A DNA stretch of 64,000 nucleotides, from assembly GCF_004786015.1 (NCBI RefSeq), contig NZ_CP032096.1, positions 372,001 to 436,000 on the forward strand, in the 5' to 3' direction. This document shows, piece by piece, positions 1 through 64,000 of the stretch (position 1 is its first letter; each line of letters opens with the position of its first letter). This DNA comes from Hydrogenovibrio crunogenus. Lineage in GTDB: Bacteria > Pseudomonadota > Gammaproteobacteria > Thiomicrospirales > Thiomicrospiraceae. Under the pieces are notes generated by a model. The model ran no database searches, was not told where the DNA came from, and was given only the letters and a program-made list of their open reading frames with translations. The translations under genes and the position numbers were made by a program.

Positions 1-1
1 T

Positions 2-94
2 GAGGAAGCGGAAAAGCAAGAAGCTCAGTTACAGCAAACGCTTGATAAACATTTTAAAGGAAAGCAAAGAATTCCAAGTTCAAGAGTTAAATAG
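2..94 (+). CDS. C-terminal end of an unidentified protein (partial)
   Basis: An open frame enters from the left edge and stops at TAG 92-94, giving the last 30 residues of a protein. The tail is rich in Glu, Gln and Lys (begins EEAEKQEAQLQQ, ends PSSRVK) and looks helical or coiled-coil-like. The gene would converge on ispB, whose stop lies 16 bases away. The family cannot be recognised from this fragment, and the frame could be chance, though the lack of stops and the charged composition favour a real gene end. Confidence 0.4.
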   Translation, partial: EEAEKQEAQLQQTLDKHFKGKQRIPSSRVK

Positions 95-109
95 AATGAG
101 GCCGGTTTT

Positions 110-1075
110 TTAGTGGTTTCTTTGAACCGCTAAGTCCGCCAAAGATAATAACGCCTGTTTAATCTCAGAATCGTTCAGCGGAGCGAGAGCATCCTTAGCT
201 TTTTCAGCTTCTTGAGTCGCAACTTCTTGTGTGTATTGAATGGCGCCGGAGGTTTGAATGATGGACGTGACTTCTTTCAATAATTTAATGCCTTCGGTTT
301 CAATGGCTTTACGAATCAGTGACTTTTCTTCATCCGTTCCATTCTCAAGGACATAGATTAAAGGCAAAGTCGGTTTGCCTTCTGCTAAGTCATCTCCCAG
401 GTTTTTGCCAAGTTGATCAGCGTCAGCCATATAGTCCAGCGCATCATCAATGAGCTGGAAAGCTGCGCCAAGGTGACGACCGTAGGATGCAAAGGCGGAT
501 TCCAGTTCAGGTTTTTCAGCTAGGATAGGGCCTAATACAGTAGCCGCTTCAAATAATTTAGCGGTTTTTCGGTGAATCACTTCCATGTAGCGTTCGCTAG
601 TGGTGTCAGCATCATGGCAGTTAAGCAATTGGAGGACTTCTCCTTCTGCAATCACATTTGTGGTTTCAGACATGACTTCCATGATGCGCATAATGCCAGG
701 TTCCACCATCATTTCGAATGAACGAGAATACAAGAAATCCCCCACCAGTACGCTGGCAGCATTTCCCCAAACTTCATTCGCGGTTTGGTTACCGCGCCGG
801 GTTTCAGATTCATCTACGACATCATCATGTAATAAGGTGGATGTGTGAATGAATTCAATGACCGCAGCAAGGGTGAGATGATGTTTGCCTTGGTAGTCAC
901 AGGCGTGTGCGGATAATAAAACCAGTAAAGGGCGTAAACGCTTTCCGCCACTATTGATAATGTAGTGGCCAATTTGATTAATAAGAACCACATCGGAAGA
1001 CAGTTTAGACAGAATCAGTTGGTCAGTCGCCTCAATGTCATCCTGAATAAGTTTTCGAATCTGTGAAAGCGTCAT
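110..1075 (-). CDS. ispB: Octaprenyl diphosphate synthase IspB
   Basis: Trans-type polyprenyl synthase that condenses isopentenyl diphosphate onto farnesyl diphosphate to build the ubiquinone side chain. The 321-residue length fits the family. Both Asp-rich Mg-binding motifs are visible: DDVVD near residue 84 and DDALD near residue 211. The GGKRLRP substrate loop sits near residue 43. It is transcribed away from rplU, the usual ispB/rplU divergent arrangement in gammaproteobacteria. The product fits the ubiE-ubiJ-ubiB cluster at the other end of the window. The exact chain length made (C40 or another) cannot be read from sequence alone. Confidence 0.95.
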   Translation of the reverse strand: MTLSQIRKLIQDDIEATDQLILSKLSSDVVLINQIGHYIINSGGKRLRPLLVLLSAHACDYQGKHHLTLAAVIEFIHTSTLLHDDVVDESETRRGNQTANEVWGNAASVLVGDFLYSRSFEMMVEPGIMRIMEVMSETTNVIAEGEVLQLLNCHDADTTSERYMEVIHRKTAKLFEAATVLGPILAEKPELESAFASYGRHLGAAFQLIDDALDYMADADQLGKNLGDDLAEGKPTLPLIYVLENGTDEEKSLIRKAIETEGIKLLKEVTSIIQTSGAIQYTQEVATQEAEKAKDALAPLNDSEIKQALLSLADLAVQRNH

Positions 1076-1232
1076 AAGTCTAATAGGGGTATCATTGATT
1101 AGTTAAGACGCAAAGTTTAGTATGAAACGCTATAGATGCAAAGCTGTAAATGGTTTTTTTCAAGAAAAAACAGGGGCTTTGAGGCATTTTATCGCGTGAT
1201 AAAGTTTTTTTACAATTTATCCTGATTGGTGT

Positions 1233-1261
1233 TTGACCTAAAATAGAAAAGGTTATATAAT
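1233..1261 (+). promoter_or_regulatory. Sigma70-type promoter of rplU-rpmA
   Basis: TTGACC at 1233-1238 and a perfect TATAAT at 1256-1261 are separated by 17 bases, the optimal spacing. It lies 68 bases upstream of the rplU start in the ispB-rplU divergent gap. The rest of this 253-base gap holds a T-rich stretch but no other recognised feature. Confidence 0.8.
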
Positions 1262-1328
1262 CCCGCCTTTGCCGTTTCTGACGGTGTGAAAACAGAATTA
1301 ATGAAATTGAAACCGGGAGTTTCCAAGA

Positions 1329-1643
1329 ATGTATGCGGTAATTAAAACCGGTGGTAAGCAATATCGTGTTCGTGAAGGTCAAATTTTACGTGTCGAGTCC
1401 TTAGATGCAAACGAAGGCGACAAGGTTGAATTTGATCAAGTCATGATGGTTGGTGAAGGTGCAGATGTTAAAGTAGGTGCACCTCTTGTTGAAGGTGCAA
1501 AAGTTGCAGCAACCGTTAAAGCAAACGGTCGTGGTAAAAAAGTAACAATCATCAAGTTCCGTCGTCGTAAGAACAGATCACGTACTAAGCAAGGCCATCG
1601 TCAAAATTATACTGAAGTTGAAATTACAGGTATTTCAGCTTAA
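1329..1643 (+). CDS. rplU: 50S ribosomal protein L21
   Basis: L21 binds 23S rRNA in the large subunit. The 104-residue protein starts with the conserved [14 protein letters not shown] and carries the basic patch [17 protein letters not shown] near residues 76-94, typical of the family. The start is supported by a GGGAG Shine-Dalgarno-like stretch a few bases upstream. rpmA follows after 98 bases and the pair is presumably cotranscribed from the strong promoter at 1233-1261. Confidence 0.98.
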
Positions 1644-1741
1644 TTTTTTAAACTTGTTGTTATACAGTAAGTTTGGTCGATTAATTAAAACCTCGCATTA
1701 TTTCTGAGTAGGGAATAATCAGGTTAACAGGAGATGTCACC

Positions 1742-1999
1742 ATGGCTCATAAAAAGGCTGCAGGTAGTACTAAAAACGGTCGCGATTCTAATGCTAAGCG
1801 ATTAGGCGTTAAACGTTTTGGTGGTGAGCAAGTTCTAGCAGGAAGCATTATTGTTCGTCAACGTGGAACGAAGTTTCATGCGGGTGATAATGTTGGTCGC
1901 GGTAAAGACGATACTTTGTTTGCAAAAGCAACCGGTGAAGTTGCTTTCGTAACAAAAGGTAAGCCACTACGTACGTTCGTAACAATTAAAGCTGACTAA
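1742..1999 (+). CDS. rpmA: 50S ribosomal protein L27
   Basis: L27 reaches toward the peptidyl-transferase centre of the large subunit. The 85-residue protein begins [16 protein letters not shown], the canonical N terminus, with no Firmicutes-type cleavable leader. It also contains the GGEQVLAG and [12 protein letters not shown] signatures. An AGGAG site lies about 10 bases upstream. It is the second gene of the rplU-rpmA unit and ends just before a strong intrinsic terminator. Confidence 0.98.
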
Positions 2000-2024
2000 T
2001 TAAATAGTCACAGACATTGTTATC

Positions 2025-2053
2025 AAAAGCCCCGCTGTGTCGGGGCTTTTTTA
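2025..2053 (+). terminator. Intrinsic terminator after rpmA
   Basis: AAAAGCCCCG and CGGGGCTTTT form a perfect stem around a CTGTGT loop, followed by a T run. It separates the ribosomal protein unit from obgE. Confidence 0.9.
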
Positions 2054-2155
2054 TTTCTAGGTTAAATGTTTTCTCTAAGCTAAAATAGGGTGCAAATAAT
2101 GCACCGAGCTGGATGTGTCCACGCTAGTTATGATTAGGGAAATAGGATTAAGGTC

Positions 2156-3196
2156 ATGCAATTTGTAGATGAAGCCAATATTCGGGTAGAAGCGGGGCGC
2201 GGTGGAAACGGCGTCGCAAGTTTTCGCCGTGAAAAATATATTCCATTCGGAGGTCCTAACGGGGGCGACGGAGGCGATGGTGGTAGTATTTATTTAATTG
2301 CTGACCGTAATATCAATACGTTGATTGATTTTCGTTATACTCGAGACTATAAAGCCCAGAACGGACAAGCCGGCATGGGGCAGCAAAAAACCGGGCGTGC
2401 AGGGCAAGACTTGATTATCCCTGTGCCGGAAGGAACGATTGTTCGAGATCTTGATACGCAGGAAGTGATTGGCGATCTGGTCGAGCACGGTCAAAAGTTA
2501 TTGGTGGCTCACGGTGGGCGTCATGGGTTAGGAAATGTGCACTTTAAGAGCAGTACCAATCGTACGCCACGTCAATGTACGCCTGGTGAACCTGGGGATG
2601 AACGCAACCTAGGGCTTGAACTGTCTGTGTTGGCCGATGTTGGGCTGTTAGGGATGCCAAATGCAGGGAAGTCGAGCCTGATTACCGCCGTTTCCGCTGC
2701 TCGTCCTAAGGTTGCGAATTACCCCTTTACAACGCTGTATCCGAACTTAGGGGTGGTGCGGGTCTCGCCTGAATCCAGTTTTGTGATTGCTGATATTCCA
2801 GGTTTGATTGAAGGTGCTTCGGAAGGCGCAGGCTTAGGGGTGCAGTTCTTGAAGCATTTGTCTCGTACCGGGCTGCTTTTACATGTGGTGGATATTGCCC
2901 CAATCGATGGAACGGATCCGGTTGAGTCGGTACATGTGATTGAGCAAGAATTGGAAAAGTACAGTGATGCCTTGGCGGGTAAAGAACGTTGGTTGGTTTT
3001 GAATAAGACCGACTTACTGTTAGAAGAAGAGGCTAATGAATTGTGTGATCAAATCGTCGAGCGTTTGAATTGGACAGGGCCGGTTTTTGCCATCTCAGCG
3101 GTGAACCGAGTGGGAACGGATGAGTTGGTGAAAGAAGTGGCCTATGGTTTAGAGCAAAATCGTTTAAAAGCTCAAGAACAAGCTGTTGAAGAGTAA
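2156..3196 (+). CDS. obgE: GTPase ObgE/CgtA
   Basis: Essential ribosome-associated GTPase involved in 50S assembly and stress signalling. The first ~160 residues are the glycine-rich Obg fold ([20 protein letters not shown]). The G domain follows with the P-loop GMPNAGKSS near residue 165, the G3 motif DIPGLIEGA and the NKTD motif. The 346-residue length is typical, and there is no long C-terminal extension. It follows rplU-rpmA, the usual neighbours, but a terminator lies between, so it probably has its own promoter. proB starts 10 bases after its stop and is probably cotranscribed. Confidence 0.96.
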
Positions 3197-3205
3197 GGAA
3201 GTATC

Positions 3206-4336
3206 GTGTTAACTCGATCAGATATCCATCAAAAATCACGCCGTTGGGTGGTTAAAATTGGCAGCGCCCTGTTAACCAATGATGGTCGTGGTCTGAATAA
3301 AGAGGCGATGGCGCAATGGGTATCCCAGATGGTGGCTTTACGTCAAAAAGGGATTGAGCTTGTGATTGTCTCTTCCGGTTCTGTGGCGGAAGGCATGCAG
3401 CGTCTGGGTTGGTCTAAAAGACCTTCTGAGCTGAACGAATTGCAAGCCGCTGCCGCGGTTGGGCAAATGGGCTTGGTGCAGGCATATGAATCTGAATTTG
3501 CTAAAAATGGGATTCATACCGCGCAAATCTTGATGACACATGATGATTTGTCTAACCGTGCGCGTTATTTGAATGCCTCGAATACTATTCAGACATTATT
3601 AGAGCATGGAGTTGTGCCGGTCATTAATGAGAATGATACAGTCGTGACTGATGAAATTCGCTTTGGAGATAATGATACGTTGGCGGCATTGACAGCGAAC
3701 TTAGTGTCGGCGGATGTGCTAGTGATTTTGACTGATCAAAATGGTCTATACAATGACAACCCGCGCACCAATCCGAATGCCGAGCTGATTTCCGAAGCGC
3801 AGGTCAGCCGAAAAGATATTGAAGCGATGGCCAGTTCTGAAGGCGGCAGTTTAGGAAAAGGCGGCATGTATACCAAAGTCATGGCGGCCAAACGCGCAGC
3901 TCGCTCTGGAACGGCAACCTTTATTGCTTCCGGGCGAGAAGATAATGTGTTGCCTCGATTGTTGGCGGGGGAATCACTGGGGACGTTGCTGATTCCTGAT
4001 TTAGAGCCTTTGACGGCTAAGAAGCGATGGTTGGCGGGGCATTTACAGGCTAAAGGTCAATTGGTGTTGGATGAAGGCGCGGTGAAAGCGTTGCAGTCTT
4101 CCGGTAAAAGTCTGTTGCCGATTGGCGTGAAAGACATGAGTGGTGAATTTCAACGTGGAGAAATGGTAATTTGCGTGAATGAAAAAAATCAGGAAGTTGC
4201 ACGAGGATTGGTGAATTATCCTTTTTTTGAAACGCAAAAGATCATGGGGCATCCGTCTTCGGAAATTAGCCAGTTGCTGGGTTATAGTGATGGTGAATTC
4301 TTGATTCATTGTGATAACTTGGTTCTAGTCGATTAG
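3206..4336 (+). CDS. proB: Glutamate 5-kinase ProB
   Basis: Phosphorylates glutamate to gamma-glutamyl phosphate, the first step of proline synthesis. The amino-acid-kinase domain fills residues ~10-255 ([33 protein letters not shown]). A C-terminal PUA domain (~280-370) gives the 376-residue long form typical of gammaproteobacteria. It starts at GTG 3206, preceded by AAGGAAG in the tail of the obgE unit. proA is not adjacent. A CCAGGCCTGG hairpin terminator follows. Confidence 0.95.
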
Positions 4337-4341
4337 CGATT

Positions 4342-4366
4342 AAAACGGCCAGGCCTGGTCGTTTTT
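4342..4366. terminator. Hairpin terminator of proB containing the CCAGGCCTGG palindrome
   Basis: AAAACG-G-CCAGG and CCTGG-T-CGTTTT form a near-perfect hairpin with one G/T position, followed by a T run. The tip is CCAGGCCTGG at 4349-4358, one of the recurrent palindromes of this window. Confidence 0.75.
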
Positions 4367-4428
4367 GGATTTTCTTTTAAAATCTTCTTTTCTTACCCTT
4401 GAAAAATAAATTAACGTCACTATAAGGC

Positions 4429-4456
4429 TTGACAGTGATGAACCAATCTATAAAAT
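4429..4456 (+). promoter_or_regulatory. Promoter of groES-groEL
   Basis: TTGACA at 4429-4434 and TAAAAT at 4451-4456 have a 16-base spacer. The CIRCE operator starts 3 bases further on, so bound repressor would block the promoter. A CTTGAAA at about 4398 could be part of a sigma32 site, but no good -10 partner is evident. Confidence 0.7.
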
Positions 4457-4458
4457 AA

Positions 4459-4485
4459 TTAGCACTCTCGATGGTAGAGTGCTAA
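4459..4485 (+). promoter_or_regulatory. CIRCE operator (HrcA-binding site)
   Basis: TTAGCACTC, nine bases, then GAGTGCTAA: an exact match to the CIRCE consensus with the canonical 9-base spacer. CIRCE is bound by the HrcA repressor, whose activity depends on GroEL. This predicts HrcA control of the chaperonin operon in this organism. hrcA itself is not in the window. Confidence 0.95.
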
Positions 4486-4540
4486 TTATTGAAAATTTAG
4501 TAACTAAAACCATGAATTATCAAACTTTTAGGAGAATCCT

Positions 4541-4831
4541 ATGAATATAAAACCGTTACATGACCGAGTGGTCGTTCGTCAAGTTGAAGAACAAAAAGAA
4601 TCAACAGGCGGTATTTTGCTACCTGGTTCTGCACAAGAAAAAGAGAACTTAGGCGAAGTCGTGGCTGTAGGGCCAGGTAAAGCGGCGGATAATGGTTCAA
4701 TTATTCCAATGACTGTAAAAGTCGGCGATAAAGTGATGTTCGGTCAGTACTCTGGTCAAGAAGTGAAAGACGATGCTGGCAAACCACTTAAAGTGATGCG
4801 TGAAGACGATATCATCGCGATTGTAGAGTAA
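4541..4831 (+). CDS. groES: Co-chaperonin GroES
   Basis: Forms the heptameric lid of the GroEL folding chamber. The 96-residue protein begins MNIKPLHDRVVVR and contains the mobile loop STGGILLPGSAQEK near residues 22-35. It ends with the usual IIAIVE. An AGGAG site precedes the ATG. It is first in the groES-groEL operon, 40 bases from groEL, behind the CIRCE operator at 4459-4485. Confidence 0.98.
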   Translation: MNIKPLHDRVVVRQVEEQKESTGGILLPGSAQEKENLGEVVAVGPGKAADNGSIIPMTVKVGDKVMFGQYSGQEVKDDAGKPLKVMREDDIIAIVE

Positions 4832-4847
4832 TTAAGACATTCATTAA

Positions 4848-6512
<1,665 letters not shown>

Positions 6513-6584
6513 TTTAAATTGGCGCGTTTTGTGTGAATTAAATTCGCTGAAATGCTCAATTTAAAGTTCTGCTTAGAATCAAAG

Positions 6585-6608
6585 AGCCCGCTTTATGCGG
6601 GCTTTTTG
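6585..6608 (+). terminator. Intrinsic terminator of groES-groEL
   Basis: AGCCCGC and GCGGGCT pair around a TTTAT loop and run into a T tract. It is followed within ten bases by a second, much longer palindrome. Confidence 0.9.
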
Positions 6609-6613
6609 CTCTT

Positions 6614-6661
6614 AAATGCTTATCAAAAACAATCAGGCCTGGCTGTTTTTGATAAGCATTT
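6614..6661. repeat. 48-bp near-perfect palindrome with CAGGCCTGG at its centre
   Basis: The left and right halves are reverse complements over 18 outer bases (AAATGCTTATCAAAAACA on the left). Two mismatched positions follow, then the CAGGCCTG core. The CAGGCCTGG copy lies at 6634-6642. It sits between the groEL terminator and the GST gene and could act as a bidirectional terminator or a protein-binding site. Confidence 0.8.
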
Positions 6662-6686
6662 GTGACGGTAAAAGTAAGGTAACGGT

Positions 6687-7406
6687 ATGTCTGAATCTCA
6701 TCCAGTATTGTATTCCTATCGACGATGCCCCTATGCGATGCGTGCCAGAATGGGGTTGTATTTATCTGGTGTACAAGTGGAGCAACGTGAAATTGAATTT
6801 TGGGATAAGCCCGCTTCAATGTTAACGGCTTCTCCGAAAGGGACGGTCCCCGTACTGGTCTTGCAAGATGATAGTGTGGTGGAGGAAAGTTTCGATATTA
6901 TGCTCTGGGCATTATCTCAAAGAGATACGTATCAATGGCTGGACTCAAAAGGTGATTTGCCTTCAGAGCAGTCAGCTCTAGTGGAACAGTGTGACGAGGA
7001 ATTTAAACCTCACCTGGATCATTATAAATATGCCGACCGGTTTCCAGAAAAGTCAGCAAAACATTATCGTGCCCAAGGTGAGCGTTTTCTCCAGCATCTA
7101 GAAGATCAGTTGCAAGAGAATACTCATCAAGCAGGCGACCGGTATTTATTTGGCGCGAAGGTTAGCCTAGCAGACATTGCCATTTTTCCGTTTATTCGAC
7201 AGTTTGCCCATGTTGACAAAGAGTGGTTTGCGGCCGCAAGTTACCCGGCATTGCGTCAATGGTTAATACAGCTGATGGAATCGAATTACTTTAAGGCGAT
7301 TATGAAAAACCGTCCCAAGTGGGAAGTGGGTCACGTGCCTTTATGGTTGGATGAACCTGACTTGATGACAAAGGATCAATTCCGAAAAAAAGCACAAGGC
7401 TTGTAG
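6687..7406 (+). CDS. Glutathione S-transferase family protein
   Basis: Two-domain GST-like protein of 239 residues. The N-terminal thioredoxin fold (~4-80) has CPYAMRAR, a Cys-Pro-Tyr site as in glutaredoxin-like and omega-type GSTs, and the cis-Pro segment KGTVPVL. The all-helical C-terminal domain (~90-215) includes SLADIAIFPFIRQF, the family N-capping region. The substrate is unknown; thiol transfer or detoxification is an inference. The start follows AAGGTAACGGT. It stands alone between the groEL terminator and argC. Confidence 0.85.
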   Translation: MSESHPVLYSYRRCPYAMRARMGLYLSGVQVEQREIEFWDKPASMLTASPKGTVPVLVLQDDSVVEESFDIMLWALSQRDTYQWLDSKGDLPSEQSALVEQCDEEFKPHLDHYKYADRFPEKSAKHYRAQGERFLQHLEDQLQENTHQAGDRYLFGAKVSLADIAIFPFIRQFAHVDKEWFAAASYPALRQWLIQLMESNYFKAIMKNRPKWEVGHVPLWLDEPDLMTKDQFRKKAQGL

Positions 7407-7511
7407 ATCGAGAAACGAAAAGCCATTAGTGGTGATTGGCATTCAATGATAAAATGAACGCATTGATAAAATTTAAAGATGTGATTCATTTCACATGAAG
7501 TGGTTGAGAGA

Positions 7512-8564
7512 ATGGAAAAAACAAAAATCAAAATTGGTATCGTGGGTGGAACAGGCTATACCGGTGTAGAGCTGTTAAGAATCTTAGCAAGCCATCCGAA
7601 TGCAGACGTGGTGGCGATTACGTCTCGTAGCGAATCCGGGTTAAAGGTTGCCGATTTGTTTCCGAATTTGAGAGGTCATTATGATGGTTTGGCTTTCTCA
7701 GAACCTTCCGTAGAGGTTTTAAATGCTTGCGATATCGTTTTCTTTGCGACCCCGCATGGCGTTGCGATGGAGATGACGCCGAGTTTGATTGCTGCGGGCG
7801 TTAAGGTCATTGACTTGGCTGCCGATTTCCGGATTGAAGACATGCCGACTTGGACACAGTGGTATGGCTTGGAACACAGTTGTCCAGACATTATGACTCA
7901 AGTGGCTTATGGTCTACCTGAGTTGTTTCGAGAAGAGATTAAACAGGCAAAAGTCATCGCTAATCCAGGCTGTTATCCCACCAGTATTTTATTAGGGGCG
8001 ACACCTCTATTGAAAGCAGGCCTGGTCAGTTTTGATGCGGTTTTTGCCGATGGTAAGTCGGGCGTCAGCGGAGCGGGACGAGGCGCAAAGGTTGCGATGT
8101 TGGGCGCAGAAATGAGCGAAAGCTTCAAGGCTTATGGTGCAGCAGGACACCGTCATTTACCTGAAATGCAAGAAAAGTTCCAAAAGGCGACAGGGCAAGC
8201 GGTCGACTTAACGTTTGTGCCACACTTGGTGCCTATGGTCAGAGGAATGGAGTCGAGCATTTATATGACATTAACCCAAGATGTTTCAGAGGCTGAACTT
8301 CAATCGGTACTGGAAGCCGCTTATCAGGATGAACCCTTTGTGGATGTGATGCCACTCGGCAGTTTGCCTGAAACGCGAATGGTCAAAGGGTCAAACATGT
8401 GCCGCATCGCGGTTTATCGGCCCGCGGGCGGAAACAAAGTCGTGGTTTCTTCGGTGATTGATAACCTGGTGAAAGGAGCGGCCGGTCAAGCAGTTCAGAA
8501 TATGAATATCTTGTGCGACCTTCCTGAAACAACCGGATTGCAGCAGGTTGCCTTAATGCCTTAA
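7512..8564 (+). CDS. argC: N-acetyl-gamma-glutamyl-phosphate reductase ArgC
   Basis: NADPH-dependent reductase, third step of arginine synthesis. The N-terminal Rossmann motif [18 protein letters not shown] is clear. The catalytic Cys is in ANPGCYPTS near residue 150, and HRHLPEM with [11 protein letters not shown] follow in the dimerisation/catalytic region. I prefer ATG 7512; GTG 7500, four codons upstream in frame, is possible and neither has a well-placed Shine-Dalgarno. A CAGGCCTGG copy lies inside the gene at 8017-8025, encoding part of KAGLVS. Confidence 0.93.
8017..8025. repeat. CAGGCCTGG copy inside argC
   Basis: Nine of ten bases of the recurrent CCAGGCCTGG palindrome (preceded by G), embedded in coding sequence with no surrounding hairpin. 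Confidence 0.6.
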
Positions 8565-8661
8565 AGAGGGTTGAGCAGAGATTCGCTTGAGTCTTTCGTG
8601 AAGATTTGGCGGGCTTTTGTTACAATTACATTTTAATAGACAATTATAGTAGGAGGCGATC

Positions 8662-9003
8662 ATGTCTGAAATGCCTACCCCAGTTAATTTTACCGAAGCA
8701 GCCGCTTCAAAAGTCAGTGGATTGATTCAAGATGAAGGGAATCCGGAACTGAAATTACGTGTGTACATCACCGGTGGTGGTTGCTCAGGGTTTCAGTATG
8801 GCTTTACGTTTGACGAGTCTCAAGCAGAAGATGATACCGTGGTTGAAAAAGACGGTGTTAAGCTAATGATCGATCCAATGAGTTTCCAGTATTTAATGGG
8901 CGCTAAAATCGATTACTTGGAAGACCTTCAAGGCGCTCGATTTGTCATCGAGAACCCAAATGCGACGACAACCTGTGGTTGTGGCTCTTCTTTCGGCGTT
9001 TAA
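8662..9003 (+). CDS. erpA: Iron-sulfur cluster insertion protein ErpA
   Basis: A-type carrier that delivers Fe-S clusters to apo-enzymes. The 113-residue protein has the three invariant cysteines in GGGCSGFQY (near residue 42) and TTCGCGSSF near the C terminus. The N-terminal [12 protein letters not shown] fits ErpA better than IscA. GTAGGAGGCG gives a strong Shine-Dalgarno. It is monocistronic, between argC and citrate synthase, and followed by a hairpin. Confidence 0.93.
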
Positions 9004-9023
9004 TCTCTAAAACGCTTTAAACA

Positions 9024-9062
9024 AAAAGGCATTGCAGGTAAGAATTTTGCGTAATGCCTTTT
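9024..9062 (+). terminator. Likely intrinsic terminator of erpA
   Basis: AAAAGGCATT (9024-9033) pairs with AATGCCTTTT (9053-9062) around a 19-base loop with some internal pairing. The T run is short, so efficiency is uncertain. Confidence 0.6.
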
Positions 9063-9089
9063 AATCATTTTTCTTTGTTAGGGTAAATT

Positions 9090-10265
9090 ATGGAATATAT
9101 TCCTGGTTTAGCAGGCGTGCCTGCAACAGAGTCTGAAATCTCTTATATTGATGGTAATAAAGGGATTTTGACATATCGCGGTTATGACATTATGGAGCTG
9201 GCGGAATATTCTTCTTTTGAAGAAACCACGCTGCTGCTTTTGTTTGGAAATTTACCAACGGCTGATGAGTTAGCAGACTTTGAAAATAAGCTTCGTAATG
9301 CGCGTCGGGTTAAATATAACCTAAGAGAGATTATGAAGAATTTGCCAGCAACCACGCACCCCATGCATATGTTGCAAGTGGCTGTTGCCAGTTTGGCAAG
9401 TTTCTACCCGAGCACAGAGTATATGAAGGGTGGCACAGAAAACCAGGAATACATCAATGAAGTAACTGTGAATATCATTTCGCATATGGGAACGCTTGTC
9501 GCAATGTGGGAACACATGCGTAATGGATTTGACCCGATTGAGCCTCGTAAAGACCTTACCTACGCTGAAAACTTTTTATATATGGTGACCGGTGAGGAAC
9601 CTGATAAGGATTGGGCACGGTTGTTGGATGCTTGCTTGATCTTGCATGCGGAACACACCATTAATGCGTCAACCTTTACCACGATGGTGACCGGGTCGAC
9701 ATTGGCCAACCCTTGTTCGGTTATTTCTTCGGCAATTGCTTCATTGTCAGGCCCGTTGCATGGTGGAGCCAATCAGAAGGTGATTGAAATGCTGGATGAA
9801 ATTGGCACGCCTGAAAATGCTCGTCCTTATATTGAAAAGCGTTTGTCAGAAAAGAAGGTGATTTGGGGAATGGGGCACCGTGAGTATAAGACGAAAGACC
9901 CACGAGCTACTATCCTACAAAAACTGTCTTCGGAGTTATTACAAAAGAAAAGCGATGCAGGTTCTTTAAGCAAAGCGTTTGCAACCGCGATGGAAGTGGA
10001 GCGTGTGTGCGAAGAATTGTTAGGACATAAAGGGGTGTATCCGAACGTCGATTTTTATTCGGGTATTTTGTATAAGGAAATGGGCTTTGACGCGGGACTG
10101 TTTACGCCGATTTTTGCGGTCGCACGTTCAGCTGGCTGGATGGCGCACTGGCGTGAACAGTTGCAAAACAATAAGATTTTCCGACCGACTCAAATATACA
10201 CAGGCGCAGGTAACTCTTGCTACCTGCCAATGGAAAAAAGAAGTCAACAGAAATCCATGCCCTAG
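9090..10265 (+). CDS. gltA: Citrate synthase
   Basis: Condenses oxaloacetate and acetyl-CoA to citrate. The 391-residue protein shows the catalytic set: His in LHGGANQKV (~residue 227), His in WGMGHREYKT (~267) and Asp in NVDFYSG (~322). The N terminus IDGNKGILTYRGYDI is typical of hexameric-type bacterial citrate synthases. It lacks the longer N-terminal extension of the E. coli enzyme. In an autotroph this enzyme would mainly feed biosynthesis; that is an inference. Confidence 0.93.
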   Translation: MEYIPGLAGVPATESEISYIDGNKGILTYRGYDIMELAEYSSFEETTLLLLFGNLPTADELADFENKLRNARRVKYNLREIMKNLPATTHPMHMLQVAVASLASFYPSTEYMKGGTENQEYINEVTVNIISHMGTLVAMWEHMRNGFDPIEPRKDLTYAENFLYMVTGEEPDKDWARLLDACLILHAEHTINASTFTTMVTGSTLANPCSVISSAIASLSGPLHGGANQKVIEMLDEIGTPENARPYIEKRLSEKKVIWGMGHREYKTKDPRATILQKLSSELLQKKSDAGSLSKAFATAMEVERVCEELLGHKGVYPNVDFYSGILYKEMGFDAGLFTPIFAVARSAGWMAHWREQLQNNKIFRPTQIYTGAGNSCYLPMEKRSQQKSMP

Positions 10266-10287
10266 TGTGTGTATGGCTAACCCCTTT

Positions 10288-10314
10288 AAAAAACCGCTTA
10301 AAAGCGGTTTTTTT
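10288..10314. terminator. Terminator between convergent gltA and anmK
   Basis: AAAAAACCGCTT and AAGCGGTTTTTT form a perfect 12-base inverted repeat with T tracts on both strands. It can terminate transcription from either side. Confidence 0.85.
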
Positions 10315-10358
10315 GGTTTAGGAATTTATATTTTCTTCGGTAAACAAGTCTAAATTGC

Positions 10359-10368
10359 CCAGGCCTGG
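10359..10368. repeat. CCAGGCCTGG palindrome between gltA and anmK
   Basis: Exact 10-bp copy, extended to TTGCCCAGG/CCTGGGCAA (18-bp perfect palindrome). It lies just beyond the anmK stop and downstream of the shared gltA/anmK terminator. Confidence 0.85.
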
Positions 10369-10377
10369 GCAAATTTA

Positions 10378-11478
10378 TTAAGGGTGCCAGACTGCGCCCA
10401 GAACAGAATCTTTTGTTGCACCGGTAATGTGTTCTAAGGCAATAGGCGTGTTGGTGAGCCGCTGATCGGCCAACCAAGCACACATCATCGCTTCAATAGC
10501 ATGCGGTTCCACGCCAGATGTTTTTGTGGTGTCGACCGGGTAAGGGAGTTGTGCTTGAAGTCGCGTCATCAAGGTATTGTTTTCAGCCCCGCCACCACAA
10601 ATGAGTAGCCTTTCAGGGGGGGATGGAAGGGTGTTGAGTCCTTGAACAATCGTTTCCACTGTCAGCTGGTTTAATGTGGATAGAATGTCTTCTTTAGACA
10701 CATTTGGGTGTCTTTTTAGAAATGGACTTAGCCAATCACAGTTAAACAGATCTTTGCCGGTCGTTTTAGGGGCAGGGAGTCCAAAGTAAGGTTCTTGCAT
10801 TAATTCAGATAATAAAGCCATATTGACCTGACCAGTTTGAGCAAGCTCTCCATTCTCATCGTAGGTACAGTTAAAGTGTTGCTCGCAGAATTCATCCATT
10901 AAACCATTTCCTGGTCCAGTATCAAAGCCAAGCGTTTTTTGCCGGTCAAGGAATGTAATGTTGGAAATCCCACCAATGTTGACTACAGCAGTGTTAACAA
11001 TGTTGCCAAACAATTTTTGATGAAAAGCCGGAGCTAATGGCGCACCTTGACCATTATTGGCCATGTCGTCAATTCTAAAATCGGCAACAGTTGTGATAGC
11101 CGTTTTTTTTGCAATAAAAGCTGGGTGACCAATTTGTAAGCTCATTGGTACGTCGGGGGCATGGTAGATGGTTTGCCCGTGACTGCCAATGGCAGTGATT
11201 TCTTCAGACGTATAATCAGAATGTTTCAGCAGTAGTTGCGTCGCATTCGTAAACGCCATAGCCACTCGGTATTCCAGATCGCAGAGGGTTTTTAAATCAA
11301 TATGTGGGGTTTGATTGAGCTGCTGAAGTTGTTTTTTTAAGCTATGCGTATAAGGAAAGGTTTGAAAGGCTTTTAATTCAAGCTGGTCATTTTGGATATT
11401 AACTAAGGCCGCGTCCACGCCATCCAAACTGGTGCCGGACATCAGTCCGATGTACAGTTTCGATGGGGGGTTACTCAA
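10378..11478 (-). CDS. anmK: Anhydro-N-acetylmuramic acid kinase AnmK
   Basis: Phosphorylates 1,6-anhydro-MurNAc during cell-wall recycling, giving MurNAc-6-phosphate. The 366-residue protein carries the family signature GLMSGTSLDGVDAAL at the N terminus. It also has IGSHGQTIYHAPD, VVNIGGISNITFL and GFDTGPGNGLMDE. It overlaps the end of the upstream M23 endopeptidase gene by eight bases, so both wall-related genes form one unit. Confidence 0.95.
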   Translation of the reverse strand: MSNPPSKLYIGLMSGTSLDGVDAALVNIQNDQLELKAFQTFPYTHSLKKQLQQLNQTPHIDLKTLCDLEYRVAMAFTNATQLLLKHSDYTSEEITAIGSHGQTIYHAPDVPMSLQIGHPAFIAKKTAITTVADFRIDDMANNGQGAPLAPAFHQKLFGNIVNTAVVNIGGISNITFLDRQKTLGFDTGPGNGLMDEFCEQHFNCTYDENGELAQTGQVNMALLSELMQEPYFGLPAPKTTGKDLFNCDWLSPFLKRHPNVSKEDILSTLNQLTVETIVQGLNTLPSPPERLLICGGGAENNTLMTRLQAQLPYPVDTTKTSGVEPHAIEAMMCAWLADQRLTNTPIALEHITGATKDSVLGAVWHP

Positions 11479-12763
11479 AGTTTGACACCAACTGTGTGTG
11501 AGGATTCAAACGATCCAGCTGCGCTGACATCAGCTCTGCATATTGAACAAATTGACGACGGTATTTTTTAGGAACCGGCCCCGCATCCGGAAACTTAACT
11601 CTTAAAGGGTCCACATGATGACCTTTTTTACGGAATTCGTAATGTAGGTGAGGCCCGGTAGCTAACCCGCTTTGCCCGATATAACCGATGACTTGTCCTT
11701 GGCGAACCCAGTCTCCTTGACGGTATTTTCCAAATTTTGACATATGCGCATAGACGGTCACATATCGGCCAGCATGCTTGACATAAATCACTCGACCATA
11801 ACTGCGGCTCCACCGGCGTTTGATAATCTGTCCATCTCCAGTGACGCGAATTGGCGTTCCAACCGGTCCTCCGTAATCCACACCTCTATGTGCACGCCAT
11901 TTTTTAAGAACGGGGTGATAACGTTTTGGTTTGTATCGGGATGTGATGCGAACATAATCAACCGGATTTCTAAGAAAAGCCTTTCTGAGGTTTCGTTTAT
12001 GTTGATCGTAATAACCGACTTTTTCGCCATTTTGATTTCGAAGCAAGAAAGCCGTATGCAATTGGTTGCCATTGGTTGTGACTTCTGCTGCCAGAATGTC
12101 TCCATCCCCTACATATTGACCATTGATGAATTTCTTTTCATAAATCACTTTAAAAGGATCACCGGGTCTTAGTTGGCGGATAAAATCAATTTCCCATGAA
12201 AAAATATCAGCCAGGTTCATGATGGTTTGCGCACTGAGCCCTTCATCTTTTCCGCTTTGGTAAAAAGAATGCTTAATGGTGCCCGAAGCAGTTTGAATTT
12301 TGGTTTCAACCGGGTATTCAATTTTTTGAATGTTGAATTGATCGTTTTTACGGGTCAGTTGGTAGTGAACGGATGTGCGCTTTGGATAGTGAATTTTTTG
12401 AAGTTGGTTGGCTTTATCCAGCCAGATTTCTAAAGTGTCACCCGCTCTTAATTGGGTTAACCATTTGCCGTGTTGAGTGTCAGCAATTTGAAAGCTTACA
12501 ACTGGAGACAAGCCAATGGAGTCTAAAGCTTCTGACAAAGAGCCATTTTTTTTGATTTTAACGACATGCTTGGTCCAGTTTGCATTTTGTTTGTCGAGTG
12601 TGTGGCTGTCTTGACTGGATTGGTCAACAGGAGGCAAGGGCAAGGCATATCTTTCTGGTGATTGCGATGCAGTGGCGAACTGAACAACAAACAAGAAAAT
12701 AAGTGAAATTAACAATAAAAATTGTAACGTTGTTTTGGCTTTAATCACTGGCTTAATTTTCAT
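11471..12763 (-). CDS. M23-family murein endopeptidase, membrane-anchored
   Basis: Predicted peptidoglycan DD-endopeptidase of the MepM/YebA type, 430 residues. An N-terminal hydrophobic segment (~12-33) anchors or exports it. An OapA/LysM-like region (~65-200) precedes the C-terminal LytM domain. The Zn ligands are visible in HRGVDYGGPVGTPI (~292) and HLHYEFRKKG (~370). It probably opens cross-links during growth. It is cotranscribed with anmK, linking wall cutting to recycling of the released sugars. Confidence 0.9.
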   Translation of the reverse strand: MKIKPVIKAKTTLQFLLLISLIFLFVVQFATASQSPERYALPLPPVDQSSQDSHTLDKQNANWTKHVVKIKKNGSLSEALDSIGLSPVVSFQIADTQHGKWLTQLRAGDTLEIWLDKANQLQKIHYPKRTSVHYQLTRKNDQFNIQKIEYPVETKIQTASGTIKHSFYQSGKDEGLSAQTIMNLADIFSWEIDFIRQLRPGDPFKVIYEKKFINGQYVGDGDILAAEVTTNGNQLHTAFLLRNQNGEKVGYYDQHKRNLRKAFLRNPVDYVRITSRYKPKRYHPVLKKWRAHRGVDYGGPVGTPIRVTGDGQIIKRRWSRSYGRVIYVKHAGRYVTVYAHMSKFGKYRQGDWVRQGQVIGYIGQSGLATGPHLHYEFRKKGHHVDPLRVKFPDAGPVPKKYRRQFVQYAELMSAQLDRLNPHTQLVSNFE

Positions 12764-12880
12764 TTGAAAGAGGATAAAAATAATTAAGTTAAAGCGTTTT
12801 AACTTAGTGCTAACTTCGATTATACCTAAAGAAATTGAGTTTGTGCGAGTTAAATAATTGAGGTTGAAGATTGATAAATT

Positions 12881-13114
12881 TTATGACGTATGCACTTCAA
12901 TTTCGATAGTACATCCCGTATTTGTTGCGTCTATTTTAATGACTTTATGTTTATTCACCCTGCACCAGCTAGTGATGTCTTTCTCTGCACCCGGGTCCGT
13001 GCATTCGATTAAGAGGCGGTCGCCTGCATGACTTTTACGCGTCTGTTGTTGCAACTTAATAACGGGCATCGGACATTTTAATCCTTTTGCATCAATACGG
13101 GTTGTTTCAGCCAT
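12881..13114 (-). CDS. TusA-family sulfurtransferase-like protein
   Basis: Small protein of 77 residues with the TusA/SirA signature DAKGLKCPMPVIKLQQ, whose Cys carries persulfide sulfur in the family. It may relay sulfur for tRNA thiolation or, in a sulfur oxidiser, for sulfur-compound metabolism; the specific role is not shown by the sequence. ATG 13114 is chosen; an in-frame TTG four codons upstream is less likely. It is monocistronic, divergent from glyQ. Confidence 0.85.
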   Translation of the reverse strand: MAETTRIDAKGLKCPMPVIKLQQQTRKSHAGDRLLIECTDPGAEKDITSWCRVNKHKVIKIDATNTGCTIEIEVHTS

Positions 13115-13284
13115 TTTTTTTACCAATAAGTTGTTATAATTAGCGGTATTTTACGCTAGAAATGTCTGGGATTTAAAACGTTAATTTTAACAATGGCTTT
13201 TCCAACGGTTGGAAAAAGACGGTTTACATCGAAAGCATTCCTTTAGCGATTCATTCTTCAAACAAATACAAACAGGGAAACAAA

Positions 13285-14211
13285 GTGTCTAACAACGCGG
13301 CAACGGATATTTCAACCTTTCAAGGGTTAATTCAAACTCTGCAAGCCTTCTGGGCAGAGCAAGGGTGTGTGATTATGCAGCCTTACGATAACGAGATGGG
13401 AGCTGGAACCTTCCACCCTTCGACCTTCTTGAGATCTATTGGTCCAGAACCATGGCGAGCGGCTTATGTTCAGCCTTGTCGCCGTCCGACCGATGGGCGT
13501 TATGGCGAAAATCCCAACCGCCTGCAACATTATTATCAATTTCAAGTGATGCTGAAGCCATCACCGGATAATATTCAGGAGTTGTATTTAGAGTCTTTGA
13601 AAGTGCTGGGAATTGATCCGCTAGAGCATGATATTCGTTTTGTAGAAGACAACTGGGAATCCCCAACGTTAGGTGCCTGGGGCTTAGGTTGGGAAGTTTG
13701 GATGAATGGGATGGAAGTCACGCAGTTCACTTACTTTCAACAAGTCGGCGGGTTGGAGTGTCGTCCCGTTACCGGTGAAATAACCTATGGCTTGGAGCGT
13801 ATTGCAATGTATTTGCAAGGCGTCAACAGTGTATATGATTTGACTTGGGTAAATGGTCCGGAAGGTAAAGTAACCTATGGCGATGTGTTCCACCAAAATG
13901 AAGTGGAAATGTCGACTTATAACTTTGAAAAAGCAGATACTGATATTTTATTTAGAACGTTTGACGAATGTGAGCAGATTTTTACCAAACTGGTAGAAGA
14001 TAAACTCCCTCTTCCTGCTTATGAACAAGTCTTAAAAGCCTCACATGCTTTTAATTTATTAGATGCGCGTCATGCCATCAGCGTCACTGAAAGAGCACGC
14101 TTTATTGGGCGTGTCCGTAATATGGCAAAACAAATTGCCGAATCTTATTATGAAGGCCGAGAAGCATTAGGATTTCCTCTGGTGAAAGAAACAACAGCGG
14201 AGGCGAAGTAA
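13285..14211 (+). CDS. glyQ: Glycyl-tRNA synthetase alpha subunit
   Basis: Catalytic subunit of the heterotetrameric bacterial glycyl-tRNA synthetase. The 308-residue protein has the family opening [18 protein letters not shown], then [18 protein letters not shown] and the class II core [18 protein letters not shown]. It starts at GTG 13285 after CAGGGAAA. glyS follows one base after its stop. No T-box or glycine riboswitch is visible upstream; a small palindrome (TTCCAACGGTTGGAA) lies at about 13199-13213. Confidence 0.97.
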
Positions 14212-14212
14212 G

Positions 14213-16285
14213 ATGACTATGAATACAGCAGAATTTTTAGTTGAAATTGGAACGGAAGAGCTTCCTCCTAAAGCCTTACAGAAGCTTTCGAATGCCTTTA
14301 TGGATGGGATTAAAGCGGGCTTGGATGACGCCGAACTGAATTATGGCGAGACAGCGGTGTATGCTTCGCCGCGTCGTCTGGCGGTAAGAATTGACGCCTT
14401 GCAGACCAAGCAGGCGGATAAGACAGTAGAGCGTAAAGGTCCGGCCAAAAAGGCGGCATTTGATGCTGAAGGACAGCCAACCAAGGCCTTGCAAGGATTT
14501 GCACGCGGTTGTGGCGCCGATGTAGCAGATCTATCAGAAATTGAAACGGAGAAAGGCACCTGGATGGTGTACTACTTGGAACAGAAAGGTCAGCTAACCG
14601 CAGAATTACTACCAGCAATTGTGAATCAATCATTAGCGAAGCTGCCGATTCCAAAGCGAATGCGTTGGGGGGCATCAGACGTTGAATTTGTGCGACCGGT
14701 CCATTGGGCGTTGATGCTATTGGATGACCAAGTGGTTCCGGCGACTATTTTAGGGCATCAAACGTCGAATAAAACGCACGGACACCGTTTTCATGCGCCG
14801 CAAGCGATCGAAATCACTCAACCTTCCGAGTATGTGTCGGTGTTGAAAGAGCAGGGATATGTGCAAGCCGATTTTGAAGAGCGTAAAGCACGTATTCGTG
14901 AACAGGTTGAAGCCGTGGCACAATCAGCAGGAGGTGTGGCAGATATTGATGAAGAATTATTAGATGAGGTTACGGCTTTGAATGAATGGCCGACTGCCGT
15001 GGTGGGGGACTTTGATGAAACCTTTTTAGCGGTTCCATCGGAAGCGTTAATCTCCGCCATGAAAGGCCATCAAAAGTATTTCCACATTCTCGACAAGGCC
15101 GGCAAGTTGATGGCGAAATTCATCACCATCTCGAACATTGAAAGTTCCAATCCTGAGTCGGTTAAAAAAGGGAATGAGCGAGTGATTCGTCCGAGATTAT
15201 CGGATGCGAAATTTTTCTGGGATCAAGATCGTAAACAGCCGCTGGATGATTTTTTACCACGTTTGAAAACAGTAGTCTTTCAGCAAAAGTTAGGTACGTT
15301 GTATGACAAGGTAGAACGTTTAGAGACCTTGGTAGTGAAAATTGGCCGTCCGTTGGGAGAAGAAGCACAAGTGCTTGAGAGAGCCGCACGTTTGTCGAAA
15401 TGTGACTTGATGACGGAGATGGTCGGTGAATTTCCAGATCTGCAAGGGGTGATGGGGCGTTACTATGCGCAAGCACAAAATGAAAATGCCAAAGTAGCCG
15501 ATGCCATTGACGGCCAGTATCAACCGCGTTTTGCAGGCGATCAATTGCCAGACTCGGTGGTTTCTCAGGCATTGGCTATTGCCGATAAGCTGGATACCAT
15601 TACGGGGATTTATGGCATTGGACAAGTGCCAACCGGTGATAAAGACCCGTTTGCGTTACGTCGTTCAGCCTTAGGTCTGGTCAGGATTTTGATTGAAAAA
15701 GAATTGGATCTGGATCTTCAGTTAATGATTCGCTTCAGTTTGGATCTGCATTCAGAAATTGACACGTCAGAAGCGTTGGTGATGGAAATCTACGACTTCA
15801 TCGTCAGTCGTCTGAAAGCGTATTATGCTGGTAAAGGTGTCTCTGCGGAACAGTTTGAAGCAGTACGTGTCTGCGCCCCTTCACACCCTCTGGACTTTGC
15901 GAAGCGTATTGAAGCGGTTTGCCAATTCAGTGAAATGGACGAGGCGGAAAGCCTGAGTGCGGCCAATAAACGTATCGCCAATATTTTGAAAAAAGTGGAT
16001 GCGAGTTTGCCTGAAGAAGTGGAATCGTCTTTGTTTGAAGGCGATTCAGAACGTGATCTGTTTGAAGCGTTGGATGCATTGCGGGAAACGGTCAGCACTA
16101 AGATTGCAGCGCGTGATTATGCCAGTGCTATGCAGTTGTTGGCTAGGATCCGCCAACCAGTGGATGCGTTTTTCGACAATGTTATGGTTATGGCAGATGA
16201 TGAAGCGGTCAAGCTGAATCGCCTGGCGTTGTTGAATCAGATTTATCAGCTCTTTAGACAAGTGGCTGATATTTCAAGATTGTAA
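14213..16285 (+). CDS. glyS: Glycyl-tRNA synthetase beta subunit
   Basis: The tRNA-recognition subunit, 690 residues, partner of GlyQ. It opens with the conserved FLVEIGTEELPPKAL and includes KRMRWG and FVRPVHWALMLL near residue 165. The HD-like region FPDLQGVMGRYYA is near residue 410. A C-terminal anticodon-binding domain (~580-680) ends in DEAVKLNRLALLNQI. Coding is coupled to glyQ with a one-base gap and a Shine-Dalgarno inside the glyQ end. Confidence 0.97.
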   Translation: MTMNTAEFLVEIGTEELPPKALQKLSNAFMDGIKAGLDDAELNYGETAVYASPRRLAVRIDALQTKQADKTVERKGPAKKAAFDAEGQPTKALQGFARGCGADVADLSEIETEKGTWMVYYLEQKGQLTAELLPAIVNQSLAKLPIPKRMRWGASDVEFVRPVHWALMLLDDQVVPATILGHQTSNKTHGHRFHAPQAIEITQPSEYVSVLKEQGYVQADFEERKARIREQVEAVAQSAGGVADIDEELLDEVTALNEWPTAVVGDFDETFLAVPSEALISAMKGHQKYFHILDKAGKLMAKFITISNIESSNPESVKKGNERVIRPRLSDAKFFWDQDRKQPLDDFLPRLKTVVFQQKLGTLYDKVERLETLVVKIGRPLGEEAQVLERAARLSKCDLMTEMVGEFPDLQGVMGRYYAQAQNENAKVADAIDGQYQPRFAGDQLPDSVVSQALAIADKLDTITGIYGIGQVPTGDKDPFALRRSALGLVRILIEKELDLDLQLMIRFSLDLHSEIDTSEALVMEIYDFIVSRLKAYYAGKGVSAEQFEAVRVCAPSHPLDFAKRIEAVCQFSEMDEAESLSAANKRIANILKKVDASLPEEVESSLFEGDSERDLFEALDALRETVSTKIAARDYASAMQLLARIRQPVDAFFDNVMVMADDEAVKLNRLALLNQIYQLFRQVADISRL

Positions 16286-16305
16286 TCGCGCATTGATTTG
16301 ATCAG

Positions 16306-16344
16306 AACGGACCCACAGTGATTTAAAACTGTTGGGTCCGTTTT
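16306..16344 (+). terminator. Intrinsic terminator of glyQS
   Basis: AACGGACCCA-CAGT pairs with ACTG-T-TGGGTCCGTT (one bulge), followed by TTTT. This is a long strong stem. Confidence 0.85.
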
Positions 16345-16371
16345 GCTTTATGGACAATGAAAATGTGATTG

Positions 16372-16395
16372 AAAATAGCCAGGCCTGGCTATTTT
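16372..16395. repeat. 24-bp perfect palindrome centred on CCAGGCCTGG
   Basis: AAAATAGCCAGG is followed directly by its exact reverse complement. The core copy is at 16379-16388. It lies between the glyS terminator and gmhB, 28 bases upstream of the gmhB start, so it may serve as a regulatory site as much as a terminator. Confidence 0.85.
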
Positions 16396-16422
16396 TACAA
16401 TGGGTTTTTAGGATACGAGAGA

Positions 16423-16959
16423 ATGAAAATAATCGTTTTAGATCGAGATGGCGTGATTAATGAAGATTCGGATGCCTATATTAAACATCCGGATGAATGG
16501 CACCCAGTTGAAGGCAGTCTTGAAGCGATTGCCAAATTAAAGCGTGCCGGTTGGACTGTGGCGGTGGCAACCAATCAATCTGGTGTGCGCAGAGGGTATT
16601 ACTCCCGAGAGACCTTGCATGCGATGCACATGAAGTTGGTTGCGTTATTGGCCGAGCGTGATGTGACAGTCGATTGGATTAACTACTCTCCCTATATTGC
16701 AGAGGACGAGTCACCTTGCCGCAAACCGAGTGTTGGCATGTTGCAGGCTATTGAGAATCGGTTTCAGTGTTCTTTAGCCGGGCAACCGATGATTGGCGAC
16801 ACGGTGGCGGATATTGCCGTTGCAAAAGCAAAAGGTATGATGCCCATTTTGGTCAAAACAGGTAAAGGGGAAAGAACTCTAGCAAAGCAGGATCCTATTT
16901 TGCAGGGCGTTCCGGTGTATGACAATCTTTTAACGGCAGTAGAGGCGTTATTACAATGA
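16423..16959 (+). CDS. gmhB: D-glycero-beta-D-manno-heptose-1,7-bisphosphate 7-phosphatase-like protein
   Basis: HAD-family phosphatase of 178 residues in the LPS heptose pathway. The catalytic DxD is LDRDGVINE at the N terminus. ATNQSGV is motif II, and GDTVADIAVAKAKG is motif IV. The CRKP segment is kept, but the usual upstream Cys-His pair of the zinc site is replaced by YSPYIAED, so it may be a zinc-free variant. ATG 16423 follows GGATACGAGAGA. It overlaps the next gene by four bases, the usual gmhB-plsC coupling. Confidence 0.88.
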   Translation: MKIIVLDRDGVINEDSDAYIKHPDEWHPVEGSLEAIAKLKRAGWTVAVATNQSGVRRGYYSRETLHAMHMKLVALLAERDVTVDWINYSPYIAEDESPCRKPSVGMLQAIENRFQCSLAGQPMIGDTVADIAVAKAKGMMPILVKTGKGERTLAKQDPILQGVPVYDNLLTAVEALLQ

Positions 16960-17705
16960 AATTTTTTTGGTTTATTCGGTCGGTTCTATTCAGTGTTGGA
17001 CAGCTCTCTTCCTTAGTGTTTTTTTCAGTAATTGGGCTGGGGTTGATCCCTTTTTCTCATCGCGTTCGTTATCAGTTTATCCATTACTGGGCTAAGTTTT
17101 GTATTTGGTGGTTAAAAGTTACCTGTGGTTTGACGTATACCGTTCATAATAAAGAGCGGATTGACTTGACGCAAACTGGTTTGGTTCTTGCTAGACATGA
17201 ATCAGCTTGGGAAACATTAGCCTTTCAGTCTATTTTCCCACAGCAGACCTTTGTCTTAAAAAAAGAGTTATTAAAAATTCCTTTTTTTGGCTGGGGACTC
17301 GCAATGCTCAATCCGATCTCGATTGATCGTAACGCTGGCAGAAAAGCGATTAAACAAGTGGTTGAAGAAGGTGTGGATCGTATTCAGCACGGTGTTTGGG
17401 TCGTGATTTTCCCGGAAGGGACGCGTATTGCGGCGGGCGAGTTTGCCAAAATTAAAGGAGGCGGCGCTTTATTGGCGCAAAAAGCACAAGCTCCCGTTTA
17501 TTTAGTCGGGCATAATGCCGGTGATTTTTGGCCTAAAAATAGTTTTATCAAGCGCCCCGGCAACATTGATGTTTATATAAGCGAACCGTTTGACGCTGCA
17601 GAGATGACGGTGGCAGAAATTAACCAAAAAACAGAGGAATGGTTTTTAACGCACTCAAGCATTCGTCGGTCAGAAGACGAAAAGGGGCGCGTTGATAACA
17701 CATAA
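16956..17705 (+). CDS. 1-acyl-sn-glycerol-3-phosphate acyltransferase (PlsC family)
   Basis: Membrane acyltransferase that makes phosphatidic acid from lysophosphatidic acid. The 249-residue protein has an N-terminal hydrophobic segment (~8-30), the HX4E-type catalytic motif ARHESAWETL near residue 84, and FPEGTRIAAG near residue 151. The ATGA overlap with gmhB indicates translational coupling. The stator genes follow after five bases, so all five genes may share a transcript. Confidence 0.9.
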   Translation: MKFFWFIRSVLFSVGQLSSLVFFSVIGLGLIPFSHRVRYQFIHYWAKFCIWWLKVTCGLTYTVHNKERIDLTQTGLVLARHESAWETLAFQSIFPQQTFVLKKELLKIPFFGWGLAMLNPISIDRNAGRKAIKQVVEEGVDRIQHGVWVVIFPEGTRIAAGEFAKIKGGGALLAQKAQAPVYLVGHNAGDFWPKNSFIKRPGNIDVYISEPFDAAEMTVAEINQKTEEWFLTHSSIRRSEDEKGRVDNT

Positions 17706-17710
17706 TTTTA

Positions 17711-18538
17711 ATGAGTAAACTGGCAACATTAATCGGCGTTTTCTTGGGATTGGTGATTCTAATCCTGAGTATGTTTGATTTTGAAAAAGGACATTTGCTG
17801 TCAGCGTTTTTTAACTTGCAAGGGTTGCTCGTTGTTCTGGGCGGCACTTTCGCCGCCACACTGATCAATTATCCACTTAACCAGATGGGATGCTTTTTTC
17901 GAGGCTTTGTAAAGGTTTTCGCCAGTGAACCTCATTCCGAAAACGAAGCGATTGAACAAATCATCTACCTGAGCCATATCCAACAGAAGAAGGGCGTTCT
18001 CGCATTAGAAAAAGAGATCGACTTGATTTCAGATAAATTTCTACGGTTTGCGTTATCTGAAATGATGGTGTATCGCGATATTGAACACCTTTCCACCAGT
18101 TTGGAAAACCACTTGAATTCGATGCGACTCCGTCATGTTGGCTGTCAGGATGTTTTTAATAATATGGCTTCCTACGCCCCTGCTTTCGGGATGATGGGAA
18201 CCGTAATGGGGTTGATTATCATGATGACCGCTCAAGTGAGCGGGGCACAATCCTCCGCGTCCGGTGATGGGTCTGGCGATATGTTGAGCAGTTTACTCCA
18301 AGGGATGGGACTGGCCTTAGTCACGACCTTCTATGGGGTATTACTGGCCAATTTTGTGTTTATTCCTGTTGCCGGTAAGTTAAAAGTGCTGTCGGATGCG
18401 GAAGCACTTAAAAATGAAATTTTAATGTTTGGTATTCTGGGATTGAAAAAAGAGCAGTCTCCTTTATTGTTAAGGGAAAGTTTAACGGCGTTTGTGAATG
18501 AGAAGAATAAACAAAAGTTAGAAATCTCTTTAGGTTGA
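17711..18538 (+). CDS. MotA/PomA-like stator ion-channel protein
   Basis: A 275-residue four-helix membrane protein of the MotA family, which forms the ring around the B subunits and drives the flagellar rotor. Helices are near residues 3-20, 32-52, 155-178 and 198-220. The TM3 motif YAPAFGMMGTVMGLI and TM4 GLALVTTFYGVLLANF match the PomA/LafT type. A charged cytoplasmic loop (LRFALSEMMVYRDIEH) contacts the rotor in relatives. It is followed by two MotB-like genes instead of one. The canonical motAB lies at 30.9-32.5 kb. Confidence 0.88.
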   Translation: MSKLATLIGVFLGLVILILSMFDFEKGHLLSAFFNLQGLLVVLGGTFAATLINYPLNQMGCFFRGFVKVFASEPHSENEAIEQIIYLSHIQQKKGVLALEKEIDLISDKFLRFALSEMMVYRDIEHLSTSLENHLNSMRLRHVGCQDVFNNMASYAPAFGMMGTVMGLIIMMTAQVSGAQSSASGDGSGDMLSSLLQGMGLALVTTFYGVLLANFVFIPVAGKLKVLSDAEALKNEILMFGILGLKKEQSPLLLRESLTAFVNEKNKQKLEISLG

Positions 18539-18550
18539 TGAGGACTTGAG

Positions 18551-19276
18551 GTGAAAGCTGAAACCATAATACAGGCTGAAGATCAAAAAGCGACTCAGCG
18601 CATCAAGCGCAGTCAGTCTTGGCAGATGGTGTATATTGCTTTATTTACGTCATTATTGGCGTTTTTTGTTCTGATTACCACTTTGATTGAATTAGAGGGA
18701 TCACAGCCGAAAAGAGATTATCAGAAGTTAGTGAATTTTTTGTATCTGGATGCGTTGGAAACACAAGAGCGTTTGGGGATGAATTGGCTTCACATCGAAA
18801 ACACCCTGTCAAAAGGGGTGAAGATTACAATGCAAGAAGAGGTCTTCTCGTCACAAAACTTGTTTGCGTCTGGGCGAGCTAAAATTAACCCCCGTTATTT
18901 ACCCTACATCAACCGTTTTGTCGGGTTTTTAAAGCAGTTGCAATTGGAATCCTTTCAACAACGGCATCCACTCCAAGTTAAAAGTATTACACGGCCAGAT
19001 GAATCTTTTCAGGTGACGATTCGAATTGAAGGGCATACTGATGCGACGCCCTTGGCAAAAACGGCTTTATATCAGAGTAATTTTGAGCTCAGTACGTTTC
19101 GGGCTTATGCCATTATGAATGTGCTTCAAATCTATTCCGGCTTGCCTGAATCTTCATTTTCGATTGCGGGATATGGTAGTTTTCATCCTGTCACGCGCAA
19201 CCCTTATGACTCTGAAAATCGTCGCGTTGAAATTTATTTGATTCCACAAGCGATTCAAAAAAGGGTCACGTCATGA
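18551..19276 (+). CDS. MotB-like OmpA-domain protein lacking the channel aspartate
   Basis: A 241-residue protein with one N-terminal helix (~25-46) and a C-terminal OmpA peptidoglycan-binding domain (RIEGHTDATPLAK, SENRRVEIYLI). In MotB-type proteins a Trp is followed six residues later by the ion-binding Asp. Here Trp24 is followed at that place by Ala30 (WQMVYIAL), so the ion-carrying residue is absent. GTG 18551 follows a TTGAGG site. It overlaps the next MotB-like gene by four bases. It may pair with that protein as an inactive partner. Confidence 0.82.
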   Translation: MKAETIIQAEDQKATQRIKRSQSWQMVYIALFTSLLAFFVLITTLIELEGSQPKRDYQKLVNFLYLDALETQERLGMNWLHIENTLSKGVKITMQEEVFSSQNLFASGRAKINPRYLPYINRFVGFLKQLQLESFQQRHPLQVKSITRPDESFQVTIRIEGHTDATPLAKTALYQSNFELSTFRAYAIMNVLQIYSGLPESSFSIAGYGSFHPVTRNPYDSENRRVEIYLIPQAIQKRVTS

Positions 19277-19965
19277 GCGCCTTAGCCTTAAAAGCACGGT
19301 CTTCTTGGTTGTTCTCTTTTGGCGACCTTGTGACGTTACTCATCACGTTCTTTATTATGATGATCGTCCTTAATAAAGGTGAAATTTCACAGGTACAAAA
19401 ATGGGCTGAAAATCAATTGGATGACGCTTATGTTCAGTTGACGAACCAAATGGATGGCGCTCAATATATTTCTTTGTCGCGCACAGCGCATGGGATTGCA
19501 GTGAATATAAGTCATCCCGAGGCTTTTGTGAAAGGTGGTTATAACCTGTCCAGTGCACTGGAATCAGAGTTGAATCAACTGGGGAATGCGTTACAGTCTT
19601 TGAAAATATTTCACTTGGAGCGATCAGATGTTCCCATTCATATTTTAAGAATTGCCGATTCGGAAAGTTTAAGTTGGCGCTCAGAAGTCTCGGTGGCCGG
19701 TTATACTGATGATGATCAAATTGATCCTGAATCTCCTTTAAGAAATAATTGGTTTCTCAGTACGATGCGCGCGCAGAATGTAATGAAAAGCCTGTATCGA
19801 TCGAGTGGGTTGGAACAGTACCAGTTTGGCGTAACGGGGTATGGAAAGTACCGCCCCGTAGCATCCAATGAAACCCGTGAGGGGAAGGCGAAAAACAGAC
19901 GGGTTCAGGTGATGATTTCAGCGACCTTTGAAAAATCAATCACCCAACCGAAATGGTTTAAATAG
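19273..19965 (+). CDS. MotB-like OmpA-domain stator protein
   Basis: A 230-residue protein with an N-terminal helix (~12-35) carrying the presumed ion-binding Asp18 in WLFSFGDLVTLLITFF. A C-terminal OmpA-type domain follows (VAGYTDDD, KNRRVQVMI). It is the likely functional B subunit for the MotA-like protein at 17711-18538. It overlaps the Asp-lacking paralogue by four bases and converges on the chemoreceptor gene, whose stop is nine bases away. Confidence 0.88.
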   Translation: MSALALKARSSWLFSFGDLVTLLITFFIMMIVLNKGEISQVQKWAENQLDDAYVQLTNQMDGAQYISLSRTAHGIAVNISHPEAFVKGGYNLSSALESELNQLGNALQSLKIFHLERSDVPIHILRIADSESLSWRSEVSVAGYTDDDQIDPESPLRNNWFLSTMRAQNVMKSLYRSSGLEQYQFGVTGYGKYRPVASNETREGKAKNRRVQVMISATFEKSITQPKWFK

Positions 19966-19974
19966 CTTAAAGTC

Positions 19975-21780
19975 TTATTGATCCGTTCGTATGCTTGGCA
20001 AGGCTGTCGGTGTATTGGTTTTAAATTGTGAAACCGACAGCATGAGAGAGTGAGATAATTCAGCTAAATTTTGAGCGCTGTCGGAGGTTTGTTCGACCAG
20101 AGCGGCATTTTGTTGAACGCCTTGATCCAGTTCCGAAATGGCCTGGTTGATTTGAGATAACCCTTTCGCCTGTTCTTGCGCACTGTGTGAAATCTCAGTG
20201 ATAATCTCATTCACTGACTGAATGCCTTGAGTCACCCGTTCAAATTCCGAGTTGGTTTCATCCAGCTTGTTTGCTCCTTGCTGCACTTGTGAAACGACTT
20301 GTTCAATTAATGTTCGAATTTCGGTTGAAGCGTCTGATGACTTCGACGCCAGGCTTCGCACTTCACCCGCCACAACGGCGAATCCTTTTCCTTGCTCTCC
20401 CGCTCTAGCCGCTTCGACCGCAGCGTTGAGCGCAAGAAGATTGGTTTGGAAGGCAATGCTGTCTATCAGCTCAATGAACGTACTGATGCGTTCGCTGGCA
20501 GTTTTAATCTCAGACATCGATGCGATGGATTCTCCCATTACATGGTGAGCCTTATCGGTTAGTGTGAGTGTTTCCGAGCTGAAATTTTGTGCTTTTTGTC
20601 CATTGTCGGCCGTTTGTGTGATGGCTGATGTCATTTGTTCCACTGCCGCTGCAATTTCTTCTAAAGAGGCGGCTTGCCCTTGGGTTCGATGAGACAGGTC
20701 TTGATTGCCTTGTGCAATTTGTTCAATGCCACTGTTGACGTCCGTTGAGCAGTCCATGACCTGAGTAATGGTGTTGTTTAGATAGGAAGTGGTCCCATTT
20801 AGGTTTTCCTTAAGTAAGTTAAGCTCTCCTTTAAAGGGGGTCTCAATTTGATGTGTGAGATTGCCTTGATGAAGGGAATCAACGGCTTGGTTAAGCGCTT
20901 GAATACTAATTGAAACGGTATCTACTGTTTGGTTAATGAATGTTTTCAATTCCGTCAAGCGCCCATGTGTTTCTATGTCGACGCGTTGACTGTAATCTGC
21001 GTGATTGACTTTACGCATCACCTGGTTGATTTGGTCAATGATTTGATCCATCTGCTGCATGGCAAAATCAACATTTTTCCTGAGGCTGCCTTTGACATTT
21101 TGATCCATTCGAACAGAAAAATCGCCTTGGGCAATGGCTTGGGAGACAGATTCCAAAGAAGTCATTGTCAGTTCAACGCTGCCAATTGACGCATTGACAT
21201 TGTTTTTAAGGGTTTCTAAGTCGCCATACACTTCAACATCACAGCGAATATCAAACTTGCCATCGGCCACTTCAGCCAGTCGTTCATTAATTTGGTCAAA
21301 AATACTTTTTAAGTTTTGCGACAGTTGATTAAAACTTTGAGAAACTTGCCCGACTTCATCCGGGTGTTTGATAGAAATCGTTTTTGAAAAATCATTGGAT
21401 GAAGTAATTTGTAAAATCCCTTTTTCCAGGGTTTTCAACGGACGTACAATTTTATTCATCAGGGTGTTGTACATCAAAATAAAAAAAGCCCCAACGGCAA
21501 TCAGTACCGCAATAATAAAAATGAGTGTGAGCTGGCTCATCCAAGCCAAGTTTTCTGTCAGGTGGTGTGAAAGCTGAACGATTTCAGAAGGGGTTGATTG
21601 TGCAGAGGTATTTAATAACAGGGGGTGTAATGTTTGCCAGTCTTGTTGAACCAAAAAAATTTCGTGGTGAAGTAAGCTAAAAGCAAACGTGAAAAAAATG
21701 CCGGCACCGGCCATCATGACCAGTAGCAGATTACTCAATGTGGATATTTTGGTTCGGCTCCAAAGCGTTGGCTTTTTCAT
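19975..21780 (-). CDS. Methyl-accepting chemotaxis protein with several HAMP-like units
   Basis: Transmembrane chemoreceptor of 601 residues. Two helices (~18-38 and ~80-103) enclose a short ~40-residue periplasmic segment, too small for a usual ligand domain. A canonical HAMP (~105-160) is followed by at least three more HAMP-like units up to ~345. The signalling tip is [20 protein letters not shown]. No CheR pentapeptide is seen at the C terminus. Position beside the stator operon suggests a motility role. A short input region plus a HAMP chain recalls Aer2- or Frz-type internal sensing. Confidence 0.9.
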
Positions 21781-21861
21781 TCAGATATTCCTAAGTGCAA
21801 AAAATTTAGTAGTTATATTTATTTGAGGAAATCATTCTAATGATTTTTTAAGCCATTCATA

Positions 21862-22560
21862 TCAAAAGATTTTATTCGGGAGCTGCCAATTTATATGAGG
21901 GATGTTATGGCTGGAAAGATATTGATTTGTCTTGGAAAAGGGCCTGCTACCAAAAAAACCACGATAGGCTGATAAGGGGGAAGGGTGTGGGCTTTTTATG
22001 ATGAAATGGCGAGCCGGGTCGATGATTTTGCCTTTTTTCTGTGCATAAGCCCCCCATAGGATAAAAACAATATTCTGGCGCTGTGAGGACAGAGCGTGAA
22101 TGATGGCATCGGTGAATTGTTCCCAACCTTTGTTTTGGTGCGCATTGGCTTGACCGGCTTCAACGGTGAGCACCGCATTGAGCAATAATACTCCTTGATC
22201 GGCCCAAGATTGTAAATATCCACAATGAGTATTGTCTATGTTCAAATCATCAAGTAGCTCTTTATTGATATTAAGCAACGATTTTGGAAGCGGTTTTACG
22301 CCCGGCAACACGGAAAAACTCAACCCGTGCGCATGCCCCGGCGTAGGGTAAGGGTCTTGCCCTAAAATCACCACTTTAACGTCTTCGAAAGGGGTGCTGT
22401 TCAATGCGTTAAACCAAAGACCTGCTTTCGGGAGTATTTGTTTGCCGGCAGCTTTTTCTTCTAACAAAAAGGTTTTAAGCTGCTGCATATACGGTTTTTC
22501 AAACTCTTCGCCAATAACGTTAAGCCAAGATTCATCGAGTTGGATCTTTTGATCAGGCAT
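21862..22560 (-). CDS. ung: Uracil-DNA glycosylase
   Basis: Removes uracil from DNA. ATG 22560 gives 232 residues, the usual length, and is preceded by AGAGG. Family A motifs are present: GQDPYPTPGHAHGLSFS with the catalytic Asp, LLLNAVLTV, and the minor-groove loop SPHPSPLSAYRGFFG with the catalytic His. It lies 26 bases downstream of pdxH and probably shares its transcript. Confidence 0.97.
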   Translation of the reverse strand: MPDQKIQLDESWLNVIGEEFEKPYMQQLKTFLLEEKAAGKQILPKAGLWFNALNSTPFEDVKVVILGQDPYPTPGHAHGLSFSVLPGVKPLPKSLLNINKELLDDLNIDNTHCGYLQSWADQGVLLLNAVLTVEAGQANAHQNKGWEQFTDAIIHALSSQRQNIVFILWGAYAQKKGKIIDPARHFIIKSPHPSPLSAYRGFFGSRPFSKTNQYLSSHNIPHINWQLPNKIF

Positions 22561-22586
22561 AAAAACCTCTATTGTGGTCATCTGAA

Positions 22587-23237
22587 CTAAGGGTTTAGGC
22601 GGGTAATTTGCCAGGCCTGGTCGTTTTTGGAAAGACGTTGATAACGAAAACGATCGTGTAACCGGCTGGGACGCCCTTGCCAAAATTCAAAATAACAAGG
22701 GTTGAGTTGATACCCACCCCAATGCGCTGGGCAGGTCAAGGATTGCTCAGAGTGAGACATGGCTTCTTCCAGCTTGGCTTCCAAGATATCACGGCTGGCT
22801 ACCGGCTGGCTCTGGTTTGAAATTGACGCCGCAAGCTGACTGTCTTTGGGACGACTGTAAAAATAGGCTTCAGAGGTTTCGCGAGGCACTTTTTGTAGCG
22901 TGCCTTCAATTCGAATTTGTCGATCCAGTTCCGGCCAGAAGAATAATAAAGCGGCTTTGGCATTTTGATCGATTTGCTGACCTTTATCACTGTCATAATG
23001 TGTATAAAAAATAAATCCATCTGAGTTAAAGGCTTTTAATAACACAATACGACTATGAGGCTGACCGTCGGCGCTGACAGTTGAGATGCTCATCGCAGTG
23101 GCATCTTGTTGTGTTTTTTCAAGCGCGGTTTCCATCCAGTCTGAAAACTGATGGAAAGGGTCTGCTTGCAAGTCTGCTCGTCTTAGAGCGGCAAATCCAT
23201 ATTCACGTCTTTCAGCGTGATAATCTCTATTTGGCAT
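22587..23237 (-). CDS. pdxH: Pyridoxamine 5'-phosphate oxidase
   Basis: FMN enzyme making pyridoxal 5'-phosphate. The 216-residue protein shows MSISTVSADGQPHSRIVLLK (FMN region), FYTHYDSDKGQQI, and the C-terminal PdxH motif WGGYQLNPCYFEFWQGRPSRLHDR in shortened view. It ends ITRLNP, as expected. The CCAGGCCTGG palindrome lies in the coding end at 22611-22620, where it encodes Gln-Ala-Trp on the gene strand. It is divergent from parE. Confidence 0.96.
   Translation of the reverse strand: MPNRDYHAERREYGFAALRRADLQADPFHQFSDWMETALEKTQQDATAMSISTVSADGQPHSRIVLLKAFNSDGFIFYTHYDSDKGQQIDQNAKAALLFFWPELDRQIRIEGTLQKVPRETSEAYFYSRPKDSQLAASISNQSQPVASRDILEAKLEEAMSHSEQSLTCPAHWGGYQLNPCYFEFWQGRPSRLHDRFRYQRLSKNDQAWQITRLNP
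22611..22620. repeat. CCAGGCCTGG palindrome inside the 3' end of pdxH
   Basis: Exact 10-bp copy, in coding sequence, with an adjacent GTCGTTTTT stretch resembling the 4349 copy. The left arm is not complementary beyond the core. Confidence 0.7.
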
Positions 23238-23269
23238 AGGTAAGACGTTCCTGTTTGAATCCTTTTTAG

Positions 23270-25210
<1,941 letters not shown>

Positions 25211-25358
25211 TCATTTTCTTTTTTTCGAAAAGGAAAATGTTGATAAAACCCTATTGATAGTAAGGTTTATGCTTTAATTTCAATGGGTTACAAAGTTGCA
25301 AATGGTGTATACTGATCTTGTGTAGTATTTTTACTTATCAAGTAGAGGTTTGCATCCT

Positions 25359-26984
25359 GTGAAGACTGCTAAGAAAACATTTTTTACACAACATCCCTTC
25401 ATCGAGCTAGAAAAAATTATTTCGTCTAATAATTTAATTCTGTTTGTGTTGATTGTGTTGATTATCGCAATCAATTCTGCTGGTTTTTTAAGTGTGAAGT
25501 GGCTTCAGTCAGAATGGACGCAACAATACACAGTCTATCAAACCAAACAAAAACTGTATTTTGACCTTTATCGAGAATCGGGGTATGGCGGATTCATTCA
25601 TGCTTTTAAAAATGCGGTACTCAGAAAAAAAACAATCTATCTGAAATCCCTGTCAACGCACCATCAAAATGTTGAAGAAACGATTTCAAAATTGAAATCT
25701 TTAGCATCAACTCAAGCTGAACAGAACAAACTTCAAGACGTTCAAAACACCTTTCATCATTACTGGCAAAAATATCCCTTGTTGGAAAAGGCGATTCAGG
25801 AAAATTGGTCCGCAGAAAAGTTGGACAACCGCGTCTATGTAAATGATAAAGCGGCCTTGGAAGCTTTAAATGATCTTATTGCGTTAAATCAGAAAAATTT
25901 TAATCGTTCTGTTGCCAGAAATAACCAACTGATTCAACGAGTGGGAGTTTATGAAACTATCTCTTTGGGGGTGATTTTATTTTTCAGTTTGATTTTGTTT
26001 TTTTCCATGAGAAAGAAAGCGGGATTAGTCAATAATGTGTTGAAGATGCAAAAAGAAGCCGTTGCTTACAAAGAACTCTATGAGGCCACGTTAGACAGTA
26101 TGGTTGATGCCTGTATCATTACCAATGAGAAGGGCATTATTGAAAACTTTAACCAGATTGCATTACAGCGTTTTGGGTATACGGCGGAAGAATTGATGGG
26201 CAAACCGATCGAAATTCTTATCCCTCAAGGCGAGCACAAGCGTAATCATGCGCACTACATGGCAAGCTCTTCAATGCATAAAAAGGTTCTTTTTAAAGGC
26301 AGGGAGTTAAAAGCCATTACCAAACATGGCGAGTTGTTGTCTTCTGAAATTACCGTGACCCCTTTAAAGCAAAGTGAGGATTTGAAATATGTCGGGATTA
26401 TTCACGACATTTCGGATCGAATGAAGTTGATGGAACAATTGGGATCTCTGTTAAACCAGTTAAGGGACGAAGCCACCAAAGATTACTTAACAGGATTGCT
26501 AAATCGGAAAGCCTTCTTTGAGCAAGCACATCAGATATGGCTTTCTGCAAAAGAACAGCATCAACCGATTTCATTGTTGATGATTGATATCGACCACTTT
26601 AAACAGATTAATGATTCCTTTGGGCATGATGCGGGTGACCGTGTCCTAATAGAGGTTGCCAGAGTCTTTAATCAAAACTGTCGTGAAGAAGACTTAATTT
26701 GTCGTTATGGTGGGGAAGAGTTTGTTATTTTACTTGAGAATAAAGATGAAGAGCCCGCGCTGGAATTTGCTTCACGACTGAAAAAAATTGTTGAAGAAAT
26801 CTCTGTGAAGGAGCAAAGCGAAGAAATCCGTTTTTCTATCAGTATTGGTGTAGCTACAGGTGATGCACTTGAGTTAAATTCAATTGAATCGTTTATTTCT
26901 CAAGCGGATCAAGCGCTTTATCAAGCCAAAGCGAATGGACGAAATCGAGTAGAGATATTTCACACAGAAGAAAAAAAGCGATAA
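25359..26984 (+). CDS. Membrane-bound PAS-GGDEF diguanylate cyclase
   Basis: Predicted c-di-GMP synthase of 541 residues. Two membrane helices (~27-48 and ~200-220) enclose a helical periplasmic sensor. A PAS domain (~240-360, ending in a PAC-like YVGIIHDIS) leads to the GGDEF domain (~375-535). The active site reads YGGEEF, an accepted variant. An RxxD inhibitory site (REED) lies five residues before it. I chose GTG 25359 because AGAGG is correctly spaced; an in-frame TTG at 25350 is too close. Confidence 0.9.
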   Translation: MKTAKKTFFTQHPFIELEKIISSNNLILFVLIVLIIAINSAGFLSVKWLQSEWTQQYTVYQTKQKLYFDLYRESGYGGFIHAFKNAVLRKKTIYLKSLSTHHQNVEETISKLKSLASTQAEQNKLQDVQNTFHHYWQKYPLLEKAIQENWSAEKLDNRVYVNDKAALEALNDLIALNQKNFNRSVARNNQLIQRVGVYETISLGVILFFSLILFFSMRKKAGLVNNVLKMQKEAVAYKELYEATLDSMVDACIITNEKGIIENFNQIALQRFGYTAEELMGKPIEILIPQGEHKRNHAHYMASSSMHKKVLFKGRELKAITKHGELLSSEITVTPLKQSEDLKYVGIIHDISDRMKLMEQLGSLLNQLRDEATKDYLTGLLNRKAFFEQAHQIWLSAKEQHQPISLLMIDIDHFKQINDSFGHDAGDRVLIEVARVFNQNCREEDLICRYGGEEFVILLENKDEEPALEFASRLKKIVEEISVKEQSEEIRFSISIGVATGDALELNSIESFISQADQALYQAKANGRNRVEIFHTEEKKR

Positions 26985-27017
26985 ACTTATTTTAATAAGT
27001 AACCGCCTCTTTTTACC

Positions 27018-27185
27018 GTGTATGAGAAGGGTGCCAAAATTGTCGGGCGATCAACCGATGGTTGGTCGTTTGAAGATGAAATCAAAGAGGGTACAGAGTC
27101 GTTGATGATTCTGGATCAGCGCCTGGAAAAAGAAATGCAAGTGGTTCAATTTCATGTGTATTATGATCGAGTGACAGAGCTTTGA
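27018..27185 (+). pseudogene. Probable remnant of an unidentified gene (55 codons)
   Basis: A 55-codon frame from GTG 27018 to TGA 27185 has coding-like composition (VYEKGAKIVGRSTDGW, ending FHVYYDRVTEL). It lacks a ribosome-binding site, and an in-frame TAA lies five codons upstream of the GTG. It reads like the C-terminal end of a larger protein. It lies in the gap between the diguanylate cyclase and the MscS-like gene. A genuine small gene is possible but less likely. Confidence 0.4.
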
Positions 27186-27274
27186 AGAAAGCCCTCTCAG
27201 AAAATAGATGTTAACAATCAACGTAACAACGATTAAACGTTGTAAATTTTATTTTTCATGAAAAGAAACTCACC

Positions 27275-27844
27275 ATGACTGACTTTTTTACAGATTTACC
27301 CTTTTCATCATCGCCACTGATTGCCAGTGGCTTGATTATATTGGTGTATTTTCTATTGAATGGTATTTTAAGAAAAGTGATTACCTCCATTGGGGAATTC
27401 AAAAAAGTACCGGTAGGAAGACACACCCAGGTCTATAAGTATTTTCATTTTATTTTACTCGTGTTCACAGCAGTGGCTTTGTTGATTGCCTGGGGGATTG
27501 ATTATAAAGGGTTGGCTGTTTTAGCTACGTCCATCTTGGCTATGCTTGCTGTCGCTTTAGTCGCCCAATGGTCGATTCTGAGTAATGTCACTGCGGGTGT
27601 CTTGATCTTCTTTACGTTTCCAGTTCGGATTGGCGATAAGATGGAAATTATTGATGGTGCTTCTTCGGTTATCGGAGAAATCATTGAAATTAATCTGTTT
27701 CAAATTATTTTAGAAGATGAAGATCAACAGTTGATTTCTTACCCCAACAATCTTTTGTTGCAAAAAGCCGTTAGAAAAATTCAACCTAAGTCTTCTTCAA
27801 CAAAACCAATGACCGTTAAACGCATGCGAGATCGTTTAAAATAA
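27275..27844 (+). CDS. Small MscS-family mechanosensitive channel protein
   Basis: A 189-residue membrane protein with hydrophobic segments near residues 14-32, 52-72 and 76-110. The last matches the MscS pore region and leads into the beta domain (FTFPVRIGDKMEI). It lacks most of the C-terminal cytoplasmic vestibule, so it is a short form that may release or sense rather than act like full MscS. It converges on the PilZ gene four bases away. Confidence 0.8.
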   Translation: MTDFFTDLPFSSSPLIASGLIILVYFLLNGILRKVITSIGEFKKVPVGRHTQVYKYFHFILLVFTAVALLIAWGIDYKGLAVLATSILAMLAVALVAQWSILSNVTAGVLIFFTFPVRIGDKMEIIDGASSVIGEIIEINLFQIILEDEDQQLISYPNNLLLQKAVRKIQPKSSSTKPMTVKRMRDRLK

Positions 27845-27848
27845 CGGG

Positions 27849-28187
27849 CTAATCTAATCGGTGATGGTGTCGAATGAATTCAGCGATTATCGCATGCATG
27901 TAAGTCGGTAAATTGCTGAATTGTAACCCGATTAAGTATTGTTTCTGTACCGAAGTGGCATGGATGATTATGACTTCAAGTCGGATGGATTCACGATTCA
28001 ATAACGGCAAGTTAAAGTTGACGGAAACCGCTTCTCCGGTTTCGATTGGTTCCGGTGAGAGAATGCCGATACCATTTTCAGATAAATCAAGCATTTTTCC
28101 ATGAATCGACTGATGGGTTGTTTGAATGGAAATGGGTCTTTCGGTGGCAATTCTGTCAAATTTTCGCTGTTCTGTTTGGTTTCGCAT
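27849..28187 (-). CDS. PilZ-domain protein
   Basis: A 112-residue single-domain PilZ protein, a predicted c-di-GMP receptor. The basic N-terminal motif EQRKFDR and the downstream DLSENGIGI box match the PilZ RxxxR and D/NxSxxG signatures. With the diguanylate cyclase at 25359-26984 nearby, it could respond to local c-di-GMP output. Its target is not indicated. Confidence 0.85.
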   Translation of the reverse strand: MRNQTEQRKFDRIATERPISIQTTHQSIHGKMLDLSENGIGILSPEPIETGEAVSVNFNLPLLNRESIRLEVIIIHATSVQKQYLIGLQFSNLPTYMHAIIAEFIRHHHRLD

Positions 28188-28307
28188 AGTCTATCCGGTC
28201 AGTTGTTCTATGAAGTCAATCAAGAATACGTTTTAAGTTTTATTCCGTATCTTAACTATGATAAATTAACTTTCTATGAATAGAAACGATAAACATTGAG
28301 AGAAAGC

Positions 28308-28604
28308 ATGCATTATTCCATCCAGGTTGAAAATATTAAATGTGGGGGGTGTGCAAACTCCATTCAATCCAGTCTTAACCGTATTGATGGAATTTCACAG
28401 GTTGAAGTTGATATTGAGGCAGGCCTGGTTAATTTTGATGCGCAAACAGACCTCGCCACCGAATCGGTTAAAAAACAGCTTTTAAAAATGGGGTATCCCG
28501 AAGTCGGCTCGACAGAAGGGCTTAATGCGATGGGTGCAAAAGCAAAGTCTTTTGTTTCCTGTGCCGTCGGCAAAATGAGTGCTGATTCGGACACGAAATC
28601 TTAA
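28308..28604 (+). CDS. Heavy-metal-associated (HMA) domain protein
   Basis: A 98-residue protein with an N-terminal HMA/CopZ-like fold (ferredoxin-like). The metal-binding CGGC in [14 protein letters not shown] is near residue 11. It resembles copper chaperones, with a longer C-terminal tail (~70-98) holding one more Cys. ATG 28308 follows GAGAGAAAGC. The CAGGCCTGG motif occurs inside at 28420-28428. No metal-transport partner is adjacent; parC follows. Confidence 0.82.
28420..28428. repeat. CAGGCCTGG copy inside the HMA gene
   Basis: Nine of ten bases of the recurrent palindrome, in coding sequence (encodes part of EAGLVN). No flanking inverted repeat. Confidence 0.6.
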
Positions 28605-28641
28605 ATCATGTTACACACAATTAGAACAACAAGAGGCATGG

Positions 28642-30870
28642 ATGAGCCAGCAAATGATTAATTATGAAGGCATCGAGCAACAGTCTGTTGCGCAATTTAC
28701 AGAAAAAGCTTATTTAGATTATGCGATGTATGTCATTTTGGATAGAGCATTGCCACATATCGGTGATGGTTTAAAGCCTGTTCAGCGTCGAATCATTTAT
28801 GCCATGTCTGAGCTGGGGTTGAAGTCAACTGCAAAGCATAAAAAGTCAGCAAGGACCGTTGGGGATGTATTAGGTAAATTCCACCCTCATGGAGATTCTG
28901 CCTGTTATGAAGCCATGGTACTGATGGCGCAAGATTTTTCATTTCGTTATCCATTGGTGGATGGTCAAGGAAACTGGGGATCGGTCGATGACCCGAAATC
29001 TTTTGCCGCCATGCGTTATACCGAAGCCAAGCTTTCTAAGTTCAGTCAACTTCTTCTGGAAGAAACCGCTCAAGGAACGGTTGATTGGGTGCCGAACTTT
29101 GATGGCAGTTTGAATGAACCCTCGGTGTTGCCTGCTCGAGTGCCACATGTTTTGTTGAACGGAACTTCCGGGATTGCCGTTGGGATGGCAACCGATATCC
29201 CGCCGCATAATTTGCGAGAAGTCGTCAATGCTTGTGTCGCATTACTGGATAACCAAAACCTCACCACGCAAGAACTGTGTGAGCATCTTCCTGGGCCTGA
29301 TTACCCCAATAATGCTTTAGTGATTACCCCCGCTGCAGAGCGGTTACGTTTATATGAGACCGGCAGTGGCTCTATTCGTCAACGCGCAAATTATGTTGTT
29401 GAAGAAGGGGTGAATGTCGTTATTGATGCCCTGCCGTTCCAAGTGTCTGGCGCAAAGGTACTTGAACAGATTGCCTCGCAAATGCGTGCCAAGAAATTAC
29501 CGATGGTGGTGGATTTAAGAGATGAATCCGACCATGAAAATCCGATCCGTTTGGTGGTGGAGTTGCGCTCCAAGCGAGTGGATGTCGAAGCGGCCATGTT
29601 GCATTTGTTCGCCACAACCGATTTAGAGCGCAGTTATCGCGTGAACTTGAATGTCATTGGGTTGAATGGTCGTCCGCAGGTAAAAAGCTTAAAAACCATG
29701 TTGACGGAATGGCTGGTATATCGAACTGAAACAGTTCGAAGACGTCTGCAACATCGTTTGGATAAAGTGCTGGCGCGCCTGCATATTTTGGATGGGCTTT
29801 TAATTGCCTTTTTGAATATCGATGAAGTGATTGCCATTATTCGTGAAGAAGATAAGCCTAAACCGGTGCTGATGGAACGGTTCGGGCTATCAGATACACA
29901 AGCGGAAGCCGTGCTGGAGTTGAAACTTCGTCAATTGGCTAAGCTGGAAGAGATGCGTATTCGAGGAGAGCAAGAGGAACTTGAAGCGGAGCGTCAGAAA
30001 ATTGAAAAGATTTTGGGTAGTGCGGCACGTATGAAAACACTGGTCAAAAAAGAATTGTTGGCGGATGCCGAGGCTTATGGTGATGATCGTCGCTCCCCTT
30101 TATCTGATGCAAAACAGGCTCAAGCAATGAGTGAGCAGGATTTACTGCCTTCTGAGTCTATTACGGTAGTGTTATCAGAAAATGGATGGGTTCGAGCGGC
30201 CAAAGGACATGATGTCGATGGCCGTACTCTAGGGTATAAATCTGGAGATGCCTTTTGTTCTCAGGCACTCGGTCAAAGTCGACAGCTTTCCGTTTTCTTA
30301 GATGATACGGGACGTGCTTACAGTTTGCCTGCCCACAGTTTGCCTTCTGCGAGAAGTCATGGTGAACCATTAACAGGACGACTGAGTCCTGCTTCAGGAG
30401 CGAAATTTAAACAAGTCATGTTGGGACAACCAAAGGAACAATATGTTCTGGCTTCATCTGCCGGGTACGGTTTTATCACTGAGTTGGAAAACCTTTATTC
30501 TAAAAACAAAGCGGGTAAAGCGGCTATTTCATTACCAAAAGGCAGTGATTTGTTAACGCCCGCGAAGGTTGAAGCGGAAAACTGGGTAATGGTGGTAACG
30601 GATGAGCCTCGCATGTTGGTGTTTGAAATGTCCGAGCTGCCTGTTTTATCAAAAGGAAAAGGGAATAAGTTAATTCAGATGCCGAAAGGCGTGTCTGTTA
30701 AAGCCGTTTTTGCCTTTCAGCCTGGTCAGAAGGTTGAAGTTGTGGCAGGAAAGTATTCAAAATCATTTGGTGCGACCGCCATTGAGGAAGCCTTTTCAAA
30801 CAGAGCAAAACGCGGCATTTCTTTGCCTAGAACACTCAAAAATACAAATGAAATTCGTCTTGCCGAATAA
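28642..30870 (+). CDS. parC: DNA topoisomerase IV subunit A
   Basis: DNA-cleaving subunit of topoisomerase IV, 742 residues, ParC-sized. The quinolone-region motif [13 protein letters not shown] is near residue 80, and the catalytic Tyr is in [11 protein letters not shown] near 122. The C-terminal beta-pinwheel is shorter than in GyrA and has no GyrA box. ATG 28642 follows AAGAGGCATGG; an in-frame start 21 codons upstream overlaps the HMA gene and lacks support. Confidence 0.95.
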
Positions 30871-30945
30871 TTAGGATGCTTCTTTGGTATTATTGTTGCT
30901 TAATCGAACTTAGATTAATTTAACAGTGTCAAAAAAGTAACCATT

Positions 30946-31782
30946 ATGATTTCAAAACCTTTTGCAATACTTGTCGTTCTAGGGAGCTCTATCGGGGGGT
31001 TCCTGATGGCCGGCGGCTCCCTTATTTCCTTGTGGCACCCTGCTGAGTTAGTGGTTATTATCGGACTTGGTTTAGGGGTTTTTCTTGGATCAACGCCTGT
31101 CTATATCTGGCTGAAAACCATGACGTACCTAGGGCGTTATTTTGGCGGGGGTCGCGTTAACAAAAAGATTTATGTGGAAGTCTTGGGATTGCTGGACGAA
31201 CTTTCTCGCTTAGCGAGATCACAAGGGTTATTGGCACTGGAAAACCATGTGGTCGCGCCTGAAAGCAGTTCCATCTTTGCAAAATACCCGTTGATTTTAA
31301 AGCATAAAGAGTTAAAAAAATTCATTGTTGATAACTTTGGTTACTTGTTATTAAACCCTCCGCAAGCACTCAGTTTTGAAAATTACTTGCACGATCAAAT
31401 TGAAGACATTACCCAGTCGATGATGGAAGTGCCGAAAGCGACCGGCAAGATTGCCAACTTAATGCCGGGTTTCGGGATCATTGCCGCTGTTATGGGGGTC
31501 ATCTTAACGATGAACTTGCTGGGCGGCGATATGGATGTGGCAAAAATTGGTAATTCGATCGGGGCCGCTTTGGTCGGAACCCTAACCGGGATTTTTGTGG
31601 CTTTCTCCATCATTGCCCCTTTTACCCATGCGGTTGAAGTGATGATTCGACAAGATAAAGCCATTTTTGTAGTGGTGGCCTCATTCCTAACTGCCTTTGC
31701 GCATGGTGTTTCACCTAGTATGGCGCTGGAAGTGGGTAGACAGCGCATCCCTGCTGAATTTGAAGTCCCACGAGAAGGGTAG
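30946..31782 (+). CDS. motA: Flagellar motor protein MotA
   Basis: Canonical MotA of 278 residues, four membrane helices, E. coli-like. Pore helices show LMPGFGIIAAVMGVILTM and GAALVGTLTGIFVAFSII near residues 168-225. The rotor-facing loop is between residues ~60 and ~160. motB follows after six bases. This is the second stator locus in the window; the other, at 17.7-20 kb, is PomA-like, so the cell may use two stator sets. Confidence 0.93.
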   Translation: MISKPFAILVVLGSSIGGFLMAGGSLISLWHPAELVVIIGLGLGVFLGSTPVYIWLKTMTYLGRYFGGGRVNKKIYVEVLGLLDELSRLARSQGLLALENHVVAPESSSIFAKYPLILKHKELKKFIVDNFGYLLLNPPQALSFENYLHDQIEDITQSMMEVPKATGKIANLMPGFGIIAAVMGVILTMNLLGGDMDVAKIGNSIGAALVGTLTGIFVAFSIIAPFTHAVEVMIRQDKAIFVVVASFLTAFAHGVSPSMALEVGRQRIPAEFEVPREG

Positions 31783-31788
31783 TCGAAT

Positions 31789-32535
31789 ATGAGTCGTAGG
31801 CAACGTCACGAAGAGTGTCCGGAAGAAGGCGGGGCTTGGGAAATCGCACTGGCCGATTTGATGACCACTCTGATGGTTTTCTTTTTGGTGATGTGGTTGA
31901 CGTCGATTGTGGACCCCGATAAACGTAAAGCGTTTGTTGAAGCCTTGGTGGGTGAAGGTGCGGGAGGTGAAAATATCTCCGCCGATGAAACCAATACCCC
32001 TAGAGAGCCGAGCATCATGAAAGAAGATTTGAAGCCGGTGAGCACGGAAGAAATTCAACAGGCGATGTCGAAGGTTAATCCTAAAGACATTGATATTGAA
32101 GACACGCCTGAGTACACCAAGATTACGCTTCGATCGGATAGTTTCTTTGAAAGTGGGCGTGCCACGATCACCGATAAAACTCGTGAACAGTTAGAGCAAC
32201 TGGGTGAAACCTTGGCCGGGCGAGATCAGGAAATAACGATTACCGGGTATACCGACAGTATACCGATTGAAAACCTACAGTTTCCGTCGAACTGGGAGCT
32301 TTCTGCCGCCCGAGCGGCGACCGTTGCCCGAACCTTCATTTACATGGGGGTGGATAAAAACCTGGTGACGATTTCAGGGAAAGCAGATAACGATGCTGTG
32401 GCACCCAACGCAACCGCGTATGGGCGTTCTTTGAACCGCCGCGTGATTATTCTGGTGAATAAACAATCGCAAAAACAACGGTCAGCACAGCCACAATCGC
32501 CTAAGCCAACCTTCGATTATCGTTATCAACAATGA
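31789..32535 (+). CDS. motB: Flagellar motor protein MotB
   Basis: Stator B subunit of 248 residues. The single helix has the proton-binding Asp23 in WEIALADLMTTLMVFFLVMW. A plug/linker (~45-95) leads to the OmpA-type peptidoglycan-binding domain (~115-230; TITGYTDSIP, NRRVIILV). It is translationally close to motA and convergent with moeB, whose stop lies 12 bases away without a visible terminator. Confidence 0.93.
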   Translation: MSRRQRHEECPEEGGAWEIALADLMTTLMVFFLVMWLTSIVDPDKRKAFVEALVGEGAGGENISADETNTPREPSIMKEDLKPVSTEEIQQAMSKVNPKDIDIEDTPEYTKITLRSDSFFESGRATITDKTREQLEQLGETLAGRDQEITITGYTDSIPIENLQFPSNWELSAARAATVARTFIYMGVDKNLVTISGKADNDAVAPNATAYGRSLNRRVIILVNKQSQKQRSAQPQSPKPTFDYRYQQ

Positions 32536-32547
32536 TAACGGTGTGAA

Positions 32548-33315
32548 TTAGTGGCTGGACTGGCAAGTTTTGCAGTCTGGATCTTGAGACAGTTTTAAGG
32601 TCCGGATTTGCATGGTGATACCATCCATAATCATGAGTTTGCCTACGAGTGTCGGCAAACCAATCAACGCTTTAATGGCTTCCATAGCTTGCATTGATCC
32701 GACCATTCCTACCATTGGGGCGACAACGCCATTCTGACTGCAAGTGAGTTCTTGTCCCTGTCCTTCTTTATATAAACATTGATAACAAGGGCTGCCTTCT
32801 TGACGGAAGTCATAGGTGGTTAATTGGCCTTCCCAGCGAATGGCGGCACCGGAAACCAGAGGTTTCTGCTGTTTAAGGCAAATACGATTTAAGGCGAACC
32901 GGCTTTCAAAATTATCTGTGCAATCCAGCACAATGTCAGCCGTTTGAATCAACGCATCAAGTTCGGTTTCATCCAGTTTCTGGTTTACCGTGTTGATTTT
33001 GATATGATGGTTCAGCGCCTGCAAGTTTTCTTTGGCCGATTGCACCTTAGGTTGTCCGATGTTTGCTTCACGATGGATGACTTGACGTTGTAGATTGGAA
33101 TCGTCCACCTCATCAAAATCCACCAGTGTCAAAGTGCCAACACCTGCAGATGCCAAATACAAAGAGGCGGGGGATCCCAAACCGCCTAAACCAAAAATAA
33201 CGGCATGCGATTGTGACAGTTTCAACTGGCCGGCATAATCGATTTCAGATAAAAGAATCTGGCGACTGTAGCGGGAAAGTTCTTCATCATTTAGTTCGGT
33301 TTTCAGTGGGTTCAT
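32548..33315 (-). CDS. moeB: MoeB/ThiF-family adenylyltransferase
   Basis: E1-like enzyme that adenylates the C-terminal Gly of MoaD- or ThiS-type sulfur carriers. The 255-residue protein has the ATP motif GLGGLGSPASLYLASAGVG near residue 41. The DSNLQRQ Arg-finger region and two zinc CxxC pairs (CYQC, CKTC) follow. Its place at the end of hemA-prfA-prmC-moeB is classic for gammaproteobacteria and favours moeB over thiF. Confidence 0.88.
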   Translation of the reverse strand: MNPLKTELNDEELSRYSRQILLSEIDYAGQLKLSQSHAVIFGLGGLGSPASLYLASAGVGTLTLVDFDEVDDSNLQRQVIHREANIGQPKVQSAKENLQALNHHIKINTVNQKLDETELDALIQTADIVLDCTDNFESRFALNRICLKQQKPLVSGAAIRWEGQLTTYDFRQEGSPCYQCLYKEGQGQELTCSQNGVVAPMVGMVGSMQAMEAIKALIGLPTLVGKLMIMDGITMQIRTLKLSQDPDCKTCQSSH

Positions 33316-33391
33316 AAAGTATTCTTTTGGTCTCTTTGTGTACAGTACTGTGTGTATTTTACAACAATGTGGGTGAACAAGCAGGTATGTG

Positions 33392-34231
33392 CTAACGTTG
33401 CCCTAGAGTCACTCTGGGATTTTGGCCATAATCCAATCGAGTCTCGATTGCTTTAAAACCTTGAACTTTCAATAACTGTTGGACAGCTTCATGCTGGTTG
33501 TAGCCATGTTCAATGAGAAGCCAACCTTTCGGGTTTAAGTAAGTGGGTGCGTGTTCGATAATGAAACGGATATCGTCCAGTCCATCTTTTCCGGACGTCA
33601 AAGCGGTGAGAGGTTCAAAACGAACGTCTCCCTCGTTTAAATGTGGGTCTTGTTCTTCAATGTAAGGCGGGTTGGAAACGATTAAATCGAACGACTGTCC
33701 TTTAACAGGATCAAACCAGCTTCCTTGTTTGAAGTGAATCATCAAATGGTGTTGTTTGGCATTTTGTTGTGCGACCGCCAAGGCGTTGGCTTGGAAGTCA
33801 ACAGCGGTGGCTTCGCAGGCTGGGTGGCTTGCTTTGATGGCGCAGGCAATCGCGCCGGAACCCGTTCCCAAGTCTAAAAATGACCAGGCCTGGTTATTGT
33901 TAGAGGCCATGATTGCCAAGGCAGTTTCGACTAAGATTTCCGTGTCAGGCCGTGGAATGAGTGTATCCGGTGTGACGCGAAAATTCATTCCCCAAAACTC
34001 ACGATTTCCGATTAAATGCGCAACAGGGTGGCCTTGTTCTCGACAAGAGATGAGATCAAAGTACTGAGTGTGTTCGGCTTGGGAAAGTGGTTTTTCAGGC
34101 CAGGTGTAAAGATAGGTACGGTTTTTTTGAAGGACAAAGCTCAACAGTAGTTCCGCGTCCAGCGCAACACTGTCGGAAGAGGCGGCTTTAAGTTGTTGCT
34201 TCGCCGTAGTTAAAGCCTCATCAATTCGCAT
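33392..34231 (-). CDS. prmC: Release factor glutamine methyltransferase PrmC
   Basis: SAM-dependent N5-glutamine methyltransferase that modifies the GGQ of RF1/RF2. The 279-residue protein has the SAM motif FLDLGTGSGAIACA near residue 118 and the catalytic NPPY in DLIVSNPPYIEEQ near 188. It lies directly downstream of prfA, its substrate gene. A CCAGGCCTGG copy is inside at 33884-33893, encoding Gln-Ala-Trp just before the SAM motif. Confidence 0.95.
   Translation of the reverse strand: MRIDEALTTAKQQLKAASSDSVALDAELLLSFVLQKNRTYLYTWPEKPLSQAEHTQYFDLISCREQGHPVAHLIGNREFWGMNFRVTPDTLIPRPDTEILVETALAIMASNNNQAWSFLDLGTGSGAIACAIKASHPACEATAVDFQANALAVAQQNAKQHHLMIHFKQGSWFDPVKGQSFDLIVSNPPYIEEQDPHLNEGDVRFEPLTALTSGKDGLDDIRFIIEHAPTYLNPKGWLLIEHGYNQHEAVQQLLKVQGFKAIETRLDYGQNPRVTLGQR
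33884..33893. repeat. CCAGGCCTGG palindrome inside prmC
   Basis: Exact 10-bp copy flanked by GA/TT (AACCAGGCCTGGTC on the minus strand). In coding sequence without a longer stem beyond ACCAGGCCTGGT. Confidence 0.75.
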
Positions 34232-34260
34232 ACCGCCTCTCTTTTAATGGTTTAGGCCGC

Positions 34261-35352
34261 TTAAGCACTGTCTTCGCTAAGGGCGGCCAGCTGCTCAGCT
34301 TGATATTCGTTAATCAATGGGTCAACCACTTGTTGCAGGCCGCCTTGCATGATTTCATCCAGCTTATACAGTGTCAGATTGATGCGGTGATCGGTGACAC
34401 GGCCTTGCGGATAATTGTAGGTTCGAATGCGTTCAGAACGGTCTCCACTGCCGACTAGGCTTTTACGCTCTTGTGCAATTTCCTGATCATGGATGCGTTG
34501 ACGCTCGTCCATAATACGCGACGCCAGCAAAGACATGGCGCGGGCACGGTTTTTATGCTGAGAGCGCTCATCCTGACATTCCACGACGGTTCCCGTTGGA
34601 ATATGGGTGATTCGAATGGCCGAATCGGTTTTGTTAACATGCTGCCCACCCGCACCGGACGCACGGAAGGTATCGACTTTTAAATCGGCAGGGTTTAAGT
34701 CGATTTGTTCTACATCCTGAGCTTCCGGCATGATGACCACGGTTGCGGCCGAGGTGTGAACGCGTCCTTGGGTTTCTGTGGCTGGAACACGTTGCACCCG
34801 GTGGGCACCGGACTCAAACTTTAAACGAGAATAAGCGCCGTCTCCGATGATACGGGCGATGATTTCTTTGTAGCCACCATGCTCTCCCTCTTGGGAGTTG
34901 ATGACTTCAACTTGCCAGCGCATCGTTTCGGCATAACGGCTATACATTCTAAAAAGATCCCCGGCAAAGATAGCCGCTTCGTCGCCACCGGTTCCGGCAC
35001 GAATCTCCAAGAAGATGTTGGCATCATCATTCGGATCTTTTGGGAGTAACATTTTTTGTAAATCCGCTTCCAAGCTGGCTTGTTGCTTTTCCAATTCCGG
35101 CAGCTCTTCTTGGCCCATTTCTTTTAAATCCGGATCCCCGGATTTAATCATGTCCTTAGCTTCCTGCAAGTCACCTTGGTTTTGAAGGAACTGGTTAAAG
35201 GCTTCAACAACCGGCGTTAATTGAGCATGCTCTTTCGTCAGGCTGCGAAACTTATTCTGATTGCTGATGATTTCCGGGTCGGAAATCAGGTGGTTTACTT
35301 CGTCAAGTCTTTCGACCAGGTTTTCAAGTTTGCTGCGAATGGATTCTTTCAT
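34261..35352 (-). CDS. prfA: Peptide chain release factor 1
   Basis: Decodes UAA/UAG stops. The 363-residue protein has the GGQ loop [16 protein letters not shown] near residue 233. The RF1-type anticodon tripeptide region ([12 protein letters not shown]) is near residue 188. It is the second gene of the hemA-prfA-prmC-moeB unit, with 30-base gaps on either side. Confidence 0.97.
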
Positions 35353-35382
35353 AGGGATTCTTTTTGGAGGTCAGGTTAAAAG

Positions 35383-36687
35383 TTAAGACGTTGCGTGTGT
35401 GTTTTCGTTGTCTGAAGAATCACTGGCGTCTGACTGTTGGGTCAATAAAATTTTCTCCGCCGCTTCAACCACTTCTTTTTGGCCGTTTAATCCGGCATGG
35501 TGCAAGTTAGTGGTTGGCGTATGTAGGATTTTATTGGTCAATTGGTTGGCAAGTTTGGTCAGAAGTTCTTGCGGGTCTCCACCATTCTCTAAATGGTGCA
35601 ATGCATCTTGTAAGGCATGTTCTTTTAAATCATAAGCCTGTTGGCGGTAGCGCTGGATAATAGGGCTAACTTGTTGCGTGGCTTGATATTGCGCCATAAA
35701 ACTTTCGGCTTGCAGTTCTACAATTTCTTCAGCTTCAAGGGCGGCATCTTTACGTGACCGTTTATTTTCTTCAATGATTTCCTGTAAATCATCAACGGTG
35801 TATAAATAGGTATCACTGAAATTACCAATGGCTGGTTCAATATCTCGCGGAACAGCGATATCAATCATAAACATGGGTTTATTGCGGCGTTTTTTCAGGG
35901 CATTTGCCACCATGTCCGTTTTAAGAATCGGTGTCGGGCTCGCGGTGGATGCAATGACAATGTCCGCTTCATGCAGATGGTCATCAATTTCATGCAAGCT
36001 GATGGCATAACCGCCCAGACTTTCTGTGAGTTGGTGTGCTTTGGACAAAGTGCGGTTCGCGATAATTAACTTACCGATATGGCTTTCTTTTAGGTGGCGA
36101 GCTACCAGTTCAACCGTTTCACCTGCACCAAGCAATAAAGCGGTTTGATCTTCCAGTTTGCCAAAAAACTGTTTTGAAAGGGCAACGGCAGAAAAAGCCA
36201 CCGAAACTGGACTTGAACCGATGGCCGTATCCGTTCGCACTTGTTTGGCTGTTTTGAAAATGTACTGAAACAAAGCGTTTAGGGTTTGGTGCACACTGTC
36301 AGATTTATGCGCTAAATGGAAAGCGTCTTTAATTTGACCGAGAATTTGCGGCTCTCCTAACACCAACGAATTTAGACCGCTGGAGACTCGCATCATGTGC
36401 TTGATAGCTTCGATATCTGCGTATTCATACAAGAAGTTATTAATGCTGTCGTCTTCCAGCTCGAAATAACTATGTAACCAAGCGCGGATTTTTTCAGGAG
36501 ACTGAGATTTTAATGTGGTGTAAATTTCAGTACGATTGCACGTTGAAAGAATAACGCTTTCATTGGCAAGTCCTTGCGATTTAAGCTCAGACAGTGCATC
36601 TTGCACTTGTGTTGGTGAAAAAGAAACTTTTTCACGGATATCAACAGGTGCTGTTTCATGGTTAACACCCAGAACTAATAGTTTCAT
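35383..36687 (-). CDS. hemA: Glutamyl-tRNA reductase HemA
   Basis: Reduces glutamyl-tRNA to glutamate-1-semialdehyde for haem synthesis. ATG 36687 gives 434 residues starting MKLLVLGVNHETAPVDIREK. An in-frame start 13 codons upstream adds a non-conserved hydrophobic stretch and is rejected. The catalytic Cys is in STCNRTEIY near residue 50, and the NADPH site is ALLLGAGETVELV near 189. It is first in the hemA-prfA-prmC-moeB operon, divergent from the TPR lipoprotein. Confidence 0.94.
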   Translation of the reverse strand: MKLLVLGVNHETAPVDIREKVSFSPTQVQDALSELKSQGLANESVILSTCNRTEIYTTLKSQSPEKIRAWLHSYFELEDDSINNFLYEYADIEAIKHMMRVSSGLNSLVLGEPQILGQIKDAFHLAHKSDSVHQTLNALFQYIFKTAKQVRTDTAIGSSPVSVAFSAVALSKQFFGKLEDQTALLLGAGETVELVARHLKESHIGKLIIANRTLSKAHQLTESLGGYAISLHEIDDHLHEADIVIASTASPTPILKTDMVANALKKRRNKPMFMIDIAVPRDIEPAIGNFSDTYLYTVDDLQEIIEENKRSRKDAALEAEEIVELQAESFMAQYQATQQVSPIIQRYRQQAYDLKEHALQDALHHLENGGDPQELLTKLANQLTNKILHTPTTNLHHAGLNGQKEVVEAAEKILLTQQSDASDSSDNENTHATS

Positions 36688-36802
36688 AAGGAATCGATTT
36701 TGCCAAAAAAGGAAAAAATAATGCAATCAAAGAGGCGTAATTTTGCTAAATTATGTGTCTAATTGCAAGTTTTGAAAGACTTTTTCATCACTTTAATCAG
36801 GA

Positions 36803-38623
36803 ATGGGGAAAGATTTGATTCAGAAAAAAAGACAATGGCCGGCTGTTTTAGTCATCTGTATGGGGGCGTTTTTAAGTTTAACTGCCTGTAGTCAGTTGAG
36901 TGAAAAGCCGGCAGAACCGGCGTTGTCGCCAGCTTCCAAAGCCGTCCAAGATTCAGAAGAGAGCACTGCTGAAACGCAAGCGGATTTGCCTACGGCAAAA
37001 ATGTCACCGCAAACCATGTATCAGATATTATTAGCGGAAATGTTGGTGCAGAAAGGAAAAAACAGTGCCGCATTTGGTGTGTTGTATCCCGTTGCAATGG
37101 AAACACGTGACCCTAAGCTGGCTGAGCGTGTGTTCCAGCTATCCATGTCGACCTATGATTTAACGGCCATCAAAGAATCTGCTAAGTTATGGCGAGATGT
37201 TTCCCCGGATGAAGCGGTCGCATGGAAAGCTTCCTATTTAATGTCTGTCAGAAAGGGCAATATTGAAGAAGGGATTGATTTTTGGAAACGTTATCAGGCG
37301 CTTTCAAAAAACACCTTGGAGCAAGATTTGATTGCCGCTTCCATCCGTGTCCCTCAAACGGCACCAGCCGAGTATGGATTGCCCTTTTTAAGTGCTGTGC
37401 ATCAGCTTTACCCTGAAGACCCCGCCGGTATTTATGGCTTGGGGTCCGCAGCCGAGACCTATGGTGACTATAAAACCGCCATTCAATATTTAGAGCAGGC
37501 AGCATCCTTGTATCAATCTCAAGTGGAAAAAGAGGATGAAGCCTATGTGGCGGCTAAAGTGTATCGTGAGATCAATCGATTGCTTGCCAATGCATACTTG
37601 AAATCGAATCAGGTGGCTCTGGGGCTAAAACGTTTGAAAGACTATGTAGATGAATATGACGATGACTGGTTGATGCAAGAACGGTATGCCCGTTTAGAGG
37701 TCAAGGCTGGTTTTTACCAGCAAGCAGAAAAGCGTTATCTGCGCATTATTAAAAATGAACCCAAGGCTTATACTTCAAAACTTTCAGTCGCATTGTTGCG
37801 CTTAGAGCGTGATGACTTTGCCCGTGCTGAGCAGCTCTTAAAAGACCTTAAAGAGGTGCCGCAATATCGTTCTACCGCACTTTATTATTTGGGGGTTTCG
37901 GCTCAAGAGCAAAATCATTTGAAACAGGCCAAAGCTTATTATGAGTTGATTCAGTCGCAGGACTATTTGGTGGATGCCAAATTACACATCGCCGAAATCG
38001 ATTTTTCCACAATTGGGTTGAAGCAAACCATTCAAAACTTGGATGCAGTGAAGGCTTCTTCTCCGGATGATCAGATAAAACTGTACCGCGGAAAAGCGGT
38101 TTTTTATAACTTGGCTGGACAAAAAGAAAAGGCAATTGAAGAATACAATCAAGCACTGGCGGTTGATAAAAACCAGGTTGAGCTTTATTTGATGCAGGCG
38201 ATGCTGTTTTACGATCTGGAACAATATGATCGTTATGAAGCCAATTTACAGCAAGCTTTGTCTATTAACCCGAACGATGTGGATGTTTTGAATGCATTGG
38301 GGTATTTTTATGCTGAGCAAAAACGAAAGTTAGACCAGGCCACCGAATTATTGGATAAGGCTTTATCTCTTGCTCCAGATCGTTATTATATTTTGGACAG
38401 TCGAGGCTGGTTGGCGTATCAAAAAGGGCAATATGAGCAAGCAGAGTCGTATTTAAAACGTGCTTTGGATATCCAGCTCGATGATGAAGTGTTGATTCAT
38501 TTGATTCATACGCAGTGGCGTTTGAATAAAAAGTCCGCCGCTACTCGGTTGTGGAAGAAATATCACTCAAAGTTTCCAGATAACCAACGTCTGCAAAGAA
38601 TTTTGTTAGACTTATCATCTTGA
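36803..38623 (+). CDS. TPR-repeat outer-membrane lipoprotein
   Basis: A 606-residue protein with a signal peptide and lipobox LTAC near residue 29, so probably lipid-anchored. The rest is tetratricopeptide repeats, clearest from ~190 to ~580 (for example AIQYLEQAASLYQ, AIEEYNQALAVDKN, QAESYLKRALDIQ). This TPR protein commonly sits between hemA and lolB in gammaproteobacteria, but lolB and ispE do not follow here. Its molecular role is unknown; a scaffold function is inferred from the fold. Confidence 0.85.
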   Translation: MGKDLIQKKRQWPAVLVICMGAFLSLTACSQLSEKPAEPALSPASKAVQDSEESTAETQADLPTAKMSPQTMYQILLAEMLVQKGKNSAAFGVLYPVAMETRDPKLAERVFQLSMSTYDLTAIKESAKLWRDVSPDEAVAWKASYLMSVRKGNIEEGIDFWKRYQALSKNTLEQDLIAASIRVPQTAPAEYGLPFLSAVHQLYPEDPAGIYGLGSAAETYGDYKTAIQYLEQAASLYQSQVEKEDEAYVAAKVYREINRLLANAYLKSNQVALGLKRLKDYVDEYDDDWLMQERYARLEVKAGFYQQAEKRYLRIIKNEPKAYTSKLSVALLRLERDDFARAEQLLKDLKEVPQYRSTALYYLGVSAQEQNHLKQAKAYYELIQSQDYLVDAKLHIAEIDFSTIGLKQTIQNLDAVKASSPDDQIKLYRGKAVFYNLAGQKEKAIEEYNQALAVDKNQVELYLMQAMLFYDLEQYDRYEANLQQALSINPNDVDVLNALGYFYAEQKRKLDQATELLDKALSLAPDRYYILDSRGWLAYQKGQYEQAESYLKRALDIQLDDEVLIHLIHTQWRLNKKSAATRLWKKYHSKFPDNQRLQRILLDLSS

Positions 38624-38695
38624 AAGAACAGATTAAGAACTTTTTAAACTCAGAAATGTTTTTTAACTTTTTATGAAACTTTTTCTGAAAAAGGC

Positions 38696-38723
38696 TTGAT
38701 TTGAAGCGTGGAACATGGATAAT
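38696..38723 (+). promoter_or_regulatory. Promoter of tRNA-Gln
   Basis: TTGATT at 38696-38701 and GATAAT at 38718-38723 with a 16-base spacer, 32 bases upstream of the tRNA. Confidence 0.6.
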
Positions 38724-38755
38724 ACGCACCTGTCTTAAATGACAGCGATAAAAGT

Positions 38756-38830
38756 TGGGCTATAGCCAAGCGGTAAGGCAACTGGTTTTGATCCAGTCAT
38801 GCGCAGGTTCGAATCCTGCTAGCCCAGCCA
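38756..38830 (+). tRNA. tRNA-Gln (anticodon UUG)
   Basis: A 75-nt cloverleaf with an encoded CCA end. The acceptor stem starts TGGGCTA and closes with TAGCCCA. The anticodon stem CTGG/CCAG carries the loop TTTTGAT with anticodon TTG. The T arm contains GGTTCGAATCC. It is located just upstream of prs, as in many gammaproteobacteria. Confidence 0.96.
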
Positions 38831-38892
38831 TTATCCTATCCTAATTCTTCAAATCATTTTTTCCCTGGTATTCGCCATAGGAGTTGCCTTAA

Positions 38893-39858
38893 ATGGCTTA
38901 CAAAAATGTCCGATTATTTGCCGGAAACGCAAATGTCAGCCTGGCTGAAAGTATCTCCTCTTCAATTGAAATCCCTCTTGGTAAAGCTGATGTTGGTCGC
39001 TTTAGTGATGGCGAGATTATGGTTCAGATTAATGAATCCGTCCGAGGAAAAGATGTTTATGTTTTGCAACCGACATGTACCCCAGAACCTGCCGTTAATT
39101 TAATGGAATTATTGGTGATGATTGACGCGTTAAAGCGCGCATCAGCCAAGCGTATTACGGCAGTTGTCCCTTATTATGGATTTGCCCGTCAAGATCGTCG
39201 TCCGCATTCCGCTCGAGTGCCGATTACTGCACGTTTAGCGGCGGATATGATTACGGTAGCCGGTGCTGACCGTGTGATTACGGTCGATTTACATGCCGAC
39301 CAAATCCAAGGGTTCTTTGATATTCCGGTTGACAATATTTATGGTTCCCCAACCCTGGTGGCAGATATGCGTGCCTCAGGGCATATCGCCGAAGACAATA
39401 TGATGGTGGTGTCACCCGATATGGGCGGTGTGGTTCGTGCGCGTGCCGTGGCGAAAGCGCTTGGCTGTGAAATGGCGATTATCGATAAGCGTCGTCCGAA
39501 GGCGAATGTTGCTCAAATTATGAACATCATCGGTGATGTGTCCGGGCGTGACTGTATTTTGGTTGATGATATGGTTGATACGGCCGGAACGCTTTGCAAA
39601 GCCGCAGAAGCATTGAAAGAGCACGGTGCCAACAGTGTGACTGCTTATGTTGTGCATGCGGTTTTATCAGGCCCTGCAGTTGATAACATTAACAAGTCCT
39701 GCCTAACCGAATTGGTGGTGACGGATACGATACCATTATCGGAAGCCGGTTTGGCTTCTGACAAGATTCGTCGTGTTTCTGTTGCATCTGTATTGGGTGA
39801 AACGATTCGACGCGTTCACCAAGAAGAGTCGGTTTCCGAGTTGATGCCAATTCGTTAA
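38893..39858 (+). CDS. prs: Ribose-phosphate pyrophosphokinase
   Basis: Makes PRPP from ribose 5-phosphate and ATP for nucleotide, His and Trp synthesis. The 321-residue protein has [16 protein letters not shown] near residue 36, YGFARQDRR near 98, the metal-binding [11 protein letters not shown] near 132, and the PRPP loop [12 protein letters not shown] near 218. It follows tRNA-Gln and is ended by a perfect CCAGGCCTGG hairpin terminator. Confidence 0.97.
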
Positions 39859-39876
39859 TATTACGATGTTGTTGTC

Positions 39877-39904
39877 AAAAAACCACCAGGCCTGGTGGTT
39901 TTTT
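39877..39904. terminator. 28-bp perfect palindrome terminator of prs centred on CCAGGCCTGG
   Basis: AAAAAACCACCAGG is followed by its exact reverse complement, ending in a T run. This is the best terminator-like form of the recurrent palindrome; the core copy is at 39886-39895. Confidence 0.9.
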
Positions 39905-40001
39905 GCGTTTTAGGTTCGACACTTTTATTTTTCTGTTGTCGTTATCACGATAAAACCTTGTTTTTTCTCACAATCCCTCTTTAAGTTTGATCAAAATTCA
40001 G

Positions 40002-40007
40002 TATAAT
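40002..40007 (+). promoter_or_regulatory. Likely -10 box of the rplY promoter
   Basis: A perfect TATAAT about 107 bases before the rplY start. The region 17 bases upstream (TTTAAG) is a weak -35. The ~100-base leader could hold a regulatory structure, but no known L25 leader motif is recognised. Confidence 0.45.
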
Positions 40008-40113
40008 ACCGCTCTTTGTTTCCGTGCTTGGTCGCGAGCATGGAGTTGTTGGGGCTAAAATCCCGTTAATTATGACAGACGATCAATATGTCTGGCTTTA
40101 TGGAGTAAGTAAA

Positions 40114-40695
40114 ATGAGTCAAGTATGGACTGCAGAACTTCGTACTGAAGAAGGGAAAGGTGCGAGCCGCCGCCTTCGTCATGCGGGGAAAGTACCTGCG
40201 ATCATCTATGGTGGTGACGTAGACGCAAAATCAATCGCACTAAAAAGTAACCAAATCGAGCGTGCACTTAAATTAGACGTTGATTTGTATAACACTGTTT
40301 TGACACTGGAAGGTGCTGGCGATGCTGAAAACTGCATCATCAAAGACCTTCAGCGTCATCCTGCAACAGGTTTTATCACGCACATCGATTTCCAACGTGC
40401 ATCTGATAAAGCTGTGATCACTAAGCGTGTACCGCTTAAGTTCAAAGGCAAGGAATCTTCACCAGGCGTTAAAATGGGTGGCTTGATGTCATTCATGCAA
40501 ACAACGGTTGAAGTCAGCTGTTTAGCGAAAGATTTACCGACAGCAATCGATGTAGACGTTTCTGAACTAGAAGCGGGTACAAACCTACGTTTGTCTCAGT
40601 TAACGTTGCCTGAAGGTGTTAAGCTAACTGCTCTAACACACGGTAACACTGACTACGACCAAGCGGTTGTTGGTATCAGCAAAGTTAAACGTTAA
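40114..40695 (+). CDS. rplY: 50S ribosomal protein L25 (long, CTC type)
   Basis: Binds 5S rRNA. The 193-residue protein is the two-domain TL5/CTC form. The N-terminal L25 domain (ELRTEEGKGASRRLRHAGKVPAIIYGG) is followed by a beta domain (~95-190). ATG 40114 follows TGGAGTAAGT; longer in-frame extensions upstream are not conserved-looking. pth follows after 32 bases, the usual rplY-pth-ychF series. Confidence 0.95.
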   Translation: MSQVWTAELRTEEGKGASRRLRHAGKVPAIIYGGDVDAKSIALKSNQIERALKLDVDLYNTVLTLEGAGDAENCIIKDLQRHPATGFITHIDFQRASDKAVITKRVPLKFKGKESSPGVKMGGLMSFMQTTVEVSCLAKDLPTAIDVDVSELEAGTNLRLSQLTLPEGVKLTALTHGNTDYDQAVVGISKVKR

Positions 40696-40727
40696 TTTTA
40701 GCGTTTACAGCATAAGAAAGCCCGCAT

Positions 40728-41306
40728 ATGTCATCTGTTAAACTCATTGTTGGTCTTGGTAACCCAGGCGGACAGTATGAACAGACCCGACATAATGCGG
40801 GTTTTTGGTTTGTGGAGGAAGTTGCGCGTCAGTTCAATGTTCAATTTCGTCCAGAAACCAAATTTTTAGGGGAAGCCGCCCGAGTGCAATCCAATGGGTT
40901 AGATGTCTGGTTGCTTAAACCTATGACATTTATGAACCGAAGTGGGCAATCCATCCAAGCCATCGCCAAATTTTATAAAATAGCGCCGGAAGAAATTCTT
41001 GTGGTGCATGACGAGTTGGATTTAGATCCCGGTGTGGCACGCCTCAAAAGCAGTGGCGGGCACGGTGGGCATAATGGGTTGCGAGACACCATTGCCGCGC
41101 TCGGCACCAAAGACTTTAAACGTCTTCGCTTAGGCATCGGTCATCCGGGAGATCGTAATCAAGTGGTGGATTACGTTCTCAAAGCACCATCAAAGACCGA
41201 CCGAACGTTAATTGACGACGCCATTTATGACGCCACGCGAGTGTTGCCTGATCTGCTGAATGACGACATGGCGCGTGCCATGAACGAACTGCACACAAAA
41301 ACATAA
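40728..41306 (+). CDS. pth: Peptidyl-tRNA hydrolase
   Basis: Releases peptides from prematurely dropped peptidyl-tRNA. The 192-residue protein has [21 protein letters not shown] with the catalytic His at the N terminus. [11 protein letters not shown] and [11 protein letters not shown] carry the substrate and catalytic residues. It is second in the rplY-pth-ychF series. Confidence 0.96.
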
Positions 41307-41385
41307 TCGGTTCCATGCTCAAGCAAGGCGTCACCAAACAAACAATAAACATCAAATTTAATCTTCACTGATTTAGGAGTTCAAA

Positions 41386-42477
41386 ATGGGAATTAAGTGC
41401 GGCATTGTTGGGTTACCAAATGTAGGTAAGTCGACATTATTTAATGCATTAACCAATGCAGGTATCGAATCAGCCAACTATCCGTTTTGTACCATTGAAC
41501 CGAATGTCGGCGTGGTTCCCGTTCCCGATCCTCGTGAGCAAGCTCTGGCGGAAATTGTAAAGCCGGAGCGCATTTTATCGGCCACGGTCGATTTTATGGA
41601 TATTGCCGGGTTGGTTGAGGGCGCTTCCAAAGGGGAAGGTCTGGGGAACAAATTCCTAGCGAACATCCGTGAAACCGATGCCATTGTGCAAGTGGTGCGT
41701 TGTTTTGAAAACGATGACATTGTGCACGTTGCCGGAAAGGTCGATCCATTATCCGATATTGAAATCATTAATATGGAGCTGATTCTGGCTGACATGGAGT
41801 CACTGGAAAAGGCGGTTCAAAAAGTGATTCGTGTTGCCAAAAGTGGCGATAAAGAAGCGCTGGCCAAACAAGCGCTATATGAAAAAGTGTTAAAAGAAGT
41901 CGAAGGCGGTAAGCTGGTGCGATTGGTTGAGCTGACAGATGACGAGCGTAAAATGCTGCAAGACCTGCATTTACTGACCATTAAACCGATGATGTATATT
42001 GCCAATGTCAACGAAGATGGCTTTGAAAACAACCCCTACTTAGATGCCGTTCAAAAAGTGGCGGAAGAGCAAGGTGCAGTAGTGGTGCCGATCAGTGCGG
42101 AGATTGAAGAGCAAGTTGCCGAGTTGGATGAAGAAGATAAAGCCGAATTCCTGGCTGAGATGGGTCAAGAAGAACCTGGCCTGAATCGTCTGATTCGTGC
42201 TGCTTACGAGCTTCTAGGCTTGCAGACCTATTTTACCGCCGGTGTTAAAGAAGTCCGCGCCTGGACCGTTAAAAAAGGCGCTACGGCACCTCAAGCGGCT
42301 GGGGTCATCCATACCGACTTCGAGAAAGGCTTTATTCGTGCCGAAGTCACGGCTTATGACGACTTTATTGAGCATCAAGGCGATGCTGGGGCTAAAGCCG
42401 CCGGTAAACAGCGCTTGGAAGGGAAAGAGTATATTGTGAAAGACGGCGATGTGATGCATTTCCGTTTCAACGTATAA
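41386..42477 (+). CDS. ychF: Ribosome-binding ATPase YchF
   Basis: Obg-family P-loop protein of 363 residues that hydrolyses ATP and binds ribosomes. The P loop is [15 protein letters not shown], and the non-canonical NVNE replaces the GTP-specific NKxD. A coiled-coil insert (~130-195) precedes the C-terminal TGS domain (~280-363). It ends the rplY-pth-ychF series, before a palindromic terminator. Confidence 0.96.
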
Positions 42478-42492
42478 AGCAATGCTCCCTAA

Positions 42493-42517
42493 AAAACAGC
42501 CAGGTCTGGCTGTTTTT
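42493..42517. terminator. Hairpin terminator of ychF with a variant palindrome CCAGGTCTGG
   Basis: AAAACAGCCAG and CTGGCTGTTTT pair around a tip that differs from CCAGGCCTGG by one base (T at 42505). A T run follows. It is the last relative of the palindrome before the island. Confidence 0.8.
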
Positions 42518-42550
42518 AACAAAATTATGCATAAAACTATCAACTCTAGG

Positions 42551-42578
42551 TTGACAAGGCGTTCAAAAATTCTATAAT
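42551..42578 (+). promoter_or_regulatory. Promoter of tRNA-Met
   Basis: Perfect TTGACA (42551-42556) and perfect TATAAT (42573-42578) with a 16-base spacer, 15 bases before the tRNA. Confidence 0.85.
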
Positions 42579-42593
42579 ACGCCAATCTTTTTT

Positions 42594-42670
42594 GGCTACA
42601 TAGCTCAGCTGGTTAGAGCACATCACTCATAATGATGGGGTCCCAGGTTCAAATCCCGGTGTAGCCACCA
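42594..42670 (+). tRNA. Elongator tRNA-Met (anticodon CAU), island integration site
   Basis: A 77-nt tRNA with encoded CCA. Acceptor arms GGCTACA/TGTAGCC, anticodon arm CATCA-CTCATAA-TGATG with anticodon CAT, and T arm GGTTCAAATCC. It resembles the elongator Met tRNA, not the initiator or the lysidine-type Ile tRNA. Its 3' end is repeated at 56719-56739, marking the attachment site of the island. Confidence 0.95.
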
Positions 42671-42676
42671 TATTCC
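42656..42676 (+). repeat. attL: 21-bp direct repeat in the 3' end of tRNA-Met
   Basis: Begins CCGGTGTAGCCACCA and ends ATATTCC. It spans the last 15 bases of the tRNA and six bases beyond. An identical copy is at 56719-56739. Flanks diverge immediately outside, as expected for an integrase crossover region. Confidence 0.92.
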
Positions 42677-42678
42677 AA

Positions 42679-42706
42679 AGCCCGGTTTTCATGCCGGGCT
42701 TTTTTA
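42679..42706 (+). terminator. Terminator downstream of tRNA-Met, island-derived
   Basis: AGCCCGG and CCGGGCT pair around TTTTCATG, followed by six T. Because it lies inside attL, it was probably brought by the island. The original tRNA terminator would be the hairpin after attR at 56743-56768. Confidence 0.85.
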
Positions 42707-42820
42707 TTTCAAATAATTCTAAATAAAGCCTTTATTTATGGGCTTCTAGCAGTTTCCTAAAAATTATTCAATTTTTTGCCCTTTCTGAAATTAACTTTTT
42801 TCAATCTTTTTTGCGTCATT

Positions 42821-42840
42821 TTTGTAAATATTTTGTAAAT
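42821..42840 (+). repeat. Left arm-type repeat of the island
   Basis: A 20-bp AT-rich sequence made of two TTTGTAAAT units is repeated exactly, in the same orientation, at 56649-56668 near attR. Matching repeats near both ends are typical of integrase arm-binding sites. The rest of the 279-base stretch between the tRNA and the integrase holds only the terminator and T-rich sequence. Confidence 0.7.
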
Positions 42841-42949
42841 ATTTTTGTATTTCCAGAAAAGATTTGGATTTTATTTACAAACGATCTATAGTTTCAAAAA
42901 GAATAATTCTAAATATGTACTTTTTGAATCAAGAAATGAGATTGCTGTT

Positions 42950-44318
42950 ATGGTCAAAGAAGTTAATTTCAATGTATTGGATGTTGATTCTGTAGTGTCA
43001 TCACTTAATGCACAACACTTAGAGATTACGCATAAGGATGGTCATTCTTTCCCTGTAATGTACGGTTTGTATTTGAAAGTATCACTCAAAAACAAAAAAA
43101 CATGGCGATTAAGATATAAGGACCTAAATGGCAAATATCAGTTCAAAAAGCTCGGAGACTTTCCTTCGATGCGATTTGATGAAGCTAAACAAAAAATGAC
43201 ATCGTTTAATAGTAGCCTTGAAGCTCGAATTGATCCATTTAAAAAAGAGAAAGAAGAACAAAAAGTATTTCCAATAGCGAAGTTAAAGTTTAAAGATGCT
43301 TTTGCTAAATTTTGTGACTTTAAACGTGGGAATGGTAATATTGAGAATGCGAAATGGATGGAGGGAACATTAGAGCAACATATAAAGATTTTCAACAAAC
43401 ATGTCCTTCCAAAAATTGGAGATGAAGATGTTTCTAATGTCACTGTACAAGATCTAACAAAGGTATTAAAAGACATTGAAGCAGTTGGTTCTCTTACGAT
43501 TAGAGACAAAACTTTAAAGGCTTTTAGGGGAATGTATAGTTGGATGGTCGGTCAATATATTAATGACGGGGACCACAGATATCCTAGCCTAAATATTGCG
43601 AACTCTATTACAAAAGATACATTTATTCAAAGAAAGCCAAAAAATTTTAAGCATGTCACTACTGTTAGTGATGTTAAGAGGTTGGTTAATAAAGTTTACA
43701 ACCTTAATGCAACTTTTGAAATTCGACAAGCTTTGAAAATCCAATTACATTTATTTTTGAGACCAGGACCTCTTTCGGAACTTTTATGGAGTGATGTTAG
43801 ATTCTTGGAAGACCTTGAAGTACGTACCAAAGAAGATAAATACGACTTGCTTGAAATACCAAAAGAACGGATGAAAATGAATGCTGATTATCTTTCGACT
43901 TTGTCCCCTCAAGTTCGAAAACTATTTTTGGAGTTAAGAGAAGTTACAGGGCATTCTGATTATGTTTTTTTAAGTCCTTACCGGTCTGGTGATAATAGGC
44001 CAATCACCAGGGATTCATTATTGAGCGCAATGAAAAGAAATGGAATTGATGATACCACTACACATGGGTTCCGGCATATGGCTTCAACTTTATTAAGAGA
44101 TGAGCTTGGATTTGATCAAGACGCATCCGCCATAGAGGTGCAATTGAGTCATACCATCGGGGGGGATAGAAGGGTATTACAACAAAGCAAAATATCTTGA
44201 TAGACGCTTTAAGATTATGAATGCTTGGAGTGAGTTTATTGAAAGTTTAGTCGATAAAAAAACTGTCAAAAAAGAAATGAGCATGCCACGAGAAGAAAAT
44301 GACGAGCCAAAACTGTAG
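42950..44318 (+). pseudogene. P4-type tyrosine integrase, frameshifted in a G7 tract
   Basis: Site-specific recombinase of the tRNA-island type. An N-terminal DUF4102-like domain (GLYLKVSLKNKKTWRLRY) is followed by a core-binding region and a catalytic domain with Arg (LFLRPGPLSELLW), HGFRHMAST and LSHTIGG. At 44159-44165 a run of seven G shifts the frame and the protein stops at 44200. Removing one G restores GGIEGYYNKAKYLDRRF, which carries the nucleophilic Tyr, to TAG 44318. That TAG lies within the IS3 terminal repeat, so the last residues are IS-derived. Confidence 0.85.
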
Positions 44319-44367
44319 TGGTCAAGTAAATTTGGCCACGTCTTTAGAGCAATTTAACCAGTAAATC

Positions 44368-46824
<2,457 letters not shown>

Positions 46825-46867
46825 TTTGACTCACCTTTTTGATTTAGATGCATTTTAGCATCTCCAA

Positions 46868-46999
46868 TTAGGTGGCCAATTTCACTTTACCACTACAGAC
46901 CGAAATGCTTAAAAAGATAATCAATTGGGCTCTGAGGTCTTTCAAAAGTATTTTTGAGTTGAAAAGTCCTTTTGCGATTTTATTTAGTGGTGTTTTCAT
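46868..46999 (-). pseudogene. N-terminal fragment of an unidentified gene cut by the IS3 element
   Basis: A frame starting at ATG 46999 (MKTPLNKIAKGLFNSKILLKDLRAQ) overlaps the end of the upstream ribbon-helix-helix gene by 20 bases, the sign of a coupled gene pair. After about 34 codons it enters the IS3 right end and stops at 46868. The rest of the gene is not found on the other side of the IS. The pairing with an RHH protein suggests a mobilisation or toxin-antitoxin partner, but the fragment is too short to tell. Confidence 0.55.
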
Positions 47000-47306
47000 G
47001 TGCCACCTCCAGTGTAGTCAGTCTGTTTTGAGCCCATTCTCGACTAGTGGTTTTTAGTTTTTCGTATTGCTCATCATTCAAGTCTATTTGCATTTTTAAT
47101 AACAGCGTTAATGTGAAGTGATTCAAGTAGAGTTGTTCTTCTAAGGCTTTTGCCGTAATTTCAAGAGGTGTAGCACTTTGATTATTAAGCCCCTGGTAGA
47201 TCAGTTCCGCAGCTAGTGCTGAAATAGATAGGTTGTGTTTCTGAGCCATCACTTTAATTTGATCTTCAATGGCAGGTTCAATATATGTTCTGATTAGACT
47301 TTTCAT
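46980..47306 (-). CDS. Ribbon-helix-helix-like DNA-binding protein, possible mobilisation accessory protein
   Basis: A 108-residue protein with an N-terminal RHH-like segment (LIRTYIEPAIEDQIKVMAQ, then LSISALAAELI) as in MobC or CopG families, and a helical C-terminal half. It starts after a strong AAGGAG. A 10-bp inverted repeat 53-81 bases upstream could be its operator or an oriT. The next gene overlaps its end but is truncated by the IS. No relaxase is present, so a mobilisation role is an inference. Confidence 0.6.
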   Translation of the reverse strand: MKSLIRTYIEPAIEDQIKVMAQKHNLSISALAAELIYQGLNNQSATPLEITAKALEEQLYLNHFTLTLLLKMQIDLNDEQYEKLKTTSREWAQNRLTTLEVAHENTTK

Positions 47307-47358
47307 TTTTTTCTCCTTTCTTCAGTCTTATCCTCCTGGTAAGGGATTTTGGTTTAGG

Positions 47359-47387
47359 GTACACAACAGCTCGTGCGTGTTGTGTAC
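47359..47387. repeat. 10-bp perfect inverted repeat, operator or oriT-like
   Basis: GTACACAACA and TGTTGTGTAC are exact reverse complements with a 9-base spacer (GCTCGTGCG). It lies upstream of the RHH gene. It could form the hairpin of an origin of transfer or be an autoregulatory operator. The wider 47307-47698 stretch holds no other gene-like frame. Confidence 0.6.
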
Positions 47388-47617
47388 TGACTGCTTGCAG
47401 TAATAGCGAAGCGTCATACTTAAAGATTAAAGAGATCTGAAAATTATTAGTTTTTAATGTGTGCTATTTTTAGTGAAGTGGATCTTAGTTGCTTTTTCTT
47501 GGTAATTTACGAGTGACTTATTTCAAATTATCTTAAATAAAATCAACTGGTTAATTATTTTTAAACTATTTTCCTAAAAAAATAGAAAAATTTTAACGAC
47601 CTCTGTATTCTCTATTT

Positions 47618-47636
47618 GTGCCTGATGGTCAGGCAC
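47618..47636. repeat. 8-bp perfect inverted repeat upstream of the small broken gene
   Basis: GTGCCTGA and TCAGGCAC are separated by TGG. It lies about 60 bases upstream of the frameshifted small gene at 47699; possibly an operator. Confidence 0.45.
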
Positions 47637-47698
47637 TAAGTTTTAAACTTTGTTCAACTAATTAGAGGAGAGCACTTATAAGAAAAAGGAGAAATTAA

Positions 47699-47850
47699 AT
47701 GAAAAATGACATTGACACCCTTCTTTACAAGAAAGAAAACAGTTGTTGGGTGATCACAAAAAACAACTGAAATCTGTGGTTCGGCAAATCAACTCAGATA
47801 TTAAAAAGATTGAACTATCAATGACCCAACTTGATGAAGATTATTTTTAA
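47699..47850 (+). pseudogene. Small gene (about 50 codons) with an apparent one-base frameshift
   Basis: ATG 47699 follows a strong AAAAAGGAG and encodes MKNDIDTLLYKKEN before the frame stops at 47770. Dropping one A near 47737-47739 joins it to a downstream frame, QLLGDHKKQLKSVVRQI and on to DEDYF, ending at TAA 47850. The joined product would be a 50-residue charged, helical protein of unknown function. A sequencing error, a true mutation or two separate tiny peptides are all possible. Confidence 0.4.
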
Positions 47851-47964
47851 TAAGAATCAGCTAAAAATTGGTTTTTAGCGAGAGTAAGAAATGCTTGTGA
47901 GCGTTCGCTGACAAGTTCAATGAGGTGACACAACCACATACCTGAAAGTTTTTGAGGTATGTAG

Positions 47965-49089
47965 CTAACCTACCTTATATCTGTCAATTAAAGTGTCGGA
48001 AGTCTGGTTTGCCTGTTTAGAGTAGTCTACGATCTTTTCAAAGATTGTCTTCGCTAAAAGAGGGGGGACTGCATTTCCTACTTGTTGCTGCATATAGGAA
48101 ATCGGGCCTTGAAATTCGTAACTATCTGGAAAGCTTTGTATTCGTGCAGCTTCTCTAAGTGAAAGGCCACGATGTTGTGTAGGATGGATTAGCATGCTCT
48201 TTCTGTAATTTGATATTGTTGGAGCAAAATCCTTATATTTCAGTCGTCGATAAATACCGCTATGAGTGTTGTGGGTTGATGAGTATGTGGTCATGAAACC
48301 TTTTTCAGCAGCAGCCTTCCAGTTTTCACCTTGTTTAATTACTTTATATCTTTCTATGACGGTATCGTTGTTTTTACTAACAAAATTTTGGATGGCGTGA
48401 CTCATACCATTTCTGAGAAGTCTGGCATATTCACTTTTAGGCTCGCATTTATATTGTAGTTTTTGAGACATTTGCCCATTTTGTAATAGTGGTAAATCAA
48501 AAATTGCATCGTGAATTGTCACTGGAGAAATGTGTTCTAAGGAATCAAAGTCAAATGCTATTCCACCTAATGTTTTTTTATGTCCAATTATAAAAAACCT
48601 AAAACGTTTTTGGGGAACGCCAAAAACTGCGGCGTTTAAAATTTTTGAGGAGGTTTGATATCCCAGCTTTTGTAAAGCGGATTCAACATCATTGGAAAAG
48701 TTTCCTTTGTCGAATGATGCGAAACCTTCAACATTTTCGAAAACAAACCAATCAGGCTGAAGTGTATCAACGAACCTAAGATATTCTTTAAACATCCAGT
48801 TGTTTGGGTTATCTAAATTTCTTGTCCTTGTGTTTGCATGAGAGAAACCTTGGCATGGTGGACCACCAAATAAGATGAAAGGACTCTCCGAAATATGTTC
48901 AAGCGGATCTACTTCAGAAATGTCATTCTGTAAAACTTGAGTGTTGGGGTGATTAAAACGATAGGTTTCGGCGGCGTATTGATCGAGTTCAACGGATAGC
49001 TTTACGTTAATGCCTGCTAGTGATGCTCCGACACTCATTCCGCCGGCACCAGAAAAAATATCAACCGCAATATAGTTATTTTTGTTCAT
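47965..49089 (-). CDS. DNA (cytosine-5) methyltransferase
   Basis: SAM-dependent C5-cytosine methyltransferase of 374 residues. Seen are motif I DIFSGAGGMSVG, motif IV GGPPCQGFSH with catalytic Cys near residue 79, motif VI FVFENVEGF, motif VIII VPQKRFRFFIIG, a target-recognition region (~200-310) and motif X QVGNAVPPLLA. It is transcribed away from the second methyltransferase operon, with a 177-base regulatory gap. No endonuclease gene is on its own side, so it may protect host DNA or serve with the divergent operon. Confidence 0.93.
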   Translation of the reverse strand: MNKNNYIAVDIFSGAGGMSVGASLAGINVKLSVELDQYAAETYRFNHPNTQVLQNDISEVDPLEHISESPFILFGGPPCQGFSHANTRTRNLDNPNNWMFKEYLRFVDTLQPDWFVFENVEGFASFDKGNFSNDVESALQKLGYQTSSKILNAAVFGVPQKRFRFFIIGHKKTLGGIAFDFDSLEHISPVTIHDAIFDLPLLQNGQMSQKLQYKCEPKSEYARLLRNGMSHAIQNFVSKNNDTVIERYKVIKQGENWKAAAEKGFMTTYSSTHNTHSGIYRRLKYKDFAPTISNYRKSMLIHPTQHRGLSLREAARIQSFPDSYEFQGPISYMQQQVGNAVPPLLAKTIFEKIVDYSKQANQTSDTLIDRYKVG

Positions 49090-49196
49090 TTGCGCAGCAT
49101 ACCATGAATTATTTTTTTTGCAATAGCCCGGGCTACCAGTTGTTTGCTGCGAAAATAGTAATGTTCCAAGTTTTTTGGGTATGTATGTATATATTT

Positions 49197-49240
49197 AATA
49201 TGTTTACTAAATATGTTAAATATGTACAATATAGATTGTA
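49197..49240. promoter_or_regulatory. AT-rich operator-like region between the divergent methyltransferase units
   Basis: Three direct AATATGT repeats (49197, 49210, 49219) are followed by a 6-bp inverted repeat TACAAT/ATTGTA (49225-49240) about 27 bases before the small gene. Restriction-modification systems often need delayed nuclease expression, and such repeats could bind a controller. Which protein binds is unknown. Confidence 0.45.
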
Positions 49241-49266
49241 TTTTGTTCATATAGATTAGGTATCGA

Positions 49267-49488
49267 ATGAAAGATAAGAAAACAAAGTTTGTAGAATTAG
49301 CAAATAATAGAGTGAATAGGACTATTAAAGACCTGAGATTGATAGGCAATTTAGCAAATAAGAATAATTATGAGTATGACGATGCTCAGACAAACAAAAT
49401 CATAAAAGTTCTCCAAGATGAGCTAGATGAAGTAAAAAGAAAGTTTGATTCAAATAGGTCAGGCTTAAAAAAAGATTTTAAATTGTGA
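49267..49488 (+). CDS. Small conserved-looking protein leading the methyltransferase operon
   Basis: A 73-residue charged helical protein (FVELANNRVNRTIKDLRLIGNL, given here by its first part, then a Lys/Glu-rich tail). Similar short proteins precede methyltransferases or defence genes in other bacteria, in my recollection; the function is unknown. Its stop overlaps the start of the next gene by four bases, so it is translationally coupled. A role as regulator or subunit is an inference. Confidence 0.65.
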   Translation: MKDKKTKFVELANNRVNRTIKDLRLIGNLANKNNYEYDDAQTNKIIKVLQDELDEVKRKFDSNRSGLKKDFKL

Positions 49489-50531
49489 ACTTAAAGAAGG
49501 ATATTGCATTGGCGGATAGGCAATTTACAGCAGGAGCTTTGTTTGCAGGGATTGGAGGGTTTTGTCTCGGTTTTTCAGGTGCAGGTATCAAAACAGTGTG
49601 GGCAGTAGAGAATGATGAGAATGCTGTTAAAACATATTTGAAAAATATAAATGATGTTAGGGTTATTACTCATGAAGATAAACCTGCTGACATAAGAAAT
49701 GTCAAAGTAATAAATGATGACTTAGAGCCAGTCGATGTTTTACATGCTGGTTTTCCATGTCAAAGCTTTTCTATAGCAGGGAATAGGAATGGCTTCAATG
49801 ATGAACGGGGAAAGTTGTTTTTTGAAATTATTCGTATAGTAAATGAGTTTAAAGATAAAAAGCCTTCGGTTATTGTTTTGGAAAATTCACCTAATATCAA
49901 AAATGGTGGCGATGGAGCTTGGTTTGTTGAAATTAAGAAAGAGCTTCAACGAGCAGGGTATTGGTTCAGAGAATCTAATGCTCAGGAACTCGATATATAT
50001 GAGTTGACAACATTACCGCAAAAAAGAAATAGACTTTTCATGGTTGCTTTTTCTCGAAATCATTTTAAAAGTGGAAAATTTACTTTTCCTCATACTCATA
50101 ACACGGAGGATAAAAGCTTATCTAGCTTAGTGGGCTTTGATAAGGCTTTATCTGATGATTATTATTATCTTGATGAGCATAATCGCTACTACAAGATGAT
50201 TTCAAATGAGGTAGAAGATACTTCGTGTATATATCAGTTGAGAAAATACTTAGTTAGAGTAAAAGAAAGGGATGTTTGTCCAACGTTGACAGCCAATATG
50301 GGTCTTGGAGGGCATAACGTACCATTTATTCACGATCAAAAAGGTTTAAGGAAGCTAACCGAATATGAGTGTTTAAAAATTCAAGGTTTTCCTGATAGGT
50401 TTATGTTTCCAGATGAAGTGGCAAGGTCAAAGAGGTATATGCAGGTGGGCAATTCAGTTAGCGTGCCAGTAGCTCGATTATTGGCTGAACAGGTAAGAAA
50501 GAAAATCATAGAGGATAGAAAAAATGGGTGA
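49485..50531 (+). CDS. DNA (cytosine-5) methyltransferase of the GHKL-ATPase operon
   Basis: C5-cytosine methyltransferase of 348 residues. Motif I is ALFAGIGGFCLGF; motif IV is AGFPCQSFSIAG with the catalytic Cys near residue 92. Motif VI is VLENSPNI, motif VIII LPQKRNRLFMVAF, and motif X MQVGNSVSVPVA. The recognition region (~200-290) is unlike that of the divergent methyltransferase, so targets probably differ. It starts at GTG 49485 overlapping the small gene and ends overlapping the ATPase gene by eight bases. Confidence 0.92.
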   Translation: MNLKKDIALADRQFTAGALFAGIGGFCLGFSGAGIKTVWAVENDENAVKTYLKNINDVRVITHEDKPADIRNVKVINDDLEPVDVLHAGFPCQSFSIAGNRNGFNDERGKLFFEIIRIVNEFKDKKPSVIVLENSPNIKNGGDGAWFVEIKKELQRAGYWFRESNAQELDIYELTTLPQKRNRLFMVAFSRNHFKSGKFTFPHTHNTEDKSLSSLVGFDKALSDDYYYLDEHNRYYKMISNEVEDTSCIYQLRKYLVRVKERDVCPTLTANMGLGGHNVPFIHDQKGLRKLTEYECLKIQGFPDRFMFPDEVARSKRYMQVGNSVSVPVARLLAEQVRKKIIEDRKNG

Positions 50532-52383
50532 TATTGGATGGTTTCACCCCGTTGATGAAGCGGATCAATGGGATGGTTTTAATGATTCTGGAATTGAGCA
50601 CTTTCGAGGGGAGCCTCTTTCAAACCTTGCTAGAGAAATTATTCAAAACGCTATGGATGCATCCATTAAAGGTTCAATTGTCAATGTTGATATTCTCTTA
50701 AAGTCGATTCCGACACAAGAAATTCCTAACCTAGAGGAATTGTTACAGAACTTACAAAGCTGTTTGGAGGCTTCAAAGTTTGAAAGCGGAGAAAAAGCCA
50801 AAAATTTCTTTCAAAATGCGATTCACTTATTGACTCAGAAAAATGTAAAAGTATTGGAAATTTCTGACTGTAATACTACAGGAATGAATGGGCCGGCAAT
50901 GAACGGAACACCATTTTATGCTTTTATGAAAGCAAGAGGGCAGAGTAAAAAAAGTGATGAAACTGCTGGTGGCTCATACGGTATCGGAAAGTTCGCACCA
51001 TATGCGGTATCTCTTGCAAGAACAGTTTTTGTTTCAACCGTTTATAAAGATGAATCTGGTGTTTATGAACAGCTGAATCAAGCAAAATCTTTGCTCATGT
51101 CACATGATGATGAGGAAGGGAATAGAAGACAAGCTATTGGTTATTGGGGGGTAAAGGAAAAATGTATGCCAGTCAAAGGCAACGCAGATAACGTCCCAAA
51201 CTGGTTGAGCATGCAAAGTTCTTCCAATATTCAGACTGGAACAAAGCTAGTTGTGCTTGCTTTCGATGATTCAAATAAAGATTGGGAGAAACTTTTAGTA
51301 GCTTCAATAGTGGAAAACTTTTTTGGAGCTATATCCAAAGAGCAACTTCTAGTAAATGTTAATGGAGAGTATGAGCTAAACAAGAATACTCTTCTAGAAA
51401 TATTTGATAACGCAGATATTTTGGGTGCTTTGGATGAAGATGGTTTAGAGATATTTTTGAACAGAAAGCATTATTTGGAAGCTTACGAAGGAAATTCTTT
51501 TATTGAGGCAACTCAGAATACCGTTCTTGGTCATTGTGAATTAAAAATTATGGTAAATGAGGGGTTGCCTAGCAAGGTCTGTGCTTTAAGAAATGGTATG
51601 TTTATTACAGAGCAATTGAGGAGGTTGATAAGGTTTCCTGGTTATAAAGACTTTGTAGCTGTATTTGAGTGTACCAATCCAACAGGAAATGAACTGCTGA
51701 GAGCGATGGAGCCACCTAGACATGATGGTTTTGAGCCTGAGCGCTTAGATGCGGATAAAAAATCTCAAGGGAATAAGGCATTAAATGATATTGCAGTATG
51801 GATTAGAGAAGCCTTAAAAAAATATGCAAAGGAACCGTCATCAGATGTTTCTAGTATTGATGAGCTTAAAGAGTTCTTTGGGTATGAGGATAATGAGAAC
51901 ACTACTAATGCGGAGAAAGAGATTAATCCTTTTGGAAATATTGTGTGGAAGCCTCGGCCGATAAAAGTCAGTACATTATCATTGAGTGCAAAAGGAGGTC
52001 AGGGGCCTGGTGATGGTCCAGGAGTGACTGGTGGTGGTAATGATGGAGAAGGTGGCTCAGGTACTAGTGGTGGTTCTAACGAAGGTGAGTCCGGAGGCGA
52101 TGCTAAGAAAAGCATTTCAATTAAAGACGTGAGATCTTTTTTAATTCCAAATGGAAAAAGATCGTTGTCTTTCACACCATATTCTTCTGGGGAAATCAAT
52201 TTGTCCTTGCTTGAGTGTGGGTCGGACCAAGATTATTTCATTGCTGTAAGAGAAGCTGATTTAGGAAAGGTTGTTGATGGCCGAATAAATATGACGGTTG
52301 TTCAGGGGCAAAGATATAGATTAACTGTTGAGGTTGAGGATTCTTTTGATGGCGCAATAAAGGTGGTTGCAAATGAAGTTTGA
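50524..52383 (+). CDS. GHKL (MutL/MORC/Hsp90-like) ATPase, restriction-like operon
   Basis: A 619-residue protein with the full Bergerat ATP fold: N box EIIQNAMDAS near residue 42, G1 box EISDCNTTGM near 112-121, and G2 lid GGSYGIGKFAPYAVS near 149. A middle region (~200-440) may be an S5-like or transducer domain. A Gly/Ser-rich linker (~490-530) leads to a C-terminal beta-rich domain (~535-619). Prokaryotic MORC/MutL-like ATPases are known beside methyltransferases and nucleases. Here it may couple target sensing to cleavage. It overlaps its neighbours on both sides. Confidence 0.85.
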   Translation: MGDIGWFHPVDEADQWDGFNDSGIEHFRGEPLSNLAREIIQNAMDASIKGSIVNVDILLKSIPTQEIPNLEELLQNLQSCLEASKFESGEKAKNFFQNAIHLLTQKNVKVLEISDCNTTGMNGPAMNGTPFYAFMKARGQSKKSDETAGGSYGIGKFAPYAVSLARTVFVSTVYKDESGVYEQLNQAKSLLMSHDDEEGNRRQAIGYWGVKEKCMPVKGNADNVPNWLSMQSSSNIQTGTKLVVLAFDDSNKDWEKLLVASIVENFFGAISKEQLLVNVNGEYELNKNTLLEIFDNADILGALDEDGLEIFLNRKHYLEAYEGNSFIEATQNTVLGHCELKIMVNEGLPSKVCALRNGMFITEQLRRLIRFPGYKDFVAVFECTNPTGNELLRAMEPPRHDGFEPERLDADKKSQGNKALNDIAVWIREALKKYAKEPSSDVSSIDELKEFFGYEDNENTTNAEKEINPFGNIVWKPRPIKVSTLSLSAKGGQGPGDGPGVTGGGNDGEGGSGTSGGSNEGESGGDAKKSISIKDVRSFLIPNGKRSLSFTPYSSGEINLSLLECGSDQDYFIAVREADLGKVVDGRINMTVVQGQRYRLTVEVEDSFDGAIKVVANEV

Positions 52384-53206
52384 AGATCAGAAGGCATTTC
52401 CATATCCTGTGTTAAGGCCACATAGTGATGACTATTTGGACTGTGAATTTCAGGTAATTATAGATCCTGAAGTTGCCGAAAACAGATTGTCTATTGAAGT
52501 GGATTTTATTCTTTCAAATGAAGAAATACTTTCCGAAATCGAGATGGGGAAAGCTAAGTATGTTTCGGTAGTTTCATGTCGAGATACTTTTTTCAAAGAG
52601 ATAGAAATCACTGGAGATAAAAAATTAAAGAGAGTTTTCCCTGTAGATTCTCTGAGAGGAGAAGTCTTGGTTGAAAGCTATGTGGTCGCAACTGACACAA
52701 TCAAAAATTTTAAATCTGACGATTTAAACAAAGAATTTGAAAGCGTCGAAATTGATTTTGAAAAAGGTGATTTATTAGCGCAGGATGAGCCATATGTTCT
52801 ATATATTGATAAGGAATATTTTGGTCATGTCATTTCAGTGCTGGAATTGGTTAAGGTAGATGGCTTGGACTATGGCGAATTTAATATAAATCTTGAAGGT
52901 CATCATATTCAAATTGAATTGAATTCAGAAATGAAGGATTCAATTGATGAAGCTAGAAATGAAAGAGCGAATAAATTGATTCTGACGAATTCGATATATT
53001 TTACGGCGATAACCTACGCCATTGAAAATTTGAAAAGTTCAAAAGAAGATTATAAGGATTACAAGTGGGCAGATGTTATTGAAAAGCAAGCTCTTAACAA
53101 AGCAATCTCACTGGATTCAAATGAGGATGCTTATAAAGTTGCTACGCAGCTGATGAAAAACCCATTGGTTATGCTTGCTAAATACGTTTTTAAAAGGGAT
53201 TCGTAA
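52373..53206 (+). CDS. Unrecognised protein of the methyltransferase-ATPase operon
   Basis: I do not recognise the family. It has 277 residues, acidic and without membrane segments. The N-terminal half (~1-125) looks beta-rich and starts KAFPYPVLRPHSDDYLD. The C-terminal half is more helical. ATG 52373 follows AAAGGTGG and overlaps the ATPase stop; the next gene begins on its last stop base (TAATG). Such strict coupling suggests it forms a complex with the ATPase or the next protein. Confidence 0.7.
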   Translation: MKFEDQKAFPYPVLRPHSDDYLDCEFQVIIDPEVAENRLSIEVDFILSNEEILSEIEMGKAKYVSVVSCRDTFFKEIEITGDKKLKRVFPVDSLRGEVLVESYVVATDTIKNFKSDDLNKEFESVEIDFEKGDLLAQDEPYVLYIDKEYFGHVISVLELVKVDGLDYGEFNINLEGHHIQIELNSEMKDSIDEARNERANKLILTNSIYFTAITYAIENLKSSKEDYKDYKWADVIEKQALNKAISLDSNEDAYKVATQLMKNPLVMLAKYVFKRDS

Positions 53207-53940
53207 TGGCTATTTCAATGTTCAAAGAGAAAACTTTTTTGAGTCTATACAATAGTGTGCCAGAAAATTTGGAACTTTATAGAGAAGGAGGGTTTCAAGA
53301 ATCGATTCCTGAAGACGGGTTGATTCCGTTAAGTGGTGTAGGGGAAGATTTGGATTCTTTAGAAGCTCTGAGTTTTGATTCAAGCGGCGCTGATGATTTT
53401 TATCTGGAAGAAGTGAAGAGCGCTGTAATTGTTTTCAGAGCCTTAGAAGAGCTTACATTGTACTTAGCAAGGGATAAGAGGTTTTGGGCGTTTCTAACTC
53501 ACACGGCGTTGTTGTCATATTCTAGAAAAAGATGGTTAATTCCAGAAGACGACGAAGAGGCAGTTAAGTTCGTGAGAAAGCATTTTTTCGGTTCTAACCA
53601 TCGAGAGTTAGAAAGAGATAATGCTGCATCTCGATTGTGGTGGATGGCCAAGCTTTGTTCGAATGTTGATGGGTTGTCTTTAGAGGACTCGTTAGTTTCT
53701 CTTATGTATAGAGCTGATGTTAGAGCAAATTTAATTGAAAGACCTACTACGGCTCTAAATATGAACGTTTTCTCTATGGTTATTAAACAATTACATGAGT
53801 CTTTTAAAAACGATAAAGCCTTGTTTGAAAGAATAAGATTTAGAGAGTTGATGAAATCTCTAAATGTTGAAGGTGGAAGAAGGTTGTTAGAAGTTGCGGA
53901 TGAGAATCAGCTTTGTAGTATTTTGGATTTAGGTGAATAA
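53206..53940 (+). CDS. Unrecognised protein, possibly DUF6339-like
   Basis: A 244-residue, mostly helical protein. The segment RDKRFWAFLTHTALLSYSRKRW (in part) near residues 85-106 recalls the DUF6339 pattern of an aromatic-rich helix followed by Tyr-x-Arg-x-Arg-Trp; this is from memory and tentative. No catalytic motif is obvious. It starts at the TAATG junction with the preceding gene. It is the last tightly coupled gene before the nuclease. Confidence 0.65.
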   Translation: MAISMFKEKTFLSLYNSVPENLELYREGGFQESIPEDGLIPLSGVGEDLDSLEALSFDSSGADDFYLEEVKSAVIVFRALEELTLYLARDKRFWAFLTHTALLSYSRKRWLIPEDDEEAVKFVRKHFFGSNHRELERDNAASRLWWMAKLCSNVDGLSLEDSLVSLMYRADVRANLIERPTTALNMNVFSMVIKQLHESFKNDKALFERIRFRELMKSLNVEGGRRLLEVADENQLCSILDLGE

Positions 53941-53997
53941 TTATTTAGGTAAAAGATTTCCATGCTCTGTTTTAATGGATCAATTTTATAATATGTG

Positions 53998-54675
53998 ATG
54001 AATTGTCTTCGGGTTGTGCAGGATATGAATCCTATGTGGCGTCAATATGAATGGTTAATTTCTAAAATATTTCACGATAATACGTCTTCACTGACAACCA
54101 AGATTTTGAATGATACTCGTGTAGTTGGTGAATATTCGGAGCGTTCTAGGCAAGTTGATATATTAATCAAAACCAAAACTCAAACAACAATGGTTGAGTG
54201 TAAGCATTACTCTGTTCCAGTCGACATTAAATCTGTAGAATCTTTTCTTGGAATGGTGACTGATGTGAAGGTTGATTATGGTATTTTGGTTTCTTCGAGT
54301 GGGTATACAAAATCTGCTGAAAAAAGAATACGGGGGCTAAAGGATAAAATTTCATTGGAGAACATTGATTGGGAAACGGCATATGAGACAGCATTTGAAG
54401 AGGTGTCTTATGGTCGAATATCTGATGTATGTGCTCATTGCGTAGACCGTTATGAATCAGGGCGAGAAGTGCCAGGTTTGTTATGTTGGGAGCATGGTTT
54501 TGCACTTGAATATCAAGGAACGGTTTCTGAGTTTTCAATTTCCAAATGTTTAAAATGTAATAAATATACGGCGTATTGTGATGCGTGTGGTTTGGTAACG
54601 CCTATAGAAAAAAATGACATTTGTTGTGATTTAGCAAGTCAATTTATTTCCTGGTACAAAGATACTTACCAGTAA
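53998..54675 (+). CDS. Mrr-like PD-(D/E)XK restriction endonuclease with C-terminal zinc-finger-like region
   Basis: The N-terminal domain (~10-125) shows the Mrr/RE-type order: Glu in RQYEWLISKIF, then Asp in RQVDILIK, then ECK in TMVECKHYSVPV, followed by VDYGILVSSSGYT. The C-terminal part holds paired cysteines (CAHC, CLKC, CDAC) suggesting a zinc ribbon. It is the likely nuclease of the methyltransferase-ATPase operon, 57 bases after the previous stop. The start is uncertain (GTG 53995, ATG 53998 or ATG 54025). Confidence 0.85.
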   Translation: MNCLRVVQDMNPMWRQYEWLISKIFHDNTSSLTTKILNDTRVVGEYSERSRQVDILIKTKTQTTMVECKHYSVPVDIKSVESFLGMVTDVKVDYGILVSSSGYTKSAEKRIRGLKDKISLENIDWETAYETAFEEVSYGRISDVCAHCVDRYESGREVPGLLCWEHGFALEYQGTVSEFSISKCLKCNKYTAYCDACGLVTPIEKNDICCDLASQFISWYKDTYQ

Positions 54676-54789
54676 TCATGTGGTAATTAGCTTAATTTGT
54701 ATTGCACGTTCATTTCTATTTTTACTTGTGCAAAGATGCTCAAGTTGTTAAGTGTTTGCTAAACAATTTACTAAACTTTATTCATTATA

Positions 54790-54829
54790 TGGTTTATAAT
54801 TTTTATAGTTATTTTATTTTTATAAACCA
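54790..54829. promoter_or_regulatory. Inverted-repeat operator upstream of the HTH-ImmA gene
   Basis: TGGTTTATAA and TTATAAACCA are perfect reverse complements 20 bases apart, just before the AGGGAGGAG ribosome-binding site. This is a good candidate for autoregulation by the HTH protein that follows. The 54676-54789 part shows no gene. Confidence 0.6.
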
Positions 54830-54848
54830 ATATATATAGGGAGGAGAT

Positions 54849-55922
54849 ATGTTTGGTGAACGATTAAATCGTGCACGCTCTGCATCAGGATTGTCTCAAG
54901 CGGCTCTAGGAAAAGCTACTGGCGTCAGTGCGAATATGATTAAAAAATACGAACACAATGAAAGCATGCCATCTTCTTCTGTAATGATTCGGTTGTCAAA
55001 AACTCTTGATGTGCGAGCAGAATATTTTTTCCGTCCAGTTAAGGTTGAGTTAAAAAATGTTGAATATCGTAAACGCTCGTCAACTCCGAAGAAAGTTCTA
55101 AACCGCATTCATGCCGATGTTTTGGATCAGGCAGAGCGTTGGCTTCAATTAGCTAATTTATGGCCCAATTTTCCTATAAAACGGTTTAACCCCCCAGCTT
55201 CTTTACCAGATGAAATATTTGGTATTGAGGATATGGAAGCTTTTTCTGAATTAGTTCGCTCTGAATGGGAGTTAGGTTTAAACCCTATACCAGATCTAAT
55301 TGATTTGTTTGAATCAAAAGGTATTTTGGTTATTTCCACTGATGTTGAAATAGACGCCAAGTTTGATGGACTTCAAGCTGAAATCAATGGTCAGCCTGTA
55401 ATTGTGATTTCTTCCCTTTGGTCAGGGGATCGTCAGCGTTTTACCTTAGCACACGAACTCGGTCATATTTTGGTTCATGAACGCTTAGCGAATAATTTAG
55501 ATGAAGAAAAGGTCTGTAACCGCTTTGCTTCTTCATTTCTGTTACCACAAAAAGCATTTGTTGAGCACTTTGGTGAGAAGCGTTATGACTTGGAAGCTCG
55601 AGAATTGTATTTGCTTAAACATGAGTTTGGCTTAAGTATGGGGGCTTGCTTATATCGAGCAAAGGATTTAGGAGTTATTGCAGATAGTTTATATAAAAAA
55701 TTGACTATTAGTTTTGCTAAGAAAGGTTGGAGAAAGCGAGAACCAGGTGAACAACTCCCTCCTGAAAAGACATTTCTTTTTGAACAGTTAGTCTACCGAG
55801 GCTTGAGCGATGGGATTCTCTCTGAATCCAAAGCAGCAGAGTTGATGTCTATTTCGTTAATGGAGTTTCATCAACAACGAAAACTGGAAGATCAGGGAAG
55901 TTTGAGTGCAAATTCTCATTAG
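54849..55922 (+). CDS. XRE-HTH and ImmA/IrrE metallopeptidase fusion
   Basis: A 357-residue protein. An XRE-type helix-turn-helix (~5-60; LSQAALGKATGVSANMIKKYE) joins an M78 ImmA/IrrE peptidase domain with zinc motif HELGHILVH near residues 202-210 and FASSFLLP after it. The C-terminal helices (~290-350) may receive a signal. Such proteins relieve repression by cleaving regulators or act as antitoxins. The PIN gene overlaps its end by 17 bases, the usual pair structure. Confidence 0.88.
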   Translation: MFGERLNRARSASGLSQAALGKATGVSANMIKKYEHNESMPSSSVMIRLSKTLDVRAEYFFRPVKVELKNVEYRKRSSTPKKVLNRIHADVLDQAERWLQLANLWPNFPIKRFNPPASLPDEIFGIEDMEAFSELVRSEWELGLNPIPDLIDLFESKGILVISTDVEIDAKFDGLQAEINGQPVIVISSLWSGDRQRFTLAHELGHILVHERLANNLDEEKVCNRFASSFLLPQKAFVEHFGEKRYDLEARELYLLKHEFGLSMGACLYRAKDLGVIADSLYKKLTISFAKKGWRKREPGEQLPPEKTFLFEQLVYRGLSDGILSESKAAELMSISLMEFHQQRKLEDQGSLSANSH

Positions 55923-56385
55923 CGATGCAAATATTTTCATTGATTTAGAAGATGGAGAGCTTTTAGATAAGCTCTTCCAACTTCGATTTACCTTCAAAAC
56001 ACCAGATATTCTCTACTCAGAAGAATTAGAAGCTCAGCACAGTCATCTAATTGAAAATGGGTTGCAACTAACTGAGCTCAATGAGACATCTATGCATTAT
56101 GCTATGGCGTTGGTTGCTCAATCTTCTGGCCCAAGCACAAATGATTGTTTTGCGTTAGCTTCTGCTAAGCAGGAGGGTTGCCCATTACTTACAGGGGATG
56201 ATGCATTAAGGAAGCTTGCCAAAAAGGAAGGTGTGGTTGTTATGGGTACGCTATGGATTGTGGAGCAAATGGTTCACGGTCAGGCAATCTCCGTAGACGA
56301 AGCCAAAGACGCTTATAGCAAAATGAAAGTTGCAGGTAGCAGGCTGCCTTGGGATTTAGCCTTTAGTCGTTTAGATGAAATTTAG
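55906..56385 (+). CDS. PIN-domain protein, likely partner of the HTH-ImmA protein
   Basis: A 159-residue PIN-like protein, starting at GTG 55906 inside the previous gene. Acidic residues typical of PIN ribonucleases are present: ISDANIFIDL at the N terminus, an acidic YSEELEAQ near residue 40, STNDCFALASA near 85 and LTGDDALRKLA near 98. It may be the toxin of a two-gene module with the ImmA-type antitoxin, or a regulated nuclease; the toxic role is an inference. Confidence 0.8.
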   Translation: MQILISDANIFIDLEDGELLDKLFQLRFTFKTPDILYSEELEAQHSHLIENGLQLTELNETSMHYAMALVAQSSGPSTNDCFALASAKQEGCPLLTGDDALRKLAKKEGVVVMGTLWIVEQMVHGQAISVDEAKDAYSKMKVAGSRLPWDLAFSRLDEI

Positions 56386-56648
56386 TTCGTCTCAATTTTA
56401 CCTTAGTGATATGTCGAAATTTTTGAGTTTTATCGACATGTTCTAAAAAAGTGTTTATCACGTAAACATGTTCATGTCTTGGATTCTTCTCACATAATAT
56501 ATTGATTTATTTTAAATATTTTTAATAAAGGTATTTAAAAAGATGCTTGAGCGGTTTTATTTTGAATAATTTGCTATATGTTTGAGTGATTTTCTTGCGA
56601 ATGTTACGGAATCCTTTATTGGTAAAGGCGTAGAGGACAAATAGGTTT

Positions 56649-56668
56649 TTTGTAAATATTTTGTAAAT
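56649..56668 (+). repeat. Right arm-type repeat of the island
   Basis: Exact copy, same orientation, of the 20-bp AT-rich sequence at 42821-42840. It lies 50 bases before attR. The gap 56386-56844 contains only this repeat, attR and two terminators; an AT-rich minus-strand frame at 56522-56734 looks non-coding. Confidence 0.7.
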
Positions 56669-56718
56669 AAAGACATTAAATGTACTGGAACTGCTTTTAA
56701 ATTGGGAATGTCTGGATT

Positions 56719-56739
56719 CCGGTGTAGCCACCATATTCC
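56719..56739 (+). repeat. attR: 21-bp direct repeat of the tRNA-Met 3' end
   Basis: Identical to 42656-42676. It marks the right end of the island. The sequence upstream is not tRNA-like, so this is a partial tRNA copy left by integration. Confidence 0.92.
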
Positions 56740-56742
56740 TAA

Positions 56743-56768
56743 AAGCTCCGCATTGTCGGGGCTTTTTT
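56743..56768 (+). terminator. Hairpin after attR, probably the original tRNA-Met terminator
   Basis: AGCTCCG and CGGGGCT pair (one G-T pair) around CATTGT, followed by a T run. It lies immediately outside the island. Confidence 0.7.
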
Positions 56769-56798
56769 TATGTCAGAAAAAACATCTCTTCTTTTATA

Positions 56799-56826
56799 AA
56801 AAAAACCCGCGTAAAGCGGGTTTTTT
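56799..56826. terminator. Terminator downstream of the Rossmann-fold gene
   Basis: AACCCGC and GCGGGTT pair around GTAAA, flanked by A and T tracts on either side. It can work in both directions and shields the minus-strand gene at 56845. Confidence 0.85.
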
Positions 56827-56844
56827 GATTGAAACCGGTATTGA

Positions 56845-57234
56845 TTAGTAACCAATGTCTTCGTGGTGCGACTGTGGAATGGCTTCTGAGCCAGGTAACA
56901 GATACCACATGAGGTAATCGACCACCATTGGAACCAGAACCGTGTGTTGGTTTTTTCGCTCTTGTAGCGCTTGTCTGATGGCTTGTTTCAATTCTGCGCG
57001 GTTAGAGGTGTCCATAATGATATCGATTTCAGTGCCAAACTGATCCAGGGCTTCTTCAAAATCAGGGAAGTTCGGAATGCCACGGTCTTGTGCGTCGTCC
57101 AGCAATGGGTTGTCTCGATTCGGTTCGCTGATACCGATGATTTCGATGTTCTCGGAATTCATTTGTGTGAACTGCTCATAAAATTTCCCGCCGATACGTC
57201 CTAGGCCAATCATCAGAATGGTAATTTTTCTCAT
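56845..57234 (-). CDS. Small Rossmann-fold (NAD-binding-like) protein
   Basis: A 129-residue protein with an N-terminal dinucleotide-binding motif (ILMIGLGRIGGKFYEQF) and IDIIMDTSNRAELKQAI further on, like the N domain of Gfo/Idh or homoserine dehydrogenase enzymes. The catalytic domain is missing. It ends in a His-rich tail (QSHHEDIGY). It may bind a nucleotide as a sensor or be a remnant of a larger enzyme; I cannot name a function. Confidence 0.7.
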   Translation of the reverse strand: MRKITILMIGLGRIGGKFYEQFTQMNSENIEIIGISEPNRDNPLLDDAQDRGIPNFPDFEEALDQFGTEIDIIMDTSNRAELKQAIRQALQERKNQHTVLVPMVVDYLMWYLLPGSEAIPQSHHEDIGY

Positions 57235-57401
57235 GCTTCTTAATCCTCAATGTTTGTTTGTATTTTAAAATACATATTATTTCGTATGATATAAATCACT
57301 GCACAGTATAGGGTAATTGAGATAGGTCTGCCATGGATGCATTATGATTTTGGAATGAATGTTTTTATGACGTGACGAGAAATACTTATTTGAAACTGGC
57401 G

Positions 57402-59069
57402 TTATACAAAACAGAGTTTGCCTTTGCCGGATTTTTTGGCTTTGTACATTGCGGCATCGGCTAAATCGATCAGCTGGTTTAAGGTATCGGCATCTTGTGG
57501 GTAAGAGGCGACACCGATACTGGTGCCTAGGTGAAGCGTTTTATCCTCCAGTTGAATCGGTTTTTCGATGGCTTTGATCAGGCGATCACCGAACATCTGG
57601 ATGGCGACACGATCGACGGTATGGTGGGTGATGATGGCGAACTCATCGCCACCGACGCGCACCACAATGTCTTCTTTCCGAACGGTGTTTTTAAGTCGGC
57701 TGGCGATGGTTTGCAGCACTTGATCGCCCACTTGATGTCCATAAGTGTCATTGATTGGCTTAAAGCCATCCAGATCAAGAAAAAACACAGAGTAGCTGTC
57801 GTTGCCTGATTTGTTGGTCAACAGGTTATGTTGACCTTCTGTTTGCGTCAGTGCATAGCGGTTATAAAGCCCCGTTAAAGAATCATGATAAGCCAAATAG
57901 CGAGCCTTTTGTTGCAGTAATTGTTTTTGGTGTCGGTTCGATGCAAACAGAAAGGCAATTCCGCCCATTAAGACGATGATGCCGATTAGGAGGGAAGCCA
58001 TGTTTTGCAGTTGGTTCTTTAGCTTTTGAGTAAAGGCTGCCTTTGGTGTAAACGAAATAAGTAACCATTGATAATCTTTAAGATTGGCTTGGGTTGAAAA
58101 TTTTTTGTCTTGGAATTGATAGTGTCCTAATTCGGAAATGACTTTCGATTCTAAAGGAAAAATGGAATCAAACGTATATAACCCTTGGGATGTTTTTATC
58201 TGCCCGCTGCGTCGGGTCAACAAGGTTTGCCATAACTTTGGGTGTGCGGTAGCAAAGGTCTGATTTTGTTTGTCTTTAAACATGAAGCCCCATTCCATAT
58301 CTGGGTTGGGATGTTTTAACCAGTATCCCATCTGGTCGACGATCATCAGTTGCGAGGGCTTTGTTGAACTTAATCGATCAATCTTATTGAACAAGGTTTG
58401 CCCGAAATAATTCAACAATAGGATGCCCTGTCGCTGGCCTCGTTCATTAAATAGAGCTTTTCCGATGCGAATAATAGGTTTATAAGGCTGTTCGATCTTG
58501 CCTTGTTCGATATTCAAATCAAAACGAGAAATATAGATTTCTTCGGATGAAAGCCGGTTGATGTCTTGAAAGTAGTAACGGTTTTGTTTGTTTTGTAATT
58601 GACTTTGAGGGATGATTTTCGGGTTTCCGTTATTGTAGTCCACACGAACTTTTTCCATGCCTTCCTTGTCAAGGTAGCGAATTTGGTCATAGCGGGTGCG
58701 GGTTTGTGACAAAACCAAATAAGTGGAGGCCAAATCTTGTCTGAAACGGTGTTCCGATGTGATATTTTGGGAGTGTGAATGTAAAGGTAAAGACGCTAAA
58801 GTCAATAAGTCCGACAACATGCTTTCGTACTCTTCAAGCATAATATTTTTTGCATGGGACACAACTTGGGATTGATTCAGTTTGATGAGTTCAAGTGCTT
58901 GTGTGGACTTTAAGCTGTACCAGCTTGAAATCAGAAACCCGAGTACGGCCAGCAATAACAGGTAAATACCTATAAAATTGAGCCAAAATGTTTTTTGAGT
59001 CAAGTTGCTGGATAAAATCATTAGGTTCCAAGATGGGGCGTTAAAAGAGCTCTTAAATAAATCGTTCAT
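57402..59069 (-). CDS. Membrane-bound diguanylate cyclase with periplasmic Cache-type sensor
   Basis: A 555-residue c-di-GMP synthase. Helices near residues 29-50 and 354-374 enclose a ~300-residue periplasmic region with dCache-like features (YFQDINRLSSEEIYISRFD, shown in part). The GGDEF domain (~390-550) has intact RVGGDEF and an RxxD inhibitory site (RKED) five residues before it. It probably makes c-di-GMP in response to an external ligand. It lies 167 bases upstream of the Rossmann protein gene. Confidence 0.92.
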   Translation of the reverse strand: MNDLFKSSFNAPSWNLMILSSNLTQKTFWLNFIGIYLLLLAVLGFLISSWYSLKSTQALELIKLNQSQVVSHAKNIMLEEYESMLSDLLTLASLPLHSHSQNITSEHRFRQDLASTYLVLSQTRTRYDQIRYLDKEGMEKVRVDYNNGNPKIIPQSQLQNKQNRYYFQDINRLSSEEIYISRFDLNIEQGKIEQPYKPIIRIGKALFNERGQRQGILLLNYFGQTLFNKIDRLSSTKPSQLMIVDQMGYWLKHPNPDMEWGFMFKDKQNQTFATAHPKLWQTLLTRRSGQIKTSQGLYTFDSIFPLESKVISELGHYQFQDKKFSTQANLKDYQWLLISFTPKAAFTQKLKNQLQNMASLLIGIIVLMGGIAFLFASNRHQKQLLQQKARYLAYHDSLTGLYNRYALTQTEGQHNLLTNKSGNDSYSVFFLDLDGFKPINDTYGHQVGDQVLQTIASRLKNTVRKEDIVVRVGGDEFAIITHHTVDRVAIQMFGDRLIKAIEKPIQLEDKTLHLGTSIGVASYPQDADTLNQLIDLADAAMYKAKKSGKGKLCFV

Positions 59070-59188
59070 TTTATAATAACGATATTTTCAGGTTTTTTTT
59101 AAGTTTTTTTATAAAATTGTTTTATAAATCAACTGTTTCAAGTAAGGTTCTTTGCGTGATAGATAAATTGATTTCAGTAGGGTAACAG

Positions 59189-59758
59189 ATGATCAAAAAA
59201 ATAGTAGGTTTGGCGTTGATTGGAATGGTGTCTCTTCCAGCTCAGGCGTTTACAGAAGCGTGCCAATTGGTAGCGCAAATGGCAGGACCCAATTATGAAA
59301 ACAAGCCGAACCGGTTTGGCAGCATGCAATCGCCGGATGAAATGCCCAAGACACTCAATGCACAGTTGGTTGGGCGTAATGGCGGTTGGTTCATTTACCA
59401 AGGGGACACGGCCTGGTTTGATGTGAACCATTGCGCGCCAATCATTCATTCGGTTGGTTCCCGCTCCGTGGAAATGGTACCGGTTCTATTGAATAAAGAA
59501 ACCGGACACAATGCGGTGATCAATGGCATTTTCTTGATTAAAACCTATCGGCAAGAACATATTGATTTGATTGCCGAGCGCTATGGCTTCCAAAAAGTCT
59601 CGCCGTTGCCGAACCGGTTCACGGCGGTGTTTGATGTGAAGCCGCAAACGTCTTACGATCATTTGATTGAAACGTTGGACCGGGATCGGGACATTGAATT
59701 TGCCGCGCCGTTATTGAGTGAACCGCATTATCGCCCTGATAAGCGTCCAACCCCGTGA
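59189..59758 (+). CDS. Secreted protein resembling a subtilase propeptide
   Basis: A 189-residue protein with a signal peptide (MIKKIVGLALIGMVSLPAQA). The C-terminal half (~110-180) reads like the N-terminal prodomain of subtilisin-type proteases: LIAERYGFQKV, then a bulky strand, then LIETLDRDRDIEFAAP. No protease domain follows; the gene ends in HYRPDKRPTP. It might act as a free-standing inhibitor or chaperone in the periplasm. This is a pattern-based guess. Confidence 0.7.
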   Translation: MIKKIVGLALIGMVSLPAQAFTEACQLVAQMAGPNYENKPNRFGSMQSPDEMPKTLNAQLVGRNGGWFIYQGDTAWFDVNHCAPIIHSVGSRSVEMVPVLLNKETGHNAVINGIFLIKTYRQEHIDLIAERYGFQKVSPLPNRFTAVFDVKPQTSYDHLIETLDRDRDIEFAAPLLSEPHYRPDKRPTP

Positions 59759-59784
59759 GGCTTCTTTTGAATGGTTAAAAACGC

Positions 59785-59794
59785 CCAGGCCTGG
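59785..59794. repeat. CCAGGCCTGG palindrome between the secreted protein and the permease gene
   Basis: Exact 10-bp copy in the gap between convergent genes, with flanking A and T stretches but only a weak longer stem. It is the first copy to the right of the island. Confidence 0.75.
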
Positions 59795-59824
59795 CAAGAT
59801 TTTCGTCCCTGTTTAAGAGGATGG

Positions 59825-61111
59825 TTACAAGATAAAGACCAATCCGCTGATTAGAGCAATGACGATAATGCCCAGATTCAAATCCTGAAATTCTTTTTTC
59901 ACCAGCTTTAACGCCACGTACACCACAAACCCTGCCGCGACGCCAGTGGTGATGGAATAAGTGAGTGGCATCAATAATACAATCAAAAAGACCGCAGCAT
60001 TGGTAGCTAAATCACTCTCTTTAAATCCCACTTTCCCTAGCTCGCTGAACATCAGAATGCCGACAATTACCAGAATGGGGTAAATGGCGTTTTGCGGCAG
60101 GGCCTGAAAGAGCGGGAGCATAAACAAGGTGCTGATAAACAGCAGTCCGGTGAATACGGCTGTCAGACCGGTTCGCCCGCCTTGTTCAATGCCGGTGGCC
60201 GATTCAATGAACGCCGTGACGGAAGTAACACCGACGGTGCTCCCGGCCACGGTGGATAAAGCATCCGCTTTCAGGGTGTTTTCCAGCGAGTAATCTTTTT
60301 TACCCTGTGTTTGAAACAATTGCGCCCGCATACCAATACCGGTCACGCTGCCAAGGGTGTCGAACATGTCGGTAATCAAGAAAATCAGAATCACCGGCAG
60401 CAAAGACAAAGTCAATGCCGACATGATATCCAGTTCGAATGCAATGGGAGCAATGGAAGCAGGCAAGCTGAAAATAGTCTCCGGCATTTGCGCAAGGTCA
60501 AATACCCAGCCGATCATAGCAGTGGCGGCAATCGAGAGCACGAAGGCGCCTTTCAATTTATAGGCATAAGCGATAAGCGCCAGGAAAAAGCCGACGATCC
60601 CCAACAGCACCTGCGGGGACGAAAAGTCGCCTAATGCCACCAGCGTGGCCTCACTGTGCGTGATGACGCCCATTTGTTCTAGACCGATAAAAGCGATGAA
60701 AGCGCCAATCCCAGCACTGATGGCACGGCGTAAATCGATCGGAATCGACGACATCATCCAAGCACGGAAAGGGGTGAACGATAAAATGACAAATAAAACA
60801 CCGGACAGAAACACCACACCCAAAGCGGTTTGCCAAGGAATCTGCATGCCGAGCACCAAGCCGTAAGTGAAGTAAGCGTTTAAGCCCATGCCGACGCTCA
60901 TCGCAATCGGTGTATTGGACCAAAGGCCATTTAGCAATGTTGAAAAAATGGTAATCAAAGCGGTTGCGGTAATCACCGCTGCCATCGGCATGCCGGCATC
61001 ACTGAGAATGAAGCCATTGACCGGCACGATGTACAGCATGGTTAAGAAGGTCGTCAAGCCGGCAATAAACTCGGTTTTGACGGTGGTACTATGCTGTTTT
61101 AAATGAAACAT
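59825..61111 (-). CDS. AzgA-type purine (adenine/guanine/hypoxanthine) permease
   Basis: A 428-residue NCS2-superfamily transporter of the AzgA/PbuG branch, with about 12 membrane helices. Family landmarks are TEFIAGLTTFLTMLYI at the N terminus, GMGLNAYFTYGLVLG near residue 74, the TM8 region ITDMFDTLGSVTGIG near 245, and GVTSVTAFIESATGIEQGGRTG (partly quoted) near 293. It imports purine bases by proton symport in relatives. It lies downstream of ubiB by 24 bases, possibly in the same transcript. Confidence 0.9.
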   Translation of the reverse strand: MFHLKQHSTTVKTEFIAGLTTFLTMLYIVPVNGFILSDAGMPMAAVITATALITIFSTLLNGLWSNTPIAMSVGMGLNAYFTYGLVLGMQIPWQTALGVVFLSGVLFVILSFTPFRAWMMSSIPIDLRRAISAGIGAFIAFIGLEQMGVITHSEATLVALGDFSSPQVLLGIVGFFLALIAYAYKLKGAFVLSIAATAMIGWVFDLAQMPETIFSLPASIAPIAFELDIMSALTLSLLPVILIFLITDMFDTLGSVTGIGMRAQLFQTQGKKDYSLENTLKADALSTVAGSTVGVTSVTAFIESATGIEQGGRTGLTAVFTGLLFISTLFMLPLFQALPQNAIYPILVIVGILMFSELGKVGFKESDLATNAAVFLIVLLMPLTYSITTGVAAGFVVYVALKLVKKEFQDLNLGIIVIALISGLVFIL

Positions 61112-61135
61112 CGCTTACCTCTTTTATTTAAGAGA

Positions 61136-62776
61136 TTAAGGTTTTTTAAAGAGGAAATACAGACCTAGCAGTGCCACAAGACCTTGTAGCCAGATTTGTT
61201 GCATTAAATAGGGCACATGGGTCAGTTCCGGAATGGCGGCCACCACAAATAACAATACAGCGATGGCGCGGTTGCGGTCGGCTTTTTGTTGTTTGGCCAG
61301 CTGTTGTTCCAAGCGGGCGATTTGTTCAGATTGCTGATCGAAATTGGCATGTGAGAGCTTTTGCAAACTGCTATGCAATAAGCCCGGTAAACTGGGTGCT
61401 TGCTCAATCCAGAAAGGCAAATTGGCTTTGGTGTTTTTAACCAGACTTTTTAGCCCGACACGTTCTTGCATCCAATCTTCCAAAAAGGGTTTGGCGGTAT
61501 CCCATAAATCGAGTTCATCATCCAGTTGGCGTCCGAGTCCTTCAATGTTAAGGAGCGTCTTTTGCAACAAGACCAATTGCGGTTGCACTTCCATCCCGAA
61601 ACGACGTGCTGTTTGGAATAAACGCATTAGGAACAAACCGAACGAAATTTCTTTTAATGGACGATCCCAGATCGGCTCACAGACGGAGCGAATGGCCGAT
61701 TCCAATTCATTAACCCGGGTATCGGCCGGCACCCAGCCGGATTCGATGTGGAGTTCGGACACACGTAAATAATCACGATTGAAAAAGGCCAGGAAGTTTT
61801 CCGCCAGATAGCGCTGGTCTTCTGGGTTCAGGGTACCCATAATGCCGAAATCTATCGCGGCATAACGTCCATCCGGCAACACAAAAATATTGCCTGGATG
61901 CATGTCGGCATGGAAGAAATTGTGTTTGAACACCTGGGTGAAAAAGATGGTGACGCCTTTTGCCGACAGGTCGGTCAGGTCAATGTTGGCGGCCTTCAAT
62001 TTGTCGATTTCAGAAATGCGGATGCCGTAAATGCGTTCCATCGTCATCACGTTATCGTTGGTGTGAGACCAGTAAATGTCGGGCACATACAATAAATCGG
62101 AATGTTCAAAATTACGACGCAATTGCGAGGCATTGGAGGCTTCGCGCATCATGTCGAGTTCATCGAGAATGGTTTTTTCAAACTCTTCCACCACTTCAGT
62201 CGGATGCAGGCGTTTCGATTCTTTCACCGCCGCTTCCAATAACTGTGCCAGAGATTTCATAATGGCAACATCTTGCTCGATCACCGGTTTGATGTCAGGA
62301 CGAACCACTTTGACCACCACTTCAGAACCGTCATATAAGGTGGCAGCATGCACTTGTGCAATGGACGCCGAGGCCATGGGTTTAGGGTCGAAGCTGGCAT
62401 ACGCTTCTTCGATAGGGCGTTTCAAACCCTTTTCGATGATGCTGATGGAATGTTGTTCGTCAAACGGCGGACAATCGTCCTGTAATTTTCTTAATTCGAC
62501 CGAGATGTCTTCCGGTAGTAAATCTTTTCGAGTGGAAAGTGCCTGACCCAGTTTGATGAAAATCGGGCCAAGCTCTTCCAAAGCCAACCGGATCCGTTCA
62601 CCACGGTTGCCTCTGGATTGAAAGCGCCAGTTCCAAGGTAGCAGCAAGTTGGCGACAATCAACCACGCATATTTGGTTTCACTTAAGACCAGTTTGTCGA
62701 TTTGATAATGGGTGAGGACGCGATTGATTTTAATAATGCGAGTCAGTTGTCGAAAAGATTTACTAATGATATTCAT
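61136..62776 (-). CDS. ubiB: Ubiquinone biosynthesis kinase-like protein UbiB
   Basis: ABC1/ADCK-family protein of 546 residues required for ubiquinone synthesis. Seen are the KxGQ motif FIKLGQALSTRKDLLP near residue 73, the Ala-rich loop ASIAQVHAA near 133, HADMHPGNIFVLPDG (catalytic-loop region) and AIDFGIMG. Two C-terminal membrane helices (~500-545) anchor it. It follows ubiJ by 13 bases in the ubiE-ubiJ-ubiB unit. Confidence 0.95.
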   Translation of the reverse strand: MNIISKSFRQLTRIIKINRVLTHYQIDKLVLSETKYAWLIVANLLLPWNWRFQSRGNRGERIRLALEELGPIFIKLGQALSTRKDLLPEDISVELRKLQDDCPPFDEQHSISIIEKGLKRPIEEAYASFDPKPMASASIAQVHAATLYDGSEVVVKVVRPDIKPVIEQDVAIMKSLAQLLEAAVKESKRLHPTEVVEEFEKTILDELDMMREASNASQLRRNFEHSDLLYVPDIYWSHTNDNVMTMERIYGIRISEIDKLKAANIDLTDLSAKGVTIFFTQVFKHNFFHADMHPGNIFVLPDGRYAAIDFGIMGTLNPEDQRYLAENFLAFFNRDYLRVSELHIESGWVPADTRVNELESAIRSVCEPIWDRPLKEISFGLFLMRLFQTARRFGMEVQPQLVLLQKTLLNIEGLGRQLDDELDLWDTAKPFLEDWMQERVGLKSLVKNTKANLPFWIEQAPSLPGLLHSSLQKLSHANFDQQSEQIARLEQQLAKQQKADRNRAIAVLLFVVAAIPELTHVPYLMQQIWLQGLVALLGLYFLFKKP

Positions 62777-62789
62777 GTGTTGTCGTCAA

Positions 62790-63410
62790 TTAAGTGGAAG
62801 AAGTGTTTTGCAGGCGTTGAATACGTTCAGCTAATTGATCCACCGCTTGGGAAGTTTGCTGTACATTTTGCGCAAATCGATTGATTTGTGAGTGGGTCGG
62901 CAGCACTTCTATTTCGAACTGCAAATACTCTTTGAGCGTTTCGCCGATTTTCTGTTTAGCATCACGAGAAGATTTTTGGCCTTGTCGAACCGTGGAGCCG
63001 ACTTTGAATGCGATTAAATCACCGGTCACCTTAGACAACTGTTCTTCCCAGTCGATTTCTAAGGTCTTGACCGCTTCAATAAACGCTTCCGCCACCGTTT
63101 CATCGCCCGAAGTTTGGTAAGCTGGCTGGTTTTGAATCCAGTCGTTAACGGAAAACTTGAGGTGACAATCGGGGCTGCCCATTAAGTGATTCTGCACACT
63201 GAATGTGCCTTGCCCATCCGGCTGGATTTGATAGATCAGAAAAAAGGTTTGTGCAAAATCCGTCAATGTCAGTTGAATGACTTTTTCATCACAAGGGGCA
63301 AAGGCTTGACCTTGTTGATCATCCAGTTGAATCGCCTGGTTAAGCAGTGTTTCAAACAGTTTGGATAATGATGTTTTGACCAGGCCTGGTGAATTTTCTG
63401 ACGTGTCCAT
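62790..63410 (-). CDS. ubiJ: Ubiquinone biosynthesis accessory factor UbiJ (SCP2 domain)
   Basis: Lipid-binding SCP2-like protein that helps the soluble Ubi complex. The 206-residue product from ATG 63410 (after AAAGGAATCGGT) has an SCP2 region (~20-110) and a C-terminal helical, probably coiled-coil part (~145-206). Its place between ubiE and ubiB is the standard one. A CCAGGCCTGG copy lies near its 5' end at 63380-63389, encoding SPGLVK. Confidence 0.9.
   Translation of the reverse strand: MDTSENSPGLVKTSLSKLFETLLNQAIQLDDQQGQAFAPCDEKVIQLTLTDFAQTFFLIYQIQPDGQGTFSVQNHLMGSPDCHLKFSVNDWIQNQPAYQTSGDETVAEAFIEAVKTLEIDWEEQLSKVTGDLIAFKVGSTVRQGQKSSRDAKQKIGETLKEYLQFEIEVLPTHSQINRFAQNVQQTSQAVDQLAERIQRLQNTSST
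63380..63389. repeat. CCAGGCCTGG palindrome inside the 5' end of ubiJ
   Basis: Exact 10-bp copy in coding sequence, extended to ACCAGGCCTGGT. No terminator-like T run. Confidence 0.75.
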
Positions 63411-63421
63411 ACCGATTCCTT

Positions 63422-64000
63422 TTAGTATTTCCAACCGCGATGCAATGCCACAATGCCTTCAGACATGTTGAGGTATTCGGCTTTATCAAAGCCAGCCTCC
63501 AGCATCATTTGCTTGAGTGTTTCCTGGTCGGGGTGCATGCGGATCGACTCGGCCAGGTATTGATAGCTGGCTTCATCATCGGCGATGAGTTTTCCCATTT
63601 TCGGCAAGATACTGAAAGAATAAAAATCGTAGGCTTTGGCCAGTAATGGTTGAGTCACTTTGGAAAACTCCAGAACCATCAGTTGTCCACCTGGTTTCAA
63701 AACACGATAGATTTCTTCAAGTGCCTTGTCCTTGTTGGTGACGTTACGAAGCCCGAACGAAATGGTCACCAAATCAAAGGTGTTGTCAGGATAGGTCAGT
63801 GCTTCGGCATTAGTGATGGTGTAATCCACATTGCCGATGACGCCTTCATTGGTGAGGCGGTCACGCCCGACACGTACCATACTTTCATTGATGTCGGCGA
63901 GTACCACACGCCCGGTTTTACCGACACGTTTGGCGAAGGCTTTGGTTAAATCTCCAGTACCACCCGCTAAATCCAACACGACATTACCCGGACGGATGCC
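63422..64000 (-). CDS. ubiE: Ubiquinone/menaquinone methyltransferase UbiE (5' end outside the window)
   Basis: C-methyltransferase of ubiquinone synthesis. The C-terminal 193 residues are present and the frame runs off the right edge. Motif I is [21 protein letters not shown] in shortened view, followed by [35 protein letters not shown] and the typical end [13 protein letters not shown]. It leads the ubiE-ubiJ-ubiB unit. Confidence 0.95.

What the first reader, a model, noticed from the sequence alone, without database searches (positions are those of the whole stretch)
49267..54675. Candidate undescribed defence system: C5-methyltransferase, GHKL ATPase, two unknown proteins and an Mrr-like nuclease
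Seen: five genes on one strand, four of them overlapping or sharing stop/start bases, encode a small helical protein, a cytosine-5 methyltransferase, a GHKL ATPase with complete N, G1 and G2 boxes and a Gly-rich linker, two proteins I cannot place, and then a PD-(D/E)XK nuclease with ECK motif and cysteine pairs. Known: MutL/MORC-like GHKL ATPases occur in some restriction systems, including ones with Z1 helicase, DUF4420 and AIPR genes (the Mza-type arrangement). Here no Z1, AIPR, SNF2 or other helicase is present, so the ATPase would have to provide the energy or gating step. Inference: a helicase-free, methylation-linked defence system in which the two unknown proteins link the ATPase to the nuclease.
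Basis: partly seen in the sequence, partly recalled or inferred. Interest (0 to 1): 0.82.

Follow-up and report, generated by a model that had tools for sequence, protein, structure and literature searches.

The report
Swappable ATPase cassette in restriction systems
The window carries a small set of genes, built around a probable DNA-handling ATPase, that bacteria appear to plug as a unit into many unrelated DNA-cutting immune systems; a database already lists three of the genes as a defence candidate, and I found no description of what they do.

Summary
The genes are there as described, but the picture differs. S (73 aa), M (C5-methyltransferase), A (GHKL-type ATPase), B and C form a tight operon. 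PADLOC already models A, B, C as candidate PDC-M33; C is Pfam DUF6339; A carries the ExxxH motif printed for "paraMORC2" (Iyer 2008). All lie in a ~14-kb island at a tRNA-Met. In loci fetched elsewhere, A-B-C recur in fixed order, mostly beside C5-methyltransferases, with very different nucleases (EcoRII, MvaI/BcnI, NgoFVII, MutH/Sau3AI, LlaJI, Mrr, AspBHI-like, GmrSD, HNH), sometimes sulfur-transfer or Mza genes. A, B and C diverge together; methyltransferase and nuclease are exchanged. S has no Pfam or PADLOC match and also precedes other GHKL-looking ATPases. Best reading: S-A-B-C is a portable ATP-driven helper module of restriction-modification systems; how it restricts is inference. New variant of a known kind; interest 0.55.

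The parts
42594..42670 (+). tRNA-Met; its 3' end is the left attachment repeat
   Evidence: ARAGORN; direct repeat D4
42653..42679 (.). left direct repeat (attL-like)
   Evidence: 25 of 27 bases shared with 56716-56742
42845..44200 (+). 451-aa ORF that looks like a tyrosine integrase, apparently cut short at its C-terminus before the transposase gene
   Evidence: ORF; the label is by eye (HGFRH motif), not family-searched; a short ORF with similar letters (by eye) lies by the tRNA-Met of L021
47965..49089 (-). M2, second C5-methyltransferase, divergent
   Evidence: PF00145 2.1e-67; five motifs; a divergent C5-methyltransferase in the same place in L021
49267..49488 (+). S, small helical-looking protein, conserved family without a Pfam or PADLOC match
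   Evidence: HMM matches in 22 of 44 non-redundant loci; no match
49485..50531 (+). M, C5-cytosine methyltransferase
   Evidence: PF00145 2.4e-63; motifs
50524..52383 (+). A, GHKL-type ATPase, PDC-M33A, paraMORC2-like
   Evidence: PADLOC 2.1e-100; invariant N, G1, G2 residues and E396/P398/H400 over 34 sequences
51994..52104 (+). Gly-rich linker of A (residues 491-527)
52373..53206 (+). B, PDC-M33B; Ig/FN3-like sandwich plus helical tail in the model
   Evidence: PADLOC 4.9e-49; AlphaFold2 pLDDT 90.9, pTM 0.67; best VIA-align Z 8.7
53206..53940 (+). C, PDC-M33C, DUF6339, almost all helical in the model
   Evidence: PADLOC 1.6e-26; PF19866 5.6e-37; AlphaFold2 pLDDT 92.3, pTM 0.89
53995..54675 (+). 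N, Mrr-like PD-(D/E)XK nuclease with a Cys-rich C-terminus; probably an exchangeable partner
   Evidence: PF04471 6.3e-11; no other hit among the ORFs
56716..56742 (.). right direct repeat (attR-like), end of the island
   Evidence: of four relatives looked at, the two repeat regions fall on one place in three and on two places about 3 kb apart in the fourth

Best explanation
S-A-B-C is a portable, co-inherited accessory module of restriction-modification (R-M) systems. A is a MutL/MORC-like GHKL ATPase that probably dimerises and closes on DNA with ATP. B (Ig-like sandwich plus helices) and C (helical, DUF6339) are its adaptors; S is a small partner made just ahead of the ATPase. The methyltransferase (here M, with M2) marks host DNA. 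The ATPase complex acts on unmarked or foreign DNA and licenses or helps whatever nuclease the local R-M system supplies; here that may be N. Shown: gene order, recurring trio, co-divergence of A, B and C, exchange of methyltransferase and nuclease, conserved ATP-site motifs, carriage on a tRNA island. Inferred: ATP-driven clamp, complex formation, recognition of marks, coupling to the nuclease, defence against phage.
For: A-B-C order in 38 of 44 non-redundant loci (37 of the 40 with at least 2.5 kb downstream); A and B overlap in all 41 loci where both are called (1-65 bases by the ORFs called); C5-methyltransferase within 8 kb in 34 of 36 loci, against 13 C5-methyltransferase matches in 37 related genomes. 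Spearman of pairwise distances over 37 loci: A-B 0.71, A-C 0.86, B-C 0.75, but A-M 0.25; for 579 of 666 distant pairs A-C 0.79, A-M 0.11. Nuclease type lies on the A tree as if dealt at random: EcoRII needs 7 changes for 7 rows (shuffled mean 6.7); all 13 labels 19 (19.6), 47 rows. At least eight nuclease types by Pfam. M overlaps A by 4-8 bases in all five members of the window's clade (clade 99/99). Iyer 2008 proposed ATP-driven DNA looping for such ATPases (PMC2292703).
Against: No experiment. A does not pass Pfam's HATPase cut-off (13.3 vs 25 bits) and profile comparison with MutL or MzaB gave no match; the GHKL call rests on motifs and on a distant relative (L028, HATPase_c_3 6.9e-10). 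27 of 47 tree rows have no nuclease assigned (not all neighbours were searched), and that label takes part in the random-scatter test. S was not found in half of the loci. Two plasmid loci (L076, L079) show no C5-methyltransferase. Nothing shows contact between the proteins or with N.
Confidence: 0.5

Rival explanations
1. S-A-B-C is a complete effector by itself, acting without a cut: it clamps or compacts incoming unmarked DNA (as MORC or SMC-like machines do), with the methyltransferase only for self-protection. Nucleases nearby are ordinary R-M neighbours.
For: No nuclease domain was recognised in S, A, B or C; nuclease type is random on the A tree; L021 has S, M, A, B, C and M2, and beside C only a 100-aa ORF without a match and a PDC-S44 protein.
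Against: Complete R-M sets with a nuclease are frequent in the loci; ORFs not searched may hide nucleases, and the PDC-S44 protein of L021 looks like DUF429, which I recall as a nuclease-like fold; a missing fold match does not exclude a nuclease.
Confidence: 0.25
2. The module is for upkeep, not defence: a MutL-like helper for Vsr-type repair of deaminated 5-methylcytosine, or a guard against self-cleavage by the R-M system.
For: Vsr genes within 8 kb in 14 of 36 loci; MutL assists Vsr in E. coli (recalled).
Against: In 22 of 36 my Vsr profile found none; the trio or its ATPase also occurs with PAPS-reductase-like genes (4 loci) and, by annotation, with adenine methyltransferases (L079); Vsr follows C5-methyltransferases anyway.
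Confidence: 0.12
3. One reading: a fixed helicase-free system in which B and C link the ATPase to the Mrr-like nuclease N.
For: N follows C by 54 bases on the same strand; proteins with an Mrr_cat domain also stand near the trio in L042 (and its near-copy L075) and L029.
Against: No close relative of N in the other loci; the nearest relatives have other neighbours (L029 AspBHI_N with Mrr_cat, L030 NOV_C, L021 a PDC-S44 protein; L031's neighbours were not family-searched).
Confidence: 0.1

Closest known systems
PDC-M33 (PADLOC-DB 2.0 candidate)
   Same: A, B and C hit PDC-M33A, B, C over nearly full length.
   Different: S and N matched no PDC-M33 model; for M and M2 only the best 25 of 64 and 63 hits are shown, none of them PDC-M33. 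No paper in the held library contains 'PDC-M33' or 'DUF6339'.
paraMORC ATPases in R-M operons, above all paraMORC2 (Iyer, Abhiman and Aravind 2008, PMC2292703)
   Same: GHKL motifs, conserved ExxxH (E396/H400), C5-methyltransferase and Vsr neighbours, helicase optional.
   Different: In parts 1-3 of 4 (part 4 not read, figures not held) I saw no mention of proteins like B, C or S as a trio, nor of exchange of nuclease types; the S5 domain was not tested here.
Mza (MzaB/MzaC)
   Same: A GHKL ATPase beside methyltransferases; MzaB and MzaC lie after M-A-B-C-M in Paenibacillus L057.
   Different: No Mza model among the hits shown for the nine window proteins (lists for M and M2 are capped at 25); comparison of A with MzaB-type proteins gave no match.
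Type II R-M (EcoRII, LlaJI, Sau3AI, NgoFVII and others)
   Same: C5-methyltransferase with a nuclease; two or more methyltransferases as in the LlaJI-bearing locus L050.
   Different: Classical Type II systems need no ATPase (recalled); here an ATPase module is added and inherited apart from methyltransferase and nuclease.
VcSduA (GHKL-Shedu, PMC12137116, passages read)
   Same: GHKL ATPase and a PD-(D/E)XK nuclease both needed for defence (reported there).
   Different: One fused protein, paraMORC3-like; the passages name no methyltransferase, B, C or S.
HEF_HK / Response_reg_2 pair (PMC8011034, passages read)
   Same: GHKL proteins linked with C5-methyltransferases and Vsr.
   Different: No member of the 34-sequence A alignment matched the HEF_HK Pfam model at E 0.1.

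Membership tests
PDC-M33 | proteins matching PDC-M33A, B and C side by side | tested here: met
   order
PDC-M33 | PADLOC's full system rule (which genes are required) | not testable with these tools
   only the protein models are at hand
paraMORC2 | N, G1 and G2 boxes of GHKL ATPases | tested here: met
   residues invariant over 34 sequences; three-motif pattern in 41 of 54 A ORFs and 0 of 125 other ORFs of 500 aa or more
paraMORC2 | profile-level relation to HATPase families | tested here: inconclusive
   window A 13.3 bits vs cut-off 25; 2 of 34 members match, weakly; distant relative L028 39.5 bits; hhalign with MzaB and MutL without match
[quoted passage not shown]
   E396 and H400 invariant; whether they lie in an S5 domain was not tested
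paraMORC2 | S5 domain after the GHKL domain | not tested
Type II R-M system | DNA methyltransferase | tested here: met
   M and M2, PF00145
Type II R-M system | cognate endonuclease cutting the same unmethylated site | not testable with these tools
   N is Mrr_cat but not conserved with M; specificity unknown
Mza | MzaB and MzaC proteins | tested here: not met
   complete PADLOC hit lists of A, B, C, N and the RHH, XRE and PIN proteins hold no Mza model; lists of M and M2 are capped at 25 and show none

The most novel reading that the evidence does not exclude
S-A-B-C is a general ATP-driven licensing module that can be fitted to almost any modification-based immune system (5-methylcytosine, adenine, perhaps sulfur), turning unrelated simple nucleases into ATP-gated ones; and S is a common small partner for several families of defence-linked GHKL ATPases.
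Probability: 0.25. Interest if true: 0.78.

Novelty: new variant of a known kind. Interest (0 to 1): 0.55.

Why it matters
Type II restriction is taught as needing no ATP (recalled). A module that moves as a block between Type II systems with unrelated nucleases suggests a hidden ATP-dependent layer in many of them, and makes the 2008 proposal that MORC-like ATPases serve restriction testable with one portable cassette. S gives a small marker, without Pfam or PADLOC match, for finding more GHKL-based defence loci.

Tried and rejected
Considered and set aside: Mza-type system (no MzaB or MzaC in the window); HEF_HK two-component-like pair (no such domain); a nuclease fold in B or C (no convincing solved match: C best Foldseek E 1.8, best VIA Z 4.1; B no Foldseek match at E 0.001 or better, top rows mostly Ig/FN3-like; absence of a match proves nothing). 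Profile-profile comparison of A with MzaB and MutL gave no match. PDB sequence searches for A, B, C and S gave only chance-level hits. A first motif pattern for GHKL missed true A proteins and matched 48 of 486 ORFs of 300 aa or more; it was replaced by the one. Pfam did not recognise most of the other ATPase-looking ORFs after S (only L109, E 0.0012, under the cut-off); their GHKL label is by motif and eye. In one search the small protein was translated one base out of frame; corrected later. Rows dropped: L075, L060 and L039 (near-identical A) from the census; L022, L028, L046, L063, L070, L069, L075, L060, L039 from the tree; from the distance test L046, L063, L070, L069, L075, L060, L039 and L041 by list, the distant loci L023-L026 and L028, L022 (copy of L045), and L036, L038, L047, L067, L068, which lacked a called C or a methyltransferase near enough by that script's rule.
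Full report
What is in the window. PADLOC matches A, B and C to PDC-M33A, B and C. The ATP-site motifs of A, the catalytic motif and Cys pairs of N, and the motifs of both methyltransferases are listed. M has ENS where most C5-methyltransferases have ENV (recalled); the glutamate is there.

M2 (47965-49089, -) is a second C5-methyltransferase that starts back to back with the operon. The whole set lies in an island of about 14 kb: the 3' end of tRNA-Met (42594-42670) is repeated at 56716-56742 with 25 of 27 bases. Four relatives of the genus were looked at: at the tRNA-Met of G010, G002 and G007 the two repeat regions fall on one place, as in an empty site; in G001 a second copy lies about 3 kb away. 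The island has 38.0% G+C against 44.4% for the rest of the window. An integrase-like ORF follows the tRNA (label by eye). The only two C5-methyltransferases found in the genome are M and M2.

The closest relative. A genome of the same family, another genus (G049, L021), has S, M, A, B, C and a divergent C5-methyltransferase where M2 is, also beside a tRNA-Met. Identities: M 76, A 67, B 73, C 67% (C over 181 residues). It lacks N; after C come a 100-aa ORF without a Pfam or PADLOC match and a PDC-S44 protein. So S-M-A-B-C with M2 is the kept unit and N is not.

Survey. One pattern-based scan of genome contigs with an A alignment gave 47 loci. After dropping three with near-identical A, 44 remain: A-B adjacent in 41, A-B-C in 38 (37 of the 40 with at least 2.5 kb downstream); S in 22; of the 36 with 3 kb or more on both sides, 34 have a C5-methyltransferase within 8 kb, 9 have two or more, 14 have Vsr. 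The two without are L063 (A ORF cut short) and L068 (SNF2 helicase, and genes that look like a Type III R-M by eye). For comparison 37 related genomes held 13 C5-methyltransferase matches in all; these are not the same taxa, so this is only a rough base rate. The survey starts from A and so says nothing of B or C without A. An independent draw helps: of 369 genomes of the class, DUF6339 was found in 3, at 4 places, and B lay beside it at all 4; B itself was found in 7 genomes at 9 places, the other 5 being weaker matches (E 1.2e-9 to 8.6e-4) without a DUF6339 match. A's PADLOC model matched 13 of 191 relatives, several only weakly.

Nucleases beside the trio. By Pfam: EcoRII-C (L020; other EcoRII-like ORFs by my HMM in L022/L045, L034, L038, L040, L048, L072), MvaI_BcnI (L043), NgoFVII (L053), MutH (L064), AspBHI_N with Mrr_cat (L029), Mrr_N with Mrr_cat (L042), EcoRII-N with HNH (L040), LlaJI with an AAA protein (L050), GmrSD_N (L073), and NOV_C, whose activity I did not test (L030); GmrSD_N and HNH in L026. 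My HMM also put L050 in the EcoRII class; I use the Pfam label. By annotation on plasmids: AlwI family (L076, L132), MutH/Sau3AI (L078), type II REase and Shedu (L133), adenine methyltransferases with an MmeI-like and a helicase gene (L079). L076 and L079 show no C5-methyltransferase by annotation or my HMM. In four distant loci (L023, L024, L026, L028; two on short or cut contigs) a PAPS-reductase-like gene lies beside A and no C5-methyltransferase was seen; L026 also has a cysteine-desulfurase-like gene and its PAPS-like protein a weak SspD match (2.9e-6). In Paenibacillus L057 MzaB and MzaC follow.

Is it one unit? Pairwise distances over 37 loci: A-B 0.71, A-C 0.86, B-C 0.75, A-M 0.25 (Spearman; Mantel p 0.002 or less for each); among 579 of 666 pairs with A under 45% identical: 0.56, 0.79, 0.62 and 0.11. 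On a 47-row tree of A the nuclease label is scattered: EcoRII 7 changes for 7 rows (shuffled mean 6.7), all 13 labels 19 (19.6; as low in 74 of 200 shuffles). Caution: 27 rows are 'unassigned' because not every neighbour was searched, and the tree program flagged several long branches. The window's clade (window, L021, L029, L030, L031; support 99/99) keeps M overlapping A by 4-8 bases in all five.

The proteins. A: 34 relatives keep R37, E38, Q41, N42, D45, D115, G120, G150, G153, I154, G155 and E396, P398, H400. Iyer 2008 (PMC2292703; parts 1-3 of 4 read) gives a strongly conserved ExxxH in paraMORC2 and reports operons of such ATPases with methylases, Vsr and REases, some without helicase; hence 'paraMORC2-like'. 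B: AlphaFold2 model pLDDT 90.9, pTM 0.67, best VIA Z 8.7 (rmsd 3.2, 105 residues; beta-galactosidase, with cytokine-receptor domains close behind), a common fold that shows no function. C: almost all helical, pLDDT 92.3, pTM 0.89, no solved match; A88, W94, R109, W110, R143 and W146 are invariant over 34 sequences.

S. The 73-aa protein is a real family (17-row alignment, mean column identity 53%) without Pfam or PADLOC match. In 369 genomes of the class 9 have a match, 7 of them at E 1.5e-12 or better. Of the 6 of these other than the window's, S precedes a divergent A (L112, L117) or an 805-854-aa ORF (L114, L115, L116), and in L113 no large ORF. On plasmids 15 records match; I looked at 12: S precedes the A-B-C trio in 4 (L077, L078, L132, L133) and other ORFs with GHKL-like motifs in 4 (L109, L110, L111, L128), in 4 not (L129, L130, L131, L134). 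The strict three-motif order holds for L109 and L128 only; for L110, L111, L114, L115, L116 and L121 the label is read by eye from an N-box and other Gly-rich stretches. The Dinoroseobacter and Agrobacterium loci continue with genes annotated as an ATP-binding protein and a UvrD helicase, reminiscent of Gabija.

Mobility. On plasmids A matches 24 records, all under 60% identity; one unannotated record among 50,697 phage records; five viral contigs.

Mechanism. The likely picture, after Iyer 2008, is a MutL/MORC-like ATPase that closes on DNA and brings recognition and cleavage together. That it works with whatever nuclease is at hand follows from the exchange of nucleases; that it senses modification follows only from its company. 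Neither is shown. Whether N is the cutter here is open.

Print search. 'DUF6339' and 'PDC-M33' are in no paper of the held library; 'paraMORC' is in 7; further searches showed no description of this gene set in the rows listed. Most subscription papers and preprints are not held.

Noticed in passing
54849-56385: XRE-HTH plus M78 peptidase protein (PADLOC RmrA 2.2e-53; NCBIfam spr1629 antitoxin 3.6e-35, under its cut-off) overlapping a PIN-domain gene: looks like a RosmerTA-type toxin-antitoxin pair (name recalled) at the island's distal end.
   Followed up: partly
44404-46824: Two transposase gene sets (IS256-like and IS3-like by eye) sit between the integrase-like ORF and the defence genes; the integrase ORF seems to lose its C-terminus there.
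   Followed up: no
42819-42841 and 56647-56669: An exact 23-base direct repeat just inside both island ends, perhaps integrase arm sites.
   Followed up: no
L051, L054, L056, L057, L066, L070: Paenibacillaceae loci with the order M-A-B-C-M followed by a second GHKL-looking ATPase and a larger protein (MzaB/MzaC confirmed by PADLOC in L057 only; broken into pieces in L070): two GHKL systems in one neighbourhood.
   Followed up: partly
L026, L023, L024, L028: Distant A beside a PAPS-reductase-like gene, in L026 also cysteine desulfurase, GmrSD and HNH genes: a possible sulfur-based DNA modification system with the same kind of ATPase.
   Followed up: partly
L109, L111: S followed by a GHKL-like ATPase, an ATP-binding protein and a UvrD helicase (annotation) on alphaproteobacterial plasmids; may be a Gabija variant with a GHKL partner.
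   Followed up: no
L147 (Vibrio harveyi plasmid): N's Cys-rich C-terminal part (residues 133-217) matches a stretch without an annotated gene at 35% identity.
   Followed up: no
L076: Lactococcus lactis conjugative plasmid pS127: AlwI-family REase, A-B-C with DUF6339, and AbiGI/AbiGII nearby; a laboratory-friendly relative.
   Followed up: no
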